Shown in pieces: positions 1 through 64,000 of a stretch of 64,000 nucleotides of DNA (positions are counted from its first letter, which is position 1; the number at the start of each line of letters is the position of its first letter). Where the stretch lies: NCBI GenBank assembly GCA_020832445.1, contig JAFIEO010000022.1, positions 84,483-148,482 of the forward strand, in the 5' to 3' direction. Below the pieces are notes generated by a model, which worked only from the letters and a program-made list of their open reading frames with translations, ran no database searches and had not been told where the DNA came from. Source of the DNA: Paracoccaceae bacterium (GTDB lineage: Bacteria; Pseudomonadota; Alphaproteobacteria; Rhodobacterales; Rhodobacteraceae). A program made the position numbers and the translations under genes.

Positions 1-20
1 AACTTCTTGTAAGTAACGCA

Positions 21-1310
21 TCACCCAATCCTTACCACTTGCCCGCCCTTGGCCTTGCCGCCCATGAAATCCGCCCAATCCGCCATCATGCGCCGCCGCT
101 TCTCAATCATATCGCCACGCCTGTAGCTGGCCTCCACTGCGTTGCTGATACGGTGCGCAAGTGCCACTTCGGCCATGTCGCCCGGATAGCCGGTCATTTC
201 CGCCGCCCAATCCCTGAAAGTGCTGCGCAGGCCATGTGGCACGGCGGGCCGTTTCGACGTTCTATCAATGAAACCCACGCCCCCTTCGGCCTTGTCTGAT
301 TCGTGCATCCGTTTCATGGTGGCCGATAGCGTCATGTCCGACAACTGCCCACCGCGCGCGGCTGGAAACACCAGCGGGTTGCCCTCCAGTTTGGGAAGCG
401 CGCGCAGCATTCCGACCGCGCGGGGCGATAGGGGCACACGGTGTTCACGGTCCATTTTCATGCGCGCGGCTGGAATAATCCAAAGCGCCTTGTCCAAGTC
501 GATCTCACTCCAAAGCGCGCCCCTGACCTCTTGCGACCGTGTAGCGGTCAGGGCGGCAAGCTCCAGCGCCCGCGCGCCAAAGCCTTCGCGGGCTTGTAAG
601 GCGGCATACCAGCGCGGCGCATCTTCCAGCGCCAAGGCGGGGTGGTTGCCCTCGTTTGCCACCTTGGACGGGGGCGGCAACAGTTCTTTCAGATTGCCCG
701 CCCATCGCGCGGGATTGTCGCCTGTCCTGTGGCCTGCGACCGTAGCCCAGCTTAGAACCGCCTCAATCCGACCACGTACACGGCTGGCGGTTTCGGTCTT
801 GTCCATCCAGATAGGTTGCAGCACGCGCAAGATATCTTGTGTCGTGATATCCTGCACCAGCATCGCGCCCAGATCGGGGGTGGCATAGGTGGCAAGGGTG
901 TTTTCCCATTGCTGGCGGTGCTTGGGGTTCTTGAAGGCGTCCAGCTTCGCGGCAAGCGCCTTGTTCACGGCATCGGCAAAAGTCAGGCCACGGCGCTGCG
1001 CAGCAATCAGCGCGGCCTTGGCGGCCTTGCGTTCCTCTATCGGGTCAATGCCGCGTTCTATCTTGTCGCGGGCCTCGCGGGCCTTGTCGCGCGCCTGCGA
1101 AAGTGTCACGGCGGGAAAACCACCTAAGCCAATATCACGGCGCAATGTGCCAACCTTGACGCGCAGAACCCAAGAGCGCCCGTTCTTCGGCGTAACTTGC
1201 AGGTGAAGCCCCGGCACGCCACCGACCGAAAACAGGACATTGCGCTTGCCGCCGGGATGGGTCAGCCGCTTCACGTCGAGCGCGGTCAGTTCTTCGGCAA
1301 TCCTTGGCAT
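21..1310 (-). CDS. P4-type tyrosine recombinase (integrase)
   Basis: A 429-residue phage/island integrase that would recombine an attachment site at a tRNA-like target. The N-terminus (roughly residues 1-95) has the DUF4102 arm-binding fold typical of P4-like integrases, with PGLHLQVTPKNGRSW and the repeated basic KAREARDKIERG stretch. The catalytic domain carries the conserved Arg in TATRSQEVRG (about 257), the HGLRSTFRDW box (about 359-368), a second His in LAHRIS and the nucleophilic Tyr in EASYRRGD near 396, so it looks catalytically complete. Its length is normal for the family. The start is the ATG at 1310; inverted repeats just upstream may be arm sites. The gene reads leftward out of the window, so the island it mobilises, if still present, probably lies to the left. 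Confidence 0.93.
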   Translation of the reverse strand: MPRIAEELTALDVKRLTHPGGKRNVLFSVGGVPGLHLQVTPKNGRSWVLRVKVGTLRRDIGLGGFPAVTLSQARDKAREARDKIERGIDPIEERKAAKAALIAAQRRGLTFADAVNKALAAKLDAFKNPKHRQQWENTLATYATPDLGAMLVQDITTQDILRVLQPIWMDKTETASRVRGRIEAVLSWATVAGHRTGDNPARWAGNLKELLPPPSKVANEGNHPALALEDAPRWYAALQAREGFGARALELAALTATRSQEVRGALWSEIDLDKALWIIPAARMKMDREHRVPLSPRAVGMLRALPKLEGNPLVFPAARGGQLSDMTLSATMKRMHESDKAEGGVGFIDRTSKRPAVPHGLRSTFRDWAAEMTGYPGDMAEVALAHRISNAVEASYRRGDMIEKRRRMMADWADFMGGKAKGGQVVRIG

Positions 1311-1319
1311 CTGACATAT

Positions 1320-1395
1320 CCCACATTAAACCCCACATCGAAAATGTAACTGGGTGCATCGGATTGTGCAATACTGCATAGGCTTAATGTGGGGT
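1320..1395. repeat. Inverted repeat upstream of the integrase (candidate arm-type or operator sites)
   Basis: CCCACATTAA at 1320-1329 is matched exactly by its reverse complement TTAATGTGGG at 1384-1393. A second CCCCACAT copy sits at 1331-1338. These lie in the integrase 5' region, where P4-like integrases bind arm sites and repress their own promoter. The repeats are seen directly; their role is inferred. Confidence 0.5.
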
Positions 1396-1460
1396 ATGAC
1401 CAATGAATAAAGGCGATTGCGGCCAATCAAGCATCTGATTGCAAACGATAAGAATCGATT

Positions 1461-1483
1461 CATGGCGGGCTGTCTCTCCGCCA
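1461..1483 (+). other. tRNA 3'-end-like fragment (possible attachment site)
   Basis: The sequence ends in TCTCTCCGCCA followed by TTT. This looks like the acceptor strand, discriminator base and CCA of an alphaproteobacterial tRNA-Ser gene, with no upstream tRNA body folding around it. P4-type integrases insert at tRNA 3' ends and leave such a fragment at the far junction. With CCA pointing right, the island would be to the left, where the integrase reads. The T-arm does not match well, so this may be coincidence. Confidence 0.35.
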
Positions 1484-2236
1484 TTTATTGCATTAAGTGA
1501 TTGATTTATATAGAAAATTTCCGCTGCGGATTTTCTTACGTGTCATCCAGAGTGCATCCTCGAAAACGCTCTACGAGAGCTATGATGGATATGGTGACCC
1601 CGGACGCTTTGACCCTGTCCGGCTCCATGAGGAGCGCGTTCCACTTAGCCTCCACTTCTCACTTCGCCCGGCATCCCCCCGCTCGTTCGCGGTCGCAGGT
1701 CAGGCTGCTCGCTTACCCTGTGTTCCACCCGAAGTACGCGTCTCAACCAGTTCAGATTGTCGAGGCGCAGACCACCATAGGCCGAGGGTGCAAGGGGGCC
1801 GGACCGCCGACCCAGATGGAAGGCTACAGACGCGATCCTTGCGGAGATCGAGACGCGAATGCCACAAGATGTCTGCCACGGCGGCGGTGATACTTTTCCA
1901 GAAGTGGAGCCGCGAGGATTATTCGGGGATCTAGGTGATTCCGCTGTGAGAGACCGCAGCGACGTGCGGCTTCTTTGGGTTTGGGAAGGTTTGCGTCCAA
2001 TTTTCAACCCGCTGCTTTCGGTGAGGGAGTGAGGGAAGTGAGGCAACTTCCCACACATTTTGAAAACTTGTCTAAGTAACTGTTTTATATGTGTATAGCG
2101 TCCTGGGGAATTGTTAAGGAAAGTGCATCACTTTCCTCACTTCCCTCACCACTCTCACTGAAGGATAAGATGCTGTGAAGGGATTGTACCTATCTGATAA
2201 TTCTTTGATTTCTTCCCCAAGTCTAATTGATGACGC
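1484..2236. other. Region with no recognisable gene
   Basis: Several overlapping open frames exist here (for example 1497-1934, 1501-1890 and 1645-2058 on the other strand). None has a ribosome-binding site, familiar motif or consistent codon bias. The stretch lies between the attachment-like fragment and the truncated methyltransferase and is most likely decayed accessory DNA. A perfect 15-bp inverted repeat lies in its right half. Confidence 0.4.
2029..2149. repeat. Perfect 15-bp inverted repeat, 91-nt spacer
   Basis: GTGAGGGAAGTGAGG at 2029-2043 is repeated as its exact reverse complement CCTCACTTCCCTCAC at 2135-2149. Further GTGAGGGAG- and CTCTCAC-type partial copies lie just outside. 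The spacer is AT-rich. The arms could be protein-binding iterons, the ends of a small deleted element, or a hairpin. I do not recognise the family. Confidence 0.6.
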
Positions 2237-2449
2237 ATGGCTCCGTTAAAGTTGCAACGGATCGCTTTAGCCCGACTAGGAATTAAGGTCGGGGCTGTAG
2301 AACTGAAATTATCCAATCACACCATGGCCTACGACGTTGAGACAGGGGCGGCGGTGGTGTATCGCTTGGGGAACGGGCGGCGGGCTTGCTCGCCAGCCAT
2401 GAGCCGACCGGGCGCATTGCGCGCCCCAAGAAGACGGGACAGGGCATGA
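2237..2449 (+). CDS. Short ORF overlapping the start of mod (doubtful)
   Basis: A 70-codon frame whose TGA overlaps the ATG of the downstream methyltransferase in an ATGA arrangement. That is the only reason to consider it real. The protein has no recognised motif and its second half is Arg/Ala/Pro-rich, as expected of a shadow frame. It could be the tail of a decayed upstream restriction-modification gene. Nothing else supports expression. Confidence 0.15.
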   Translation: MAPLKLQRIALARLGIKVGAVELKLSNHTMAYDVETGAAVVYRLGNGRRACSPAMSRPGALRAPRRRDRA

Positions 2450-2826
2450 GCAAGTATGACGATCTTCCCCGCGAGCAGTTGATCGAACTGCTGAAAAAGC
2501 GGGACCGCACCAAGAAGCTGGGGCTGGTGTGGGAGCGGGATGAGATTGAGGCGGACAACGCCGTGGATGCCAATTTCGTGGCGGCGACACTCATCCCGGA
2601 CCTATCGGACAAGCCCGCGCCGTGGCGGAACATGGTAATCGAGGGCGACAACTATGATGCCCTGCGCTGGCTGCGCATGACGATGGCGGGGCAGATCAAG
2701 TGCATCTACATTGACCCGCCATACAACACCGGGACAAAAGACTGGGTCTATAACGACCACTACGCTAACCCCGAGGATGCCTATTTCCATTCGACATGGC
2801 TGGAGTTCCTGTTCTGCCGCCTGACG
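2446..2826 (+). pseudogene. Type III restriction-modification DNA methyltransferase (Mod), N-terminal fragment
   Basis: The N-terminal 127 or so residues of a site-specific adenine DNA methyltransferase of the type III Mod class. After an N-terminal MSKYDDLPREQLIELLKKRD region comes the EGDNYDALRWL motif (near residue 68), then the catalytic motif IV DPPYNTG (around 90-96) and the HSTWLEFLF segment. A full Mod is usually 500-650 residues. Here homology stops right after FCRLT, where the sequence becomes IS-terminus-like DNA. The S-adenosylmethionine-binding FxGxG region and the specificity domain are therefore absent. No res helicase gene is present. The start ATG overlaps a short upstream frame. 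The fragment is probably inactive. Confidence 0.85.
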
Positions 2827-2873
2827 GCTCATCCTTTGAGTGTTTTACTCTCCGGTAAACCCGGGGCGGTTCA
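2827..2873. mobile_element. Terminal fragment resembling an IS3-family end
   Basis: Read on the minus strand from 2873, the sequence starts TGAACCGCCCCGGGTTTACC. This resembles terminal repeats I associate with IS3-family elements of Proteobacteria. It joins the truncated mod on one side and the last codon of an IS66 tnpA on the other, supplying that gene's stop codon. Assignment is from memory of end sequences only; about 47 nt remain. Confidence 0.3.
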
Positions 2874-3296
2874 GTCCGCCCGGATCGCTCGCGTCAACTG
2901 GTCCTCATCGGCACCAGTGCCAGCACGGATCACGATGGCGCCGACAACGATTTTGAGATCGGAATTTGTGACAGCGGCCGACGCCTCAGTCGTGCGGTCA
3001 TCAACCACCAGTTCCGCGAAGATTGGCAACGCCGCCACGCTCTCGGGCACCACCAGATTGCCTTTACGCAGCTGCTTTCGCCAATCGTAAATTTGCCAGC
3101 GCGTCGTGCCGTGCTTGCGCGCCAAATCGGCCACCGTCACGCCGGGCATCATGCTCTCTGCCGCGATCCGAGCTCGCTCCGCCTTCGTGCGCCGTCGCCG
3201 ACCACACGGCCCCTCGATTACTTCCAGCCGGGAAACTCCAACGCCCTTCGAGCCGTCCAAATGAACGCCTATTTTGCCGTCTACTTCCAAGATCAA
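2871..3296 (-). CDS. tnpA: IS66-family accessory protein TnpA
   Basis: A 141-residue protein matching the small first ORF of IS66 elements: a basic GRRRRTKAERARIAAES opening of the helix-turn-helix (near residue 32), then MMPGVTVADLARKHG and TTRWQIYDWRKQL, and the typical C-terminal segment LKIVVGAIVIRAGTGADEDQ. TnpA is required with TnpB and the DDE protein TnpC for transposition. Neither tnpB nor tnpC is present, so the element is dead. The stop codon appears to come from the abutting IS3-like end, so the last residues may be foreign. The upstream end of the element is intact at 3374. Confidence 0.85.
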   Translation of the reverse strand: MILEVDGKIGVHLDGSKGVGVSRLEVIEGPCGRRRRTKAERARIAAESMMPGVTVADLARKHGTTRWQIYDWRKQLRKGNLVVPESVAALPIFAELVVDDRTTEASAAVTNSDLKIVVGAIVIRAGTGADEDQLTRAIRAD

Positions 3297-3374
3297 AACC
3301 CTCCGTCACGCGCATGCGCACAGAATGGCTGGATCAAGTCAGAAATGGCAGGAGGGGATCGGCGTCGCGCTTAC
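2874..3374 (-). mobile_element. IS66-family remnant with one terminus
   Basis: On the minus strand the element would start at 3374 with GTAAGCGCGAC, matching the GTAAGC-type terminal repeat of IS66 elements, and run through tnpA before being cut off near 2874. tnpB, tnpC and the second terminus are missing. It sits beside a broken mod gene, which points to successive insertion and deletion rather than one clean event. Confidence 0.7.
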
Positions 3375-3393
3375 AGAAAACTTAAAGCTTCCA

Positions 3394-3660
3394 ATGGTGC
3401 AAAATTTACTTGCGTCTTCGCGCGGGGCGCGGCGGGGCTTGCTGTTCATCGCATTCGGAACCGCGCTACAGATCGTTCTGATTGCCGTGATGACATATCT
3501 GTTTGAATTGCGGTTCAGCGCCCGCTGCCGTCCCGCCCCTCATGGACCACTACCCCGCCCCAGCGCGCTGATTGCCGGATGTTCACCGGTTGCTCGGCTT
3601 TCAGACACGCTTCAGTCGGGCACAGGCCAGCTTATTGGCGGGATGGCTGTGCCGTATTGA
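3394..3660 (+). CDS. Small ORF with one hydrophobic segment (doubtful)
   Basis: Starting at the ATG 19 nt past the IS66 end, the frame encodes MVQNLLASSRGARRG followed by a strongly hydrophobic stretch (LLFIAFGTALQIVLIAVMTYLF, about residues 16-38) that could span the membrane. It then runs into proline/cysteine-rich sequence antisense to the metalloprotease gene. No ribosome-binding site is obvious. It may be the start of a membrane protein truncated when the accessory region was rearranged, or chance. Confidence 0.2.
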   Translation: MVQNLLASSRGARRGLLFIAFGTALQIVLIAVMTYLFELRFSARCRPAPHGPLPRPSALIAGCSPVARLSDTLQSGTGQLIGGMAVPY

Positions 3661-6600
3661 CTGCTCAGCCCGCGGCCTATTGCAAGTGTCAGCGCCCCAG
3701 TGACCGGCGTGTCATCTGTCAGGAACAGTCCCGCTGTCAAAGTGGCATCATTCACAACCAGTTCGGTTTGCAATTCCTGCCCTGTGCCATCTGTGACGAC
3801 CAGATGTGTGGCCAGTTGCGCCCTGTCGACCGCAGCGGGCAGATATAGCGTGATCGGGGCGCCGTCGGTGAATGCGCCTGTGTCGGGAAAATCAGGCGCA
3901 GGCCATTCCAGATTTGGGGGGGCAAGTTGCACTTCCCCCTGTGCAAAACGCAGGCCGTCACTGACCGTGACGCGCAATCGGGGTGCAGGTCCGTCGGATA
4001 GCTCGGTAAGGTCCAGTTCAATCTGCGGGGCAGTCTGGTGCAGAAACAATGGCTTCCACGGGGCATTGCCGGTCGGGCTATAGTGGATATCAGCGCCGGT
4101 GACGGGCGCGCCTGTTGCCGCCCATTTCAACATACCCGAGGGGTCTAGGCTAAGGTCCAGGCCCAACGGCCCGTCGATTTGCGGGGCAAGCGCGGCAATC
4201 ACCGTTGTTCCGTCCAGTATTTCGATCTGTGCTGCATCGGGATCAAGCGGCAGGCTGATTGCGAAATCTGCCCAGGTCAGAGGATTGAGAGGGTTGTCCA
4301 GATGCATCAATCGCCGCGTTGCGGGATGTGCCGGCAAGCCGCGTACAGGACGCGGGTCAAAGCGCATTTCAGACAGGATGCGACCGCCATCGTCGCGCAA
4401 CACCGCCCTGAATCGTCCTGCGTCCGATTGCACTGGCGGCGCGTTGCGCAAGCGCACAGGGTTTATCAGCAGCGGGCCGTCATCAGCGGCCATCCAGCCA
4501 CTGATGGCAAGGCTTTGCACCTGCGGGCGGGCAGCATCTGTGGCGGTTGTGCCGGGGCGGGCTTGCGCCCAGCGTGTCGGGCGCGGCAGGCTGGCATCCA
4601 TCAAATCGCGCAGACCGGGCCGCATGCCGTCCCTGATATCATGCTGAACGGTGCGATATTCCGCCATATGCATGGAACTGGCCGCAGATGGCAGCACGCT
4701 GGGCCACATCAGGGATACCAGCGTATTCTCATCCTGCGCATTTCCTTCGGTGGCCGATTTGTTCCAGCCATCCAATCCCGAAGGCGCGATACGATAGGCT
4801 TCAATATTCAGATTGAAATCGCTGGCCGCGCCCACCTGATCGGCATTGCCGGGCAGATGTGGCAAACCAAAGGCATGGGCAAACTCATGCACCAGCCCCA
4901 CGCCCAGCTCGTCCGCCGTGAACCCTGCATTCATGGTCATCATGATAGATCGCGCCTGATAATTGCTAAACGCCCCTTTTACCGTCCAGTGCTCCAAGGG
5001 AGAGAGCGCGCGCCCCAAAGTTGCCTCGCCAAGGAATAAGGGCGGGGTTATGATTGCAAGCATGTCGTCGGGGCCGAGTTCCTGCCCCAGTCGTTCCTGC
5101 ACCCAACGCGCGAATGCACCCAACAAAACAGTGTTGGGCATCGATTCCCATTCAGAATCATCATAGCGCGCGTCCCCGCGCCGGACCGACCGGAAGATTT
5201 CCCATGTGCCGGGGGTGGAAATATCACCACCGCTGCTGTGCTGCTCGCGCAGGTTATGCTCTACTGCGGCCTCGATCCGCTCAAGTTCTCGCATGACCAA
5301 GACCCCCCCATAGGCCGCAATCATTGCCGGATCACGCAACAGGGCTTCAAGGAAATGGACGTAGCTTAAACTGTGGCGAATAAATCTGGTTCTTGTTCCG
5401 CGATGGGGCAGATATTGTGGGACATAGGTGCTGGCCATGTTGACCGAATTCAGCATCAGGACACGCTTGTCATCGGGTATCCCGTCCAGCCAGTCGCCGA
5501 TGCGCAAGACCGCATAGACCACCGACAACTCGCCCGGGTCCAGTTCCCATACGTCATACTCCCGCTCGGCGCTGTATCGGGTTTGCTCCAGCGGTTGGGG
5601 AAAGGGATCGTCCGGTTCGATCCGTAGCCGCAATGTACCGGAATCCGGTCCCGGGCGCCATCCGAACGCGTTGATTGTATGGCGCGCGTGGCGGCGATCG
5701 TCGTGCGAGAAGATGTCGTCATCATCATGTCGCCAGACGCGCAGGGTCCGGCCCCGCGGCGCGCGCCGGAACTGACCGACGATGCGCGGGTGGTGTTCCG
5801 AATACGCCAGTTGCATGGGAAAGCTGTCGGGCTGCATGTGATGGGCCACATCCTCGTGCCGTTCCCATGTGACATAGGCCCGCGTCAGGGTGGGTTTGTC
5901 ACGCGTCAGGAATGCGTTGCGCACCACCTGAAATGTATGCAACTGCACCGGGGATTCATCTTCTGGCGCCTGCACCGACAGGTCCAGCATTGTTACGAAT
6001 GACCAGATGTAATCCTCGTCCAGCATGGCCCCTTCGGGTGTCAGCACGCCAGCGCCACCGCTTTCAATCCGCGCGCGGTAGATCGTGCCGGAATAAAGCG
6101 GTTCTTCTGGCGAAAACCGATAGCCGGAGGCACCATTGCGGTCCCATGTGCCCTCGATCTTCAGTTGGTCACCATCAGGCGCATAGGTATAAAGGCTGAA
6201 GGCACGCGTCAGCGAAGGCAGTGTCACTGGTTCGCTGAATGTGACTGTCAGATCGGGGGTTTCAAAGTTGACATTCTCACGTTCCGGTTCGGGGCGCACA
6301 GACTCCACGCGAAACGGCGGATCGCAGGCAAACGGGTCATCATCCCAACGCTCGCGCGCCACAATGCAGACACGCACATTGGCCCGTCCGTCCGGGCGCG
6401 CGGACAGCTGGTGTGACTGATCGCAGGGCGCAACCGAAACAAAGGGCGGTTCCGTCGCCGACAGGCAACTGACCGCATTCACGCGCACGGTGATCGCCAG
6501 TTCCCCCTCGGCGCGGTCAATGCGGGCAAACCCGTCTTCGTTCAGCAGCATACCGCCATCATGCCCCAACGACCGCACGGACCGCCCCGCACGCGTCAGG

Positions 6601-7016
6601 TAGTTCACCCCATGAGAGGCAAGTGCAGTGGGTGCAGTCATCGGCCGGCCAAGCTGCGAAAAACGCACATAGGATGTTTCCCCCGCAGGCGGGCCGCCAA
6701 GGGTTTTGAACACAATGGGCGCGTCTTCGCCGGGAATGTCCAGCAGCGCTTCTATACTGTTTCCGACAATATGCGCACGCCCCTGCCCTTCCAGACGTTC
6801 GGACCAGCTGCCATCGGATTCAAGCCACCACACAACGGGAATCGGGCCGGACGGGCCGGTTCGTGCGCGTTCCGGTGCGGGCGGGGGCTGTTCAAACACA
6901 AATGTCTCGCGGTCCTGCGCCACGGCGGGATACGCCATGCCAAGCCCCATGAACAGCGCGCCAATCAGCAAAATGGCGGCTGCGAATGCAGTTTTGTCAG
7001 AACGGGGTTCCATCAT
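3612..7016 (-). CDS. Exported Ig-like/metzincin metalloprotease candidate
   Basis: An 1134-residue protein with an N-terminal signal peptide ending near AVAQD (residues 1-34). Residues about 235-345 resemble a bacterial Ig-like (Big_5/SbsA) domain (VTFSEPVTLPSLTRAFSLY, then YSGTIYRARIESG). Near residue 710 it has the full zinc motif HEFAHAFGLPH (HExxHxxGxxH), the metzincin signature with three His ligands and the catalytic Glu. A candidate Met-turn follows in LVSLMWPSVLPS. The C-terminal 300 residues look like further beta-sandwich repeats. It overlaps the upstream exported-protein gene by 20 nt, so the two are almost certainly one transcript. The likely location is the periplasm, surface or medium. 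Substrate is unknown; the metalloprotease call rests on the motif. Confidence 0.75.
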   Translation of the reverse strand: MMEPRSDKTAFAAAILLIGALFMGLGMAYPAVAQDRETFVFEQPPPAPERARTGPSGPIPVVWWLESDGSWSERLEGQGRAHIVGNSIEALLDIPGEDAPIVFKTLGGPPAGETSYVRFSQLGRPMTAPTALASHGVNYLTRAGRSVRSLGHDGGMLLNEDGFARIDRAEGELAITVRVNAVSCLSATEPPFVSVAPCDQSHQLSARPDGRANVRVCIVARERWDDDPFACDPPFRVESVRPEPERENVNFETPDLTVTFSEPVTLPSLTRAFSLYTYAPDGDQLKIEGTWDRNGASGYRFSPEEPLYSGTIYRARIESGGAGVLTPEGAMLDEDYIWSFVTMLDLSVQAPEDESPVQLHTFQVVRNAFLTRDKPTLTRAYVTWERHEDVAHHMQPDSFPMQLAYSEHHPRIVGQFRRAPRGRTLRVWRHDDDDIFSHDDRRHARHTINAFGWRPGPDSGTLRLRIEPDDPFPQPLEQTRYSAEREYDVWELDPGELSVVYAVLRIGDWLDGIPDDKRVLMLNSVNMASTYVPQYLPHRGTRTRFIRHSLSYVHFLEALLRDPAMIAAYGGVLVMRELERIEAAVEHNLREQHSSGGDISTPGTWEIFRSVRRGDARYDDSEWESMPNTVLLGAFARWVQERLGQELGPDDMLAIITPPLFLGEATLGRALSPLEHWTVKGAFSNYQARSIMMTMNAGFTADELGVGLVHEFAHAFGLPHLPGNADQVGAASDFNLNIEAYRIAPSGLDGWNKSATEGNAQDENTLVSLMWPSVLPSAASSMHMAEYRTVQHDIRDGMRPGLRDLMDASLPRPTRWAQARPGTTATDAARPQVQSLAISGWMAADDGPLLINPVRLRNAPPVQSDAGRFRAVLRDDGGRILSEMRFDPRPVRGLPAHPATRRLMHLDNPLNPLTWADFAISLPLDPDAAQIEILDGTTVIAALAPQIDGPLGLDLSLDPSGMLKWAATGAPVTGADIHYSPTGNAPWKPLFLHQTAPQIELDLTELSDGPAPRLRVTVSDGLRFAQGEVQLAPPNLEWPAPDFPDTGAFTDGAPITLYLPAAVDRAQLATHLVVTDGTGQELQTELVVNDATLTAGLFLTDDTPVTGALTLAIGRGLSSQYGTAIPPISWPVPD

Positions 7017-8094
7017 CCATCAACTCGGTTATTGCTGTGGCTTGAAACGACAGGCAATCGCCCTCGACGGATGTAAACCCTTCGACACGGCAAAGCCTGC
7101 CGGACAGCTCCATACGGATTTCATCAAGCGCGTCCCCCGGCGCCAGGTGCCAGATGGTCGCGGTTCCCTCGCCCTCTGCATCGTCGCTGGTATAGAAAAC
7201 GCGTGGCATGCCACCACTGCCTTCGACCACGAACATTACTTCGGCGGGAATTGGTGTCCCCACGGGGACAGGCGTTTTTGTCCAGATGTTTATGGACAAG
7301 ACATCCTCATACAGAAAATTGGCCGATGCGGGTGAATGGCCCTGTATCGACAGGCGTGTGGTGCCGTCATCGGCCTGCGCCCGGCTGGCTGTCCCGTGTG
7401 CCCCGCTGCGGGTAATGGTCAGCCAATCGAAACTGTCTGTGCCGACCATCCCTTCGATACGCCCGAGAACCTCAACCTCAATGGGGCCGCCTGCGGGGCG
7501 CGCCATGTCCGCGCCATCACTTGCGGCTGCAAAGTTCAGCGCGCCCGATTTGCAGATCATACCACCATCACGCCGGACAGGGGTATAGTCCAGATCATCC
7601 AGTTCATGCAGGCAAAACCGGCTGCTGGCGAACTGCCCTGTGACGGTTTGGTGCCCCTCGGACAGGGATAACGCAATCTCGGCGGCGGCGGCGCGGTCAA
7701 GGTCTGCCAGCCACACGGAATTCGGGTCCAATTGATCAACAGGCCAATCCTCGATCAGGATAACTTCGGCCTCGATCAGCATATCGGGGGTGAAATCTTC
7801 CAGCGCCAGATCGCCGTCCCCTTCGAATATCAGGCCGATCATGATCCCTTCAAAACCATCCGCCCCGTCGGATACCGCCAGAAGCTCCAGTTCCAGATCC
7901 GTAATTCCGCCCCCGGCATAACGGTTGATAAAAAAGCCCGGCTCCTGATCTTCAGGGGTGCCAAGGGCCAGATCGACCGCAACACCGTCAATCTGCCCCG
8001 TAATCTGCCCGCTTTGGGCAACAGCGCAGACAGGCATAAGCGCAAGCGTCGAAAACCAGAAGACTGTCGATCTGACAAGCAAGGGAAGACGCAT
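6997..8094 (-). CDS. Exported protein of unknown function, partner of the metzincin candidate
   Basis: About 365 residues beginning MRLPLLVRSTVFWF, with a signal peptide cleaved near AVAQSG. The track starts four codons further upstream, but GAGGA sits five bases before the ATG at 8094, so I prefer that start. The mature protein is very acidic and rich in beta-type segments, with a few cysteines (FCLHEL, MICKSG, GRLCRVEG, GDCLSF) that could form disulfides. I recognise no domain. Its 3' end overlaps the start of the metzincin-like gene, implying coupled translation and joint work in the periplasm or outside the cell. Confidence 0.7.
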   Translation of the reverse strand: MRLPLLVRSTVFWFSTLALMPVCAVAQSGQITGQIDGVAVDLALGTPEDQEPGFFINRYAGGGITDLELELLAVSDGADGFEGIMIGLIFEGDGDLALEDFTPDMLIEAEVILIEDWPVDQLDPNSVWLADLDRAAAAEIALSLSEGHQTVTGQFASSRFCLHELDDLDYTPVRRDGGMICKSGALNFAAASDGADMARPAGGPIEVEVLGRIEGMVGTDSFDWLTITRSGAHGTASRAQADDGTTRLSIQGHSPASANFLYEDVLSINIWTKTPVPVGTPIPAEVMFVVEGSGGMPRVFYTSDDAEGEGTATIWHLAPGDALDEIRMELSGRLCRVEGFTSVEGDCLSFQATAITELMDDGTPF

Positions 8095-8496
8095 TGAAAT
8101 CCTCATATCTGCGAAACACGCGTGGCGATGTGAACGGGAATGTCAGCGGTGATCTGCTGGCATCACTTGCTTAGACCCGAAATTCGCAACCGGCCCCGTT
8201 CAAACGAAGGGGGCATTGCAAGATCATATCTGCATTTGCCGATTTTCGTATGAGCAAGCTGGGACCATCAGAAGGGGGGCGCTACAGATTTTTCCAGAAA
8301 GCACAGCGCCTTTTCCGGATTTTGCACCGCGCCTATAGCACCACCGCGACCAATGCGCGCATATAAAGCAGGCATAAATCTGGCGCTTGCCTAATTTTTA
8401 ACCAAACCCGCGCTAAACGGGCTGGATTTGCCCCTGATGGCCTTGCCCCGCTGCCATGTTCATGGGCTGCAAGGGGCAGATCAACAAGTGTCAGAC
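8095..8496. other. Divergent intergenic region upstream of nasT
   Basis: About 400 bases between the leftward exported-protein gene and nasT. It must hold the promoters for both directions, but I could not identify a confident -35/-10 pair or a sigma-54 site. AT-rich patches lie near 8350-8400. No gene or RNA motif was seen. Confidence 0.4.
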
Positions 8497-9072
8497 ATGA
8501 AACTTCACATCGTCATTGTAGAACCCGACCAAACCCGCGCGCGGCTGGTGATTGATAGCCTGCAACCGCTGGGCCATCAGGTGACCGTCATTGGCGAGGC
8601 GTCGGGTCTGGCGCGGCGGGTGTGCGACATTGCCCCCGACATTGTGCTGATAGATATGTCCAACCCGTCACGCGACACGCTGGAAGAAATGGCGCTTGCC
8701 TCTGGCCCGATGGAACGGCCGGTTGCGTTTTTCGTTGACCGCACGGACCGCGACCTGACCCAACAGGCCATAGAGGCGGGTGTATCCGCCTATGTCGTCG
8801 ACGGGTTGCAGCCCGAACGCGTGGCATCCGTTATGGATGCAGCCATCGCGCGGTTCCAGATGTTCCGCCGCATGCGCGTCGAGTTGGAGACAACACGCCG
8901 CGCGCTGGAAGAGCGCAAGCTGATTGACCGCGCCAAGGGCATATTGATGAAGGCGCGCGGCCTGACCGAGGAAGACGCCTACGCCTTGTTGCGCAAAACC
9001 GCGATGGATCAGGGTCGCAAAGTGGCCGAAGTTGCCAGCGCCCTTGTCACCGCAGCGGGGCTGTTGTCATGA
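8497..9072 (+). CDS. nasT: Nitrate-responsive antitermination regulator NasT
   Basis: About 191 residues: an N-terminal receiver-type domain (KLHIVIVEPDQTRARLVIDSL; candidate phosphoacceptor Asp in DIVLIDMSNP) and a C-terminal ANTAR RNA-binding domain (ALEERKLIDRAKGILMKARG, then TEEDAYALLRKTAMDQG). NasT binds paired hairpins in nas leader RNA and prevents termination. Without nitrate, NasS holds it inactive. The track ORF begins further upstream; MKLHIVIVEP at 8497 fits the family. A GTG at 8488, three codons earlier and better spaced from AAGGGG, is an alternative. Its TGA overlaps the nasS ATG (ATGA). The matching two-hairpin target lies at 10335-10385. Confidence 0.9.
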   Translation: MKLHIVIVEPDQTRARLVIDSLQPLGHQVTVIGEASGLARRVCDIAPDIVLIDMSNPSRDTLEEMALASGPMERPVAFFVDRTDRDLTQQAIEAGVSAYVVDGLQPERVASVMDAAIARFQMFRRMRVELETTRRALEERKLIDRAKGILMKARGLTEEDAYALLRKTAMDQGRKVAEVASALVTAAGLLS

Positions 9073-10238
9073 ACCTGACCACATGCCGTATTGGCTTTGT
9101 TCCGCTATTGGATATGGCGCCGATTGTCGTTGCACATGAAATGGGATTTGCGCAGGCTGAAGGGCTGGGGCTGGATTTGCAGCGCGCGCCATCGTGGTCC
9201 AGCCTGCGCGATATGCTGCTTTGGGGGCAGGTGGATGCCGCGCAGATGCTGGCCCCTGTGCCCGTGGCGATGGCGCTTGGCCTTGGTGGTGCGGTGGCGC
9301 GGCTGGACATCTTGCAGGTGCTGTCCATCAATGGCGATGTGATCGGCGTGTCGCAGATGCTTGCCGACCGGCTGCGCGCGGCGGGCCATGATTTCGCGTT
9401 CACTGATGCGCGACAGGCGGCAACCGATCTCGCAAGGGTGGTTGATGGTCCTTTGCGTATCGGCGTGCCGTTTCCGTTTTCCACCCATGTCGAGTTGGTC
9501 ACCTACTGGCTGCGCAACACCGGGCTGAACTATGAACTGTGCACCATCCCGCCGCCGCGTATGGCAGATGCGCTGGCCGCCGGCGAAGTGGACGCGTTCT
9601 GCGTTGGAGAGCCTTGGGGGTCGGTCGCGGTGGAACTGGGCGCGGGCACATTGCTGTTGCCCAGCCGCGCCATATGGGCCGTGGCCCCCGAAAAGGTTCT
9701 GGCCGCGCGCCATGACTGGGTGTGTGAAAACCCTGCCCTGACAGGGCGGCTGATGCGCGCGATCTGGCGTGCGGCGAAATGGTTAAGCGTGCCTGAAAAC
9801 CGCCTTGTCACCTCGGAAATTCTGGCACAGCCTGAATATGTGAACGCCCCTGTCGAAGTGCTGGACAGGGCCTTGCGCGGTGAAATGGTCATTTCCCCCA
9901 AGGGCGAAATCCGGCGGGTGCCCGACATGATCCGTTTCTTTGACGGTGCGGCAAGCTTTCCATGGCGGTCGCAGGCGGCGTGGTTTGCCGCCCAACTGGC
10001 CGCACGCCACGGGCTTGATACCGCCACATGTGTTGATGAAGCCAAGGCCATATGCCGCACGGATCTGTATCGCCAGAATTTGCGCGCGGCGGGGGCCGAT
10101 CTTCCCGGCGCATCGGAAAAACTGGAAGGCAGTCTGCACCACCCCACGGCGGTCGCATCCGAACGTGGCCAGATGATCCTTGCGCCGGATGCTTTTTTTG
10201 ATGGGCAGATTTTCGACTCCAGCCGGAAATCGCGCTGA
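9069..10238 (+). CDS. nasS: Nitrate sensor NasS (cytoplasmic NrtA-like binding protein)
   Basis: 389 residues of the CmpA/NrtA nitrate-binding fold, starting MNLTTCRIGFVPLLDMAPIVVAHEMGFAQ without any signal peptide, which separates the cytoplasmic sensor from the transporter NrtA. Internal family motifs include DMLLWGQVDAAQMLAP, the IGVPFPFSTHVELV strand, and VDAFCVGEPWG. In NasS-NasT systems NasS binds NasT and releases it when nitrate or nitrite binds. The gene overlaps nasT by four bases and is followed by a 250-base leader and the structural operon. This arrangement is standard in nitrate-assimilating Alphaproteobacteria. Confidence 0.9.
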   Translation: MNLTTCRIGFVPLLDMAPIVVAHEMGFAQAEGLGLDLQRAPSWSSLRDMLLWGQVDAAQMLAPVPVAMALGLGGAVARLDILQVLSINGDVIGVSQMLADRLRAAGHDFAFTDARQAATDLARVVDGPLRIGVPFPFSTHVELVTYWLRNTGLNYELCTIPPPRMADALAAGEVDAFCVGEPWGSVAVELGAGTLLLPSRAIWAVAPEKVLAARHDWVCENPALTGRLMRAIWRAAKWLSVPENRLVTSEILAQPEYVNAPVEVLDRALRGEMVISPKGEIRRVPDMIRFFDGAASFPWRSQAAWFAAQLAARHGLDTATCVDEAKAICRTDLYRQNLRAAGADLPGASEKLEGSLHHPTAVASERGQMILAPDAFFDGQIFDSSRKSR

Positions 10239-10334
10239 TTTTTTCAGCATAACATTGCTGCACTTGCATAATGGCCGTTTTTCTTCGGGTTTTGCGTTGT
10301 TTTCATGCCGCGTGCTTTTATTGATCGACTTAAC

Positions 10335-10385
10335 CGAAGCGGCAAGGATGCCGATTCGTAAAATCAGGGTTCAACGATGAACCCT
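10335..10385 (+). promoter_or_regulatory. ANTAR-type two-hairpin RNA element (NasT target)
   Basis: Two hairpins lie in tandem. P1 is CGAAGCGGC-AAGGAT-GCCGATTCG (10335-10358, one mismatch). P2 is AGGGTTC-AACGAT-GAACCCT (10366-10385, seven pairs). Both have hexanucleotide loops with A at position 1 and G at position 4, the signature recognised by ANTAR proteins. The element sits upstream of an intrinsic terminator and nrtA, matching how NasT is known to work. Confidence 0.88.
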
Positions 10386-10394
10386 TATGGGCAC

Positions 10395-10446
10395 AGCCGC
10401 CTGACCAGATTGCGCTTCCTGCGCGGTTCCGGTCGGCGGCTTTTTT
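10395..10446 (+). terminator. Leader (attenuator) terminator upstream of nrtA
   Basis: AGCCGCC-t-GACC (10395-10406) pairs with GGTC-GGCGGCT (10431-10441), with an inner GCGC/GCGC hairpin, and TTTTTT follows. It lies nine bases after the second ANTAR hairpin and about 45 bases before nrtA. It is therefore the expected default stop signal that NasT overrides. Confidence 0.85.
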
Positions 10447-10489
10447 CGTTTCGGCCCCCAAATTCAGGCCACAGCCAGAGGACATCACC

Positions 10490-11854
10490 ATGATCCGCAA
10501 GCTTCTCGCATCCACTTCCATCATCGCCGCATTCGGCGCGGCGTCCCTGCAAGCCGACACATTCCCTGAAATCGACGACCTGACACTGGGCTTCATCAAG
10601 CTGACAGACATGGCCCCGCTCGCCATTGCATATGAGCGCGGCTATTTCGAAGATGAAGGTCTTTTCGTCACGCTGGAAGCGCAAGCCAACTGGAAAGTGC
10701 TGATTGACGGCGTGATTGACGGCAACCTGCACGGCGCGCATATGCTGGCGGGCCAACCCTTGGCCGCAACCATCGGCTTTGGCACATCCGCCCATATCGT
10801 CACGCCGTTTGTCATGGACCTGAACGGCAATGCCACGACCGTGTCGAACGAAGTCTGGGACCTGATGCGCCCTGCCATCCCGTCAGATGCGGATGGCAAG
10901 CCTGTCCACCCCATTTCCGCGAGAGCCCTGCGCCCCGCGCTGGAAGCGTTCGCCGATCAGGGCCGCCCGTTCAATATGGGCATGGTCTTTCCCGTCTCGA
11001 CACATAATTTCGAATTGCGCTACTGGCTGGCGGCGGGGGGCGTTCATCCGGGCTACTATAGTGCGGACAATATCAGCGGCCAGATCGGTGCCGAAGCGCT
11101 GCTGTCCGTGACCCCGCCCCCGCAAATGCCCGCCACGCTGGAGGCAGGAACGATTTCGGGCTACACCGTGGGCGAGCCTTGGAACCAGCAAGCCGTTGCA
11201 ATGGGCATCGGCGTGCCGGTCGCGACGGATCTGGATATCTTTCCCATGCGCGCCGAGAAGGTTCTGGGCCTGCGCGCCGATTTTGTCGAAGACAACCCCA
11301 ACACCGTCCGCGCCCTGACCCGCGCGCTGATCCGCGCGGCCATGTGGCTGGATGCAGATGACAACGCCAACCGCGACGAGGCCGTGCAGATCATCAGCCG
11401 CCCGAACTATGTGGGGGCTGATCCGGAAGTTCTGGCCAATTCCATGACGGGCACATTTGAATTCGAGCAGGGCGATGTGCGTCCGGTGCCCGATTTCAAC
11501 GTGTTTTTCCGTGACTACGCCAACTTCCCCTTCGTGTCGGATGCCGTGTGGTATCTGACCCAGATGCGCCGCTGGGGCCAGATTACCGAAGCAAAAAGCG
11601 ACGAGTGGTATGTTGAGACAGCGCGCAGCGTCTTTTTGTCTGATGTGTTTGAAGAGGCCGCCCAATCGCTGGTCGATGACGGGCTGGCACCGGCAGACGC
11701 CTTTCCCTTCGGCAGCGACGGCTTTCGCGATGTGGTCGATCACGCCATCGACGGCGTGCCCTATGATGGCCGCACCCCCAACGCCTATATCGACAGTCTG
11801 CCGATTGGTCTGAAGGGCGAACAAAGCGTCGTCGGCTCAGAGGTGCAGGGCTAA
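10490..11854 (+). CDS. nrtA: Nitrate ABC transporter substrate-binding protein NrtA
   Basis: 454 residues. A Sec-type signal peptide (MIRKLLASTSIIAAFGAASLQA) precedes the CmpA/NrtA nitrate/nitrite-binding fold: LGFIKLTDMAPLAIAYERGYF, GNLHGAHMLAGQPLAA, GMVFPVSTHNFELRYWL and ISGYTVGEPWNQQ. It would capture nitrate in the periplasm for NrtB/NrtCD. It is homologous to NasS upstream but exported and longer. A leader of about 250 bases with an ANTAR element and terminator precedes it, so expression should depend on NasT. It is the first gene of the structural nas operon and is separated from nrtB by 35 bases. Confidence 0.92.
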   Translation: MIRKLLASTSIIAAFGAASLQADTFPEIDDLTLGFIKLTDMAPLAIAYERGYFEDEGLFVTLEAQANWKVLIDGVIDGNLHGAHMLAGQPLAATIGFGTSAHIVTPFVMDLNGNATTVSNEVWDLMRPAIPSDADGKPVHPISARALRPALEAFADQGRPFNMGMVFPVSTHNFELRYWLAAGGVHPGYYSADNISGQIGAEALLSVTPPPQMPATLEAGTISGYTVGEPWNQQAVAMGIGVPVATDLDIFPMRAEKVLGLRADFVEDNPNTVRALTRALIRAAMWLDADDNANRDEAVQIISRPNYVGADPEVLANSMTGTFEFEQGDVRPVPDFNVFFRDYANFPFVSDAVWYLTQMRRWGQITEAKSDEWYVETARSVFLSDVFEEAAQSLVDDGLAPADAFPFGSDGFRDVVDHAIDGVPYDGRTPNAYIDSLPIGLKGEQSVVGSEVQG

Positions 11855-11889
11855 GGCCCCGCACCGGCCACAGGCAAGGAGTTTCTGAT

Positions 11890-12960
11890 ATGACTGCAAT
11901 CGATCCCACCCAAGTTCAGGCAGAACGTCGCGCGCGCCTGTTCACACGCATCAACAAGCTGGATGGCTGGTTCAAGGTTCTGGGCCTGTCGTTCATGACG
12001 CCGCTGTTGCGCGCGCTGGCAGGCGACAACCCCAAGGCACAGGGCAAACAATTGTGGCAATTGCTGGGGGTGCCGCTGCTGGCGATCCTTGGTTTTCTGC
12101 TGCTGTGGGGCAATCTGGCCCCGAAGGTTGAAACCTCGCTCGGGGCTATTCCCGGCCCTGTGCAGGTTTGGGAACAGGTGGGCGTGCTACACGCCGACCA
12201 TGTGGCGGAACGCGAACGCGAAAGCGCGTTCATGGAACGTCAGGCCGCCCGCAATGCCGAATTTATTGCCGCCGGTCAGGAAGACCGCGTACGCGAACGC
12301 ACCTACACCGGATCGCCCACCTATTACGACCAGATCTGGACGTCCGTGAAAACAGTCTTCTTCGGTTTCATGATTGCGACCGTTGTTGCCGTGCCGCTGG
12401 GCATTGCGGCGGGCCTGTCGCCCACCACGAATGCAGCCCTGAACCCGTTGATCCAGATATTCAAACCTGTCAGCCCGCTGGCATGGCTGCCGATAGTGAC
12501 GATGGTTGTTTCAGCCGTGTATGTCACGCAGGACGGCATGTTCTCGCGCGCATTTCTGACTTCGGCCATCACGGTGACGCTGTGTTCGCTATGGCCCACG
12601 CTGATCAACACCGCCCTTGGTGTGGCCAGTATTGACCGCGACCTGATTTCTGTCAGCCGCGTGCTGAAGCTGAACACATGGACCAAAATCACCCGTCTGG
12701 TGCTGCCATCGGCGCTGCCGCTTATCTTCACAGGGTTGCGGCTTAGCCTGGGAGTGGGCTGGATGGTGCTGATTGCGGCGGAAATGCTGGCGCAGAACCC
12801 AGGCCTTGGTAAATTCGTCTGGGACCAGTTCCAGAACGGGTCATCGGTCAGTCTGGCGCAAATCATGGTGGCAGTTTTCACCATCGGCATCATCGGCTTC
12901 TTGCTGGACCGGCTGATGTATGCGCTGCAATCGCTTTTCACCTTCTCGAATAACCGGTGA
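11890..12960 (+). CDS. nrtB: Nitrate ABC transporter permease NrtB
   Basis: 356 residues, preceded by AAGGAG nine bases before the ATG. After a hydrophilic N-terminus, one membrane helix lies at LLGVPLLAILGFLLLWG. Then comes a long charged stretch (about residues 100-145; ADHVAERERESAFMERQAARN and following). The standard binding-protein-dependent permease core begins at TVFFGFMIATVVAVPLGIAAG, with the EAA-like loop near TLINTALGVASIDRDLISVSRVL and final helices through GFLLDRLMYAL. Cyanobacterial NrtB is about 280 residues, so the extra charged segment is the main difference. It forms the membrane channel with the NrtCD ATPase. Its stop overlaps the region of the next start. Confidence 0.92.
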   Translation: MTAIDPTQVQAERRARLFTRINKLDGWFKVLGLSFMTPLLRALAGDNPKAQGKQLWQLLGVPLLAILGFLLLWGNLAPKVETSLGAIPGPVQVWEQVGVLHADHVAERERESAFMERQAARNAEFIAAGQEDRVRERTYTGSPTYYDQIWTSVKTVFFGFMIATVVAVPLGIAAGLSPTTNAALNPLIQIFKPVSPLAWLPIVTMVVSAVYVTQDGMFSRAFLTSAITVTLCSLWPTLINTALGVASIDRDLISVSRVLKLNTWTKITRLVLPSALPLIFTGLRLSLGVGWMVLIAAEMLAQNPGLGKFVWDQFQNGSSVSLAQIMVAVFTIGIIGFLLDRLMYALQSLFTFSNNR

Positions 12961-12965
12961 GCACC

Positions 12966-14627
12966 ATGGCAATTCTGGAATTCAAAAATGTCTGCAAGGG
13001 TTTTGGCACCGGACTGAACCGCGAGGAAGTTCTGAAAGACATCTCTTTGTCGGTGAAAGAGGGCGAGTTTCTGGCGATCCTTGGCTTTTCTGGCACAGGC
13101 AAGACCACGCTGATCAACCAGATCGCGGGCCTTGCCCAGCCTGACCGTGGGCAGGTTCTGTTCAGGGGCAAGCCCATCACCGGGCCGGGGCCGGAACGGG
13201 GGCTGGTGTTCCAGTCCTATTCACTGATGCCATGGCTGACAGTGGCGGGCAACGTGGCGCTGGCGGTCGATGCCGTGTATAAATCCGCCAGCCGTGCGGA
13301 ACGTGCCGCCATGGTCGACAAATACATCGCCATGGTGGGCCTTAGCCACGCCAAGGGGCGGCGGCCTGCGGAACTGTCGGGCGGCATGCGCCAGCGTGTA
13401 TCCGTAGCCCGTGCGCTGGCCATGAACCCCGAAGTTCTGCTGCTGGATGAACCGCTGTCGGCGCTGGACGCGCTGACGCGCGCCAATCTGCAAGACGAGA
13501 TTACGCAGATCTGGCAGGCCGATCAGAAAACCGTGGTGCTGATTACCAATGACGTGGATGAAGCGCTGCTGCTGGCGGACCGGATTATCCCGCTGAACCC
13601 TGATGGCACGCTGGGTGCGGCGTTCAAAGTGGCTATCCCGCGGCCACGCGCGCGCACCGCCATGAACAACGATCCGGTGTTCAAGAAACTGCGCGCGGAT
13701 GTGACGAAATACCTTATGGATGTGGGCATCGCCGCCAAGGTCGAGGAAACACGGGTCTTACCACAGGTCACGCCCCTTCACGGCACACCCAAAGCCTATG
13801 CACAAGCCGCCAAAAGCGGGCTTGATGAGAGGTATCTGGAATTCTCGCAGCTTTCAAAAGTGTATCCCACACCGGAAGGGCCGCTGACCGTGGTGGACCG
13901 GTTTGATCTGAAGATGAAGAAGGGCGAATTCATCAGCCTGATCGGGCATTCGGGCTGCGGCAAATCCACAGTTCTGACCATGGCTGCGGGCCTCAATGAC
14001 ATCTCGGGCGGCGCGATCAAGCTGGACGGGATGGAAGTGCGCGGCGCGGACCCTGAACGCGCTGTGGTGTTTCAGGCGCCCAGCCTGTTCCCGTGGCTGA
14101 CCGCCAAGGAAAACGTGGCCATGGGTGTGGACCGCGTATACCCGCGCGCTTCGCGGAGTGAGCGTCAGGACGTTGTCGAATACTACCTTGAGCGCGTGGG
14201 GCTGGGCGATGCGATGGACCGGCAGGCGGCGGACATGTCAAACGGCATGAAACAACGCGTGGGCATTGCGCGGGCTTTCGCACTTAGCCCCAAGCTGCTG
14301 CTTTTGGATGAACCTTTTGGCATGCTCGACAGCCTGACGCGCTGGGAATTGCAGGAAGTGTTGATGGAGGTGTGGTCGCGCACCAAGGTGACGGCGATCT
14401 GCGTCACCCATGACGTGGATGAAGCGATCCTGCTGGCCGACCGCGTGGTGATGATGACCAATGGCCCGCGCGCGCGCATCGGCAAAATTGTCGATGTGAA
14501 CCTGCCCCGCCCGCGCACCCGCAAGGCGCTGCTGGAACACCCCGATTACTACAATTACCGCGCCGAGGTTCTGCAATTCCTGGAGGATTACGAACATGGC
14601 GCGCACAAGAAGAAGGATGCCGCGTGA
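12966..14627 (+). CDS. Nitrate ABC transporter ATPase, fused double-domain NrtC/NrtD type
   Basis: About 553 residues containing two complete ABC ATPase domains. Domain 1 has Walker A GFSGTGKTT (about 40), signature LSGGMRQR (about 137) and Walker B VLLLDEPLSALD. Domain 2 has Walker A GHSGCGKST (about 327), a degenerate signature MSNGMKQR (about 424) and LLLLDEPFGMLD. In cyanobacteria these activities are split between NrtC (which carries an additional binding-protein-like domain) and NrtD. Here the two nucleotide-binding domains are one chain and there is no regulatory binding domain. The track starts at a GTG inside the nrtB stop; the ATG at 12966 is more likely. It would energise nitrate import. 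Confidence 0.9.
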   Translation: MAILEFKNVCKGFGTGLNREEVLKDISLSVKEGEFLAILGFSGTGKTTLINQIAGLAQPDRGQVLFRGKPITGPGPERGLVFQSYSLMPWLTVAGNVALAVDAVYKSASRAERAAMVDKYIAMVGLSHAKGRRPAELSGGMRQRVSVARALAMNPEVLLLDEPLSALDALTRANLQDEITQIWQADQKTVVLITNDVDEALLLADRIIPLNPDGTLGAAFKVAIPRPRARTAMNNDPVFKKLRADVTKYLMDVGIAAKVEETRVLPQVTPLHGTPKAYAQAAKSGLDERYLEFSQLSKVYPTPEGPLTVVDRFDLKMKKGEFISLIGHSGCGKSTVLTMAAGLNDISGGAIKLDGMEVRGADPERAVVFQAPSLFPWLTAKENVAMGVDRVYPRASRSERQDVVEYYLERVGLGDAMDRQAADMSNGMKQRVGIARAFALSPKLLLLDEPFGMLDSLTRWELQEVLMEVWSRTKVTAICVTHDVDEAILLADRVVMMTNGPRARIGKIVDVNLPRPRTRKALLEHPDYYNYRAEVLQFLEDYEHGAHKKKDAA

Positions 14628-17068
14628 TGAAACGCAAACTCGTAATCATCGGCGCGGGCATGGCCTCGGGGCGGGTGCTGGAACATCTGCTGGCAGGTGA
14701 CCCAGACGGCTGGGACGTAACCCTGTTCAATGCTGAACCGCGCGGGAACTATAACCGCATCATGCTGTCGCCGGTCCTGTCAGGCGAAAAGACCTATCAT
14801 GATATCGTCACCCATGACGATGATTTCTATGCGCAGCATAAGATCAACTGCCGCTTTGGCGAGGCCGTGGTGCGTATCGACCGCGAAAACAAGGTCGTCT
14901 ATTCCAACGAGGGCGGCGCGCCCTATGACAAGCTGCTGATCGCCACGGGATCGGCCCCGTTTATCATTCCGGTGCCCGGCCACGACCTGCCCGGTGTGAT
15001 CACTTACCGCGACATGGACGACACGCAGGCCATGATCGACGCATCCGACAAACCTGGCGCAAAAGCGGTCGTTATCGGCGGTGGCCTGTTGGGGCTGGAA
15101 GCGGCGGCAGGGCTGAAGGCGCGCGGCATGGAGGTGGCAGTTATTCACCTGATGGGCCATCTGATGGAGCGCCAGCTGGACCCCGCCGCAGGCTACCTGC
15201 TGCAAAAGGATCTGGAGGCGCGCGGCATCACCGTGCATTGCAAGGGCGCCACCAAGGCCGTTCTGGGCACGGACAGGGTTGAGGCGGTCTTGCTGGACGA
15301 TGGCACCGTGTATGACGCAGATCAGGTGTGCATGGCCGTGGGCATTCGCCCGGAGGTGCGCATCGCAACCGATGCCGGTTTGGAAATCGGGCGCGGGATT
15401 ACTGTGAATGACCAGATGGTCACATCCGACCCCGATATTCTGGCAGTCGGCGAATGTGTGGAGCATAACGCGCAGCTTTTCGGGCTGGTCGCCCCCCTTT
15501 ATGATCAGGCGAAAGTCGTTGCTGCGACACTGCTGAACAAGGACGCGGGTTTTCAGCCCGTCCAGACCGCAACCAAACTGAAGGTCACAGGCGTGGACCT
15601 GTTCAGCGCAGGCGATTTCGCCGATGCGGACGGGCGCGAAGATATCGTGTTCCGCGACCCTGCGCGCGGCGTCTACAAGCGGCTCGTGATCGAGGATAAC
15701 CGCCTGATTGGTGCCGTCATGTATGGCGAAACGGGCGACGGGTCTTGGTTCTTTGGCCTGATCAAGGATGGCACGGATATATCCGAAATGCGTGACACGC
15801 TGATCTTTGGCCCTGCTTATCAAGGGGGTGGCCAAACGGACCCTTTGGCAGCCGTTGCAGCCTTGCCGCTTGATGCGGAAATCTGTGGCTGTAACGGCAT
15901 TTGCAAAGGCACCATCGTTTCGGCGATCGAAGGGGGGGCTGCATCCCTTGCCGATATCAAGGCACAGACCAAGGCCAGCGCGTCTTGTGGCACCTGCACA
16001 GGGCTGGTGGAACAGGTTCTTGCCAGCACACTCGGCGATGCGTTCAAGATGCCTGCCGCACAACCCATGTGCGGCTGCACCGAGCTGACGCATGAAGATG
16101 TGCGCCGCCTGATCAAGGCGCGCGAGTTGAAATCCATGCCGGCTGTCATGCAGGAACTGGGCTGGAAAACATCCTGCGGCTGCCACGTTTGCCGCCCTGC
16201 GCTGAATTTCTACCTGCTGGCCGATTGGCCGGAAGATTACACCGATGACGCGCAAAGCCGTTTTGTGAATGAACGCAACCACGCCAATATCCAGAAGGAC
16301 GGCACATATTCGGTGGTGCCGCGCATGTGGGGCGGCATGACCAACCCGCGCGAATTGCGCGCGGTTGCGGACGCCGCCGACAAATACGACATCCCGGCGG
16401 TCAAGGTTACAGGTGGTCAACGTATCGACCTGCTGGGTGTCAAAAAGGAACATCTGCCCCATATCTGGGCCGATCTGAACGCGGCGGGGCTGGTTTCCGG
16501 CCATGCCTATTCCAAGGGGCTGCGCACAGTCAAAACCTGTGTCGGCACGGATTTCTGCCGCTTTGGCACGCAGGATTCCACAGGGCTGGGCATCAAGCTG
16601 GAAAAACGCCTTTGGGGGTCATGGACACCGCATAAGGTCAAGCTGGCCGTGTCGGGCTGCCCGCGCAACTGCGCCGAGGCGACCTGCAAGGATGTGGGCA
16701 TTGTTTGTGTCGATTCCGGGTTCGAAATTGGCGTGGGCGGTGCGGCAGGCATGGATTTGAAAGAGGTGGAGCGTCTGGCGAAAGTGGCCACCGAACAGGA
16801 AGCCATCGACCTGACCGTGGCCTTTGTCCAGCTGTACCGCGAACACGCCAAACATCTGGACCGGCCCTATAAATGGCTGGCCAAGGTGGGGCTGGAATGG
16901 GTGCAGGCGCAGATCGTCGAGGATCTGGACAATCGCGCGGCGCTGATCCAGCGCTTCGATCTGTCGCAAACCATCTATCAGCGCGACCCGTGGGCCGACC
17001 GCGCAACCCCACAGGCGAGTGCCGATTTCGCCCCATTAGCCGATCTTACGAAGGAGGCCGCGGAATGA
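14627..17068 (+). CDS. nirB: Assimilatory nitrite reductase [NAD(P)H] large subunit NirB
   Basis: 813 residues. It reduces nitrite to ammonium with six electrons from NAD(P)H in the cytoplasm. The domain order is normal. An FAD/NAD(P)-binding oxidoreductase region (IIGAGMASGRVLEHL at the N-terminus; VIGGGLLGLEAAAGL for the second dinucleotide fold) comes first. Two BFD-type [2Fe-2S] segments follow (CGCNGICKGTI near 420 with CGTCTGL near 454, and MCGCTEL/CGCHVC). The siroheme/[4Fe-4S] domain has its four cysteines in TCVGTDFCRFGTQ (about 637) and GCPRNCAEATC (about 677). The track's upstream GTG is in the previous stop; the ATG forms TGATG. It shares an ATGA junction with nirD. Confidence 0.95.
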   Translation: MKRKLVIIGAGMASGRVLEHLLAGDPDGWDVTLFNAEPRGNYNRIMLSPVLSGEKTYHDIVTHDDDFYAQHKINCRFGEAVVRIDRENKVVYSNEGGAPYDKLLIATGSAPFIIPVPGHDLPGVITYRDMDDTQAMIDASDKPGAKAVVIGGGLLGLEAAAGLKARGMEVAVIHLMGHLMERQLDPAAGYLLQKDLEARGITVHCKGATKAVLGTDRVEAVLLDDGTVYDADQVCMAVGIRPEVRIATDAGLEIGRGITVNDQMVTSDPDILAVGECVEHNAQLFGLVAPLYDQAKVVAATLLNKDAGFQPVQTATKLKVTGVDLFSAGDFADADGREDIVFRDPARGVYKRLVIEDNRLIGAVMYGETGDGSWFFGLIKDGTDISEMRDTLIFGPAYQGGGQTDPLAAVAALPLDAEICGCNGICKGTIVSAIEGGAASLADIKAQTKASASCGTCTGLVEQVLASTLGDAFKMPAAQPMCGCTELTHEDVRRLIKARELKSMPAVMQELGWKTSCGCHVCRPALNFYLLADWPEDYTDDAQSRFVNERNHANIQKDGTYSVVPRMWGGMTNPRELRAVADAADKYDIPAVKVTGGQRIDLLGVKKEHLPHIWADLNAAGLVSGHAYSKGLRTVKTCVGTDFCRFGTQDSTGLGIKLEKRLWGSWTPHKVKLAVSGCPRNCAEATCKDVGIVCVDSGFEIGVGGAAGMDLKEVERLAKVATEQEAIDLTVAFVQLYREHAKHLDRPYKWLAKVGLEWVQAQIVEDLDNRAALIQRFDLSQTIYQRDPWADRATPQASADFAPLADLTKEAAE

Positions 17069-17397
17069 GCTGGCTGGATATCGGCGCATTGAACGACATC
17101 CCCCAACGGGGTGCGCGCGTGGTGAAAACCGTGCATGGCTGCGTGGCGGTGTTTCGCACGGGCGATGATCAGGTTTTTGCCACCGACGACCGTTGCCCGC
17201 ACAAGGGCGGGCCGTTGTCGGAAGGTATCGTGCATGGTCATGCAGTCACCTGTCCCTTGCATAACTGGGTGTTTTCACTGGAAACCGGCATGGCGCAGGG
17301 CGCAGATGAGGGGGCGGTTACCACATACCCCGCGCGCGTCGAGGGCGGGCGTATTCTGCTGGATGCCAAGCGCCTGATCCGGGGGGCTGCTGCATGA
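17065..17397 (+). CDS. nirD: Nitrite reductase small subunit NirD (Rieske type)
   Basis: 110 residues starting MSWLDIGALNDIPQRG; the track ORF begins far upstream inside nirB, but the ATG at 17065 overlaps the nirB stop and follows AAGGAGG by a suitable distance. The Rieske [2Fe-2S] ligands are visible as CPHKGG (about 44) and CPLHNW (about 63). The small subunit assembles with NirB for NAD(P)H-dependent nitrite reduction. The gene ends with an ATGA overlap into nasA, so nirB, nirD and nasA should be translationally coupled. Confidence 0.93.
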   Translation: MSWLDIGALNDIPQRGARVVKTVHGCVAVFRTGDDQVFATDDRCPHKGGPLSEGIVHGHAVTCPLHNWVFSLETGMAQGADEGAVTTYPARVEGGRILLDAKRLIRGAAA

Positions 17398-19994
17398 ACG
17401 GGGTCCGCACCACCTGCCCCTATTGCGGCGTGGGCTGCGGGGTTCTGGTCACACCGGACGGCGCGGGCGGTGCAAGCGTCAAGGGCGACCCCGACCATCC
17501 GGCAAATTTCGGGCGGCTGTGCTCCAAAGGCACGGCGCTAGGTGAAACGCTGGGGCTGGACGGGCGCATCCTTGCGCCACAAGTGAACGGCCAGCCCGCC
17601 ACATGGGACGCGGCACTTGATCTGGTTGCAGACCGGTTTCAGACAGCCATCCGCGACCACGGCCCCGACAGCGTGGCGTTCTACCTGTCCGGCCAGATGC
17701 TGACCGAAGATTACTACGCCGCCAACAAGCTGATAAAGGGCTATATCGGCACGGCCAATGTGGACACGAATTCTCGGCTGTGCATGGCGTCCAGTGTCGC
17801 GGGGCACAAGCGCGCGTTTGGCGCGGACACTGTGCCCGGCACATATGACGATCTGGATCAGGCCGATCTGGTGGTGCTGGTGGGCAGCAACCTGGCATGG
17901 TGCCATCCGGTGCTTTATCAGCGGCTGGTTGCTGCGAAAAAGGCGCGTGGCACAAAGGTTGTGGTGGTTGACCCGCGCCGCACGGCCACTTGCGACATTG
18001 CCGATTTGCATCTGGCACTTGCGCCGGGCAGTGATGCCGCGCTGTTCAACGCCGCCCTTGTCGCGCTGGCAGATCGCGGTGCTGTGGATGAAACTTACGT
18101 CGCGCGCCATGTCACCGGGTTTGACGCGGCACTTGCCAGCGCCCGTTCCTCTGACCCTGCCATGACCGGGATTTCGGCGGATGATCTGGCCACTTTCCTT
18201 GACTGGTTCACCACAACCGAGCGTGTCGTGACCGTCTATTCCCAAGGGATCAACCAATCGGAAAGCGGCACAGACAAAGTGAACGCCATTCTGAACTGCC
18301 ATCTGGCAACAGGCCGCATTGGCCGCCCCGGCATGGGGCCGCTTTCAGTCACGGGCCAGCCCAACGCCATGGGCGGGCGCGAAGTGGGGGGGCTGGCCAA
18401 TATGCTGGCCTGCCATCTGGATATCGAAAACCCCGCCCACCGCGACGCGGTGCAGGGCTTCTGGAACAGTCCCACCATGCCCGACCGCCCCGGCCTTAAA
18501 GCGGTCGAGATGTTTGAGGCGGTCGCGCGGGGGCAAATCAAGGCGCTGTGGATCATCCACACCAACCCCGCCGTGTCGATGCCCGATGCCGATGCCGTGG
18601 CGCGCGCCATCAAGGGCTGCGATTTCGTGGTGCTCAGCGATGTGACCAAGACCGATACCACACGGCTGGCCGATGTTATCCTGCCCGCAACCGCATGGGG
18701 CGAAAAATCCGGCACTGTCACCAATTCCGATCGCACCATCAGCCGCCAGCGCCCGTTTCTGCCCGCACCGGGGCAAGCCCGCGATGACTGGCGCATGATC
18801 GCAGATGTGGCCGCGCGCATGGGCTGGGGCGATGCGTTCGGTTGGTCAAATGCGGGCGATGTGTTTGCCGAATACGCGGCACTTTCCGGCATTGCAGGTG
18901 ATCTGGGGCGCGATTTCGACATATCAGGGCTGGCGCAGGCCGATTATGACGCCCTGCCCCCCACCCGCTGGCCCGTCAGCGCACGCCAACAGGGCGGGCG
19001 GTTCTTCGCGCAAGGCGGGTTCTTCACCCCCGATCAACGCGCCCGTATGCTGCCCATCACCCCGCGCCTGCCTGTGGCCAAGACAGCGCCGCACTATCCG
19101 TTTCGCCTGAACACAGGCCGTGTGCGCGACCAGTGGCACACGATGACGCGCACAAGCCTTTCGCCGCGTCTGAACCAGCACATTGCCGAGCCGTTTTTGG
19201 AAATCCATCCGGACGACGCCGCCACCCTTGGCCTTGCACCCGCAACGCTGGCGCGCGTCACCAGCCCGCAAGGCGCGGCGATCCTGCGTGTGGCCATCAC
19301 GGACCGTGTGCAGCGCGGGCAGGTCTTTGCCCCCATGCACTGGACGGGCGACACGGCCCCCACAGGCCGCGTGGATGCGCTGGTCGCGGCAGTGACCGAC
19401 CCCGTATCAGGCCAACCCGAAAGCAAGGCTTCGGTCGTGGCTGTCACTGCTTTAAGCCCTGCATGGTATGGCTTTGCCGTATCAGTCGGGCCACAAACGC
19501 CCGACGCAGCTTATTGGGCACGCGCGCGCCATGCAGGCGGCTGGCGCAGTGAACTGGCGGGAACGGACGTGCCAGACGACTGGGAAGCCTATGCCCGCGC
19601 GCTGTTCAACCTGCCAGATGCCACCTGCCTGAGTGTCGAGGACCGCGTGCGCGGCACCCACCGCCTTGCCCTGATGGAGGGCGGGCGCACGCTTGCCGCG
19701 CTATTCGCCGCGCCTGAACCCGTGCAGCTTGCGCGCGGGCATCTGGCGGCACAGGTCGGACAGACGGGCGCAGCCCTGCTGGCCGGTCGCCCCGGTGCAG
19801 GTGTGGTCGATCCCGGCCCAACGGTTTGCGCGTGCCTGAATGTCGGGCTGAACACGATCACAGCGGCGATTGCAGCGCAAAATCTGATCTCGGTCGAGGA
19901 TATCGGCACAGCGCTACAGGCGGGCACAAGCTGCGGGTCCTGCCGCCCCGAACTGGCCGCCCTTCTGGCCGGACGGCTGGAGGCGGCGGAATGA
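17394..19994 (+). CDS. nasA: Assimilatory nitrate reductase catalytic subunit NasA
   Basis: 866 residues of the bis-MGD molybdoenzyme family; it reduces nitrate to nitrite in the cytoplasm. The N-terminal [4Fe-4S] motif is TTCPYCGVGCGVL with the fourth Cys in LCSKG. Family blocks follow: NVDTNSRLCMASSVAG, GRPGMGPLSVTGQPNAMGGREVGG and the molydopterin-binding region (RDQWHTMTRTSLSPRLNQHI). A C-terminal BFD-type [2Fe-2S] domain is fused (VCACLN near 810, CGSCRPE near 846), as in Klebsiella-type NasA, which suggests electron delivery through this domain from a reductase or ferredoxin. No separate nasC gene is present. It overlaps both neighbours by four bases. Confidence 0.95.
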   Translation: MNGVRTTCPYCGVGCGVLVTPDGAGGASVKGDPDHPANFGRLCSKGTALGETLGLDGRILAPQVNGQPATWDAALDLVADRFQTAIRDHGPDSVAFYLSGQMLTEDYYAANKLIKGYIGTANVDTNSRLCMASSVAGHKRAFGADTVPGTYDDLDQADLVVLVGSNLAWCHPVLYQRLVAAKKARGTKVVVVDPRRTATCDIADLHLALAPGSDAALFNAALVALADRGAVDETYVARHVTGFDAALASARSSDPAMTGISADDLATFLDWFTTTERVVTVYSQGINQSESGTDKVNAILNCHLATGRIGRPGMGPLSVTGQPNAMGGREVGGLANMLACHLDIENPAHRDAVQGFWNSPTMPDRPGLKAVEMFEAVARGQIKALWIIHTNPAVSMPDADAVARAIKGCDFVVLSDVTKTDTTRLADVILPATAWGEKSGTVTNSDRTISRQRPFLPAPGQARDDWRMIADVAARMGWGDAFGWSNAGDVFAEYAALSGIAGDLGRDFDISGLAQADYDALPPTRWPVSARQQGGRFFAQGGFFTPDQRARMLPITPRLPVAKTAPHYPFRLNTGRVRDQWHTMTRTSLSPRLNQHIAEPFLEIHPDDAATLGLAPATLARVTSPQGAAILRVAITDRVQRGQVFAPMHWTGDTAPTGRVDALVAAVTDPVSGQPESKASVVAVTALSPAWYGFAVSVGPQTPDAAYWARARHAGGWRSELAGTDVPDDWEAYARALFNLPDATCLSVEDRVRGTHRLALMEGGRTLAALFAAPEPVQLARGHLAAQVGQTGAALLAGRPGAGVVDPGPTVCACLNVGLNTITAAIAAQNLISVEDIGTALQAGTSCGSCRPELAALLAGRLEAAE

Positions 19995-20992
19995 CCCTTG
20001 CTCCCTATATCCACGCCATGGGGCGCGGGCCGGGGCGCGCGCGCCACCTGACAGGGCCTGAGGCCCGCGACGCCATGCGCCTGATGCTGTCGGGCAAGGC
20101 CGACCCGCACGCCATTGGCGCGCTGCTGATGCTGATGCGCTATCGCGGCGAAATACCCGATGAAATCGCAGGCTTCGTGCGGGCCGTGCGCGCCACACTC
20201 CCAACCCTGCCGCAGGTCGATCTGGACTGGCCCAGCTATGCCGCCGGGCGCACACGTGGCCTGCCGTGGTTTTTGCTGGCGGCACGGCTGGTTGCGCAAA
20301 GCGGCACGCGGGTGCTGCTGCATGGGTGGAATTCGCACCAGTCCGACGGGGCAGATGTGCGATCAAGCCTGTCATATGCGGGGATATGTCAGGCAGGCGG
20401 TCCTGATGACGCCGCCCGCCTGCTGGACCGCTATGGCATTGCCTATCTGCCGTTGGAAACCTTCGCCCCGCGCGCGCTGGACCTGTTGCGCCTGCGCGAG
20501 GTTCTGGGCCTGCGGTCTTGCGTGAACACCGTCTGCCGCGTGCTGAATCCGGCGGGCGCGCGCGCCGCTGTGCAGGGCGTGTTCCACCCCCCTTACCGCA
20601 ACCTGCAACAAGCGGCAGGCGCGGCCCTGTCCCAGCCCGACCTGTGCATCCTGAAAGGGGGCGGCGGCGAATTTGAACGCAACCCCAGCAAGGATGTAGC
20701 GCTGTTTCGCCTGCGTGCGGGCGTGCCCATGGAAACCGTGCTGCCACCCCTGCTGGATCAGGCGCGCAAACTGGCCGATGCCACATTCGCGCCCGACGCC
20801 CTACAGGCCCTGTGGCACGGCACGCTTCGCGATGAATTCGCGCAATCCATCGTCACCGGCACGGCGGCGGCTGCGCTGATTGCCCTTGGCCACACGCCGG
20901 ATAACGCCAGCGAACTGGCAAAAACCCTGTGGGACGACCGCCGCCCAAGCACCCAAGCAACCCGATTTCAGCAAGGAGCCAGTGCGCCATGA
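19991..20992 (+). CDS. Glycosyltransferase/anthranilate phosphoribosyltransferase-like protein (TrpD2/YbiB type) in the nas operon
   Basis: 333 residues starting MTLAPYIHAMGRGPGRARHL at an ATG overlapping the nasA stop; the track start is inside nasA. The N-terminal helical part has LTGPEARDAMRLMLSGKADPHAIGALLMLMRYRGE, typical of the TrpD/thymidine phosphorylase superfamily. The middle holds GGPDDAARLLDRYGIAYLPLETFAPR, and the C-terminal half has KGGGGEFERNPSKDV, where TrpD has its KHGN-like region. It is not a normal TrpD and there are no trp genes nearby. Homologues often sit between nitrate reductase and siroheme synthase genes in Rhodobacterales, so a role in nitrate assimilation or cofactor supply is inferred. 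Some YbiB members bind DNA rather than substrate. Confidence 0.8.
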   Translation: MTLAPYIHAMGRGPGRARHLTGPEARDAMRLMLSGKADPHAIGALLMLMRYRGEIPDEIAGFVRAVRATLPTLPQVDLDWPSYAAGRTRGLPWFLLAARLVAQSGTRVLLHGWNSHQSDGADVRSSLSYAGICQAGGPDDAARLLDRYGIAYLPLETFAPRALDLLRLREVLGLRSCVNTVCRVLNPAGARAAVQGVFHPPYRNLQQAAGAALSQPDLCILKGGGGEFERNPSKDVALFRLRAGVPMETVLPPLLDQARKLADATFAPDALQALWHGTLRDEFAQSIVTGTAAAALIALGHTPDNASELAKTLWDDRRPSTQATRFQQGASAP

Positions 20993-22368
20993 AAACCTTT
21001 CCGATGTTTCTGCAAATGGCCGGTCGCCATGTCGTCATCGTGGGCGGTGGCGAACAGGCCGCGCAAAAGGCACGCCTTATCCTGAAAACCGAAGCGCGCA
21101 TTGTTCTGGTTGCCCCTGATCTTGACCCCGAACTGGCCGCGCTGGTCCGTGAAGGGCGCGCCGTGCAGGTCACGACCCTGTCGGTGGATGTGTTTCGCGG
21201 CGCGGCGCTGGTTTTCGTGGCGACAGGGTGCGTGGGTCTGGATTACGCCGCCCATGCACTGGCCAAGGAAGCGGGTGTCGTGGTCAATGTGGTGGACCGG
21301 CCCGCATTATGCGACGCGGTCACACCGTCGATCGTGGATCGTGATCCGGTTGTGGTGGCCATCTCGACCGAAGGAACCGCCCCTGTTCTGGCCCGTCAGA
21401 TCCGGTCCAGAATGGAAACGCTGCTGGAACCGGGGCTGGGCGGGCTTGCGGCACTGGCCGGACGCCTGCGCCCCGAAGTGGCCCGCCGCATTCCACAGCG
21501 AGAGCGGCGCTTCTTCTGGGATTGGGTGTTCAATGGCCCGCCCCGTCAGGCCATGGCGCGCGGGGCCGCACGCGAGGCGGCAAGCCTGATCAAGGACACG
21601 CTGGCGGCAGGGGGCGCAGGGCAGATGCAGGGGTCCATCGCATTGGTGGGGGCCGGACCGGGGGCTGCGGATTTGCTGACACTGCGCGCGCTGCGCCTGC
21701 TGCAAGACGCAGATGTGATCTATTATGACCGGCTGGTTGACCCTGCCGTGCTGGACCTTGCGCGCCGCGATGCCGAACGGGTGTTTGTCGGCAAGGAAGT
21801 TGGTGCCAGTTCGTGGCCGCAAGACCGGATCAACGCGGTCATTGTTGCCGCAGCAAAGCAGGGGCGCAAGGTTGTGCGGCTGAAATCCGGTGATCCGGGC
21901 ATTTTTGGACGTCTGGCCGAAGAACTTGATGCCGCACACGCAGCCCATATCCCGATCGAGATTGTCCCCGGCGTGACATCCGCAAGTGCGGCGGCGGCCA
22001 GCCTTGGCCGCGGGTTGACCGAACGCGGGGCGACCGACCGCTTGATGCTGGCCACAGCCGCCTGCAAACCGGGCGACCCGGACCCCGACTGGGCTGCCAT
22101 GCTCAAACCCGGCACAACGCTTGCCGTTTACATGGGTGTCAAGAAAGCGTCGTGCATTGTTCGCAGCCTGCAAGATGCCGGAACCCCCATGTGCCTTGAG
22201 GTCGAGATCATAGGCAATGCATCGACCCCGCGCGAAAGGGTAACACGTTGCACGCTGGATCGGTTGCCGGCAACATTGGTTCAGGACGGCATTGAAAACC
22301 CCGCAATCATCTTCATCCGCTGGCCCAAGACTTGGCGCGCACAGGCGCGATCAGACTTTGCGGCGTGA
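20989..22368 (+). CDS. cysG: Siroheme synthase CysG (trifunctional)
   Basis: 459 residues starting MKTFPMFLQMAGRHVVIVGGG at 20989, with AAGGAG about ten bases upstream; the track start is 20 codons too early. The N-terminal half is the precorrin-2 dehydrogenase/sirohydrochlorin ferrochelatase (NAD-binding HVVIVGGGEQAAQKARL; VVNVVDRPALCDAVTPSIVDRDP). The C-terminal half is the uroporphyrinogen-III C-methyltransferase: IALVGAGPGAADLLTLRALRLL, VIYYDRLVDPAVLDL, KSGDPGIFGRLAEE and VPGVTSASAAAASLG. It supplies siroheme to NirB, hence its position at the end of the operon. Confidence 0.95.
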   Translation: MKTFPMFLQMAGRHVVIVGGGEQAAQKARLILKTEARIVLVAPDLDPELAALVREGRAVQVTTLSVDVFRGAALVFVATGCVGLDYAAHALAKEAGVVVNVVDRPALCDAVTPSIVDRDPVVVAISTEGTAPVLARQIRSRMETLLEPGLGGLAALAGRLRPEVARRIPQRERRFFWDWVFNGPPRQAMARGAAREAASLIKDTLAAGGAGQMQGSIALVGAGPGAADLLTLRALRLLQDADVIYYDRLVDPAVLDLARRDAERVFVGKEVGASSWPQDRINAVIVAAAKQGRKVVRLKSGDPGIFGRLAEELDAAHAAHIPIEIVPGVTSASAAAASLGRGLTERGATDRLMLATAACKPGDPDPDWAAMLKPGTTLAVYMGVKKASCIVRSLQDAGTPMCLEVEIIGNASTPRERVTRCTLDRLPATLVQDGIENPAIIFIRWPKTWRAQARSDFAA

Positions 22369-22378
22369 ATAGTCACGC
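22363..22378 (+). terminator. Weak hairpin at the end of the nas operon
   Basis: GCGTGA-ATAG-TCACGC folds into a six-pair stem around the cysG stop codon. No T-run follows, so it is at best a weak or factor-dependent stop. Confidence 0.25.
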
Positions 22379-22470
22379 GATGGCGGGGCATGTGCCGCGC
22401 GCTTGCATCGGGCCTTTCCTTCAATTTCCGGTGACTGACCGTTTGCCAGCAGTCCCCCCCCCTTTGAAAA

Positions 22471-22485
22471 TGCTGCAATGCAGCA
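22471..22485. repeat. 15-bp palindrome upstream of the GNAT gene
   Basis: TGCTGCA-A-TGCAGCA is a perfect palindrome about 40 bases before the acetyltransferase start. It could be an operator or a short hairpin; nothing identifies the binding protein. Confidence 0.35.
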
Positions 22486-22527
22486 CCACATACAGGAGTG
22501 ACCCAACACGCGCGAGGAGAAGGATAT

Positions 22528-23064
22528 ATGATGCCCCGTGTTCTTGTCCCTTCACGCCCGGATGTGCTGCCCGGCACGCTTGTCGACTGGCGCCGCATAC
22601 TGGCCAGACATTACAAACGCCTGAGCCGCACTTCGCGGCTGCGGCGGTTCATGGCAGCCCTGCCCAACAGCGCCATGCAGGTGATCGCCGATCGCGCCAG
22701 CCCTGATATTGTGCTGGGAATCGAAGCTGGTGGCCGCGTTGTCGGGGTTCTGGAAATATTCAAAGGTCACGATGCCCATGCCGAGATCGGCATTTCCATC
22801 GAAGATGCCTATCAGGGGCAGGGTTTTGGCAGGGCGCTGTTTCTGGACGGGCTTGCAGCGGCCGAACGCATCGGGGTGCAGACTGCCGATCTGTTTTTTG
22901 CCAGCGAAAACCACGGCATTCGCAGTCTGGTCAGCGCCGCAGGTGGTGAAATCCAGCAGCGCGGGGCAGAGTGTGAGGCCCATATCGACATCACGCACTG
23001 CAAGAACTGCCGAAAACTCGCAGCAGATACGCCTGACCAAGGGGCGGCCAAAGTCCTGCACTGA
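22528..23064 (+). CDS. GNAT-family N-acetyltransferase
   Basis: 178 residues starting MMPRVLVPSRPDVLPG, with GAGGAG eight or so bases upstream. An N-terminal SRTSRLRRFMAALP segment resembles the opening of acetyltransferases linked to Pat/AtaT-like proteins. The central fold has IVLGIEAGGRVVGVLEIF and the acetyl-CoA loop region IEDAYQGQGFGRALF (Q/RxxGxG/A type, about residues 90-104). The tail holds a short Cys pair (HCKNC) of unknown meaning. It transfers an acetyl group from acetyl-CoA to an unidentified amine. It is monocistronic, after the nas operon and with a palindrome in front. Confidence 0.75.
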   Translation: MMPRVLVPSRPDVLPGTLVDWRRILARHYKRLSRTSRLRRFMAALPNSAMQVIADRASPDIVLGIEAGGRVVGVLEIFKGHDAHAEIGISIEDAYQGQGFGRALFLDGLAAAERIGVQTADLFFASENHGIRSLVSAAGGEIQQRGAECEAHIDITHCKNCRKLAADTPDQGAAKVLH

Positions 23065-23146
23065 CCTGATGGGGCGTCATCCCGGCTCCACCGTCCGTGT
23101 TGCCGGTAACAAGGGCATGGCCGGGACGGCCGCAATGCGGGTATGC

Positions 23147-23221
23147 TCAACGCAAGCCGAAAAAACTCAGCAAGAAAAGGACAACCACAACCAGCCCGAT
23201 AATGTAGATAATCTTGTTCAT
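23147..23221 (-). CDS. 24-residue single-span membrane peptide
   Basis: MNKIIYIIGLVVVVLFLLSFFGLR: one hydrophobic helix flanked by Lys at the N-terminus and Arg at the C-terminus. GGTGGAAAG lies a proper distance before the ATG at 23221, which decides the start; the longer track frame to 23332 has no such site. Very short membrane peptides of this pattern are common and often missed in Rhodobacterales genomes. It stands alone between the GNAT gene and the rhaA pseudogene. Function unknown. Confidence 0.6.
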   Translation of the reverse strand: MNKIIYIIGLVVVVLFLLSFFGLR

Positions 23222-23420
23222 TCGCTTTCCACCGTTCGCCAGCGGATCGGGTTTCGTCCGCGTTGATCCAGCTAAACCTGTTTGCACAAGACAGGCGACA
23301 ACATGGATCAGCGTGGCGCGGGCACGCATCATCGACAGGCATATGCCCCAAGGCAGGCATCAAGCGCGTTCGCGTGAATGCCAAAAAGCACAATAAGGCG
23401 CAACGCCGCGAATGGCCGGG

Positions 23421-24663
23421 CTATTTTCCCCGACCGCCTACATGGTCGGCATACCTGGCCAGTTGTCCCATCAACACCTGCCCGACCGTACGTTCGTGCC
23501 GCGCGCAGAATTCCTGCCAGACAGCACCGAAGGGCAGGTCGTGAATTTCCTGCTGCACCAAAAGGCGTGTGGTGTAATCCAGCCGGTCCTCGGCCTGACG
23601 CAGCATCGCCCAAGGCTGTACAACGCCTGAAGCAGGGCCTTTTGCGTGTTGCGTGTACCGATCACCCAAGCGGCAGTGCGGCTGATCGTGGCATCGAAAA
23701 AATCCAGCCCAATGCGGGTGCGGCCCAACAGATCCGCGCTGACCAGTTCTTGCGCCATTGCCAGCACATCATCATTCAATGTCACCACATGGTCACTGTC
23801 CCACCGCATTGGACGAGAGACATGCAACAGCAATTCATCGACCGACAGCGCCGCCGCAGATACCTTGTCGGCCACGGATTCGGTGGGGTGGAAATGCCCC
23901 ATATCCAGACACAACATAAGCCCCTTGCGAATGGCATATCCCAGATAGAATTCATGGCTGCCGATTGTGCAGGCCTCGACACCGATACCAAACAGCTTGG
24001 ATTCGACCGCATCACGCATATATTTGCGCGGCAGGGGCTTTTCCAGCATCCGGTCCAGCGAATGCTCCAGCCTGCGTCGCGCCGCCATGCGGTCAGCGGG
24101 GGTATCCTTGTAGCCGTCGGGCACCCAGATGTTATTGGCCGCGGATGACCCAAGCGCGGCCCCCATGCCGGCTGCAATCTCGCGCGCGCGACGGCCATGT
24201 TCCACCCAGAAATCGCGAATGCCCGCGTCGGGGTGGCTAAGGGTCAGGTTGTCATCAGCTTTGGGGTGGGCAAAGAATGTCGGGTGAAATCCAGCCCCAA
24301 ACCGTGACCCCGCGCCCAGTCCACCCACGGGGCGAAATGCACAAGCTCTATCGCGTCGCGGTCGGGGGACTGGTCTGTGTCCAGATAGCAGGCATGCAGG
24401 TTCAACCTGTGCCGCCCCGGAATAAGGCCAAAGGCAAATTCAAGATCGGCGCGCAATTCATCCGGTGTGTGGGCGCGACCGGGGTGGTTGCCAGTGGCCT
24501 GAATACCCCCGCCCGAACCGGCGTCCTGCATCTCGAAGCCGCGCACATCATCGCCCTGCCAGCAATGCACCGAAATTGATATATCCGACAGCCGCGCAAG
24601 TGCCGTGTCGGTATCGACACCCCATGCTGCAAACTGTTCCTGCGCGTGTTTGTAATGTGTCAT
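23421..24663 (-). pseudogene. rhaA: L-rhamnose isomerase RhaA, broken by two frameshifts
   Basis: Three frames together give a full 414-residue RhaA, which converts L-rhamnose to L-rhamnulose. Frame one runs MTHYKHAQEQFAAWGVDTD to ARGHGLGLDF. The second frame continues PTFFAHPKADDNLTLSHPDAG, MCLDMGHFHPTESVADK-like metal-site sequence and HVSRPMRWDSDHVV, to GTRNTQKALLQAL. The third frame ends QPWAMLRQAEDRLDYTTRLL and DLPFGAVWQEFC. Each switch (near 24285 and near 23620) is explained by loss of a single base, and restoring both gives exactly 415 codons. The metal-binding motifs are preserved, so decay is recent, or the calls are sequencing errors. No other rhamnose genes are nearby. Confidence 0.85.
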
Positions 24664-24675
24664 GCCGGCCCCCCC

Positions 24676-24953
24676 TAGTCACCTGAATCTGAAGTTCCTG
24701 CCAGTGTTTTCTGGCAGAACCTTTTGACGGAAGCCAGGATTTCGTCGGCGGACTTGACCCATTTGTAGGGCTTGGGGTTCTCGTTGTGGGCGTCGATGAA
24801 TGCCGCGATGTCGGCTTCGAGTTCCGCGACGGAGCGGTGAACGCCGCGCTCCTCGTCGCTGAGTGCAATCGCAATAGATGCCCGACCCCGCATGCCATAC
24901 CCCCCCCAAATTTGCCTCACATCAATGATGGCAAATTTGGTTCCGGGTGACTA
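24676..24953 (-). mobile_element. Internally deleted IS630-family element, both ends present
   Basis: A 278-bp element bounded by TA dinucleotides (24676-24677 and 24952-24953), the target duplicated by IS630/Tc1 elements. Ends start GTCACC on both sides. The minus strand encodes a short transposase start (MRGRASIAIALSDEER at 24893) fused in frame to the transposase C-terminus: HRSVAELEADIAAFIDAHNE, then YKWVKSADEILASVKRFCQK, with the TAG stop at 24675-24677. The DDE catalytic core is missing, so it can move only if an intact relative acts on it. AAATTTGCC/GGCAAATTT pair near the right end. It lies just upstream of a LysR gene and next to the rhaA pseudogene. Confidence 0.8.
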
Positions 24954-25011
24954 ACGCTGCGAAGCATATCGAGGAATTGCTGAAATACGCATATCTGCTA
25001 TAGATAAATAG

Positions 25012-25899
25012 ATCAACAAAACACCTATACACTGGGACCACTGGCGCAGCTTCATCGCCGTCACCGAACAGGGCAGCCTGTCGGGGGCCGCGCGCGTTCT
25101 GGGGCTGACGCAGCCCACGATAAGCCGTCATATTGACCTTTTGGAACAGGCCACAGGTGCCACGCTGTTTCTACGTTCACAGCAAGGTCTGGCGCTTAGT
25201 GATCTTGGGCGACAATTGCTGCCGCAAGCGCGCGCCATGGCCGCGTCCGCCGCCGCGCTGGAACGCAACGCATCAGGCCCGATTGATGCGGCGCGCGGGA
25301 TTGTACGGCTGACGGCAAGCGCGGTGGTGGGCGCGCAAATACTGCCCGCAGTGCTGGCCCCGCTTCTGGCCGCTCATTCAGGGCTGGAAGTGGAACTGGT
25401 GCTGACAAATCGCAACGAAGACCTGTTGCAGCGCGAAGCCGACCTGGCCGTGCGGATGGTGCGCCCCGTACAGGCCGCCATAGTCGCGCGCAAGATTGCC
25501 GATGTGCGGATCGGGCTGTTTGCACACATGCGCTATCTGCAAGAACGCGGGACACCGCAAACCATGGCGGAACTTGCAGGCCATGTGCTGATCGGTGCAG
25601 ACCGGGACAGCATGGCATTGGCTGCGCTGGCAAATGCAGGAATTGCCCGCCGGATGATGCGCTTTCGCTGCGACGATGAGGGCGCGCAGATCAACGCCAT
25701 CCGGGCAGGCATGGGCATCGGCGCGCTACAGGCAGGGATCGCGCGCAAGGATGCCGGCCTGCGCCCGGTTCTGGCCGACGCGCTGTCCGTCGGGCTTGAA
25801 TGCTGGCTGGCCCTGCACGAAGACCAGCGCAACAACGCGCGGGTGCGTCTGGTCGCCGACCATCTGGCACAGCATCTGCCGGCGGCGCTGATGGCATAG
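25012..25899 (+). CDS. LysR-family transcriptional regulator, no standard start codon visible
   Basis: The open frame after the TAG at 25009-25011 encodes a full LysR protein of about 295 residues. The helix-turn-helix starts IHWDHWRSFIAVTEQGSLSG and continues AARVLGLTQPTISRHIDLLE. The effector domain follows (IVRLTASAVVGAQILPAVLAPLL and onward). The ORF track begins only at an internal TTG (25141), which would delete the DNA-binding helix. Between the in-frame TAG and the first conserved residue there is no ATG, GTG or TTG; the first codon is ATC, one base from ATG, in a sequence reading ATCAACAAAACACC. Either a start codon was lost by mutation or initiation is non-canonical. The IS630 remnant ends 58 bases upstream. 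It may regulate the downstream monooxygenase gene. Confidence 0.75.
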   Translation: MNKTPIHWDHWRSFIAVTEQGSLSGAARVLGLTQPTISRHIDLLEQATGATLFLRSQQGLALSDLGRQLLPQARAMAASAAALERNASGPIDAARGIVRLTASAVVGAQILPAVLAPLLAAHSGLEVELVLTNRNEDLLQREADLAVRMVRPVQAAIVARKIADVRIGLFAHMRYLQERGTPQTMAELAGHVLIGADRDSMALAALANAGIARRMMRFRCDDEGAQINAIRAGMGIGALQAGIARKDAGLRPVLADALSVGLECWLALHEDQRNNARVRLVADHLAQHLPAALMA

Positions 25900-26085
25900 C
25901 ACCAAACAAGGGCGCCGTGCCGCATTGCCACATGCGCAGCGCTGTTTTCAGACGGCTTGCCGGTATCATGGCGACAGAAAACAGCAGTTGGCGCAGCATC
26001 AGGTCAGGCGCTGGAAACCCGATCATCCCTGGTGTACCCACAGGCCATGATGGCGCAAACACAATCCGCCGGGAAGTAGACGGAC

Positions 26086-27279
26086 ATGAAGCATGACACC
26101 CATATCGCCATCGCAGGTGCCGGAATCGGCGGGTTGGCCGCAGCCGCAGCACTTGCGCAAGCAGGGCATCGCGTGGTGGTCTTTGACCAGTTTGTTGAGG
26201 CCCGCCCTGTGGGGTCGGGGCTGGTTATCCAGCCTGTGGGCCTGAATGTTCTGCATCAGATTGGTGCGGGCGATGCAGCCCTTGCGCGGGGCACGCGCAT
26301 TCACCGCATGCTGGGCCATGAAGCGGATGGCGGCCATCGTGTTCTGGATGTGCATTATGATCGCCCCGGCGGGGCGCGCTTCGGGCTGGGCATTCATCGC
26401 GCAGCGCTTTTTGCGGTATTGCTGGACGCGGCAATCAGCGCAGGGGCAGAAATTGTCACCGGACATAAGGTGACAGGGCAACATGACCGGCGGCTGTATT
26501 TTGAGGGGCGCAAGGATGCCGGACCGTTCCAGATGATCATCGACGCCAGTGGCGCACGTTCGCCCTTGTCACCACTGCGCGCCAAACCGCTGGGATATGG
26601 CGCGCTTTGGGCGACGGTGGACTGGCCTGAGCAGACCGGCCTGCCATGTGATGAACTGCGCCAGATTTATCGCCAGGCATCGCGGATGTTGGGCGTGCTG
26701 CCCATAGGCACCCTGCCCGGCGACAGGGCACAAAAGGCCGCGATCTTCTGGTCGCTTCCCGCGTCAAGTCATGAAAACTGGCGCGAAAACGGCATTCGGA
26801 AATGGCAGGCAGAAGCCGCTGCACTCTGGCCGGAATACGCGCCATTTGCAGACCAGATCACCGAACCGGAACAGATGGCGATGGCGCGCTACAGCCACGG
26901 CACATTGCGCAAACCATGGGGCCAGGGCATTGTCCATATCGGCGATGCGGCCCACCGCGCCAGTCCGCAACTTGGGCAAGGCGCGAATATGGCGCTGCTG
27001 GATGCATGGGCACTGGCGCAGGCGTGGGAACATGCGCAGGGGGATGGCGCGCGCGCAATGCAGCTATATGCACGGGCACGGCGCTGGCATGTGCGCATCT
27101 ATCAAACGATGAGCTGGGCCTTCACCCCGCAATACCAGTCGGACAGTCGCATTCTGCCTGTGCTGCGTGACCGGCTGTTGTTTCCGATGTCGATGGTGCC
27201 CCCGCTTCCACATATTCTAAGCCGACTTGTCTGCGGGGATCTTATTCCCCCGCATGGCATTGAACGTCCGCGAAAATGA
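26086..27279 (+). CDS. FAD-dependent monooxygenase (aromatic hydroxylase type)
   Basis: 397 residues of the group A flavoprotein hydroxylase family (salicylate/6-hydroxynicotinate/UbiH-like). The N-terminal FAD-binding fold is IAIAGAGIGGLAAAAAL (GxGxxG at 11-16), a middle segment reads MIIDASGARSPLS, and the second FAD motif is IGDAAHRASPQLGQGANMAL (about 285). The product would hydroxylate an organic ring using NAD(P)H and oxygen; the substrate cannot be read from sequence. It follows the LysR gene by about 190 bases, a common regulator-target pairing, and is terminated by a strong hairpin at 27318. No ribosome-binding site is prominent except GGGAAG eleven or so bases upstream. Confidence 0.8.
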   Translation: MKHDTHIAIAGAGIGGLAAAAALAQAGHRVVVFDQFVEARPVGSGLVIQPVGLNVLHQIGAGDAALARGTRIHRMLGHEADGGHRVLDVHYDRPGGARFGLGIHRAALFAVLLDAAISAGAEIVTGHKVTGQHDRRLYFEGRKDAGPFQMIIDASGARSPLSPLRAKPLGYGALWATVDWPEQTGLPCDELRQIYRQASRMLGVLPIGTLPGDRAQKAAIFWSLPASSHENWRENGIRKWQAEAAALWPEYAPFADQITEPEQMAMARYSHGTLRKPWGQGIVHIGDAAHRASPQLGQGANMALLDAWALAQAWEHAQGDGARAMQLYARARRWHVRIYQTMSWAFTPQYQSDSRILPVLRDRLLFPMSMVPPLPHILSRLVCGDLIPPHGIERPRK

Positions 27280-27317
27280 ACCCGACGGATATATTCAGAA
27301 GATATTGCAAAAAGTAG

Positions 27318-27355
27318 CACGGGCGCCCGAACAGATCGGGCGCCCGTGATTTTGT
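27318..27355. terminator. Strong bidirectional terminator
   Basis: CACGGGCGCCCGA (27318-27330) and TCGGGCGCCCGTG (27336-27348) form a perfect 13-bp stem with a five-base loop. ATTTTGT follows on the plus strand, and an A/T-containing flank (GCAAAAAGTAG) lies on the other side. It sits between the convergent monooxygenase and PRC-barrel genes and would stop transcription from both. Confidence 0.85.
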
Positions 27356-27399
27356 CATACGGACCGCGGCTTTATGATTTTGCCACAGCTTTGGGCCTG

Positions 27400-27960
27400 T
27401 CAGTCCAGCGGCGCCAGTGGTTCATTCGCGCCATTGGTGACCACTGGTGCAGGCGCGTCCGTGCGTTCGCGGAACACATATTCAGGCGCTTCATCGGCTT
27501 GCTCGCGCGTCATATCCAGCTGAATCTCGCGCGCATCAAAGTCGATCTCCAGTTCGTCAAAGCGCACTGCAATCTGTTTCGCGCCGATACCCAGAAAACC
27601 ACCGACAGACAGGATTGCGGCGGTGATCGTGTTCGTCTCCTGATCGATGATCAGGTCACCGATGTTGCCGATGCTTTCATCCTGAGGCGAACGGACAGTC
27701 GTGCCCGTGATCCAGTCTACCCGCAACTCGTTCGGGGCCTGCTGCTGAACAATGGTGTCGCCTGCCGGTTCCGGTGCAGGTTCAGCACTGGCCCCTTCAT
27801 CTGCGGGTTCATCCATATCCAGGGCATCACCGGACATGGTGTCGGTTTGTTCACCAACAAGGGGGTCTGCCTGATCAGGTGTCGCGGGCGCATCTTGCGC
27901 AAGTGCCGATCCAAACAGAAACGGAACGACAAGGGATGAAGTTAAAAGTAGTCTTTTCAT
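27400..27960 (-). CDS. Exported PRC-barrel domain protein
   Basis: 186 residues with a signal peptide (MKRLLLTSSLVVPFLFGSALAQ), an acidic low-complexity linker of about 60 residues, and a PRC-barrel domain (about 75-150): DWITGTTVRSPQDESIGNIG, DLIIDQETNTITAAILSVGGF, IAVRFDELEIDFD. PRC-barrel proteins of this size in Rhodobacterales are periplasmic and often stress- or envelope-associated, but no molecular function is established. Gene is monocistronic with AGGAGG-like sequence (GGAGGTTATC) before its ATG. Its 3' end faces the terminator shared with the monooxygenase. Confidence 0.8.
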   Translation of the reverse strand: MKRLLLTSSLVVPFLFGSALAQDAPATPDQADPLVGEQTDTMSGDALDMDEPADEGASAEPAPEPAGDTIVQQQAPNELRVDWITGTTVRSPQDESIGNIGDLIIDQETNTITAAILSVGGFLGIGAKQIAVRFDELEIDFDAREIQLDMTREQADEAPEYVFRERTDAPAPVVTNGANEPLAPLD

Positions 27961-28257
27961 GATAACCTCCTATTTCGGCGGGATACTGCCCCCCTTTTGA
28001 GGAAGACCTTCCGCCCTGTTATCACAACCCTGACATGCACATTCCGGTTTCCTTGCCACCACGGATGTCGGCGGGGATTTGCCGATTTGGGTCATGAAGG
28101 GGCCGCAAATTCCGGCGGCTGCGGCTTTGGAACAAGCCCTGAAACAGGCAGCCCTGATTTCGCAAGTGTGCCGAAATTAAGCAAATGAATACAAATTCTT
28201 AAATGACATTGCGCTGCCTTCAGATATGCATTTCGCTGCAATAGCCTTGCCGGTTCC

Positions 28258-28722
28258 TTACCGATTTTTCAGACCGCTCATCTGTCGGCTTCCAAGCCAG
28301 TAGCGTGGCCCCGCCCCCATGCGTCCGGCGCGATCATGTGGATTGGACAGGGCGCATGTGTTCAGCGACAGGCAACCGCAGCTTATGCAATCCGACAGGC
28401 CAGCCTTAAGCCGCTGAAGTTCGGCGATCCGGTCATCAATCCGCTGGGTCCAGCTGTTCGACAGGCGGGACCAGTCATCGCCCTTCGGTACCCTGTCCGT
28501 GGGCAGTTTGGCCAATTCCTGCCCGATTTCGTCCAGACTAAGGCCCACACGTTGGGCAAACACAATAAACGCCACCCGCCGCAGCATCGAGCGCGGGAAC
28601 CTGCGTTGTCCACCGTCGCGCCGTTCTGCGGTAATCAAACCTAGGCTTTCATAATAGCGCAATGCCGAAGCCTGAACGCCACTTCGCCGAACCATTTCTT
28701 GCATGCTGATGACTGTTTCCAT
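28258..28722 (-). CDS. soxR: Redox-sensitive transcriptional activator SoxR
   Basis: 154 residues from the ATG at 28722 (METVISMQEMVRRSGVQ); the track ORF extends into non-coding DNA. MerR-type winged helix residues ALRYYESLGLITAERRDGG are followed by a dimerisation helix and the four-cysteine [2Fe-2S] cluster CISCGCLSLNTC (about 112-123), which is diagnostic of SoxR. It senses redox-cycling compounds and superoxide by cluster oxidation. A near-perfect SoxR box lies 30 bases upstream, in the divergent spacer toward a pseudo-receiver gene, so autoregulation or control of that neighbour is likely. No soxS or known target gene adjoins. Confidence 0.93.
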   Translation of the reverse strand: METVISMQEMVRRSGVQASALRYYESLGLITAERRDGGQRRFPRSMLRRVAFIVFAQRVGLSLDEIGQELAKLPTDRVPKGDDWSRLSNSWTQRIDDRIAELQRLKAGLSDCISCGCLSLNTCALSNPHDRAGRMGAGPRYWLGSRQMSGLKNR

Positions 28723-28751
28723 GCTGAGAATATGGGCCAATTCATAATTAA

Positions 28752-28769
28752 GCTCAAGTAAACTTAAGA
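28752..28769. promoter_or_regulatory. SoxR-binding box
   Basis: GCTCAAGTAAACTTAAGA matches the known SoxR operator CCTCAAGTTAACTTGAGG at most positions and keeps its dyad symmetry. It lies between divergently oriented soxR (start 28722) and the receiver-like gene (start 28888). MerR-family proteins bind between the -35 and -10 of the regulated promoter; on the plus strand a TTAAGC / TGTAAT pair flanks it. Confidence 0.75.
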
Positions 28770-28887
28770 ATGTAATGCGAAACGCAGTGGCGCCGTGAAA
28801 CCTGCGTTTGCTATGTCGTAGTTTATACCGTGCTGTCGCAAATTCTGTGCATATGCTGCCTTTGCAATAAGAAGGTGCTGGACAAAG

Positions 28888-29247
28888 ATGGATGGAAAAT
28901 TTCTTGTTTTCGTGAATTTTTCGATTGTGGCAAAAGATGTTTCCACGACGCTGGAACAGATGGGCGTGGGCATTCCGATGGTTGCCGGAACCGAGGAAGA
29001 AGCGCTTGCCCTGATGGCGGATCTGGCCGACGGCGCATCGCTGCGGCTTGCTGTTGTGCAATTGTCGCCAGAGGCCTTTTTGCACAGCGCTTTGCGACCG
29101 CAACTGGAACAACGCGGTGCGCATGTCATCCTATTGCATGATGGCGTGCATATATCCGAAACCCCGCCGCCTTATGCAGTGCTGGCCGTGCCATTTTTCA
29201 CCGAGGATCTGGAACAGATGGTGACAGGCTTCGCCACACGCCTATAG
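28888..29247 (+). CDS. Receiver-like (pseudo-receiver) protein
   Basis: 119 residues with the alternating strand-helix pattern of a response-regulator receiver domain: FLVFVNFSIVAKDV, a helix EEEALALMADLADG, strand LRLAVVQLSP, strand HVILLHDG and a final helix after VLAVPFFTEDLEQM. The acidic pocket is absent (VNFS instead of a DD pair) and the phosphoacceptor position in AVVQLSP is Gln rather than Asp. If the fold call is right, it is a non-phosphorylatable receiver. It is divergent from soxR across a SoxR box, and its 3' end overlaps the convergent Crp/Fnr gene by six bases. I assign no further function. Confidence 0.55.
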   Translation: MDGKFLVFVNFSIVAKDVSTTLEQMGVGIPMVAGTEEEALALMADLADGASLRLAVVQLSPEAFLHSALRPQLEQRGAHVILLHDGVHISETPPPYAVLAVPFFTEDLEQMVTGFATRL

Positions 29248-29988
29248 AAGCGGGCGATCGGGCGGCGGTGATGTATCGGCCAACGCAAGTTCCGACAGCG
29301 CATTGGCATCACGTATTTGCAGCACACCGTGTTCCCAGGTGACAAGCGGGCGCAGCCGCGCAAGGGTCTTGTTGGTGTGAACCAGTGACAACCCAAGCGC
29401 GTCGGCCAGATCACGCTGCTTGAACGGAAACTGCGCCAACCCGTCCGGTGCCAGACCAACAGCCGCCAGCCGTCGATGAATTTTTAAAAGCGCCCACGCG
29501 ATGCGTTGCGGTGCAGTGCGCTGGCCCAAGGTGGCGATGGTCTCATTCAGGAAATGCTCTTCTACGGCGGCAATCCATGTCAAGGCATATGCCCGTGACG
29601 GGTTGTTGCGAAACAGATCGGCCAGCTTGCGTTTTTCAAACCGGCACAGCACCATCGTGCTTGCCGCTATGGCCGAAGTTGCGGCCCCGCCCGCCAGCAT
29701 GGCCTGAAACCCAACCAGATCACCGGGAAAAATGAAATTCACCAACTGCCGCTCGCCATTGGGCAGGTGCTTGAACCGCGCCCCCTGACCTTCGCGCGCG
29801 GTGAAGAAATAATCCGTCTCATCCCCTTCGTGATAAAGTGCTGCGCCGGGTGACAAAGTCACCTCGCCTGCGCGGAATTCCATCATGAAATGCAGATCTT
29901 CCGGGGTGAATGGCGTAAACAGGTCATGCTTGCGCAAGGGACATATCTGGCAAGGGTGCATGGGGTCGTTTACCTGAAGGGCGGTCAA
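29242..29988 (-). CDS. Crp/Fnr-family transcriptional regulator
   Basis: 248 residues: an N-terminal CQICPLR Cys pair, a cyclic-nucleotide-binding-type beta barrel (about 35-150; GEVTLSPGAALYHEGDE, VNFIFPGDLVGFQAMLAG), a dimerisation helix, and a C-terminal winged helix (FPFKQRDLADALGLSLVHTNKTLARLR, about 190-217). It resembles the FixK/FnrN side of the family, where the recognition helix reads a TTGAT-type half site. The two N-terminal cysteines are too few for an Fnr-type [4Fe-4S] cluster unless another residue contributes. It is convergent with the receiver-like gene, with a six-base overlap. No Fnr box was seen nearby. Confidence 0.85.
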   Translation of the reverse strand: MTALQVNDPMHPCQICPLRKHDLFTPFTPEDLHFMMEFRAGEVTLSPGAALYHEGDETDYFFTAREGQGARFKHLPNGERQLVNFIFPGDLVGFQAMLAGGAATSAIAASTMVLCRFEKRKLADLFRNNPSRAYALTWIAAVEEHFLNETIATLGQRTAPQRIAWALLKIHRRLAAVGLAPDGLAQFPFKQRDLADALGLSLVHTNKTLARLRPLVTWEHGVLQIRDANALSELALADTSPPPDRPLL

Positions 29989-30185
29989 GGAGTGCTGCGA
30001 AAGGATGGCGCGCCCTGTGGTGCGGTGTCAAGTCCGCACCCGCTGTATGCGCGGCAACCCGATCACCCTGGGGATATGAAACGCGCAGGCACGTCACACC
30101 GGTCTGGCGGCGGGGGCATCGCCCTCGCATCCTGATCGCAGCTCTGATAGCACAGGCAGATAAACACATATCAGGGGGACGCAGG

Positions 30186-31070
30186 ATGCGCAGCGCCGCT
30201 GTTTTGAACGCACGCGAAACACCATTGGCAATCCTGACCATTTGCGCGGGCGTGGCCTTTCTGGTGGCAAATGACGCAGTCGCCAAACTGCTGACGGACC
30301 GCTATGCCCCCATCCAGATTGTGTTTTTGCGCAATCTGATCGCCGTGCCCATCATTGCCGCAGTGATCATGCTGGCCTTTGGCAAAGCCACGTTGCATAC
30401 AAACCATCTGCGCCTGCATGCGCTGCGCGGGGCGCTGATGGTTGTGGGCGCATGGCTTTATTTTACAGCGCTGATGTATATGCCTTTGGCCGAAGCGACA
30501 GCGCTGGTCTTCTCGGCGCCAATTTTCATCACGGCCCTGTCGGTGCCCCTTCTGGGCGAACATGTCGGCTGGCGGCGCTGGGGTGCGGTGCTGCTGGGTT
30601 TTGTGGGGGTGCTGGTCATTGTGCGTCCGGGCAGTGCGGCGTTTCAGTTGGCCGCACTGTTGCCGGTGGGCACGGCGCTGTGCTATGCCATATTCATGAT
30701 CAGTGCCCGCTGGATTGACCGCGCTGAACGATTGTGGACCATGATGCTGTTCGCCATGCTGTTTCCGTTGCTGTATTCGGCCCCCTTTGCCGTCGCCAAC
30801 TGGACACCGGTGCAAGCGGGTGACATGGCCTTGTTTGTCGCAATCGCGGTTTTCGGCAGCCTTGGCCTTGCGCTGATCGGGCAGGCCTTTCGCATGGCCC
30901 CTGCCGCCATCGTGGCCCCGTTTGACTATACCGCGTTGATCTGGGCCACCGGGCTGGGCTGGCTGATCTGGGGCGATATTCCAATGCTCTGGACCATTCT
31001 GGGCGCGGCGATCATTGTATCAAGCGGGATCATCATCATCCTGCGCGAGGCAAAGCAGACGTCATCATGA
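30186..31070 (+). CDS. DMT-superfamily (EamA) transporter
   Basis: 294 residues with ten predicted membrane helices in two EamA repeats: AILTICAGVAFLVANDAVAKLL and ALRGALMVVGAWLYFTALMYMP in the first, MMLFAMLFPLLYSAPFAVANW and GSLGLALIGQAFRMAP in the second. These proteins export metabolites or drugs by proton exchange, or take up nucleosides or amino acids; the substrate cannot be inferred. The start ATG follows GGGGGACGCAGG. It is monocistronic, and divergent from the Crp/Fnr gene, which could control it. Confidence 0.85.
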   Translation: MRSAAVLNARETPLAILTICAGVAFLVANDAVAKLLTDRYAPIQIVFLRNLIAVPIIAAVIMLAFGKATLHTNHLRLHALRGALMVVGAWLYFTALMYMPLAEATALVFSAPIFITALSVPLLGEHVGWRRWGAVLLGFVGVLVIVRPGSAAFQLAALLPVGTALCYAIFMISARWIDRAERLWTMMLFAMLFPLLYSAPFAVANWTPVQAGDMALFVAIAVFGSLGLALIGQAFRMAPAAIVAPFDYTALIWATGLGWLIWGDIPMLWTILGAAIIVSSGIIIILREAKQTSS

Positions 31071-31131
31071 CGGGCTGGTCGCAAAGCGCGGAAAATATAG
31101 CTAGGGTTCTGGCGGGAAGACAGGAAATCAT

Positions 31132-31782
31132 ATGGCCACGACCTGCCCGCCGCGTTCCAGAACACCATCACTGCGCAGGGCGCGCAATGCTGTATATGCA
31201 ACCCGTTGCGGGGGCGATGTGATGCGCGCGCGGCCCCCCGAAGGTGATTTCCGCTTCATCGCGCTGGACGTGGAAACCGCATGCAGGGATGCCGCCAGCA
31301 TCTGCCAGATCGGGCTGGCCTGCGTCTGGCCGGACAACCGGATTGATACATTCTCGACACTGGTGAACCCCTGCACGGATTTTGATGCGTTCAACATCCG
31401 CCTGCACGGGATTGGTCCGGTTCATGTTGCCACCGCCCCCCGCTTTGATCAGGTGCTGGAGGTGCTGTTGCCGCTTTTGTCGTGCCACCATCTTGTTCAA
31501 CACAGCAATTTCGACAAGCAGGCCGTGAACGCTGCCAGCCGCACCTATGGAAGGGACGCCCCTGATTTTCGCTGGTCGGACAGTGTCAAAATCGCACGGC
31601 GGGCATGGCCGGAACTTAGGGGAAATGGCGGGCATGGTCTGGGTAACCTGAAGAAGGTTCTGAACCTTGATTTCAGGCACCATGACGCGGGCGAGGATGC
31701 ACGCGCCGCCGCGCAGGTGGTCTTGCATGCCGAAGCGCGTCTTGGCCTGCCGTTTGACGCGTTGATCAAACCGGCGCGCTAG
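31132..31782 (+). CDS. DEDDh-family 3'-5' exonuclease (DnaQ-like)
   Basis: 216 residues. The exonuclease core begins RFIALDVETACRDAASICQIG (ExoI motif with D and E), followed by a helix and HHLVQHSNFDKQAV (ExoII Asp), and ends HDAGEDARAAAQVVLHAE (ExoIII with His and Asp). That is the complete catalytic set. It is too short and different for the replicative epsilon subunit; homologues are standalone repair or RNA-processing nucleases. AGGAAATC stands before the ATG at 31132. The first 35 residues are basic and unconserved-looking, so translation might start later at the GTGATG near 31219. Confidence 0.8.
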   Translation: MATTCPPRSRTPSLRRARNAVYATRCGGDVMRARPPEGDFRFIALDVETACRDAASICQIGLACVWPDNRIDTFSTLVNPCTDFDAFNIRLHGIGPVHVATAPRFDQVLEVLLPLLSCHHLVQHSNFDKQAVNAASRTYGRDAPDFRWSDSVKIARRAWPELRGNGGHGLGNLKKVLNLDFRHHDAGEDARAAAQVVLHAEARLGLPFDALIKPAR

Positions 31783-31792
31783 AACCACCCCA

Positions 31793-31811
31793 CAGCCGAA
31801 AATGACGGCTG
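31793..31811 (+). terminator. Short hairpin after the exonuclease gene
   Basis: CAGCCG-AAAATGA-CGGCTG forms a six-pair stem ten bases after the stop codon, without a following T-run. It may be a weak or factor-assisted terminator. Confidence 0.3.
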
Positions 31812-31843
31812 GAGCCTGACCCAGAACCTGCTACTGTTTGGTG

Positions 31844-32224
31844 ATGTTTCGTTTCTTCGATCTTCTGGGCCGCTCAAGCGCGATGAATGCGCTTGATGAC
31901 GCATTTCGGGCATTCGGGGTGCATCCGATGCTTGTGCCGGACCCTGTGAAGCTGACCGTCATGCAGCTATACAAAACGCAAGTCGCGGCACTGGGACGAA
32001 AGGCCGCTTTTGCGCAAGCCGCCCAACTGCTTGCCTATTGCATTCTGGGCCATGAACAGTTTGCATCAAACAATGGCACGGACATTGCCGACCAGACCGA
32101 ACACCGTGTGGACGAGGCCATCACTGACGGGACCTCGCGCGACGCAAAACTAATTCTACTGGCTGTTCATTCTGGCCTGATTTCGCCTGAAATCGCTGAT
32201 TTGGTCGATGTCGATGACGACTGA
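31844..32224 (+). CDS. Conserved-type hypothetical protein
   Basis: 126 residues from the ATG at 31844 (MFRFFDLLGRSSAMNALDDAF). The protein is mostly helical and soluble and ends in an acidic tail (DLVDVDDD). Its middle VKLTVMQLYKTQVAALGRKAAFAQAA and the closing helix SGLISPEIADLV suggest a small all-alpha domain. I recognise no named family. The ATG is in a TTGGTGATG cluster without a strong ribosome-binding site. It sits between the exonuclease and the BCCT transporter on the same strand, spaced by 60 and 128 bases, so co-transcription is possible but unproven. Confidence 0.6.
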   Translation: MFRFFDLLGRSSAMNALDDAFRAFGVHPMLVPDPVKLTVMQLYKTQVAALGRKAAFAQAAQLLAYCILGHEQFASNNGTDIADQTEHRVDEAITDGTSRDAKLILLAVHSGLISPEIADLVDVDDD

Positions 32225-32352
32225 TCGCACGGGCGCGAGTGCCGCATAGGCGCGTTTTTGACCCCGTAGCAATTTCTGCCTATACCCTGCCCCCCGAACA
32301 CTATGCCGCTTGCGGCGTTGTCTTATCTTGCCACCATCTGCCCGGAGCACCC

Positions 32353-34038
32353 ATGAAATTCCCAGTCATACCGACCAAGACCTTGTTGGGCGATGTCGGC
32401 GTCGTCTTTCGGGTGTCGGCGGCCATAATCCTTGTGTTTGTGACGGCCGCAGCCATTGCGCCTGACGCGGTGGGCCAGACTGCATTGGTCGTTCTGAACG
32501 TCACGGCAAGCAATCTTGGCTGGATGTATCTGTTGGTCATCACGGTTTTTGTGGGGTTCGTGCTTTTTCTTGGGGTATCCCGTTTCGGCAGTATCCGGCT
32601 GGGCGCGGAAGACGAGCCTGCGGAATTTTCCTTTTCCAGCTGGCTGGCGATGATCTTCTCGGCTGGCATGGGCGTTGGGCTGGTGTTCTGGGGTGTGGCC
32701 GAACCCATGATGCATTTCAATGAACCGCCCATGGGCAGCGGCCTGCCGCGCACGACGGATGCCGCGCAAACCGGCATGACCTATGCGTTCTTTCACTGGG
32801 GCCTGCATCAATGGGCAAATTTTGCCCTTGTGGGGCTGGCCATCGCCTATGTGCGGTTTCGTCATCACAGTTTTGGCCTGATCAGCGAAACGCTCCGGCC
32901 GCTTCTGGGGGACAGGGTGGATACCGGATGGGGCAAGGCGATTGATATTCTGACAGTCGTGTCCACCGTCTTTGGTGTGGCGACAACACTGGGCCTTGGG
33001 GCGTTGCAGATCAACAGCGGGGTGTCGCGCCTGACCGATATTCCCTATGGCTTCCCTGCACAATTTGGCATCATTGCGGTCGTGGGCGGGTTGTTCATTC
33101 TGTCGGCCATGACACCGCTGGACAAGGGATTGCGCCTGCTCAGTAATTTCAACATGGCTTTGGCGGGCATTCTTCTGCTGTTTGTGCTGGCCTCTGGCCC
33201 CACCGCCTTCATCTTTGGTGTCATGACCCAGACCCTGGGTGATTATCTGGGCAATGTCGTGCAGATGAGCCTTGTGACTACACCGTTTTCCGATGCGCGC
33301 TGGGTCGAGCAGTGGACAATGTTCTACTGGGCATGGGGGCTAAGCTGGGCGCCTTTCGTGGGCAGTTTCATCGCGCGCATCTCGCGCGGGCGGACAATAC
33401 GCGAATTCGTGCTTGGTGTGATGATCGTGCCGGTGGCGTTAAGCATGCTGTGGTTTTCGGTCTTTGGGGGCGCTTCAATTCACTTTGAAATCTTCGCGAA
33501 TGCAGGCATTGCCGATGCGGTTGCGCACGAAGTTCCCTCGGGGCTTTTTGTCATGCTCGAACAGCTTCCCCTCAGCGGGGTGCTGACGGCCGCGGCCATC
33601 GTGCTGGTGTGCCTGTTTCTGATCACCTCGGCGGATGCGGCGACATTTGTGCTCGGCATGTTCACCTCGAAAGGGGTGCTGAACCCGACGACGACCATTC
33701 GTGTTTTGTGGGCGGGGTTGCAGTTGATGCTGGTGGTGGTGTTGCTGCTGACAGGCGGGCTGGAAAGTTTGCAGACCGTGTCAATCATCGCGGCATTTCC
33801 CTTCATGCTGCTGATGATCCTGATTGCCGTGTCCCTGTATCGGGATCTGTCACATGAACTGGCGCTGAAGGCCGAAACCGATCGTCTGTTGGCCGTGCGC
33901 ATAGAACGATTGCTGCTGCGAGAGGCAGAGCGCGAGGCCGCAAAGCAAGCCGAAGAAGACGCACACCCAAGCGTGTCGGAAACACCGCCATCCATCGAAG
34001 CACTGGAAGCCATCGAGGGCCAGCCCCCAAGGGAATGA
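32353..34038 (+). CDS. BCCT-family betaine/choline/carnitine-type transporter
   Basis: About 561 residues starting MKFPVIPTKTLLGDVGVVF; the track start 38 codons earlier has no support. Twelve membrane helices are visible, including the family motif around SAGMGVGLVFWGVAEPMMHF and the substrate-site helix WTMFYWAWGLSWAPFVGSFI, then RISRGRTIREFVLGVM. Its C-terminal cytoplasmic tail is long and charged, consistent with osmosensing or regulation. BCCT carriers take up glycine betaine, choline, carnitine or DMSP with sodium or protons, which fits a marine or saline lifestyle. The specific substrate is undetermined. It has no ABC or betaine-catabolism genes beside it. Confidence 0.92.
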   Translation: MKFPVIPTKTLLGDVGVVFRVSAAIILVFVTAAAIAPDAVGQTALVVLNVTASNLGWMYLLVITVFVGFVLFLGVSRFGSIRLGAEDEPAEFSFSSWLAMIFSAGMGVGLVFWGVAEPMMHFNEPPMGSGLPRTTDAAQTGMTYAFFHWGLHQWANFALVGLAIAYVRFRHHSFGLISETLRPLLGDRVDTGWGKAIDILTVVSTVFGVATTLGLGALQINSGVSRLTDIPYGFPAQFGIIAVVGGLFILSAMTPLDKGLRLLSNFNMALAGILLLFVLASGPTAFIFGVMTQTLGDYLGNVVQMSLVTTPFSDARWVEQWTMFYWAWGLSWAPFVGSFIARISRGRTIREFVLGVMIVPVALSMLWFSVFGGASIHFEIFANAGIADAVAHEVPSGLFVMLEQLPLSGVLTAAAIVLVCLFLITSADAATFVLGMFTSKGVLNPTTTIRVLWAGLQLMLVVVLLLTGGLESLQTVSIIAAFPFMLLMILIAVSLYRDLSHELALKAETDRLLAVRIERLLLREAEREAAKQAEEDAHPSVSETPPSIEALEAIEGQPPRE

Positions 34039-34191
34039 TTGCCCTGCGCCGCCGCCCCCCTACATGCAGGACTTGTGCAGTAATCCCGTTAGTCACACGC
34101 AACAGTGTGGTGCGCACACATCAAGCCGGATGGACAAGGCCCAGCAATTGCGGGTAAATTGACATGTTGTCCCTTTTGGACCTGCGCGAAC

Positions 34192-34518
34192 ATGCGTTAC
34201 ATAGCCAGTTTCCTGATTGTTATCCTGACCATAAGCGGGCTGCATCAAGCCTATGCTTATGCATCTGATGACTTTCAGACACAGGACGCGCAATCTGTCA
34301 CACTGGCGGCCCCCTGCCCCGAATTTGCGGGGAATGACAGCGCCCGCCGTCAGGCAGAACCGACAGCCGCCGCAGATGCGCACTGGTGTCAGGCCGGTCC
34401 GGATTGCGCCCCGCCCTGCCCCATATCGCGCATGTTGCAGGGCACCGCGTATGCCGCGCCACATCTGAACCGCAGCATCGCCGGCAACCCTGCACGCGCG
34501 CCACCGCACGTCATGTGA
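34192..34518 (+). CDS. Small exported protein, Cys/Pro-rich
   Basis: 108 residues from the ATG at 34192, with a signal peptide MRYIASFLIVILTISGLHQAYA. The track start is upstream and lacks a signal. The mature part is hydrophilic and carries a cysteine cluster HWCQAGPDCAPPCP, which might bind metal or form disulfides. A 29-codon membrane peptide gene follows 66 bases later on the same strand. I recognise no family, and the gene is supported mainly by the signal peptide. Confidence 0.4.
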   Translation: MRYIASFLIVILTISGLHQAYAYASDDFQTQDAQSVTLAAPCPEFAGNDSARRQAEPTAAADAHWCQAGPDCAPPCPISRMLQGTAYAAPHLNRSIAGNPARAPPHVM

Positions 34519-34584
34519 TCAGCGCAGCTTTGCCCGCATGGCGGGTGGGGCAAAAAAATTCACATGAAAATATGGAGGTCGCAG

Positions 34585-34674
34585 ATGGACACTCTGCGTT
34601 TGTGGCTGGTGCTGGGTTTCTTCGTGGGCACCGCTGTCTACACGGTCACTGTGATGATCATTCACCCGGTGTAG
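34585..34674 (+). CDS. 29-residue single-span membrane peptide
   Basis: MDTLRLWLVLGFFVGTAVYTVTVMIIHPV, too short for the ORF track. GGAGG lies seven bases before the ATG at 34585, a strong ribosome-binding site. The peptide is one hydrophobic helix with Asp/Arg at the front. It follows the small exported protein gene and could be co-transcribed. Its role is unknown; peptides like this often modulate transporters or respiratory complexes. Confidence 0.6.
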   Translation: MDTLRLWLVLGFFVGTAVYTVTVMIIHPV

Positions 34675-34852
34675 CCCCCCTTACTTACCGGCAGTTTGTG
34701 CCTGCTGCGCAAAGCAAATGGCGCAAACTGCCCTGTTCCGGTCTGTCGCTTGCTGGCAGACCGGATCTCACCACCGCTGCCATGCGGCATCATTTGGCCT
34801 GCAATAGCAAACTGCATAAGGCGCGGAGACGTCAGTGCAACCACTGCCTGCG

Positions 34853-35464
34853 CTACATCCGGTCCAGAAATCGCCCATTGATCCAGCCAACCCCGTCGGG
34901 CAGCGCCGGTGACCGAACCTCGACCCAGACTGCGCCACTGTTCAGGGTGCGTATCCGTCCGGTTATGCGGATGTCACGCGCCGCGGGCGGAAACATACCG
35001 ACAATTCCATGCGATGCACCCGCACCCGAACGAATATTAAGCACATCATTTGATGCCACGCCCACCACCCTGTAGGGGTGCTGATGGGCGGTGTGGTCTT
35101 TGAACAGGCTGCCGGCTGGTTCAGCCGTGGCAGGGGGCGGGGCGGATGCCTCCTCGCTCAGGAAACGTGAATTGACCCAGCCGCCTGCCGGAACCTGCGG
35201 GTGAATAACCCTGTACCACAGCCCGCCATCGCCGGACCGGCCCTGCTGGCCTGTCCAGACAATCCCGCCAGTGCCCGGCGGCAATACACCCACGATGCGG
35301 CTGCCCGGCACGCCCACGCGGTCACGCACATTCAGCACGTCATTGGACGCGACATCCACCACGCGGTATGTAACTTCGCTGGCCTGCGCGACATTTTGTG
35401 AAGACAGCATGATGGCAGCCATCAAAAGCAGGCTGGCTGCGATGCGAAGGTGTAATCCGGGCAT
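34853..35464 (-). CDS. Exported protein with two SH3b domains
   Basis: 203 residues from the ATG at 35464 (MPGLHLRIAASLLLMAAIML, signal peptide ending near AQASE), preceded by a GGGGGGTAGG site; the track start lacks a signal. Two bacterial SH3 repeats follow: YRVVDVASNDVLNVRDRVGVPGS and YRVVGVASNDVLNIRSGAGASHG, each with the LN(V/I)R core, spaced by a Pro/Ala-rich linker. SH3b domains bind peptidoglycan cross-links or recognise cell-wall fragments. Neighbouring minus-strand genes encode another SH3b protein, an exported protein and an OmpA protein, so this is likely an envelope module. Confidence 0.8.
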   Translation of the reverse strand: MPGLHLRIAASLLLMAAIMLSSQNVAQASEVTYRVVDVASNDVLNVRDRVGVPGSRIVGVLPPGTGGIVWTGQQGRSGDGGLWYRVIHPQVPAGGWVNSRFLSEEASAPPPATAEPAGSLFKDHTAHQHPYRVVGVASNDVLNIRSGAGASHGIVGMFPPAARDIRITGRIRTLNSGAVWVEVRSPALPDGVGWINGRFLDRM

Positions 35465-35528
35465 ATTCCTACCCCCCATTCTTACGACAATACCGGACAA
35501 TGCAGGCCGCGGCACGACATGCCGCAAC

Positions 35529-36233
35529 TTAGTCGAAGGACAGGTCAATAAAGCGGACATAATCGTCCTCTATCAGTTTGAAATCGAACCTGACATCCAG
35601 CGCCCTGCCGTCGGACATGTCGCCAATCAGGGCAAGCCGGCCTTCGATTTCGTGGCCATGATCGGCCTTGAATTGCAATGTGCCATCAGCGATTTCAAGG
35701 TCGCCCACCACATGACCGACCCCGTCGGCGTCGCGTTCCAGAATGCGGCCAAGAACCATGTAGTAGTCACCCTCTTCGGGGTTACCATCCGGACCGCGCA
35801 GCATGGCATCGCCTTCGGTCAGATTCATTTCGTTTACCGGCACCAGCGCCAGACACAGGAAAGAGATTGCGCCGCTGTCGGACAAAACACCTGTATAGAT
35901 CGTGCTGGCAATGGCGTTGCGGCCGCTGCCGCGCGCAAAGAACCCGTCGCCGCGCAAAACGGCAGATACAGGTGCCGCAACTTCGCCGCGCACGGTAAAG
36001 TCTTCTGGCCGTTCAGATACCGACGAACGCACCTGCGCGTCTGGCACCTGTGGCGGGGGCGCGGCGCAAAAGCCCGGATCAATCATCTCGAAGGCGAAAT
36101 CCGTCATCTCGCGGTCCGCGCTGGCTGGCCGTGGCAGAAGAAACAGGGGCAGGACGGGAAGCGCCAGACATACGGCAAGGGTCAAGCGGCGGCTTTGGGG
36201 GGTGTCGCTGCAATGCATATGCGTTCCTTTCAT
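35529..36233 (-). CDS. Exported protein of unknown function in the SH3b/OmpA cluster
   Basis: 234 residues. A hydrophobic stretch LTLAVCLALPVLPLFLLPRP ends near ASADRE, giving a signal peptide after a somewhat long basic N-terminus. The mature protein is beta-rich (TIYTGVLSDSGAISFLCLAL, GRLALIGDMSDGRALDVRFD) with two cysteines. I recognise no family. A TTTCATGATAC context precedes the ATG, and the next gene upstream ends 26 bases earlier, which implies a shared transcript with the SH3b and OmpA genes. Confidence 0.65.
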   Translation of the reverse strand: MKGTHMHCSDTPQSRRLTLAVCLALPVLPLFLLPRPASADREMTDFAFEMIDPGFCAAPPPQVPDAQVRSSVSERPEDFTVRGEVAAPVSAVLRGDGFFARGSGRNAIASTIYTGVLSDSGAISFLCLALVPVNEMNLTEGDAMLRGPDGNPEEGDYYMVLGRILERDADGVGHVVGDLEIADGTLQFKADHGHEIEGRLALIGDMSDGRALDVRFDFKLIEDDYVRFIDLSFD

Positions 36234-36259
36234 GATACAAACTTCGGGTGTGGCGCGGC

Positions 36260-37579
36260 TTACCTGCGGTCAGGCCATTTTTCCGTCGCTTGGAAGGGTT
36301 GGATTTCAGCCCCCTGCGGGCCGGAGAACGCACCAAGGCGATACCAGATCGTTTGCAATTCATCATCCATCAGGTCCGTGTCACGCAGCATCACCTCGGC
36401 CCCTGGCGCCTGCCATAATCCGGCTTCGACTATGACATCGACGAAGGGATTGCCTGCCTCTGCACCCTCGCGCCATTCGAACGACCGCCAGCGCGCATCG
36501 TCGCGCCCCGCCTCTACCTCGGCCAGCCCGTTGTGCAGTGCCAGCATATCCAGCACCGCCGCGCTGGAGGGGGCACCCTGCCATATTTCATCATATGACG
36601 GGCGGAACTGCGGTGCCTGCGTCGCAGGCCCCATCTGCCAGTCCGCGATATGCGCAATGATGGAATCTGCCATCAGGCAATGAAACCCCAGACACTCCGT
36701 TTCCGGCGTGTCAGTTTCGCCGCGCGCGGCAGACAGGATCACCGCATCCACGCCGCGCAATCCTTGCATTGCGAAACGCCAGACAAGATGCGGACCTTCG
36801 CCAAAGGCGTCCAGCGGGGCGGTGTTCTCCGCGCCATGCTCTGCCACCACTTGCGCATGGCGCGCAGGGCCAAGATTGAAACGCCGCAATTCGATCAGGC
36901 TGATCTGTCCGGTCGCACCGCCCGCCGTCACTGTGGCTTCGGCTTGCGCGTAGCTTAGGTGGTAGCGGACGCTGGGCAGGCGGCCGTCATGCGCCTGCAC
37001 CGCAACAATGCTTTTTGTCAACGGGGACAGGCCCGCCCCCGGTGCCATAACCGTGTCCTGCGCGTAATGCAGGATCTGCGCTATCTCATGCTCCAGTTCC
37101 ATCGGGTCGATGGGAACAAGGCCGGGGGCTTGGGTAAACTCCTGCGCGATGTCGCCTGCGCCGGACATTGCGGGGGCCGCCTGCATGGCCAGCAGGTGCG
37201 CACCATCGGCCCAGCCGCGCCCGTCGGGTGCGGCTGCGTGGTACAGTTCGACCCACGCGATGCCACCTGCATGTGCATCCGCCCCCGTCGCGTCAATGTT
37301 GACGGCGTCAGGTTGCAAAATGCCGACAATCGGGGCATCGGTTGACGGCAGGGCACGCAGGTACAACACCGCGTTGGCGGCGATTCCGGTGACGCGTAAC
37401 GGTTGCGATGCCTGCGCGGGCATGGATACGTCCGGCGCGATGACAGGCGCTTGGGCCTGATCGGCATGAACAGGGGACAGACAGACAGGCCAGACCATCA
37501 CACAGCCCACAAGTGGCGCGCGCATATGCCTGATGCGTGACAGACCACACGCAAGGATCGGATGTAGAAATTTCACCAT
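36260..37579 (-). CDS. Exported SH3b-domain protein
   Basis: 439 residues from the ATG at 37579 (MVKFLHPILACGLSRI), with GGAGG nine bases upstream deciding the start. The signal region ends near SPVHADQ. One SH3b domain (about 60-130) reads LRVTGIAANAVLYLRALPSTDAP, with a GIAWVELYHA strand. A long C-terminal part, with MQAAPAMSGAGDIAQEF and a YAQAEATVTAGG segment, has no family I recognise; it includes a short Cys pair (ETECLGFHC). It forms a probable operon with the downstream exported protein and SH3b protein. Confidence 0.7.
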   Translation of the reverse strand: MVKFLHPILACGLSRIRHMRAPLVGCVMVWPVCLSPVHADQAQAPVIAPDVSMPAQASQPLRVTGIAANAVLYLRALPSTDAPIVGILQPDAVNIDATGADAHAGGIAWVELYHAAAPDGRGWADGAHLLAMQAAPAMSGAGDIAQEFTQAPGLVPIDPMELEHEIAQILHYAQDTVMAPGAGLSPLTKSIVAVQAHDGRLPSVRYHLSYAQAEATVTAGGATGQISLIELRRFNLGPARHAQVVAEHGAENTAPLDAFGEGPHLVWRFAMQGLRGVDAVILSAARGETDTPETECLGFHCLMADSIIAHIADWQMGPATQAPQFRPSYDEIWQGAPSSAAVLDMLALHNGLAEVEAGRDDARWRSFEWREGAEAGNPFVDVIVEAGLWQAPGAEVMLRDTDLMDDELQTIWYRLGAFSGPQGAEIQPFQATEKWPDRR

Positions 37580-37774
37580 ATGCGATGCCTCCTGAAATGC
37601 GGGATTGGGGACGGAAAGGCAGGGTTCCAGCCATGCCCAAAGGCTTTTGCACAAGCGGGTTTTATGCTGCGGCGACGCCTGCATGACTGTGCCAAAGCCC
37701 GATCAGGCCATGACGCGGTAAGTTGGAATTGTGCCATATGTTCCCCCTGCCTTTGCAATACCGGCCCCGCGCAA

Positions 37775-38755
37775 TCAGCGTTGCATTTCCACCAGTTCCA
37801 CACGGCGGTTCAGGCTGCGGCCCTGTTCGGTGCGGTTGGTCGAAATCGGGGCCATCATGCCCGCCCCGGCCGAGTCCAGCCGGTCGCCGGATACCCCGTG
37901 TTGCCGTGTCAGATATGACACCACCGATGTTGCCCGTTCCATCGACAGGGACAGGTTGTAATCGTAGCTGCCGGAATTATCGGTATGCCCCACGACCAGC
38001 AGGTTCATATCGGGCAAATCGCGCATCAGACCTGCAACCGTTGCCAAAGCTTCCGACGATTCAGACAATATCCGCGCAGAGTCGAATTCAAACAGTATAT
38101 CCTGAACGGCAACGCGCCCTTCTTCTATCAAACCCGCCTCCATCTCGCTGGCAGTCAGGGGCTGGTGGTCCATTTCGGTATCCATCTCGTCCGAGGTCAC
38201 AACCGCCATTGAAACGGCCGGACCGTCCACCCTGCGCGCGTTGAACGCAGCAATCCCTGTCAGCACAGTCCCATCATCCGAGATCGCGGCGATATAGCGC
38301 AAATCGCGGTTCGATGTGCGGGTTGCCAACCGGCAGCAGCCCCGCGCACCGCGGCTGAATATGTCGGTGCCATGTACGAAAAACGACCGGCCAGCCCCGC
38401 TGGAAAGGTCGCTGCCGCTGACGGTGTACAGCAACTCAAACCCGCGATCTTCCAGCGCCTGAATATAGTTCCGCTTGATCTGAAGGGTGGAAATATCGGG
38501 GTTGTCGAAAGTATAGCTTAGCGACAGTATTTCGCCTTCCATGGTCTTGGCGCTCTCAACCTCGCCATCGTCATACGGGCCGGTCGGGATGGTGGCGCGG
38601 TCAAATTCTGTCCTGTCGAAATAGACGATGCTGGACCCTGCAACGCGGGGAATATCTGCGTGATCATACGCGCCATCGACATCGGCTTGGGCAGGTGTGG
38701 AAAACGCAAACGCCATGACGGTGGCGCAAGCCCAGACGGGATGTCTGTTCTGCAT
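37775..38755 (-). CDS. OmpA-family outer-membrane/peptidoglycan-anchor protein
   Basis: 326 residues with a signal peptide ending near PAQADV. The N-terminal half holds a DUF4892-like segment (GSSIVYFDRTEFDRA, TLQIKRNYIQALEDRGFELLYTV). The C-terminal third (about 215-326) is an OmpA/MotB peptidoglycan-binding domain: ILFEFDSARILSESSEAL, LLVVGHTDNSGSYDYNLSLS, ERATSVVSYL and NRRVELVEMQR. It probably tethers the outer membrane to the wall. It is the first gene of the minus-strand envelope cluster and lies 195 bases before the 439-residue SH3b protein, with its own promoter likely in the 38756-39199 spacer. Confidence 0.85.
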   Translation of the reverse strand: MQNRHPVWACATVMAFAFSTPAQADVDGAYDHADIPRVAGSSIVYFDRTEFDRATIPTGPYDDGEVESAKTMEGEILSLSYTFDNPDISTLQIKRNYIQALEDRGFELLYTVSGSDLSSGAGRSFFVHGTDIFSRGARGCCRLATRTSNRDLRYIAAISDDGTVLTGIAAFNARRVDGPAVSMAVVTSDEMDTEMDHQPLTASEMEAGLIEEGRVAVQDILFEFDSARILSESSEALATVAGLMRDLPDMNLLVVGHTDNSGSYDYNLSLSMERATSVVSYLTRQHGVSGDRLDSAGAGMMAPISTNRTEQGRSLNRRVELVEMQR

Positions 38756-39199
38756 GGTTGTGCCTCCTCATTGTGATATTCGGGCCGACCATATCCGCAA
38801 ATCAATATGGAACGCCCCGTCCGAACAGACGGGGATATGACACGCCGCCTTTTGTGCGTCTGCGCCCGGCGCCAAAAGTCAGGACGAAGCAAGCGGATTT
38901 GCAGGCATCAGGCGATTGCGATGCCCACACGACAGGTGCCCCGCTCGGGGATGGATTGAGGGGCGTCGGCGTGACTGGTCGTGATGATGTTGGCTTGTGA
39001 CCATCTGACGCAGTCTGAAGCAGCGCTGGCAGTTTCCATATCCGTTGACAAATCCCGATTGTTTCACTAGGGAATAGCGTACCAAGCTTAGGCCAGAATG
39101 GTCGCGCCAGGTCATGCACAACTGCACCCCGCGCCAAGGCCTTGGACTATGCAAGCCAGAATTTGACGACAGCCGGGGTCAAGCCAATAAAGGGCCACG
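38756..39199. other. Divergent spacer between the OmpA gene and the FecB-type operon
   Basis: About 440 bases with no gene. It includes the plus-strand promoter-like TTGACA at 39045-39050 with TAGGGA 17 bases later, followed by a leader of about 125 bases with short self-complementary segments (for example CCAAGGCCTTGG near 39134). The leftward half must hold the OmpA promoter, which I could not pick out. Confidence 0.4.
39045..39073 (+). promoter_or_regulatory. Candidate promoter of the FecB-type operon
   Basis: TTGACA (consensus -35) and TAGGGA, weak as a -10, are spaced by exactly 17 bases about 125 bases before the binding-protein gene. Start site and use are not demonstrated. Confidence 0.35.
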
Positions 39200-40270
39200 A
39201 TGCGTCTTCCAATTGTCTTTGCCTGCACCTTGCTGGCATCCGCCCCGCTTGCTGCCGATCCGATCAGCTTTACCGACCATGAAGGCCGCGAAGTCACACT
39301 GCCCGCGCCCGCGCAGCGGATCGCGTCAATTCCCATCCCCATGGCATCGACCCTGATTGCCATTGACGGCGCGACCGATCGTCTGGTGGGGATGAACCCG
39401 ACCGCGAAATCCGCCATCATGGAAGGTATTCTTGGGCGGATATTCCCTGAAGCGCGCGACATCCCGTCAGACATTACCGCGCCCAACTTCATCCCCAATG
39501 TAGAAGAACTGGCGCAGGTCAACCCCGAACTGGTCATCCAATGGGCCGGACGCGGGCCGGACTATATCGACCCGATCACCAACGCGGGCCTGAACCTGAT
39601 GACAATCCGCTACGGGTCCGAGGAGTTGACGCGCGAATATATGACCATGGCCGCAACCGCGATGGGCAGGCCGGAACGGATTGAGCCGCTGATCGAATGG
39701 CGCGCGGATGTGCAGGCCGACATGGAAGCGCGCACCGCCGGTCTGGCGGATGAGGACCGCCCCAGCGTGCTGTACCTGCTGCGCGCCATGGACAACCTGC
39801 GCGCGTCAGGAACCGAAGACAACTATAACGCATGGTATCATATTCTGGCCGGTGGCCGGAACGCGGCTGAAGACATGGTCGGCGGTAGGGCGGATATAAA
39901 TGTTGAACAGGTTGCAACATGGAACCCTGATGTCATCTTCCTGAATTCATTCGAGGCTGATCTGACGCTTGATCGCATCATGAACGACCCGATCCTGTCG
40001 CTGACCAATGCGGCACAGAACGGGCGCGTCTACAAAATGCCGCTTGGCGGCTATCGCTGGGACCCGCCCAATCAGGAAAGCCCGCTGACATGGATGTGGA
40101 CCGCAAACCTGCTGCACCCCGATGTGTTTGATTATGACCTGCGTGCGGAAATGCGCACAGCCTATCAGGTGCTGTATGGCCATGACCTGAGCGATGCGGA
40201 TATCGACGAAATCCTGTGGATGGACATGCAGGGCGGTCAGGCAAACTACGCGCAATTCGCAGCCCCATGA
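39200..40270 (+). CDS. FecB/BtuF-type periplasmic binding protein
   Basis: 356 residues with a signal peptide (MRLPIVFACTLLASAPLAADP). The class III periplasmic-binding fold is recognisable: ITDHEGREVTLP-like opening (FTDHEGREVTLPAPAQRIAS), VDELAQVNPELVIQWAG-like segment (NVEELAQVNPELVIQW) and the C-terminal GRVYKMPLGGYRWDPP. Proteins of this cluster bind iron-siderophores, haem, cobalamin or oxyanions (the MolA type) for FecCD permeases. Here GGYRWDPPNQESPLTWMW is typical of the metal/oxyanion branch. The gene starts a five-gene operon with ATGA overlaps. Substrate is not determined by the sequence. Confidence 0.85.
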   Translation: MRLPIVFACTLLASAPLAADPISFTDHEGREVTLPAPAQRIASIPIPMASTLIAIDGATDRLVGMNPTAKSAIMEGILGRIFPEARDIPSDITAPNFIPNVEELAQVNPELVIQWAGRGPDYIDPITNAGLNLMTIRYGSEELTREYMTMAATAMGRPERIEPLIEWRADVQADMEARTAGLADEDRPSVLYLLRAMDNLRASGTEDNYNAWYHILAGGRNAAEDMVGGRADINVEQVATWNPDVIFLNSFEADLTLDRIMNDPILSLTNAAQNGRVYKMPLGGYRWDPPNQESPLTWMWTANLLHPDVFDYDLRAEMRTAYQVLYGHDLSDADIDEILWMDMQGGQANYAQFAAP

Positions 40271-41319
40271 GTGTTGCACTGGATCAGGCCCCAAGGCGCG
40301 CGCGACTTGCGCTGCGCCTTGGGGTGTTTCCCGCGATGGTGGCATGTCTGGTGCTGGCCATGCTGTATTCCATCAGCGCCGGACGTTTTGAGGTGCCCTG
40401 GACAAGGGTCGTGGAAATCCTGTGGGCACGGGTCTGGGACTTGTCGGGCAGCGCGGACACCATGGACGAACGCATTGTCGAATTGGTGCGCCTGCCGCGT
40501 GTGCTGCTGGCCGCCCTGTCGGGGGCCGCGCTGGCCGTGGGCGGGGCCGCATTGCAAGGCGTGTTCCGCAACCCGCTGGTCAGCCCGCAAGTGCTGGGCA
40601 TCAGCCAGGGCGGGGCCTTTGGCGGGGCGCTGGCAATCCTGCTGGGCTTTCACGGGGTGGTGCTGCTGGGCATGTCGTTTGTCTTCGGTCTGGTGGCGCT
40701 GGTACTGGTGGGGCTGTTGGCCCATATCAATGGCCGGACAGAGGTTCTGACCGTCATCCTTGCGGGCATGATTGTGGGGGCTTTCTTTGCTGCATTGGTA
40801 TCGGTGCTGCAATTTCTGGCGGACCCCAATTCGTCCCTGCCTGCGATTGTCTATTGGCTGATGGGGTCATTCTCGACGGCGACATGGGCGCGGCTGGGAC
40901 TGGCAGTGCCCGGTATGGCGCTGGGACTGGCGCTTGTATGGTCGCTGCGCTACCGGCTGAACCTGCTGGCGCTGGAGGAGGCAGAGGCGCGTTCCTTGGG
41001 TGTGAACCCTGACCGCGAACGCTGGTTCATCTTCATTGCCGCCACGATGATGACCGGCACATCTGTTGCCGTGGCGGGCGTGATTGGCTGGATCGGCCTT
41101 GTGGTGCCCCATGCCGCGCGCCTGATCGTGGGCGAGGATCACCGCCGCCTTATCCCCGCATCGGCGCTGTTGGGCGCGGCCTATCTGGTGCTGATCGACA
41201 CGCTGGCACGCACGCTGACAGCCGCAGAAATACCGCTGGGCGTGTTGACTGCGCTGATCGGTGCGCCGGTCTTTGCGGTGCTGTTGCGCCAGCATTTCAA
41301 ACGCGCGTGGCACGCATGA
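40267..41319 (+). CDS. FecCD/BtuC-type ABC transporter permease
   Basis: 350 residues from the ATG at 40267 overlapping the binding-protein stop; the track start is inside that gene. Ten helices of the type II importer fold are present, with family motifs RLPRVLLAALSGAALAVGGAALQG, NPLVSPQVLGISQGGAFG, the coupling region near LEEAEARSLGVNPDRERW, and GVIGWIGLVVPHAARLIVGEDHR. It forms the translocation path for the FecB-type substrate. The final four bases overlap the ATPase start. Confidence 0.92.
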   Translation: MSVALDQAPRRARLALRLGVFPAMVACLVLAMLYSISAGRFEVPWTRVVEILWARVWDLSGSADTMDERIVELVRLPRVLLAALSGAALAVGGAALQGVFRNPLVSPQVLGISQGGAFGGALAILLGFHGVVLLGMSFVFGLVALVLVGLLAHINGRTEVLTVILAGMIVGAFFAALVSVLQFLADPNSSLPAIVYWLMGSFSTATWARLGLAVPGMALGLALVWSLRYRLNLLALEEAEARSLGVNPDRERWFIFIAATMMTGTSVAVAGVIGWIGLVVPHAARLIVGEDHRRLIPASALLGAAYLVLIDTLARTLTAAEIPLGVLTALIGAPVFAVLLRQHFKRAWHA

Positions 41320-42074
41320 TCGGGGTGTCGCAAGCAAGCCTGCGCTTTGGCGCGCTGCGGGTGTTCGCGGGGCTGTCGATTGACGTGCCGCTGGGGCGCA
41401 CGACCGCCATTCTGGGGCCGAACGGGCGCGGCAAGACAACTTTATTGCGCAGCATTCTGGGGTTTCAGCCACTGGATCAGGGCCGCCGTCACGCGCCCGC
41501 CATTGTGGGCTATGTGCCCCAGCACGGCGCATCACAGGCGAAACTTTCGGGGCTGGATGTGGTGACAATGGGCCGCGCAGCGCGGCTGGGCCTGTTTGGC
41601 CAGCCCGGACCGGATGATACGAAAGCCGCACACGCGGCACTGGTGCAGGTGGGCGCGTGTTCGCTGTCGGATTTGCGCTATGACCGCATGTCGGGTGGCC
41701 AACGCCAGATGATCCTGATTGCCCGCGCGCTGGCCACCGGATCAGATGCGCTGGTGCTGGATGAACCGACATCCGCGCTGGATCTGGGCAATCAGGCGCG
41801 CACGCTTGCGCTGATTTCCACCCTGAACCGGGCGCGCGACCGGGCGATCGTGTTCACCACACATGACCCCAACCACGCGCTGGCCGTGGCCGATGATGTG
41901 GTGCTGATGATGCCGGGCGGCGGCGTGGTGCAGGGGCCGGTCGCGCAGATGATCACCCCTGATCTGATGGCCGAACTTTACGGCGTTCCCATGCATTGGG
42001 TGCGCCCTGACGGACCCCAAGGGCGCATCGCAATGCTGCCCGAATTCACAGGAAAGGACGCCCTATGCGCGTGA
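41316..42074 (+). CDS. FecE/BtuD-type ABC ATPase
   Basis: About 252 residues from the ATG at 41316, which overlaps the permease TGA; the track uses a GTG nine bases earlier. Walker A is GPNGRGKTT, the signature MSGGQRQMILIARAL and Walker B ALVLDEPTSALDLGNQ, with the H-loop in FTTHDPNHALAVADD. It powers the importer. The 3' end overlaps the next gene by ten bases, unusually far for a separate function, which supports joint expression of the amidotransferase-like and FmdE-like genes. Confidence 0.92.
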   Translation: MIGVSQASLRFGALRVFAGLSIDVPLGRTTAILGPNGRGKTTLLRSILGFQPLDQGRRHAPAIVGYVPQHGASQAKLSGLDVVTMGRAARLGLFGQPGPDDTKAAHAALVQVGACSLSDLRYDRMSGGQRQMILIARALATGSDALVLDEPTSALDLGNQARTLALISTLNRARDRAIVFTTHDPNHALAVADDVVLMMPGGGVVQGPVAQMITPDLMAELYGVPMHWVRPDGPQGRIAMLPEFTGKDALCA

Positions 42075-43360
42075 TCTGGCTGCATTCTGGCCATGGCCAG
42101 CCCCCCGAACCCGTAAGACAGGCCGAAGCGGCCGGACATGTGACAATCATTGCGCAAACCGACCTGACGGAAGCTGCGCTGCTGGCGCATCGCGGTTTGA
42201 TCACCGGAATGCTGCTTGATCAGGATGCCCTTATGGCCCTGCGCCCTGCCCTGTCACGGTTTCTGGATGCAGGCGGGCGCTGGGTGTTCAATGGCCATCT
42301 GGTCCGCCCACTGGTCGCGGGGTTGCAACCCTACCACCCCATCCCCACGCCCAAACGCGCCGATTTCACGCTGACTGCGCGGGTGGCGCATCCGGTCTTT
42401 GCGGGCTTTCAGTTGAAAGAACTGGAAGCCAACAAGGGTGTTGCGGGCTTTTACGGGCGCGGGGCCAATCCGCCCCCCTCGGGCGCGGTGGTGTTGAACA
42501 CGCTTGGCGACACTGTGCCGGTCGACTGGGTCTGGCACCGGCCCGGCGGGGGCGCGATTTTCAGCCATGCGGGCAATGATCTGGCGCAGATCGCCACAAT
42601 GCACAAGATCGGCGCGCGGGTCTGGGCCAACCTGATCGTCTGGGCGGGGGGCGGTGCGTGCGTTTCAGATACTGCCCCGCGTGTGGCCACACCACCTGAT
42701 GCGCGCGCCTTCACCACGCCCGCGCGCCCGCGCGATACCGGCAATGCCCCGCGCCTGATTGCCACGAATGCGGGCACCTACTACCAGATCCAGACGCTTG
42801 AAGGGCCACGCTACCGCGACAGTTTCGATCTGGTGATCGCACCTGAACAGATTGGCGCGACCCTGTTGCCGGAAGATGTGCTGTTTGTGACCTGTCGCAC
42901 CCCGCCGCAACGCATGATTGCCCAGCGCGGGTTGCTGGCCGCGCATCTGGCGGCGGGCGGCACCATCATTGCCATGGGCGAAAGTCGCAGTGATTTGTGG
43001 CTGCCACATGTGGCCTTCACCCCCACAGATACGAATTGGTGGTGGTGGCTGACACCGGGGGCAAATTTGGGCGTGCAGATCGCATCTGCCCATCCGCTGC
43101 TGGACAACATGACCGACGCCGAGGTGACATGGCATCTGCACGGGTATTTCGACCCGCCCGCAGGCGCGCAGGTTCTGGTGCGCGATGGCGCGGGCCGGCC
43201 CATTGCCTATGACGACCGCACCAGCACGCCGGGGCGCATGATCATCACCTCGCTTGATCCCTGCTATCATCATGGAAGCCATTTCATGCCCGCAACCACA
43301 CGCTTTCTGGACCGCTTCCTGCCCAACCTGCGCCAGCTGACCCAACAGGTGCCCGCATGA
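42065..43360 (+). CDS. Unknown protein with amidotransferase-like repeats in the importer operon
   Basis: 431 residues, cytoplasmic (no signal). Two related halves are visible. The first contains ITGMLLDQDALMALRPALSR, then AGGRWVFNGHLVRPLVAG. The second contains VLFVTCRTPPQRMIAQRGLL, then AGGTIIAMGESRSDLWLPHV. The pattern of a strand, a Cys or Asp, a helix and AGG-strand-G resembles class I glutamine-amidotransferase/ThuA-like folds. A striking WWWWL cluster sits near residue 320, and HGYFDPPAGAQVLVRDG and SLDPCYHHGSHF near the end hold His/Cys residues that could bind metal. I cannot name the family. It overlaps the ATPase gene by ten bases and the FmdE-like gene by four. Confidence 0.6.
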   Translation: MRVIWLHSGHGQPPEPVRQAEAAGHVTIIAQTDLTEAALLAHRGLITGMLLDQDALMALRPALSRFLDAGGRWVFNGHLVRPLVAGLQPYHPIPTPKRADFTLTARVAHPVFAGFQLKELEANKGVAGFYGRGANPPPSGAVVLNTLGDTVPVDWVWHRPGGGAIFSHAGNDLAQIATMHKIGARVWANLIVWAGGGACVSDTAPRVATPPDARAFTTPARPRDTGNAPRLIATNAGTYYQIQTLEGPRYRDSFDLVIAPEQIGATLLPEDVLFVTCRTPPQRMIAQRGLLAAHLAAGGTIIAMGESRSDLWLPHVAFTPTDTNWWWWLTPGANLGVQIASAHPLLDNMTDAEVTWHLHGYFDPPAGAQVLVRDGAGRPIAYDDRTSTPGRMIITSLDPCYHHGSHFMPATTRFLDRFLPNLRQLTQQVPA

Positions 43361-43878
43361 GCACAGACAGCATCACAGTGTTGGAAAACGGACAGCCCCT
43401 GACCTTCGATCTGGCCATGTTGATGGCCTATCACGGCGGCGGGTTTCCCGGTGGCGTCGTGCACGGGCTGAAAGCGATGCAGGCGGGGTTTGCCACACGG
43501 GGAACCGGCCCGCTGCCACGGCGGGATATTCATGTGCTGACAGCCTTTGCCGGTCCCGGCGGGCGCGACGCGGTGGAATGCGTGACCCGCGCACTGACGG
43601 ATGGCCGCTATCAGGTGGATCGCAGTCTGGGCGGCAAGGACGTGACCAGCGACCCGCCCGGTCCGTATCTGTGGCGCTTCACCCTTGGCGACACAACAGT
43701 AGAGGTCACAATACGCCCCGGTCATGTGCGCCCCGAATTCGTGTCATTGGGCGCAATGCCCACGCGCAACGAGGCGGAAAACGCGCGTCTGGAGTTCCTG
43801 AAACGCGAAATGGCAGGCCGCCTGCTGCCCCTGCCCGCAACCGACATATATGAGGTGCGCAGCATTTCCGCAAAATAA
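43357..43878 (+). CDS. FmdE-like protein, last gene of the importer operon
   Basis: 173 residues. MLMAYHGGGFPGGVVHGLKAM (about residues 20-40) resembles the FHGHxCPGxxxG motif of FmdE-family proteins, the E subunit of molybdenum formylmethanofuran dehydrogenase and its bacterial relatives. A second block, GRDAVECVTRALTDGRYQVDRSLGGKD, matches the FmdE DAIQVLTGCT...G region. The Cys of CPG is Phe here, while the His is kept. FmdE-type proteins are linked with molybdenum/tungsten or other metal cofactor handling, function unproven. It ends an operon with a FecBCD-type importer, suggesting intake and delivery of a metal or metal-containing cofactor. Confidence 0.55.
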   Translation: MSTDSITVLENGQPLTFDLAMLMAYHGGGFPGGVVHGLKAMQAGFATRGTGPLPRRDIHVLTAFAGPGGRDAVECVTRALTDGRYQVDRSLGGKDVTSDPPGPYLWRFTLGDTTVEVTIRPGHVRPEFVSLGAMPTRNEAENARLEFLKREMAGRLLPLPATDIYEVRSISAK

Positions 43879-44019
43879 GGTCACCGCAGCTTGATCAATG
43901 GCGGCCAATCCCGCTTGCACCGTCCTGCCCGCGTGGGCAATGATCGCCAAACACAGCAATCCGCAGTGTGCAGGCGATGCGTCATTGCAAATCATGCCCT
44001 TCGGGAAAGGAACGCCGCG

Positions 44020-44544
44020 ATGATCGAAACCCCACGCCTTCGGATGTGCCATTTGTCCCAGCGGCACAGAAGCGCCTTTGCCCGAATGCATGCCGATGCG
44101 CAGGTGATGGCAGATCTTGGCGGGCCGATTGATCGTCCTGAAAGCGACGCAAAATTTGATCGCTATTTGGCGGCGCAAACGCAACATGGCATCGCGCGTT
44201 TCGCGCTGGAGGATGCATCAGGCCGGTTCCTTGGCTATTGCGGGATAATGCCGCGACTGGATCAGCACCACCCCCTTGGCCCACATCATGAAATCGGCTG
44301 GCGGCTGGTCAGACATGTCTGGGGGCAAGGCTATGCAACCGAAAGCGCGGCAGCGGCCTTGCAGCTTGCGTCAGGGGTTTTGGGACAGGAACAGGTGTTT
44401 TCCTACACCACCGCTGATAACAAACGTTCGCAGCGGGTTATGGAAAAACTTGGTCTTATCCGCGCACCGGAGTGCGATTTTGAAATCCCGCGCGATGATA
44501 TGCGCGCATGGCATTGTCTGGTTTGGAAAACCCGCCTTGCATAG
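44020..44544 (+). CDS. GNAT acetyltransferase (RimJ/RimL type)
   Basis: 174 residues from the ATG at 44020 (MIETPRLRMCHLSQRH); GGGAAAGG lies nine bases upstream. The opening ETPRLRMCHL and the acetyl-CoA loop EIGWRLVRHVWGQGYATE, with the later YTTADNKRSQRVMEKLGL, are typical of the RimJ/RimL N-acetyltransferases that modify ribosomal proteins or small molecules. It is monocistronic, after the importer operon. Substrate unknown. The track start, 43 codons upstream, reads through non-coding sequence. Confidence 0.85.
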   Translation: MIETPRLRMCHLSQRHRSAFARMHADAQVMADLGGPIDRPESDAKFDRYLAAQTQHGIARFALEDASGRFLGYCGIMPRLDQHHPLGPHHEIGWRLVRHVWGQGYATESAAAALQLASGVLGQEQVFSYTTADNKRSQRVMEKLGLIRAPECDFEIPRDDMRAWHCLVWKTRLA

Positions 44545-44755
44545 CCCCTATGCCATGGCCATGGATAAGTTCCACGGTCGGTAAAAGCGCTGGCATCCCC
44601 GCCGATGTCACGAGGTTGCGACTTGACAGGGGCGTGCTGTGTTCAAAATGGTTCCAGTTGAATGCCGCCCCGCCCCCCTCCGAGTCGGCAGATCAGCAAA
44701 AAACCAAAAGACCGGCCATGAATCCGGTCGATCAGGCACAAAAGGCGAGCAGAAG

Positions 44756-45382
44756 ATGCGGATATTCAAGATATTAGGCGCGACAATGCTGGTTTTGGCC
44801 TTCGCCGGTCCGGCCACCGCCGCACCAATGCAATGCGACACAATCATCGAAGGCGAACCGGTCACGATCTTTTACAATACTGATGATCCGACTTTTTCGT
44901 CCTTGCGCGAACGGTTCCTAAGGCGGGGCCAAGCCTGCCCCGGGGCGGTTGTCATCACCTATCTGATGCCGGACCTGAGTGCCAAGGAACGCGAAGTATT
45001 CTGTGCCAATTATGACCCCAAGACCCGAAGCCATTCCCTGCCCGCCCAAGGCAGGCGCGACAGTCTTGGGCGCTGCGTGGAGCCGTCAAAGACCTGCAAA
45101 CTGGTTAATACCACCAAAGACGAAGCCATGACCCTTATGGGGATGGGCCAGCAGGCCGAAGACGGTTCCGGTACGGGTTTGCTGTCATCGTCGATTTCGG
45201 CGATCACGCACAGTTCCGGCGCGATGATCCTTTCGGGAAACGCCGGTTCCATGGCAAGCCTGCTGACATCGGCGGGCACAACAATTGGCGCCGCCGTAAG
45301 CACACCGGCGGTGCTGGTCGGGGCGGCCGCAAGCGTGGTTGTGATCGGCGGTGCCGTCTATCTGTGCAGCGATGATGACTGA
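44756..45382 (+). CDS. Exported protein with a C-terminal membrane segment
   Basis: 208 residues from the ATG at 44756 (MRIFKILGATMLVLAFAGPATA signal peptide); the upstream track start lacks a signal. The mature part contains six or so cysteines (MQCDTI, QACPGAV, FCANYD, GRCVEP, TCKLVN) and ends in a glycine/serine/alanine-rich hydrophobic region, GAAVSTPAVLVGAAASVVVIGGAVYLCSDDD, that could anchor it in the membrane. I recognise no family. It is monocistronic and convergent with the peptide transporter operon. Confidence 0.6.
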   Translation: MRIFKILGATMLVLAFAGPATAAPMQCDTIIEGEPVTIFYNTDDPTFSSLRERFLRRGQACPGAVVITYLMPDLSAKEREVFCANYDPKTRSHSLPAQGRRDSLGRCVEPSKTCKLVNTTKDEAMTLMGMGQQAEDGSGTGLLSSSISAITHSSGAMILSGNAGSMASLLTSAGTTIGAAVSTPAVLVGAAASVVVIGGAVYLCSDDD

Positions 45383-45449
45383 CGCGCAGGACAGGTCGTT
45401 CCGGCCAGTCATAACATACCCGAATGCGCGCAGTGATGCGTCTTGACAC

Positions 45450-46379
45450 TCAGCGTCCGCGGATACGCGGATCAAGCGCGTCACGCAGTCCGTCACCAAT
45501 GTAGTTCACACTCAGCACCGTCAACGAGATGAGCACTCCCGGCCAGACCACACGCGACGGGTATTGCTCGATCCAGTCGCGCCCGTCATACAAAATACGC
45601 CCCCATGTGGGGAAATCCGGCGGGAAACCCAGCCCAAGAAAGGACAGTGCGGATTCGGTGATGATTGCTGTCGCAATTCCCAATGTCGCCGAAACCATGA
45701 TCGGGGACAGCACATTGGGCAGAACATGGCGGGTATTTATCCGCAAGGACGGTGTCCCGATCGAACGCGCCGCCAGCACGAATTCGCGTTCCTTCAGCGC
45801 CAGAACATCGCCACGCACAATGCGCGCTGTCTGCATCCAGCTGGTAATCGCGATGGCAAAGACAATCAGGGAAAAGACCCCCATCGCCTGCCCGAACATG
45901 GTTTCCAAAGGGTCGCGGAACAGGGCCACAAGTATCAGCAGCAACGGCAGCAGCGGCAGCGCCAGAAACAGATCGGTCAGCCGCATCAGCGGGCTGTCGA
46001 AAACCTTGAAATAGCCCGCCACCACCCCGATCAGCGTGCCGATCACCAGCCCCAGAAACATAGCCACCAGCCCGACCGCAACCGAAATACGGCCCCCATA
46101 CATCAGGCGCGCCAGCATATCGCGGCCCAGCTGGTCGGTGCCCAGCGGATAGGTCATGCTCATACCCTGATTGCGGGACCGGATGTTTATTGCGCCGGGG
46201 TCAACCTGCCATATCAACGGCCCGATAGTGACGAACACGATAATTGCCACAAACACGGCCAGACCAGCCAATGCGCCGCGATGGTATTTGAACTGGTCCC
46301 AGACATCCCACCATTGGTTGCGCGGCGGGCGAAAGGCCTCGTCAGGGGAAAAGGGTGCAGCCTTGGCGGTTTCAGTCAT
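45450..46379 (-). CDS. dppC: Peptide ABC transporter permease DppC/OppC type
   Basis: 309 residues starting MTETAKAAPFSPDEAFRPPRN at 46379, which overlaps the end of dppB; the track uses a start in dppB. Six helices follow the N-terminal cytoplasmic part, with family motifs YPLGTDQLGRDMLARLMYGGRIS, the EAA loop EREFVLAARSIGTPSLRINTRHVLPN, and LSFLGLGFPPDFPTWG. It pairs with DppB to carry di- or oligopeptides. It is the last gene of the dppD-F-A-B-C operon and has no visible terminator in the 67 bases before the convergent exported-protein gene. Confidence 0.92.
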   Translation of the reverse strand: MTETAKAAPFSPDEAFRPPRNQWWDVWDQFKYHRGALAGLAVFVAIIVFVTIGPLIWQVDPGAINIRSRNQGMSMTYPLGTDQLGRDMLARLMYGGRISVAVGLVAMFLGLVIGTLIGVVAGYFKVFDSPLMRLTDLFLALPLLPLLLILVALFRDPLETMFGQAMGVFSLIVFAIAITSWMQTARIVRGDVLALKEREFVLAARSIGTPSLRINTRHVLPNVLSPIMVSATLGIATAIITESALSFLGLGFPPDFPTWGRILYDGRDWIEQYPSRVVWPGVLISLTVLSVNYIGDGLRDALDPRIRGR

Positions 46380-47379
46380 ATCGGATTCTCGGGTCAAGGA
46401 TGCCATACAAGACATCTGCAATCAGGTTGAACAAAACGATCAGGATCGCGAAGATGAAGGTGATGGTCTGCACCATCGGCCAGTCGCTGACATAAATCGC
46501 GCGGATCAATGCATCCCCCAGACCGTTCACACGGAAAATCTGTTCGGTAATGATCGCGCCGGTAAAGACGGTCGGGATCCCGATGGCGATGACCGTCACC
46601 ACCGGAATCATGGAATTGCGCAGCACATGCACCAGCACGACAGTCTGTTCGCCCATTCCCTTGGACCGTGCCGTGCGCACATAATCCTGATTCAGGTTGT
46701 CCAGCATCGAGGCACGCATGAAGCGGCTGATCTGGCTGGCATTATACAGCGCCAGCACAGCGACCGGCATTGCGATCTGCTTGGCCTGAAACAGAAAGCT
46801 GTTCCAGTCGCGCACGACATGGGTGGTGTCATACATTGACGGAAACCAGCCCAGCGTGACCGAAAACAGCAGAATGAAAACAATGCCGGTAAAAAACGTG
46901 GGCACGGAAAAACCGACCATCGACACGAATGTGCCGACCTGATCGAACCAGCTGTATTGACGGTAGGCCGAAATCACGCCGATGGGCAGGGCAATCAGAA
47001 TGCCGAACAGATAGCCCAAGCCCACAACCCAAAGTGTCTGTGGCACGCGCTGAACCAGAATGTCGCCCACCGGCGAACGTGTCTGCCATGACAGAATGCG
47101 CGGGCCACCCGGGGCAATGTCCCAGCCCGTCAGCCCCGCCAGAATATGCAGCGGTTCGGTGATCACCGTCATCTGCAACCATTTAAAGTAGCGAACAAAA
47201 ACCGGCTCTCCCAACCCCAGAGATTGCCGTATTTGTTCGCGCACTTCCAGCGGGATGGTCAGCGGCAGGCTGCCCGTGGGGTCCCCCGGTGCCATATCCA
47301 GCATCAAGAACACGATCAGGCTGATAATCAGCACTGTCGGCACGGCAAAAGCCAGTCGGCGCAGCGTGTAGGAAAGCAT
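46372..47379 (-). CDS. dppB: Peptide ABC transporter permease DppB/OppB type
   Basis: 335 residues. The N-terminal helix LRRLAFAVPTVLIISLIVFLM is followed by the DppB/OppB signature APGDPTG and a loop of about 60 residues (RQSLGLGEPVFVRYFKW), then helices with the EAA loop NQDYVRTARSKGMGEQTVVLVHVLRNSM. The stop overlaps the dppC start by eight bases. It is 72 bases downstream of the substrate-binding protein gene. It forms the membrane channel with DppC. Confidence 0.92.
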   Translation of the reverse strand: MLSYTLRRLAFAVPTVLIISLIVFLMLDMAPGDPTGSLPLTIPLEVREQIRQSLGLGEPVFVRYFKWLQMTVITEPLHILAGLTGWDIAPGGPRILSWQTRSPVGDILVQRVPQTLWVVGLGYLFGILIALPIGVISAYRQYSWFDQVGTFVSMVGFSVPTFFTGIVFILLFSVTLGWFPSMYDTTHVVRDWNSFLFQAKQIAMPVAVLALYNASQISRFMRASMLDNLNQDYVRTARSKGMGEQTVVLVHVLRNSMIPVVTVIAIGIPTVFTGAIITEQIFRVNGLGDALIRAIYVSDWPMVQTITFIFAILIVLFNLIADVLYGILDPRIRYD

Positions 47380-47451
47380 GTGGTCCGCCTTGGTCAGTCA
47401 TGACGACCTGCCCCGCACAGGGCGCGGGACAGGTCAGGTATCAGTTCGGGA

Positions 47452-49164
47452 TCATTCTTCGATCCGGTACCATTCAGCCTGATTCCAATGCTCGGAATCC
47501 CAGACATTCATGACAATACCACCGACTGTGGTGGAAGCTGCCGACACACGACCGCGTGCGACCAGTGGCAGATGCGCGTAGTCCTGCACGAACATGTCAT
47601 TCAGCGCGATGACCAGTTCCTGACGGCGATCAGGATCGGCTTCGCGGTTCAACTCTGCCCACAGCTCGTCATATTCCGGGTTGCAGTAGCGGTTGATGTT
47701 CTGACCCTGCCACTGCGTCGAGGGCTGCGGTTCACGGCCACAGCGGCGCTGTTCCAGATGCGGTGTCGGGTCGGTGCCTTCAAACAGCGACGCATACATC
47801 TGTGCGTCGGCAAAGAATTTCAGATAGGTGTCGTTGCTGCCCGGGTCGGACCCGAAGAACACGCCAGCATCGATATTGCGCAAACGGGTATCAACCCCGA
47901 TTTCGCGCCAGTCGGCCTGAATAAGGGCCTGAAAGTCCTGACGCACAGCGTTGGTAGATGTCTGGAACAGCAATTCCAGCCGTTGACCGTCCTTTACACG
48001 GATGCCATCGGCACCGCGTTCCCAGCCTGCTTCGTCCAGCAATTCATTGGCGCGGTCAATGTCCTGCACAAGGCAGTTGTCATTATTCGGTGACGCCATG
48101 GCGGGCGGGGCCACGATGAAGTTACAGGTTGCCATGCCCATGGGCCCAAAGCCGATTTCGGTCAGCAATTCGCGGTCAATCGCGCGGCTTAGGGCCTCGC
48201 GCACGCGGATATCCGACAGGATGGGGTGCGGATGCTCGCGGGTTCCACGTTCGCCATCGGGCAGGTCGGGTGACGGGTCGGTGAAGTTCAGCTCGATCCG
48301 TTCCATCAGCGGGCCGAAATCGACCAGCAATTCGCCGCGCCCGCCAGCTTCCATCTGCTCGATCACCTCGGGGGCAAGTTGCAGGTTCCAGGCGTAGTCC
48401 ATCTCGCCTGTCTGGAACACGGCGCGGGCCGCGCCCATGGCATCGCCACCACCGGCCCAGGTGACCGTTTCAAAATAGGGCTGGGTCGGAACGCGGTAGT
48501 TTTCATTCGCCACAAATTCGATCACGTCATTGGGACGGAAGTTCGACACCACATAGGGACCGGTCCCGATGGGCGCAAAGTTTGCGTCGGTGCATTCGGG
48601 CGCGCGGGCGCCAAGGCAGTCCTGAAACTGCGCCCGCTGGATGATAACCGAACCCGCGCCCACAAAGGGCAGATAGGGGTTTGGCGTGACATCTTCGAAA
48701 TGAACAGTGACCGTCAGATCGTCCACCGCCTCGACCTGCTCGATCCCGGCATAGCGGTCGCGGTAGGAACAGCCGCCTTCGGGATGGGTGCAATATTCAT
48801 AGCTGAACACCACATCAGCCGAAGTCACCGGCGTGCCATCGGACCACAAAAGCCCTTCGGTAAGTTTCCATGTGATCGATTTCAGATCTTCCGCGACACC
48901 GCCATTTTCCAGCGTCGGGATTTCATCGACCAGCCACGGCGTCAACTCGCCCAGATTGTCAAAGCGCGCCAGCGGCTCCAGCACGACCGAGGCCGCGTTC
49001 ATTTCCTTGGTGCCGCCCGACAGATAGGGGTTCATCGTGGACACGGCTTGCCAGTAGATGATGTTCAGATGGCCCGATGATCCGCGCTCTCGCTCTGCCA
49101 TGGCAGAAGCCGGGGCCAGCACAAGGGCGGCGGCCGTGCCCAGAAGGACTGTTCTTGTAGTCAT
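47452..49164 (-). CDS. dppA: Peptide-binding protein DppA/OppA type
   Basis: 570 residues of the family 5 extracellular binding fold, with a signal peptide (MTTRTVLLGTAAALVLAPASAMA). Motifs include WKLTEGLLWSDGTPVTSADVVFSYEY, IGTGPYVVSNFRPNDVIEFVANENY, and DIRVREALSRAIDRELLTEIGF. It delivers peptides or similar ligands to DppBC. The ATG overlaps the stop of dppF. A binding protein located inside the operon, between the ATPase and permease genes, departs from the usual dppABCDF order. Confidence 0.92.
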   Translation of the reverse strand: MTTRTVLLGTAAALVLAPASAMAERERGSSGHLNIIYWQAVSTMNPYLSGGTKEMNAASVVLEPLARFDNLGELTPWLVDEIPTLENGGVAEDLKSITWKLTEGLLWSDGTPVTSADVVFSYEYCTHPEGGCSYRDRYAGIEQVEAVDDLTVTVHFEDVTPNPYLPFVGAGSVIIQRAQFQDCLGARAPECTDANFAPIGTGPYVVSNFRPNDVIEFVANENYRVPTQPYFETVTWAGGGDAMGAARAVFQTGEMDYAWNLQLAPEVIEQMEAGGRGELLVDFGPLMERIELNFTDPSPDLPDGERGTREHPHPILSDIRVREALSRAIDRELLTEIGFGPMGMATCNFIVAPPAMASPNNDNCLVQDIDRANELLDEAGWERGADGIRVKDGQRLELLFQTSTNAVRQDFQALIQADWREIGVDTRLRNIDAGVFFGSDPGSNDTYLKFFADAQMYASLFEGTDPTPHLEQRRCGREPQPSTQWQGQNINRYCNPEYDELWAELNREADPDRRQELVIALNDMFVQDYAHLPLVARGRVSAASTTVGGIVMNVWDSEHWNQAEWYRIEE

Positions 49165-50201
49165 GCGTCTTCTCCTTGTTGTGTATGCTCGTGCCGGGAA
49201 GCACCGGTTTGTCCGGCATCATTATACAGGTGACAGGCCACGAAATGGCCTGACTCAAGTTCTCGGAATTCAGGGTCGATTTCACGACAGATATCCATGA
49301 CCTTCGGGCAGCGGTTGCAGAAATTGCACCCCTGTGGCGGGTTCGCAGGCGACGGGACATCGCCTTTCAGGATAATGCGTTCCACGCGCTCTTCGCTTGC
49401 GGGGTCGGGATCGGGAACCGCCGACAGCAACGCTTGCGTATAGGGGTGCAGCGGTTCGGCATACAGGGCGTCGCGCGGGGCCAGTTCGATGAACTTGCCC
49501 AGATACATCACGGCCACGCGGTCTGCGATATGACGCACCATCGACAGATCATGGCTGATGAACATATAGGTCAGGCCAAGCCTGTCCTGCAATTCTTCCA
49601 GCAGGTTCACGACCTGCGCCTGAATAGACACATCCAGCGCGGCAATGGGTTCGTCACAGATGATGAATTTCGGATTCAGCGCAAGTGCCCGCGCAATCCC
49701 GATACGCTGGCGTTGCCCCCCCGAGAAGGAATGCGGATACCGGTTGACGAAATTCCGGTTCAGCCCGACAGCATCCATCAACTCATAAATGCGCTCCAGT
49801 TTGCGGGCCTTGGACCAGTCCGTGTGTTCGTCCATCGGCTCGCCGATAATGCCTGCAACCGTCATGCGCGGGTTCAGACTGGCTTGCGGATCCTGAAACA
49901 CCATTTGCATGGTGGGCCGGAGTTTGCGCAGCGCGGACTGGCTTTTGCTGCCGATCTCGACCCCGTCAATCTTGATGCTGCCATCAGTGATGTCATACAG
50001 CCGCAAAACGGCCCGCCCACAGGTGGATTTGCCGCAACCGGATTCGCCGACGATGCCCAGTGTTTCGCCTTCGAAAATGTCGAAACTGACATCATCCACG
50101 GCTTTCACATCGCCGACATGCCGCCGCAAAACGCCTGCATGAATGGGAAAATACATCTTGAGGTTGCGCACCTCTACAAGCTTGCGGCGCGGCTTTGTCA
50201 T
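49161..50201 (-). CDS. dppF: Peptide ABC transporter ATPase DppF/OppF type
   Basis: 346 residues starting [20 protein letters not shown] at 50201, overlapping the dppD stop by ATGA; the track start is too early. Walker A GESGCGKST, signature SFSGGQRQRIGIARAL, Walker B FIICDEPIAALD, and the C-terminal oligopeptide-transporter extension with the Cys motif PQGCNFCNRCPKVMDICRE that carries the family [4Fe-4S]-like cluster. It energises import together with DppD. Confidence 0.93.
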   Translation of the reverse strand: MTKPRRKLVEVRNLKMYFPIHAGVLRRHVGDVKAVDDVSFDIFEGETLGIVGESGCGKSTCGRAVLRLYDITDGSIKIDGVEIGSKSQSALRKLRPTMQMVFQDPQASLNPRMTVAGIIGEPMDEHTDWSKARKLERIYELMDAVGLNRNFVNRYPHSFSGGQRQRIGIARALALNPKFIICDEPIAALDVSIQAQVVNLLEELQDRLGLTYMFISHDLSMVRHIADRVAVMYLGKFIELAPRDALYAEPLHPYTQALLSAVPDPDPASEERVERIILKGDVPSPANPPQGCNFCNRCPKVMDICREIDPEFRELESGHFVACHLYNDAGQTGASRHEHTQQGEDA

Positions 50202-51196
50202 CGCGGCGCTCCTGTCTGGTAATCCCAGAAACACGCGGCGTCATGCCCGGGTGCCACATCGTAGCGGGCCGGGTTTTCACGGCCGCAGCGGTCAAATGCC
50301 TTCGGGCAGCGCGCACGGAACGGGCAGGCTATGGGGTGTTGCGACAAAATCGGTGGCTGGCCCTCGATCACATTCAGCTTGGGGGCGCGCGCGCCGCGCA
50401 CCGACGGCACAGTGGTCATCAAAGCACGCGTGTAGGGATGGGCGGGATTGGCAAACACCTCGCGCACGGGACCATATTCGACGACCTGCCCGCCATACAT
50501 GACCATCACCCGGTCCGCGATGCCCGCAATTACCCCCAGATCATGCGTGATCCAGATGATCGCCATACCCAGCTTCTGGCGCAATTCCTTGACCAGTTCC
50601 AGAATCTGCGCCTGAATGGTGACATCCAGCGCGGTGGTCGGTTCATCCGCAATCAGCACCTTGGGGTCACAAGCCAGCGCAATAGCGATCATGACGCGCT
50701 GGCGCATACCCCCCGAAAACTGATGCGGAAAATCCTTCAGCCTGCGCCGTGCATCGGGAATTCCGACCAGATCCAGCAATTCAATCGCGCGCGCCTGCGC
50801 TTCAGATTTGTTCATCCCCATATGACGGCGCAGCGGCTCCATAATCTGGAAACCGACTGTAAATACGGGGTTAAGGCTGGTCATCGGGTCTTGAAACACA
50901 AACCCGATATCGCGCCCGCGCAGATTTTGCAGGCTGCGCTGGCTTAGCTTCAGCAGGTCTTGCCCGCCAAACATCACAGAACCGGCCTGAACCTCGGCGG
51001 GTGGGGTGGGCAGCAGGCCGATCAGCGACATCATGGTAACTGATTTGCCAGATCCCGATTCCCCGACAACGCCAAGCAATTCGCCCGCTTGCAGGTTGAA
51101 ACTTACCGAATTCACGGCGTGAAGATTTCCGGACCTTGTATTGAACAAGGTTTTCAGGCCTTGCACTTGCAAGACTGGTTCGCTGGTTTCCAGCAT
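50198..51196 (-). CDS. dppD: Peptide ABC transporter ATPase DppD/OppD type
   Basis: 332 residues from the ATG at 51196 ([20 protein letters not shown]), preceded by GGGGGGATC; the track extends 50 codons upstream into non-coding DNA. Walker [10 protein letters not shown], signature [15 protein letters not shown], Walker [17 protein letters not shown], and the C-terminal [19 protein letters not shown] Cys motif typical of OppD/DppD. First gene of the peptide importer operon. Its upstream region (51197-51670) contains a GAGAGTTT/AAACTCTC inverted pair (51250-51257 and 51286-51293). Confidence 0.93.
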
Positions 51197-51604
51197 GATC
51201 CCCCCTGTGGGATTGCGGTATTTAGTGGCATTTGTTGCATGCCTTGCGGGAGAGTTTGGTTGAATTTCTGTTAGCGGGCAACAAAAAACTCTCGCCCCAT
51301 TGCAAGGCAAGCTGCTTTGCGTGGCAAAATATCCGCGTTGCCACATAGCTGATCACAGTCTGATCGTTCCGCATGGAATTTATGCGCGGTCTGTCCGCGC
51401 TTGGGTGCCCTTTCGCAAATCACATTAATGCAGGGCAGATACCAAACGATGTGCGCTGTCGAATGCTGCAATACGGGCCAGACGTTCCGCCCCCGGTGGA
51501 AAATGCCGTGACAGGACCGGATCGGGTAGCGGCAGGTGGCAGGTCGGGCTGGCATTGGCCAGCCTGCGCCCCGAAAATCCGTCGGCCAGGCCACCGGAAT
51601 CGGA
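51197..51604. other. Divergent spacer upstream of dppD and hisI
   Basis: About 400 bases with no recognisable gene; the frames listed on either strand have no motif or ribosome-binding site. An eight-base inverted pair GAGAGTTT (51250-51257) and AAACTCTC (51286-51293) lies in the dpp leader. The right end leads into a tandem repeat and the Zur box. Confidence 0.4.
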
Positions 51605-51635
51605 TCAGACATTCAGACATTCAGACATTCAGACG
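51605..51635. repeat. Tandem repeat, nearly four copies of TCAGACAT
   Basis: Three exact copies of the eight-base unit TCAGACAT (51605-51628), then a partial fourth. It is between the dppD leader and the hisI promoter, about 35 bases before the Zur box. Such short repeats can slip in length during replication. Confidence 0.8.
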
Positions 51636-51670
51636 CGGCTTTCAGGTTGCAGTTTTTGGCACAATATGAT

Positions 51671-51685
51671 TGTTATAATATAACA
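51671..51685. promoter_or_regulatory. Zur-box palindrome upstream of hisI
   Basis: TGTTATAATATAACA, a perfect palindrome (allowing the central base), matches the core of the known proteobacterial Zur operator GAAATGTTATANTATAACATTTC. It stands 20 bases before the hisI ATG, overlapping the likely -10/start region, where a zinc-loaded repressor would block transcription. Confidence 0.8.
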
Positions 51686-51704
51686 TACAGCATAAGAGCC
51701 TGAC

Positions 51705-52178
51705 ATGCCACATCGCCACTTTCATCCCCGAACCTCTGTGCAAGAGGTTGAAGAAGGGTTCAGACTTGCCCCGAAATTTGGCGCCGACGGTCTGATCCCC
51801 TGCATCACAACTGACGCAAGCAGCGGAGAGGTGCTGATGCTGGGCTGGATGAACAGTGACGCCTTGCGTTTGACGCTGGACACAGGGCACGCGCATTATT
51901 TCAGCCGCGCGCGGCACGCACTCTGGCGCAAGGGGGCGACATCAGGACTGGTTCAGCGCGTGATAGAGGCACGGGTGGACGATGATCAGGATGCGATATG
52001 GTTGCGGGTAGAGGTGGCCGGCGCCGGTGCGTCCTGCCATGTCGGTTACCGGTCTTGCTTCTATCGCGCGATTCCCTTGGGCGATGCGGCAGATGCCAGT
52101 CTGCACTTTACCGAAAACACAAAAAGCTTCGATCCGGTCGCAGCCTATGGTGATGCGCCGAATCCGACACAGTTATGA
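51705..52178 (+). CDS. hisI: Phosphoribosyl-AMP cyclohydrolase paralogue (HisI2 type) under Zur control
   Basis: 157 residues of the HisI fold: LIPCITTDASSGEVLMLGWMN, LTLDTGHAHYFSRARHALWRKG and the C-terminal ASCHVGYRSCF. HisI hydrolyses PR-AMP in histidine synthesis, using zinc. Of the three family zinc cysteines, the two in SCHVGYRSC are present (about 110 and 117), but the first, normally in a DCDxD motif, is replaced: the protein reads VDDDQDAIWL (about 91). With the Zur box 20 bases upstream, this fits a zinc-sparing paralogue expressed during zinc starvation. No other his genes are nearby. It is coupled (ATGA) to the small downstream gene. Confidence 0.88.
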   Translation: MPHRHFHPRTSVQEVEEGFRLAPKFGADGLIPCITTDASSGEVLMLGWMNSDALRLTLDTGHAHYFSRARHALWRKGATSGLVQRVIEARVDDDQDAIWLRVEVAGAGASCHVGYRSCFYRAIPLGDAADASLHFTENTKSFDPVAAYGDAPNPTQL

Positions 52179-52435
52179 ACTTTGCTGCCGATCTTTGCGA
52201 CAGGGCTTCCACGCTCTGGCATATTCAGCGGGTCAGGTATCTGGTACGCACGCATGCGCAAATCGGACCGAACGCGCTGATCACAGTGGCCCAGTTTGAC
52301 TGCCCCGATCCTGCATGCCCCGGCCCTAAAACACAGATCACGATTCTTGGATTCGACCTGATGCGTCGGTCGTTGCTCATTCATTTGCCCGTCGCAGACA
52401 TCATGGCTGAAGATCTGGACGCTGCGATCAAGTGA
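52175..52435 (+). CDS. Small Cys-motif protein co-transcribed with hisI
   Basis: 86 residues, soluble. The centre reads VAQFDCPDPACPGPKTQITILG, a CPDPxCP motif that could bind a metal ion, followed by FDLMRRSLLIHLPVADIMAEDL. The ATG overlaps the hisI stop, so translation is coupled and expression should share Zur control. I have seen comparable small CPDPxCP proteins near zinc-homeostasis or metallochaperone genes but cannot name the family with certainty. A zinc-scavenging or metal-delivery role is inference. Confidence 0.7.
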   Translation: MNFAADLCDRASTLWHIQRVRYLVRTHAQIGPNALITVAQFDCPDPACPGPKTQITILGFDLMRRSLLIHLPVADIMAEDLDAAIK

Positions 52436-52518
52436 ATTAAGCCCGGCAGCCTTCAGCCCTGCCAATGTCGGCGTGACCGAACAGACCGGATGCCTGCGCA
52501 ACGCTCGGTCTTCTGATC

Positions 52519-53211
52519 CTATAGCGGATCTGCCGCGCGCAACCGGGCAAGGTAGTCGCGCAGCAGGGCAACGCGCCTTGGCCGGAAGCTGCGACCGCCA
52601 TCTGCGACGGCGGCAATCCTGTCGCCGCGGAACATGCGGAAATCTTCGCGCAGGCAGCACCAGGCCAGAAGGGTCAGACAGCGTTCTGTATACATTACGG
52701 CCAGCGGCAGAACCGTTCGTGTGGTCCGGGTGCCTTGCTTGTCGGCATAATCGACCCGAAGTGCGCGCTCGTCGAAACAGGCGGCGCGTATCTTGCCCAT
52801 ATCGACCGGCGACCTGATCCGGGCATCGGGCCGGTAGACCTGCGATACCGCGTGAAACAAGTGTCGGGCCCGCCCTTCGGGCAGGGTCGCGCCGATCTTG
52901 GCCAGGACGGACTCTGCCGCGCGCGCCATCGCCGCATCCCCCATGGCGCGAACTTCGGCCAACCCCAAAGCCAGCGCTTCCATCTCGTCGCGGTTCAGCA
53001 TCTGGGGGGGCAGCGCCACGTCTTCGATAAGCTGGTAGCCGTAGCCACGTTCGCCCTCGATCCGCGCGCCAGCGGCCCGCAGGCTGTCGATATCGCGGTA
53101 GAGTGAGCGGACAGAGACGCCGGTTTCCTCGGCCAGCCGCGCCGCTGTAATTGGCGGCGGTATCTGGCGCATGGCTTGCAGCAAGCGAAAGAGGCGGTCG
53201 GATCGTGCCAT
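52519..53211 (-). CDS. YafY-type HTH/WYL transcriptional regulator
   Basis: 230 residues: an N-terminal DeoR/HTH_11 helix-turn-helix (SDRLFRLLQAMRQIPPPITAAR, then LAEETGVSVRSLYRDIDSL), a linker, and a C-terminal WYL domain (about 140-205; RVDYADKQGTRTTRTVLPLAVMYT and WCCLREDFRMFRGDRI). WYL proteins respond to small ligands or nucleic acids. It is divergent from the DUF1761 membrane protein gene 67 bases away, a common regulator-target arrangement in Proteobacteria. No DNA target motif was identified. Confidence 0.85.
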   Translation of the reverse strand: MARSDRLFRLLQAMRQIPPPITAARLAEETGVSVRSLYRDIDSLRAAGARIEGERGYGYQLIEDVALPPQMLNRDEMEALALGLAEVRAMGDAAMARAAESVLAKIGATLPEGRARHLFHAVSQVYRPDARIRSPVDMGKIRAACFDERALRVDYADKQGTRTTRTVLPLAVMYTERCLTLLAWCCLREDFRMFRGDRIAAVADGGRSFRPRRVALLRDYLARLRAADPL

Positions 53212-53278
53212 TTTATAACTGCCGGAAATTGTCAGTAGGGGTGTCTTACAGAGTTCTCAGTGAAGACTCAAAAGGACA

Positions 53279-53695
53279 ATGACCATGCTCAACTTTTCTG
53301 ACATCAGCTGGATCGGCATCATCGCGGCAAGCATCGCCTCTTTCGTGCTGGGGGGCCTTTGGTTCGCCTTATTATTTGGCCGCACCTATTCTGCGGCCCT
53401 TGGGCGTAAGCATGACCCGAATGCCAAACCCGCGCGGTTGATGATCATTGGCCCCGCTGTCTGGAGCCTGATCACCGCTTTCGCCACAGCCGTTCTGATG
53501 TCCAGCCTTGGGATCGACTCGCTGACCGGCGCAATCGGGCTGGGCCTGTTCCTCGGCATCGGTTTTCTTGCGGCCACCACGATCAACACCGGGATCAACC
53601 CGAACATCCCGCATCCCATGCTTTATGGAGCAGTCAGCGGTTCTTATCATCTGGCGGCGGGCATGGTTATTGCGGTCGTTCTGTCCTTATTCTAG
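53279..53695 (+). CDS. DUF1761 membrane protein
   Basis: 138 residues with four predicted membrane helices: IGIIAASIASFVLGGLWFALLF, MIIGPAVWSLITAFATAVLM, AIGLGLFLGIGFLAATTINTG and GSYHLAAGMVIAVVLSLF. The pattern and length match DUF1761, a family of unknown function often paired with a YafY/WYL regulator as here. AAAAGGAC precedes the ATG by two or three bases plus spacer. It is divergent from the WYL gene and likely its main target. Confidence 0.8.
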   Translation: MTMLNFSDISWIGIIAASIASFVLGGLWFALLFGRTYSAALGRKHDPNAKPARLMIIGPAVWSLITAFATAVLMSSLGIDSLTGAIGLGLFLGIGFLAATTINTGINPNIPHPMLYGAVSGSYHLAAGMVIAVVLSLF

Positions 53696-53769
53696 GCACA
53701 GTGGATGGCCGATCTGCAGGAAGGCGCGTTGCCTGTGCCCTAGCCGACCCATCCGCCGCTTTGGCCAGA

Positions 53770-54663
53770 TCAGCAGGCTTTTCCAATATCCGCGTCGGGG
53801 TGCCAGTCGCGTTCGCCCCCCACGATTTTGATCAGGGCCACTACGGTCGCATTGCGCGGCTTTGGCCCTGTGCGGATGACGAAGGCAAGGTCGGGCGGGG
53901 GTGGGAAATAGTCCGTAAGCACCTCGAATCCGGCCTCGATATGCCTGCCGTTCAGCAGGGTAACGCCCAATCCGGCGCGGATGGCCGATTTCATGCCGGC
54001 AATGCTCGCGCATTCCATGACAATACGGAACCCCGCCGCAGGTTGCTGCGCATGGTGCAGAACCCAATCGCGGTAGTAGCAGTCGTTATCAAAAGCCAGC
54101 AGCGGAACAGGCCGCGCCATATCGAGTATAAGATCGGGTGATTTGACCCAGTGCAGGCTGTCCTCAATCAGCGTCACGTCGTCCGGTTGGCGGTCATTTG
54201 CGAACACCTGAAAGACCCCTGCATCCAGCTCCCCGCGGGTCAGACGTTGCGCGATCACCCGGCTTTGCGCGACGCTGATCTGAACCGAGACGGCAGGGTA
54301 AAGACGGGTGAAACGCCCGAGCACGCGGGACACCCCGCCGCTTGTCATATCCTCGGTCACGCCCAGCCTTATCCGCCCGCTCAGGGGTTCCGTGCTCAGC
54401 GCATGAAGGGCCTCGTCATGAAGGGCGAGGATGCGCCGCGCATAACTCAGAAGCTTCGCGCCCTCTTGCGTGAAGCGGGGGCGGCCCGCCCGGCGGTCCA
54501 GCAGCGCACAGCCAAGCGTGTCTTCCAGCCGCTTGATCTTGTGCGAGATTGCCGATTGCGAGAGCGCAAGCACAGCGGCGGCGCGGGAAACGCCGCCGTG
54601 GTCATGGATCGCGCAAAGGGCCGTGAGTGCCCCGATTTCCAGCTTTGTCATGCGCGATGACAT
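53770..54663 (-). CDS. LysR-family transcriptional regulator
   Basis: 297 residues: helix-turn-helix ALTALCAIHDHGGVSRAAAV, then LALSQSAISHKIKRLEDTLG, and an effector domain (GRIRLGVTEDMTSGGVSRVL, AGMKSAIRAGLGVTLLNGRH). The gene is divergent from an alpha/beta hydrolase gene 94 bases away, and probably regulates it. The spacer is AT-rich near TTTAGATCGTTTTTGTCAAAC but has no clear T-N11-A dyad that I can single out. Its C-terminus (DWHPDADIGKAC) looks normal. Confidence 0.88.
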   Translation of the reverse strand: MSSRMTKLEIGALTALCAIHDHGGVSRAAAVLALSQSAISHKIKRLEDTLGCALLDRRAGRPRFTQEGAKLLSYARRILALHDEALHALSTEPLSGRIRLGVTEDMTSGGVSRVLGRFTRLYPAVSVQISVAQSRVIAQRLTRGELDAGVFQVFANDRQPDDVTLIEDSLHWVKSPDLILDMARPVPLLAFDNDCYYRDWVLHHAQQPAAGFRIVMECASIAGMKSAIRAGLGVTLLNGRHIEAGFEVLTDYFPPPPDLAFVIRTGPKPRNATVVALIKIVGGERDWHPDADIGKAC

Positions 54664-54757
54664 GACATATTTAGATCGTTTTTGTCAAACAGTGCATTTT
54701 ACATCATGACACAGGCGGTACATTTTGGGTGTGAATGCACAACACGGAGAGTGCCCC

Positions 54758-55624
54758 ATGAACCCGCTTATCACAGACCAGATCATTGTGAACGGCCACC
54801 GCATCGCCTGTGGCACCCAAGGGAACGGCGCGCCGGTCGTCTTTCTTCATGGCACACCGTCGTCGTCGCTGATCTGGCGTAACATTGCCCCGCGCATTGC
54901 ACAGCAAGGGTACCGCGCGCATGTCTTCGATCTTCTGGGCTTTGGCCTGTCGGAACGTCCGCATGATCCGCTGGTCGATACATCGATGTCCGCACAGGTT
55001 GAGATCCTTAAAGCAATCCTGGATCACTGGAGCCTTAAGCGGTTTCATCTGGTGGCGCATGACATCGGCGGCGGCATCGCGCAGCGGTTCGGTGTTTTCC
55101 ACCCCGAACGCCTGATATCCCTGACGATGATTGATGTCGTCAGTTATGACAGCTATCCGTCACCGCGCACCCGAAAGCAGATGGCGCAGGGCCTTGAAGT
55201 GCTGGCGAAAGCGCCGGATGACACCCACCGGCGCCATTTCCGCGACTGGCTGCTAAGTGCGGTCTATCACAAGCAGAACTTCGCCAACGGCCCGCTGGAG
55301 ACCTATCTTGACTATATCTCGGGGTGGATCGGGCAGCCCAGCCTTTTTCAGCATCAGGTCCGGCATTACGATCCAATACACACCAAGGAGGTTGCCGACC
55401 GGCTGCCCGAGTTGGGGCAACTGCCGGTGCAACTGATCTGGGGCGCGAATGATGACTGGCAGGTGATTGACTGGGCGCACAAACTTCATAACGCCATCCC
55501 CCGATCGCGGCTGACGGTGCTGGAAGAGTGCGGGCATTTCTCGCCGGAAGACCAGCCAGAACGGATTGCCGCACTCGTCCTTGACCATGTTAAGGTCGCC
55601 CGACAGAGGGCTGCCCCCATGTAA
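54758..55624 (+). CDS. Alpha/beta hydrolase, haloalkane dehalogenase/epoxide hydrolase-like
   Basis: 288 residues from the ATG at 54758, with GGAG about ten bases upstream; the track start is 11 codons earlier. HGTPSS (about 31) gives the oxyanion hole. The nucleophile elbow is HDIGGG with Asp at about 102, so an Asp rather than Ser nucleophile, the pattern of haloalkane dehalogenases and epoxide hydrolases. The acid is in WGANDD and the base in CGHFSPE. The Trp halide-binding residue next to the nucleophile is replaced by Ile, so dehalogenase activity is not assured. It is divergent from the LysR gene. Confidence 0.8.
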   Translation: MNPLITDQIIVNGHRIACGTQGNGAPVVFLHGTPSSSLIWRNIAPRIAQQGYRAHVFDLLGFGLSERPHDPLVDTSMSAQVEILKAILDHWSLKRFHLVAHDIGGGIAQRFGVFHPERLISLTMIDVVSYDSYPSPRTRKQMAQGLEVLAKAPDDTHRRHFRDWLLSAVYHKQNFANGPLETYLDYISGWIGQPSLFQHQVRHYDPIHTKEVADRLPELGQLPVQLIWGANDDWQVIDWAHKLHNAIPRSRLTVLEECGHFSPEDQPERIAALVLDHVKVARQRAAPM

Positions 55625-55646
55625 CGGACGGGGGCGCAGCCATGGC

Positions 55647-56051
55647 TTAGTTGGCCGCTGTCGGTATGCGGGCAATCACCTTGATCTCAAAATCGAACCC
55701 GGCCAGCCAAGTGACCCCCACCGCCGTCCAGTTCGGATAGGGTGCTGCGGGAAAGGTTTCGGCCTTCACGTCCATGATGGTCGAAAACTGCGCTTCTGGA
55801 TTGGTGTGGAACGTCGTGACATCGACAATGTCATCCAGGGTGCATCCCGCAGCCTTTAGAACGGAATGCAGATTGTCAAAGGCACGTTGCACCTGAGCGC
55901 GAAAATCCGGCTCTGGCGTGCCATCATCGCGGCTGCCGACCTGACCAGAAATGAACACCAGATCGCCCGCCTGAACAGCTGCCGAATAGCCATGCTGTTC
56001 ATAAAGGGCGTGGCGGTTTGCAGGGAAGATGGTTTTATTGTGCAGGGGCAT
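55647..56051 (-). CDS. RidA-family protein
   Basis: 134 residues from the ATG at 56051 (MPLHNKTIFPANRHALYEQHG); the track start is upstream and unsupported. The YjgF/RidA fold is clear: GYSAAVQAGDLVFISGQVG, RAQVQRAFDNLHSVLKAAG and a PNWTAVGVTWLAGFDFEIKV ending. Classical RidA hydrolyses reactive enamines and has a conserved Arg in the IVAR/R(V/A)AP region; here the C-terminus reads VIARIPTAA, which keeps Arg. It is divergent from a TetR gene across three operator copies, so it is probably repressed by that regulator. Confidence 0.85.
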   Translation of the reverse strand: MPLHNKTIFPANRHALYEQHGYSAAVQAGDLVFISGQVGSRDDGTPEPDFRAQVQRAFDNLHSVLKAAGCTLDDIVDVTTFHTNPEAQFSTIMDVKAETFPAAPYPNWTAVGVTWLAGFDFEIKVIARIPTAAN

Positions 56052-56095
56052 CTGTCGGCTTTCTGTTGTGCTCTGGTGAAAAGGCGCTAATTTAT

Positions 56096-56157
56096 ATACG
56101 CCATGTATGTTAATTAATCGCATACGCGACGTATGTCAACTAAGATACACCGCGTAT
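56096..56157. promoter_or_regulatory. Three-copy TetR operator (ATAC-N5-GTAT)
   Basis: ATACGCCATGTAT (56096-56108), ATACGCGACGTAT (56122-56134) and ATACACCGCGTAT (56145-56157) are all ATAC-N5-GTAT palindromes, with centres 26 and 23 bases apart. They fill the spacer between the ridA-like and tetR genes, so the TetR protein could control both promoters. Confidence 0.75.
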
Positions 56158-56173
56158 CTTAAAGGGAGTACCA

Positions 56174-56776
56174 ATGCCTGCCAAAACACGCGCTGCAATG
56201 ATGCAGGAAACCCGCGCCAAGCTGCTCGCAGCCGCGCGCAAAGCCTTTGCAGAGAAAGGTTTCGCTGGTGCCTATATGGACGATTTCACCGCCGAGGCCG
56301 GGCTGACGCGCGGCGCGCTGTACCACAATTTCGGTGACAAGCGCGGATTGTTCGCGGCGGTGGTCGATGAGATTGATTCCGCGATGGCTGCACAGGCGCA
56401 AGAGGCAGGGAAACGTGCAGGCGGCGGCTGGCGCGGATTGCTTGCCGAAGGCGCCGCCTATATCGAAATGGCCCTCAGGCCAGAGGTTCAGCGGATTGTC
56501 CTGCTGGACGGCCCTTCAGTGCTTGGCGATCCGTCGCAATGGCCAAGCCAGAACAGATGCCTTCAGGCGACCATCGCCACCCTGAACGACCTTGCCGCGC
56601 AGGGCGCGATCAAGCCTGTGGATATCGAGGCTTTGGCCCGGCTTCTGAATGGTGTAGCCCTGAATGCGGCGCTTTGGGTCGCGGCGAGCGACGATCCCAA
56701 GGCCACACTTCGCAAGGCCATCGCCGCGTTCGAATGCCTTGCGTCAGGTGTGGTTGCGCAAAAGGACGCTACCTGA
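56174..56776 (+). CDS. TetR-family transcriptional regulator
   Basis: 200 residues. The DNA-binding domain (about 10-60) reads RAKLLAAARKAFAEKGFAGAYMDDF, then TAEAGLTRGALYHNFGDKRGLFAAV. The ligand domain ends NGVALNAALWVAASDDPKATLRK. The ATG follows AAAGGGAG by about eight bases and lies 16 bases after the last of three ATAC-N5-GTAT repeats. It is divergent from a RidA-family gene. Repression of itself and ridA, relieved by an unknown small molecule, is the likely role. Confidence 0.88.
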   Translation: MPAKTRAAMMQETRAKLLAAARKAFAEKGFAGAYMDDFTAEAGLTRGALYHNFGDKRGLFAAVVDEIDSAMAAQAQEAGKRAGGGWRGLLAEGAAYIEMALRPEVQRIVLLDGPSVLGDPSQWPSQNRCLQATIATLNDLAAQGAIKPVDIEALARLLNGVALNAALWVAASDDPKATLRKAIAAFECLASGVVAQKDAT

Positions 56777-57283
56777 GCGCCCTTCGCGGTATTGTTAGCT
56801 CGCGCCTCTGAGGTCAGTCTGCGTCAGGCCTATTCTTGGTTATAGCTGAATGACCGCTTCGGCGTTGTCTGGCGGTGAAACCGTGCCTGTAGCGAATAGT
56901 TGCTTTCCACTGGTTTTGCGGAAAAACGCCTGCCCGCGATCGCAGAAACAGGCAAACTTGGTGAAGCCCAACGCCTTTGCGGTCAGGCTTATCGCATTGG
57001 CTGCGGTGCAGGAACGATCTTGGCCAGTTTCCGGAGGTTCTGGCCGGTTGCCAGGAGGGGGACACCGTCATTTGCGCTGCATGGATCACGCAGTCGGAAC
57101 CACCCCAGAAGAGGCTGAAGAGAACTTCTATGCACAGCGCAACATGGTCGCGTGAAGCGAAGCTATGGCCGACTGTTCGCATCCTCAAGCTGCTTCAACT
57201 ACATGGTCATACGATGCCGTGAATCCCTGAATCCCACATAAAGCCGTTTGGCAAGGTTTATGCAGAGGGCCGTGACAACATTG
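56777..57283. other. Non-coding region with transposase debris
   Basis: About 500 bases between tetR and the cyclase gene. No convincing gene. On the minus strand, codons running to the TAA at 56989-56991 read LLATGQNLRKLAKIVPAP, typical of a transposase C-terminus. Frames on both sides are open but without motifs. Transcription from the minus-strand cyclase operon may end here. Confidence 0.4.
56989..57110 (-). pseudogene. Transposase C-terminal relic
   Basis: The minus-strand reading ending at 56989 gives a weak FRLRDPCSAN segment followed by PLLATGQNLRKLAKIV and a stop. Tail segments with a GQNLRKLAK-like ending occur in DDE transposases of the IS5/IS1182 type. Only about 40 codons remain. 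The family cannot be fixed from this. Confidence 0.35.
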
Positions 57284-59254
57284 TCACTTTTCATCGAACT
57301 GCCATCTGCCATCCCAGTCCCCACCGGGATCTTGGTTTGCAAAATTTTCAGTCCGGGTCAGCATAACCTGTGCGTATTGCGCCGCGCGCGGCACGTCGCG
57401 TGAAATTTGCTCCCAAAGTGCCGTGGCACTTGCCCAGTTGCGGCTGGAATACGCTGCATACGCACTTGACTGACGCGACAGAAAATCGACCCTGGCGTCA
57501 TTTGACAAATCCGAACATGGTGTAAAAATATCAACGGGTGTTGCGCGCCCTTTAACTGAAACCCTGTCCATTCGCACCAACTGTTCTGCATTGACCTCGC
57601 GCGCTGTATCTTCACCGATCAGAATACGCAGGCCATAGTACTTGGTCCTTGCTTCCAGCCGGGCCGCCAGATTTACCGGGTCCCCGATGGCCGTATAATC
57701 AAAACGTTCGCTGGTCCCCATATTTCCCACGACGCAGGTGCCAGAATTGATACCGACACCACAGGCGACCCGCAATTCTGACAGCCCGGCAGTCCGGCGT
57801 TCGTCAATGATCGTTTCAGACAGGCGGTCGATCTCGGTCACGATCTGAACTGCGGCGTTGATAGCCTTTTGCGCATGGTCGTCGATATCAAGCGGGGCGT
57901 TCCATATGCCCATGACACAATCACCAATAAACTTGTCAATGGTGCCGTCATGCTCAAGAATCGCATCGGCGATGGGCGTCAAAAGGCGGTTGACCAGTGT
58001 TGTCAGGCCTTCGGGGTCATCCTTCATCGCTTCCGAAATCGCGGTGAACCCGCGCAGGTCGCAAAACATCACGGTGATGTGGCGTTTTTCACCACCCAGT
58101 TTCAGCGAACTCGGGTCTTGCGCCAACCGCTCTACAAGGGCGGGTGCAAGGTAGCGACCAAACGCGGCCGTCACTGTGGCACGCAAGCGACGTTCTTGCG
58201 CATAGTCCCGCAGGGTTTGTCCCATCCCCCCCAGAACGGCCCCGACAACCCATGTGGCGGGTGGAATCCAGTTGCCTGCCGTCAGTGCCGCAGCCGAGGC
58301 CATGACCGGCGCAAGTGCCGCCACGACGGTAATCCCCAACGCCAGCGCCACCGCGCGACCAGACACTGCCAGCGCCGTGACGAATGCAATCACGCCCGCC
58401 ACAAGCAGGACCAGCCAGTCGCCCATAGGCGTGATCCAGCGCCCCTCGCGTAGTGTGTCCAGTGCATTTGCATGCACCTCAATGCCCGGCATCATGCCAA
58501 AGCCACGAGATGTCCACGGGGTGCGGAAATGATCCGGCACGCCGCTGTCAAGTTCGGTGACCGCCCGCAACGCGTAGCCAACGATGACATCCGCCCCCTC
58601 GAAAAAGCCGGGCGGCAGCAAGTGCTGCGCATCGACCGCCTGATAATAAGAGACTCGCGGGTAGCTTCCTGGCGGGCCTGCCCAAGCGATCCGCGTGCCA
58701 TCAGGCGCTGCGTCACGCTGTGCAATCTCGGGGGTGAAACCACCCTGTGCAGGCATCCGGCGCATTCCACCATCAAAATCTATGGGCATTGAGATGGACC
58801 CGGTCCTTGCACCAAAGGCGACAAGTTCCGGCAAGGGCAGCACTTCGATCCGCATACGACCCTGCGGTGTTTCAACGACTTCCACGTCGCGGGCCAGAAC
58901 CACATCCGGCCCCGCGGCCGCGATAAATGCTCCGTCATCGGCCAGATCACCGGGATCGGCAAACAGGATGTCAAAAGCGATGGAACTGGCCCCCGCCGCG
59001 CGCAGGCTTTCGACAAGCGCGCCATGCACCGCGCGTGGCCAAGGCCATGGACCAAATTCAGCAAGTGATGGCTCATCTATAGCGACAAGGATCGCGCCGG
59101 GCGCTTCGGGCGGGGGCACCAGTCGGGTAACCATCTGGTCAAAGATCGCCTCATCAGCGCCCTTCAGAACGCCAAACCCGGCCACTATCAACGTCAGGGC
59201 GGCTGCAACAAGCGGCACCCCCTTGAACAACATGGTCTGGTTCCACCCCATCAC
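57284..59254 (-). CDS. CHASE2 adenylate cyclase (class III)
   Basis: 656 residues. One N-terminal helix (KGVPLVAAALTLIVAGFGVL) leads into a CHASE2 extracytoplasmic sensor domain (about 45-280; PPEAPGAILVAIDEPSLAEFG, then GASSIAFDILFADPG). Three helices follow (WLVLLVAGVIAFVTALAV onward), then a cyclase catalytic domain (about 390-560): VMFCDLRGFTAIS with the first metal Asp, DKFIGDCVMG with the purine-specifying Lys and second metal Asp, and YTAIGDPVNLAARLE with the transition-state Asn and Arg. The set is complete and points to ATP as substrate. It begins six bases after the FecR-TPR-barrel gene ends, so they are one operon, and cAMP would answer an envelope signal. Confidence 0.9.
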   Translation of the reverse strand: MMGWNQTMLFKGVPLVAAALTLIVAGFGVLKGADEAIFDQMVTRLVPPPEAPGAILVAIDEPSLAEFGPWPWPRAVHGALVESLRAAGASSIAFDILFADPGDLADDGAFIAAAGPDVVLARDVEVVETPQGRMRIEVLPLPELVAFGARTGSISMPIDFDGGMRRMPAQGGFTPEIAQRDAAPDGTRIAWAGPPGSYPRVSYYQAVDAQHLLPPGFFEGADVIVGYALRAVTELDSGVPDHFRTPWTSRGFGMMPGIEVHANALDTLREGRWITPMGDWLVLLVAGVIAFVTALAVSGRAVALALGITVVAALAPVMASAAALTAGNWIPPATWVVGAVLGGMGQTLRDYAQERRLRATVTAAFGRYLAPALVERLAQDPSSLKLGGEKRHITVMFCDLRGFTAISEAMKDDPEGLTTLVNRLLTPIADAILEHDGTIDKFIGDCVMGIWNAPLDIDDHAQKAINAAVQIVTEIDRLSETIIDERRTAGLSELRVACGVGINSGTCVVGNMGTSERFDYTAIGDPVNLAARLEARTKYYGLRILIGEDTAREVNAEQLVRMDRVSVKGRATPVDIFTPCSDLSNDARVDFLSRQSSAYAAYSSRNWASATALWEQISRDVPRAAQYAQVMLTRTENFANQDPGGDWDGRWQFDEK

Positions 59255-59260
59255 GCCGGA

Positions 59261-62200
59261 TCAGAACCGCATGGCCGCAGACAGGGAAAAAGAGCGCCCG
59301 ACGCTTTCCAGGTCAAAGCTGCGCTGAAAATCCGCGTCAAACAGGTTCTGCGCTTCAAGCGAAAGTTGCATCCGCTTGTCTGGCGACTGCCAGGTAAGCG
59401 ACATGTCAACGGTCCAGACAGGGTCCAACATGCTTCCATCGATGTCACCGACACGCACACCGAGGTGCCGTGCCTGCGCTGAAAGTTTCACCTGGGATGG
59501 ATGGACCCAGGTGAACCCGACTGCCGCTTCGCGTTCAGGAACCCCAAGTATTCCAAATCCTTGCCCATCTCCCGATATGACATTCGAACGCGCGCGCGCC
59601 ACCGAGGCAAATGCGCCAACGCCACTGCCAAGCCACATTTCGCCACGGATTTCGGTACGGCGCAGGGTCGCTTCATCAATATCGGTTTCGATATCGCCGG
59701 AATCAAACGAAAGCTTAGTGTAGTTCACGGACTGATGTTCGACGCTGAGGTGTAGCCACTCTGAAAATGTCCCGTCATACCGAAAGATGCGGGCGTTGGT
59801 GGTGCCGCCATCATCTGTAGGCGCACCGATGGGAAACAGGCCAAGGCTGGCAACGGGTGCAAGGGTTTCTCTGCCCATCGTGACATCATGAATGCTTGCC
59901 ACACGAATACGATGCCCCGGCGCCAACGTTGCACCCAGTGCGACCCTGGGTTTCAGATATGTTTCCTTTACATCCGGCGTCGGCAAGAACAGGGCATCGA
60001 CGAACTTGGTGCGCGTATAGGACAAGCCAAAATCGCCGACAATCTCGAACCGGCCGCCAAAATCATGGCGCCTTTGAACGTACAGCCGCGTACCGGTGAA
60101 TTGGCTTGACCCGTCAAACGACCCCGCCGGGAATACCAACCCGAAACCAGCAACGAACCTATCGACCTGAAACGAAAGCCCCCCCTTAAAATGCTCGATC
60201 CCGGCGAACCATGTTCCACGCACATCATCAGCCCGGTAGCCGATGGCATAGAGGTTGGTCTTCTTCCACACACTTCGCCGCTCGGAGAATACTTGAGGGT
60301 CCGCGACTGTTCCAACATTATCTTCGACGGTTCTGACACTCTCAATATCAATAGAGGATGCGTAGAATGACAAAACACGACGTTCCTGCAACCGAAGGGC
60401 TATACCCAGCCCCAAATACTCAAACCCCGATGTGCCGAATTCATTCTCGCCATCTTCGTCAAAAACGCCACTCACACCGTTTCTCTGCCGCCCTTTCACG
60501 CCGAAAGCCAAGGCCCCTATCCGGGCACTCGGCTCGGCGACAAGCATAATGGTGCCCGTCTCCCTTTTTTCGTGGCTTGGATCAGCGCGCACTCCGGCTG
60601 TCTGTAACGTCCCGTCGATGTAAACACCGAAGGGAACCGGCAATGTCGAAAAACCTGTCAGGACGCCGCTTCGTATCAAGTTTCGTGGATCATCGGGATC
60701 GACAGTCACCGCAATTTCAGCATCCAGAAAGGGTTTGCGTTGAATATCGCTGAAGCGCAATCGCCCCAAAGCCCCGAGGGGGTCCAGCAACAACCCCTGA
60801 AGTTCCGATGCGGGTATGATGCTGTCTGACGGGTCGCTCGCTTCCGGTTCGAACGCGATGGTCGAACGAGGGGTCAGCGCTTCGCTGAACAAGCTGGAGG
60901 CAGACAACGGATCATGGCTGCGATCAGCAATGTCGCGTGCCCAGTCGGTCAGCCCGATATTCTGAAAAGCGGCGGTCAGGATCGACCCGCTTTTCCGGTC
61001 AGCACTCTGGCGTTCTGCTGCAAGGCCCTGCCGGAACAGCCTTTCGGCCTCCAGCGCCGCGACGATAGCCTCGTCGGCGCGCGCATAATCCAGCGCGATG
61101 GTGCCCCTGATGGCGGGGATATTGGGGTCGTTCGGGTCCAGACGTTTTGCTGCATCCAGTTCCTGTTGTGCCCTTGCGTCGTTGCCGGAATGATGCGCGG
61201 CAATCGCCAGCAGGATGGAATTTTCCGCCACCCCCGGTTGTGCCGCCAGCGCCCGAAGCGCCGACTCCTCGGCGCTCAGAAGGTCTGTCATGCTGGCATC
61301 CACGCGCGCGCGCGCCATCAGCGTGGTATAGGACCCAGGCGACGTAGCGGCCAGCTGATCTGCAATGCGCTGCGCTTCGGCGACGCGGGACTGGTCCAGC
61401 AAAACCACGACCAGATTTGCCAGAATATCGGCATCCCCCGGGGCGAGCGTCAGCGCCTTGCGCAGCGCCGCCTCGGCCTCGATCGGGTGGCCAACGGTGT
61501 GTTCGGCCATGGCCAGCCGGCTTCGCAGTGTCGGGTTTTCAGGGTCCAGCGCCACCGCGCGGCGATACAGGGGAACGGCATTGGACGGGTTCCCCTCGAC
61601 AACGCTTAGAACGAAGGCCTCGGCGGACAGGGCCTGCGCCGAATCCGGCGCAAGGGCCTGAAGCTGCCGCAAATGCCGCCGCGCTTCATCAAAACGGTCA
61701 AGATAGACAGCCATGCGGACCGCGTCTGCAAGTGCCACCGGCGAGGTTTGCAACGGGGCAAGCTGTGCTGCCGTCCCGGCAAGATCGCCGCTATAGGCCG
61801 ACAGGTAGGCGCGCGCAAATGTGTCGACATCGGTGCCGCCCGGGGCCGGGCCACTGATCGGCGCACCGGCCTCTGCGCGGGCGAAGGCCGCGATCCAGCG
61901 CGCCGCCGCCGCGCGGCGCGGGTCAAGGGCGGGCGCTGCCCGCGCCAGCCGGGTGGCAGCAAGGTCGAACTGGCCCGCCCGCAGCAGGGCGATACCCTCG
62001 CGATAAGCCGCAGGTGCGGCCCCCTGCCCTTCAAGCGCGTCTTCGAACTGGATGATCGCATTCGCAGCAGCACCGGCCGTCACCGAAAACAGCATTTGCT
62101 GGCGTTCTGTCAGGTTCAGCACCTGAACGCTGCGCGGTGCCTGTCCACGAGAGGCCGAAACACCGGCCCCCGCCGCGGCAGAAACCGCCCCCTGCGCATT

Positions 62201-62456
62201 GGACAGATCCACCTGACCGTCATAAACGAAAACGCTGGTGACGTCCGGCGTGTCGACAGACAAAGTCCAGTCAGTGCCACGGATCGCGGCCGCAGCGCTG
62301 GGGGTCTGAACTGTGATCGGTCTGTTTGTTTCGCGTGGCGTGCGCGCCCAGACTTTACCAGAGTTCAGTTCAAGCGAGGCTTGCGTATCCGACACCTGAT
62401 TGATTGCAAGTTCCGAATTCGGATGCAGACGCATCGCCGTTCGGTCAACTGTTGAT
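59261..62456 (-). pseudogene. FecR-TPR-beta-barrel protein, 5' end cut off by IS21
   Basis: About 1065 native codons. From the truncated 5' side: a FecR domain (MRLHPNSELAINQVSDTQAS, then AAAIRGTDWTLSVDTPDVTS, VYDGQVDLSNAQG), a helical TPR array (AEAFVLSVVEGNPSNAVPLYRR, and SRLAMAEHTVGHPIEAEAALRKALTLAPG), and a C-terminal outer-membrane beta barrel with the terminal aromatic residue (SVGRSFSLSAAMRF). The track ORF starts at 62548 inside the IS end; the native start and signal peptide were at or beyond 62457. FecR domains usually sense a signal across the periplasm. It is six bases from the CHASE2 cyclase, which it presumably informs. Expression of a remnant cannot be excluded. Confidence 0.8.
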
Positions 62457-64000
62457 TGCCACTGAGATTTGACCCGGCAACAGCAGAAATTGTCATTGAG
62501 AATTGACCCATGTGCAACCTTGGCCCGGCTTGAATCAGCTGGGGGCAAATGGAGTGATCGACATGGGATTTTTGAAGGTTATCAGGACATGGGCGCTGCG
62601 AGACAAGATGCCCATTCGCGAGATCGCGCGGCGCACGGGCATATCGCGTAACACGATCAAGAAGTATCTGCGGGAAGGGATTGTTGAACCTGCGTTTCAG
62701 ACGCCGGATCGTCCCAGCAAGCTCGACCCATATGCCAAGCAGCTGACAGCTTGGCTTGTCTCGGATCAGCGCAAATCACGCAAAGAGCGCCGGACGGCGA
62801 AGCTGATGCACGCCGATCTGGTGAAGCTGGGATATGACGGTTCCTATGAGCGTGTTGCGGCCTTCGTTCGTGAATGGAAAGGCGAACGCCAGCGCGCGTA
62901 TCACACGACGGATCGGGGAACTTTCGTGCCACTGGTGTTCGCACCAGGCGAGGCGTTCCAGTTCGACTGGAGCGAGGACTGGGCCTATGTCGGTGGCGAG
63001 CGGATCAAGCTGCAGGTGGCACATATCAAGCTGTCGCATAGTCGCGCCTTTTTGGTGCGGGCCTATTTGCTGCAAACGCACGAGATGCTGTTCGACGCTC
63101 ATTGGCATGCTTTCCGTGTCTTTGAAGGCGTGCCGGGCCGCGGCATCTACGACAATATGAAGACCGCCGTCGACAAGGTCGGACTTGGCAAGAAGCGCGA
63201 TGTGAATGCGCGGTTCACAGCGATGACCAGCCATTATGTCTTCGAGCCTGAGTTCTGCAATCCCGCCGCAGGCTGGGAGAAGGGACAGGTCGAGAAGAAT
63301 GTGCGCGATGCGCGCCATCGCATGTGGCAGCTGATGCCGGCCTTTCCAGATCTGGATGCGCTGAATGCTTGGCTGGAAGAACGTTGTAAGCTGCTGTGGG
63401 CTGAGACGGCCCATGGCACGTTGCCCGGAAGCATCGCCGATGTGTGGGAGGCCGAGAAGCCTGCGCTGATGGCGCTCCCCACAATGTTCGATGGCTTTGT
63501 CGAGGAAAGAAAGCGCGTCTCGCCGACCCGCCTGATCAACTTTGACCGCACGCGTTATTCGGTGCCTGCCAGCTTTGCGAACCGGCCCGTCAGCCTGCGC
63601 ATTTACCCTGAGCGGCTGGTGGTTGTGGCCGAGGGCCATGTGATTTGCACGCATGAGCGCATCATCGACCGGTCGCACCGCCAGCCGGGGCGCGTCATCT
63701 ATGATTGGCGCCACTATCTGGCAGTCGTTCAGCGCAAGCCCGGGGCGCTGCGCAATGGCGCCCCCTTCGTGGAAATGCCCGAACCCTTCCGCATGTTACA
63801 GGCGAAGATACTGCGCCAGCCCGGCGGGGACCGCGAGATGGTCGATATTCTGTCTCTGGTGCTGCACCATGACGAGCAGGCCGTGCTGTGCGCCGTGGAA
63901 TTGGCGCTGGAGGCGGGCGTGCCGACCAAAACCCATGTGCTGAACCTGCTCCACAGGCTGCTGGATGGCACGCCGACCGACCAGCCGGATGTGAACCCTC
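62457..64000 (+). mobile_element. IS21-family element, left end and istA (runs off the window)
   Basis: The element begins at 62457 with TGCCACTGAGATTTGACCC. Two repeats of TGAGA(T/A)TTGACCC (62463-62475 and 62497-62509) form the multiple-site end seen in IS21 elements. istA follows and continues past base 64000; istB and the right end should lie beyond. Insertion took place inside the FecR domain of the barrel gene. Confidence 0.9.
62563..64000 (+). CDS. istA: IS21-family transposase IstA (partial, open at the right edge)
   Basis: At least 479 codons with no stop before the window ends, so the ORF track omits it. Translation from the ATG at 62563 (or GTG at 62554) gives MGFLKVIRTWALRDKMPIRE, a helix-turn-helix (IARRTGISRNTIKKYLREG, about 18-40) and the DDE core: QFDWSEDW (about 131), RGIYDNMKTAVDKVG (about 194) and WEKGQVEKN (about 243). 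These are all IstA landmarks. Typical length is 500-520 residues, so only the last 20-40 are missing. IstA acts with the IstB ATPase to insert the element. Confidence 0.93.
   Translation, partial: MGFLKVIRTWALRDKMPIREIARRTGISRNTIKKYLREGIVEPAFQTPDRPSKLDPYAKQLTAWLVSDQRKSRKERRTAKLMHADLVKLGYDGSYERVAAFVREWKGERQRAYHTTDRGTFVPLVFAPGEAFQFDWSEDWAYVGGERIKLQVAHIKLSHSRAFLVRAYLLQTHEMLFDAHWHAFRVFEGVPGRGIYDNMKTAVDKVGLGKKRDVNARFTAMTSHYVFEPEFCNPAAGWEKGQVEKNVRDARHRMWQLMPAFPDLDALNAWLEERCKLLWAETAHGTLPGSIADVWEAEKPALMALPTMFDGFVEERKRVSPTRLINFDRTRYSVPASFANRPVSLRIYPERLVVVAEGHVICTHERIIDRSHRQPGRVIYDWRHYLAVVQRKPGALRNGAPFVEMPEPFRMLQAKILRQPGGDREMVDILSLVLHHDEQAVLCAVELALEAGVPTKTHVLNLLHRLLDGTPTDQPDVNP

Follow-up and report, generated by a model that had tools for sequence, protein, structure and literature searches.

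What becomes of a ligand once an importer has brought it into the bacterial cytoplasm, and could two genes of no assigned family take part in this step? The question is raised by a locus in a 64,000-nucleotide stretch of the genome of a Paracoccaceae bacterium (hereafter, the window), where three importer genes are followed by two further genes, whose products we call G4 and G5. To our knowledge, apart from a few siderophore esterases and reductases, little is known about the fate of a chelate after its delivery by an ABC importer. A preliminary description of this DNA had proposed an undescribed metal or metal-cofactor uptake and delivery module, with an emphasis on molybdenum and tungsten. 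This interpretation is partly supported by our analysis, i.e., the folds, the importer class, and the linkage of the genes stand, while the molybdenum and tungsten emphasis does not. Of the two outcomes that the description named as counting against it, folds unrelated to FmdE and amidotransferases or a lack of conservation of the last two genes with the importer, neither was observed.

A Five-Gene Operon

The five open reading frames were all confirmed in the window; they lie on the + strand, one behind another with overlapping ends. The first encodes a class III binding protein of 356 amino acids with a signal peptide (39200..40270; Peripla_BP_2, PF01497, 4e-16), and the second, a FecCD/BtuC-type permease (40267..41319; PF01032, 6e-88). 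The permease start at ATG 40267 creates a 4-base ATGA overlap with the binding-protein gene, an in-frame GTG at 40216 being also possible. The third encodes a FecE/BtuD-type ABC ATPase (41307..42074; PF00005, ABC_tran, 6e-21), listed with a GTG start at 41307; the alternative ATG at 41316 leaves a 4-base overlap with the permease gene. G4, of 431 amino acids (42065..43360), starts 10 bases before the end of the ATPase gene, and G5, of 173 amino acids (43357..43878), 4 bases before the end of G4. The five-gene layout and the overlaps of 4, 4, 10, and 4 bases first reported for this locus hold, given the inner starts at 40267 and 41316.

Downstream of G5, an acetyltransferase gene starts from about 43900 and is not common to the sampled relatives. 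Further downstream, on the - strand (45450-49164), lies a separate dipeptide/oligopeptide-type importer (a binding protein and two permeases), with no linkage to G4-G5 in the sampled relatives. A comparison of ten upstream regions for iron, zinc, nickel, or molybdenum boxes and for palindromes revealed no conserved site; a TGA-N9-TCA match at a similar position is common to two close relatives only. The Rfam search upstream of the operon gave no match, and the promoter and terminator scan of the locus did no better than shuffled sequences. The window locus itself yielded no TonB receptor, no siderophore gene, and no metal-regulator box, and the operon contains no catabolic partner gene.

A FecBCD-Type Importer

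The binding protein, the FecCD permease, and the ABC ATPase all exceed their Pfam cut-offs and are encoded contiguously, as expected of a FecBCD-type importer and as the preliminary description had it. Members of this class are known carriers of metal chelates, cobalamin, haem, and molybdate. The window operon shares with the type II importers FecBCD, BtuFCD, and HmuTUV a binding protein, a FecCD permease, and an ATPase, but it adds two conserved genes, the products of which are predicted to be cytoplasmic.

None of the characterised importer subfamilies of NCBIfam reaches its cut-off for any of the three proteins. The best model for the permease is BtuC (PRK09535), with 247 bits against a cut-off of 461; the closest models are F420-0/zinc/B12-type ATPases for the ATPase and an archaeal PGF-CTERM protein for the binding protein, all of these matches being below cut-off. 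Among solved structures, a PDB sequence search places 4ovk (5e-54), titled just "periplasmic binding protein", nearest to the binding protein; HI_1472/MolA (3psa, 5e-9) and BtuF (about 1e-3) follow at a distance. MolBCA (HI1470-1472) is a three-protein system of the same importer class, with MolA distantly related to the window binding protein, whereas the window system has five genes and no molybdenum link was found for it. The emphasis on molybdenum and tungsten is thus not sustained: no NCBIfam model for such a system is reached, the 4ovk match far exceeds that to MolA, and G5 lacks three of the four metal ligands of FmdE. Nothing supports molybdate or tungstate in particular as the imported ligand.

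G4, a Pair of Amidotransferase-Fold Halves

Since neither G4 nor G5 gave any match in direct Pfam or NCBIfam searches, relatives of both were collected; their profiles found nothing meaningful among PDB sequences. The G4 model (AF2, pLDDT 80.7) matches 3fij (8e-6), 2a9v (1e-4), and 6vtv (2e-3) by Foldseek against the PDB, i.e., an amidotransferase-like fold, and its two halves (residues 1-205, 42065..42679, and residues 230-424, 42752..43336) are homologous to each other (hhalign, 96.2%, 2e-9). The two amidotransferase-like halves predicted earlier were therefore recovered, as was the tryptophan cluster, found as WWWW at residues 325-328. Another candidate relative, 5vug (Rv2277c), matched the single sequence at 0.003, a match not reproduced with the G4 profile.

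The fold of G4 is that of the class I glutamine amidotransferase-like clan (GMP synthase subunit A, PuuD, ThuA, DUF4159, GH42 domain), and weak Pfam matches of distant relatives link it to ThuA, DUF4159, and DUF4350. G4 differs from this clan by its paired halves, by motifs of its own, and by the nucleophile cysteine of the class I elbow, which is not conserved. The elbow position, as mapped via secondary structure, would be occupied by an invariant His78 in the N-half and by S, T, V, C, or a gap in the C-half. In the N-half, the invariant residues are DQ, GH, VAGF, and RG; in the C-half (alignment A2, 12 sequences), they are N, WWW, WHxHG, and LDPxxHxG..FMP. G4 carries no signal peptide and would be located in the cytoplasm.

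The two halves are not always fused. They form a single N-C protein in the window and in relatives such as L012, L009, L014, L050, L019, and L030, while the N-half is a separate gene in L010, L015, L021, L022, L023, L027, L028, L045, and L048, and the halves are two overlapping or adjoining genes in L010, L015, L022, L028, L045, and L048. In Rhizobium etli (L023, 7487-8770), a 427-amino-acid protein located downstream of a FecBCD importer presents the halves in the reverse order, C-N, beside separate genes for the N-half (G4N) and the C-half (G4C); a similar pairing of a FecBCD importer with a gene for about 430 amino acids occurs in Shinella, Rhizobium BT03, and Aliivibrio. Fused in either order or separate, the halves are therefore likely to act as a pair.

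G5, a Divergent FmdE-Fold Protein

The resemblance of the last protein of the operon to FmdE was confirmed at the level of the fold. The G5 model (AF2 with 15 relatives, pLDDT 93.2) has 2glz (1e-6) and 2gvi (1e-4) as its sole significant Foldseek matches in the PDB, the next, unrelated, being at 0.7. Profile-profile comparison by hhalign agrees, with probabilities of 97.9% and 96.8% against FmdE profiles from other genomes and 0.1% for unrelated control profiles. G5 itself has no PF02663 match, failing the Pfam gathering score of 22.9 bits, and three distant relatives reach 17.0-18.7 bits over the full profile (E 0.002-0.006), also below cut-off.

The FmdE metal site consists of His15, His17, Cys19, and Cys55 (2glz numbering; PMC2954224). 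G5 keeps the first histidine alone, as His26, and presents Gly28, Phe30, and Gly68 at the three other aligned positions. Hence, the FHGHxC motif of FmdE (PF02663; 2glz, 2gvi) reads YHGGGF in G5, which also differs by the absence of a zinc finger, while the fold, the profile match, and the linkage to transporters are common to both. With three of the four ligands lost, G5 is therefore an FmdE-fold relative without the standard FmdE metal site, predicted to be cytoplasmic.

Conserved Linkage and Separate Histories

All five genes occur together in 13 Alphaproteobacteria loci, so both last genes are conserved with the importer. The order binding protein, permease, ATPase, G4 (fused or split), G5 is found in the window, L012, L009, L014, L050, L019, L030, L010, L015, L045, L022, and L028; in L048, these genes are all present, the G4N, G4C, and G5 trio preceding the importer. 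This order is not due to chance, because it is retained even where the identity of the binding protein falls to 43%. The arrangement is rare: G5 matches were obtained in four of 296 genomes of the order (own genome and one weak match included), nine of 385 of the class, and four of 399 of the phylum (own genome included in both).

The importer and the two last genes have not evolved as one block. In L010 and L015, G5 is 66-70% identical to its window counterpart and the importer 42-51%, and these two loci are placed differently in the importer tree and in the G4-G5 tree. Each tree rejects the other (AU test, p 1e-7 and 1e-87); as these tests compare whole topologies, they tell that the histories of importer and cassette differ and do not give the number of swaps.

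A Cassette That Changes Importers

Relatives of G4 and G5 accompany importers of quite different build. In Paracoccaceae La6, G4N, G4C, and G5 occur with an Opp/Nik-type importer, and a DUF2478 gene, annotated as molybdate-related, follows G5. In Paenibacillus, the same three genes also stand with an Opp/Nik-type importer, whose binding protein matches the nickel protein NikA best (174 bits), then CntA. G4N and G4C follow an SsuABC-type importer in Chelatococcus and lie inside a PhnSTU/Fbp-like importer operon in the haloarchaeon Natribaculum. For the SsuABC-type importers that accompany cassette relatives, the SsuA family exceeds its cut-off. Overall, cassette relatives are found in Proteobacteria, Firmicutes, and, for the G4 part, Haloarchaea.

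In our reading, G4 and G5 make up a cytoplasmic cassette of a portable kind. It is not bound to importers of the FecBCD type, which had not been foreseen in the earlier reading of the locus. The company of importers of different build suggests that G4 and G5 work on what is imported and not on the transporter itself.

Some further arrangements were observed. The La6 operon (L021, 9584-13170) also comprises, alongside its Nik/Opp importer and G4N-G4C-G5 genes, a HupE/UreJ-type membrane protein in addition to the DUF2478 protein, and this company may point to nickel. On the E. coli plasmid pECOED (L025, 11995-15430), an SsuABC-type importer is flanked by two distant FmdE-like relatives of G5, the first of which occurs in at least six plasmids of E. 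coli. In another genome (G961; L054, 9565-10650), an Opp-type importer is followed by two G5-like genes in tandem.

Chelate and Phosphonate Contexts

Another unforeseen observation is that G5 shares an operon with the C-P lyase core. On plasmids of Labrenzia, Martelella, Rhizobium, Agrobacterium, Proteus, and Klebsiella (L016, L017, L018, L020, L030, L031), a FecBCD importer is followed by G5 and by phnGHIJKL; for Proteus, only the importer's ATPase gene lies within the stretch read. A LysR gene is found upstream wherever the stretch reaches that far, no phnM-like gene was seen in these plasmid stretches, and the plasmid PhnJ keeps the four cysteines found in the PhnJ of the genome studied here, which is encoded on another contig. 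In Agrobacterium vitis, a window-type operon and a phn-type operon adjoin. The window operon, in contrast to these plasmid operons, has no phn genes.

Other neighbors belong to metal uptake. The cassette operon stands next to TonB siderophore receptors in both Methylocystis and Methylosinus, accompanied in Methylocystis by HemP and IucA/IucC biosynthesis genes, and a TonB receptor lies upstream in Cupriavidus. It has also been reported that most FmdE-family genes adjoin metal-ion transporter genes (Axelrod et al. 2010, PMC2954224). Thus, the siderophore context in methanotrophs, together with the importer class, favors metal chelates, and the C-P lyase and SsuABC links favor phosphonate or sulfonate-type organic ligands. 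A chelate bearing phosphonate or sulfonate groups would satisfy both lines, which is speculation.

How Could G4 and G5 Act?

The explanation that we prefer, and to which we give about an even chance, is that G4 and G5 handle an imported metal chelate in the cytoplasm. The small ligand that the FecBCD-type importer would carry inside is most likely such a chelate. In the cytoplasm, G4, in effect a heterodimer within one chain, with two domains of amidotransferase fold and no catalytic cysteine, would probably form a ligand pocket from its invariant histidines and tryptophans (predicted to include His357, His359, His402, and the tryptophan cluster), and G5, as a putative FmdE-fold dimer that has lost most of the FmdE metal site, would probably be its partner. 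Together, they may receive, open, or dismantle the complex, then pass on the metal or the ligand; for a phosphonate ligand, which is the case of the plasmids, C-P lyase would act next. Several observations count against such chelate handling: SsuABC and the archaeal PhnSTU-like importers are related to carriers of sulfonates and phosphonates and not to those of chelates, G5 has lost three of the four metal ligands of FmdE, and the window locus is devoid of any TonB, siderophore, or metal-regulator element.

The same SsuABC-type and PhnSTU-like importers, carrying G4 or G5 relatives, would be explained if the imported substrate were an organic nutrient (a compound of the phosphonate, sulfonate, or polycarboxylate kind, metal-bound or metal-free) and G4-G5 were catabolic enzymes for which the metal is incidental. 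The place of G5 within phnGHIJKL operons of six plasmid genera, with a four-cysteine PhnJ, the LysR regulators, typical of catabolism, that adjoin several loci, and the weak kinship of G4 to ThuA, DUF4159, and DUF4350 agree with this. We nevertheless consider it rather unlikely, given the known substrates of the FecBCD class, the siderophore context in methanotrophs, and a window operon lacking a catabolic partner. G4 and G5 could also be regulators or assembly factors of an ordinary siderophore/B12-class importer rather than ligand handlers, in keeping with their constant linkage to importers; however, the permeases and ATPases that they accompany come from families with no kinship to one another, which makes specific binding to the importer unlikely, and we hold such a role to be improbable. 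Least probable of all, in our estimation, is a MolBCA-like importer of molybdate or tungstate with FmdE-related delivery to molybdenum enzymes. The FmdE fold of G5, the presence of HI_1472/MolA among the binding-protein matches, and the molybdate-annotated gene after G5 in La6 speak for it, but the MolA match is distant, the G5 metal site is lost, none of the examined loci has a molybdenum enzyme or cofactor gene beside the cassette, and an oxyanion is at odds with the swaps to NikA and SsuABC importers.

Novelty and Significance

The locus had been called undescribed, and this is true in part: the adjacency of FmdE and transporter genes was published in 2010 (PMC2954224), but we found no description, in the open-access literature, of the G4 pair, of importer swapping, or of the FecBCD-G5-phn operons. 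In the same literature, we found no paper joining FmdE with C-P lyase, and FmdE together with siderophore gave one match, on one-carbon metabolism in Pseudomonas putida. A paper on phn genes and glyphosate (PMC13054660) has no bearing on the G4-G5 cluster.

Beyond the preferred chelate handling, we tentatively propose, at somewhat less than an even chance, that G4 and G5 constitute an undescribed, importer-independent cassette of Proteobacteria, Firmicutes, and, for the G4 part, Haloarchaea, in which a pair of amidotransferase-fold domains devoid of the cysteine, together with a protein of FmdE fold, would open or dismantle imported ligands in the cytoplasm, be they metal chelates or compounds of phosphonate/sulfonate type, one branch feeding plasmid-borne C-P lyase via FecBCD uptake. 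Two proteins that keep company with importers from unrelated families mark a general post-uptake step. Their association, on mobile plasmids, with the C-P lyase core hints at an uptake route for phosphonates or metal-phosphonates that we did not find in the open-access literature.
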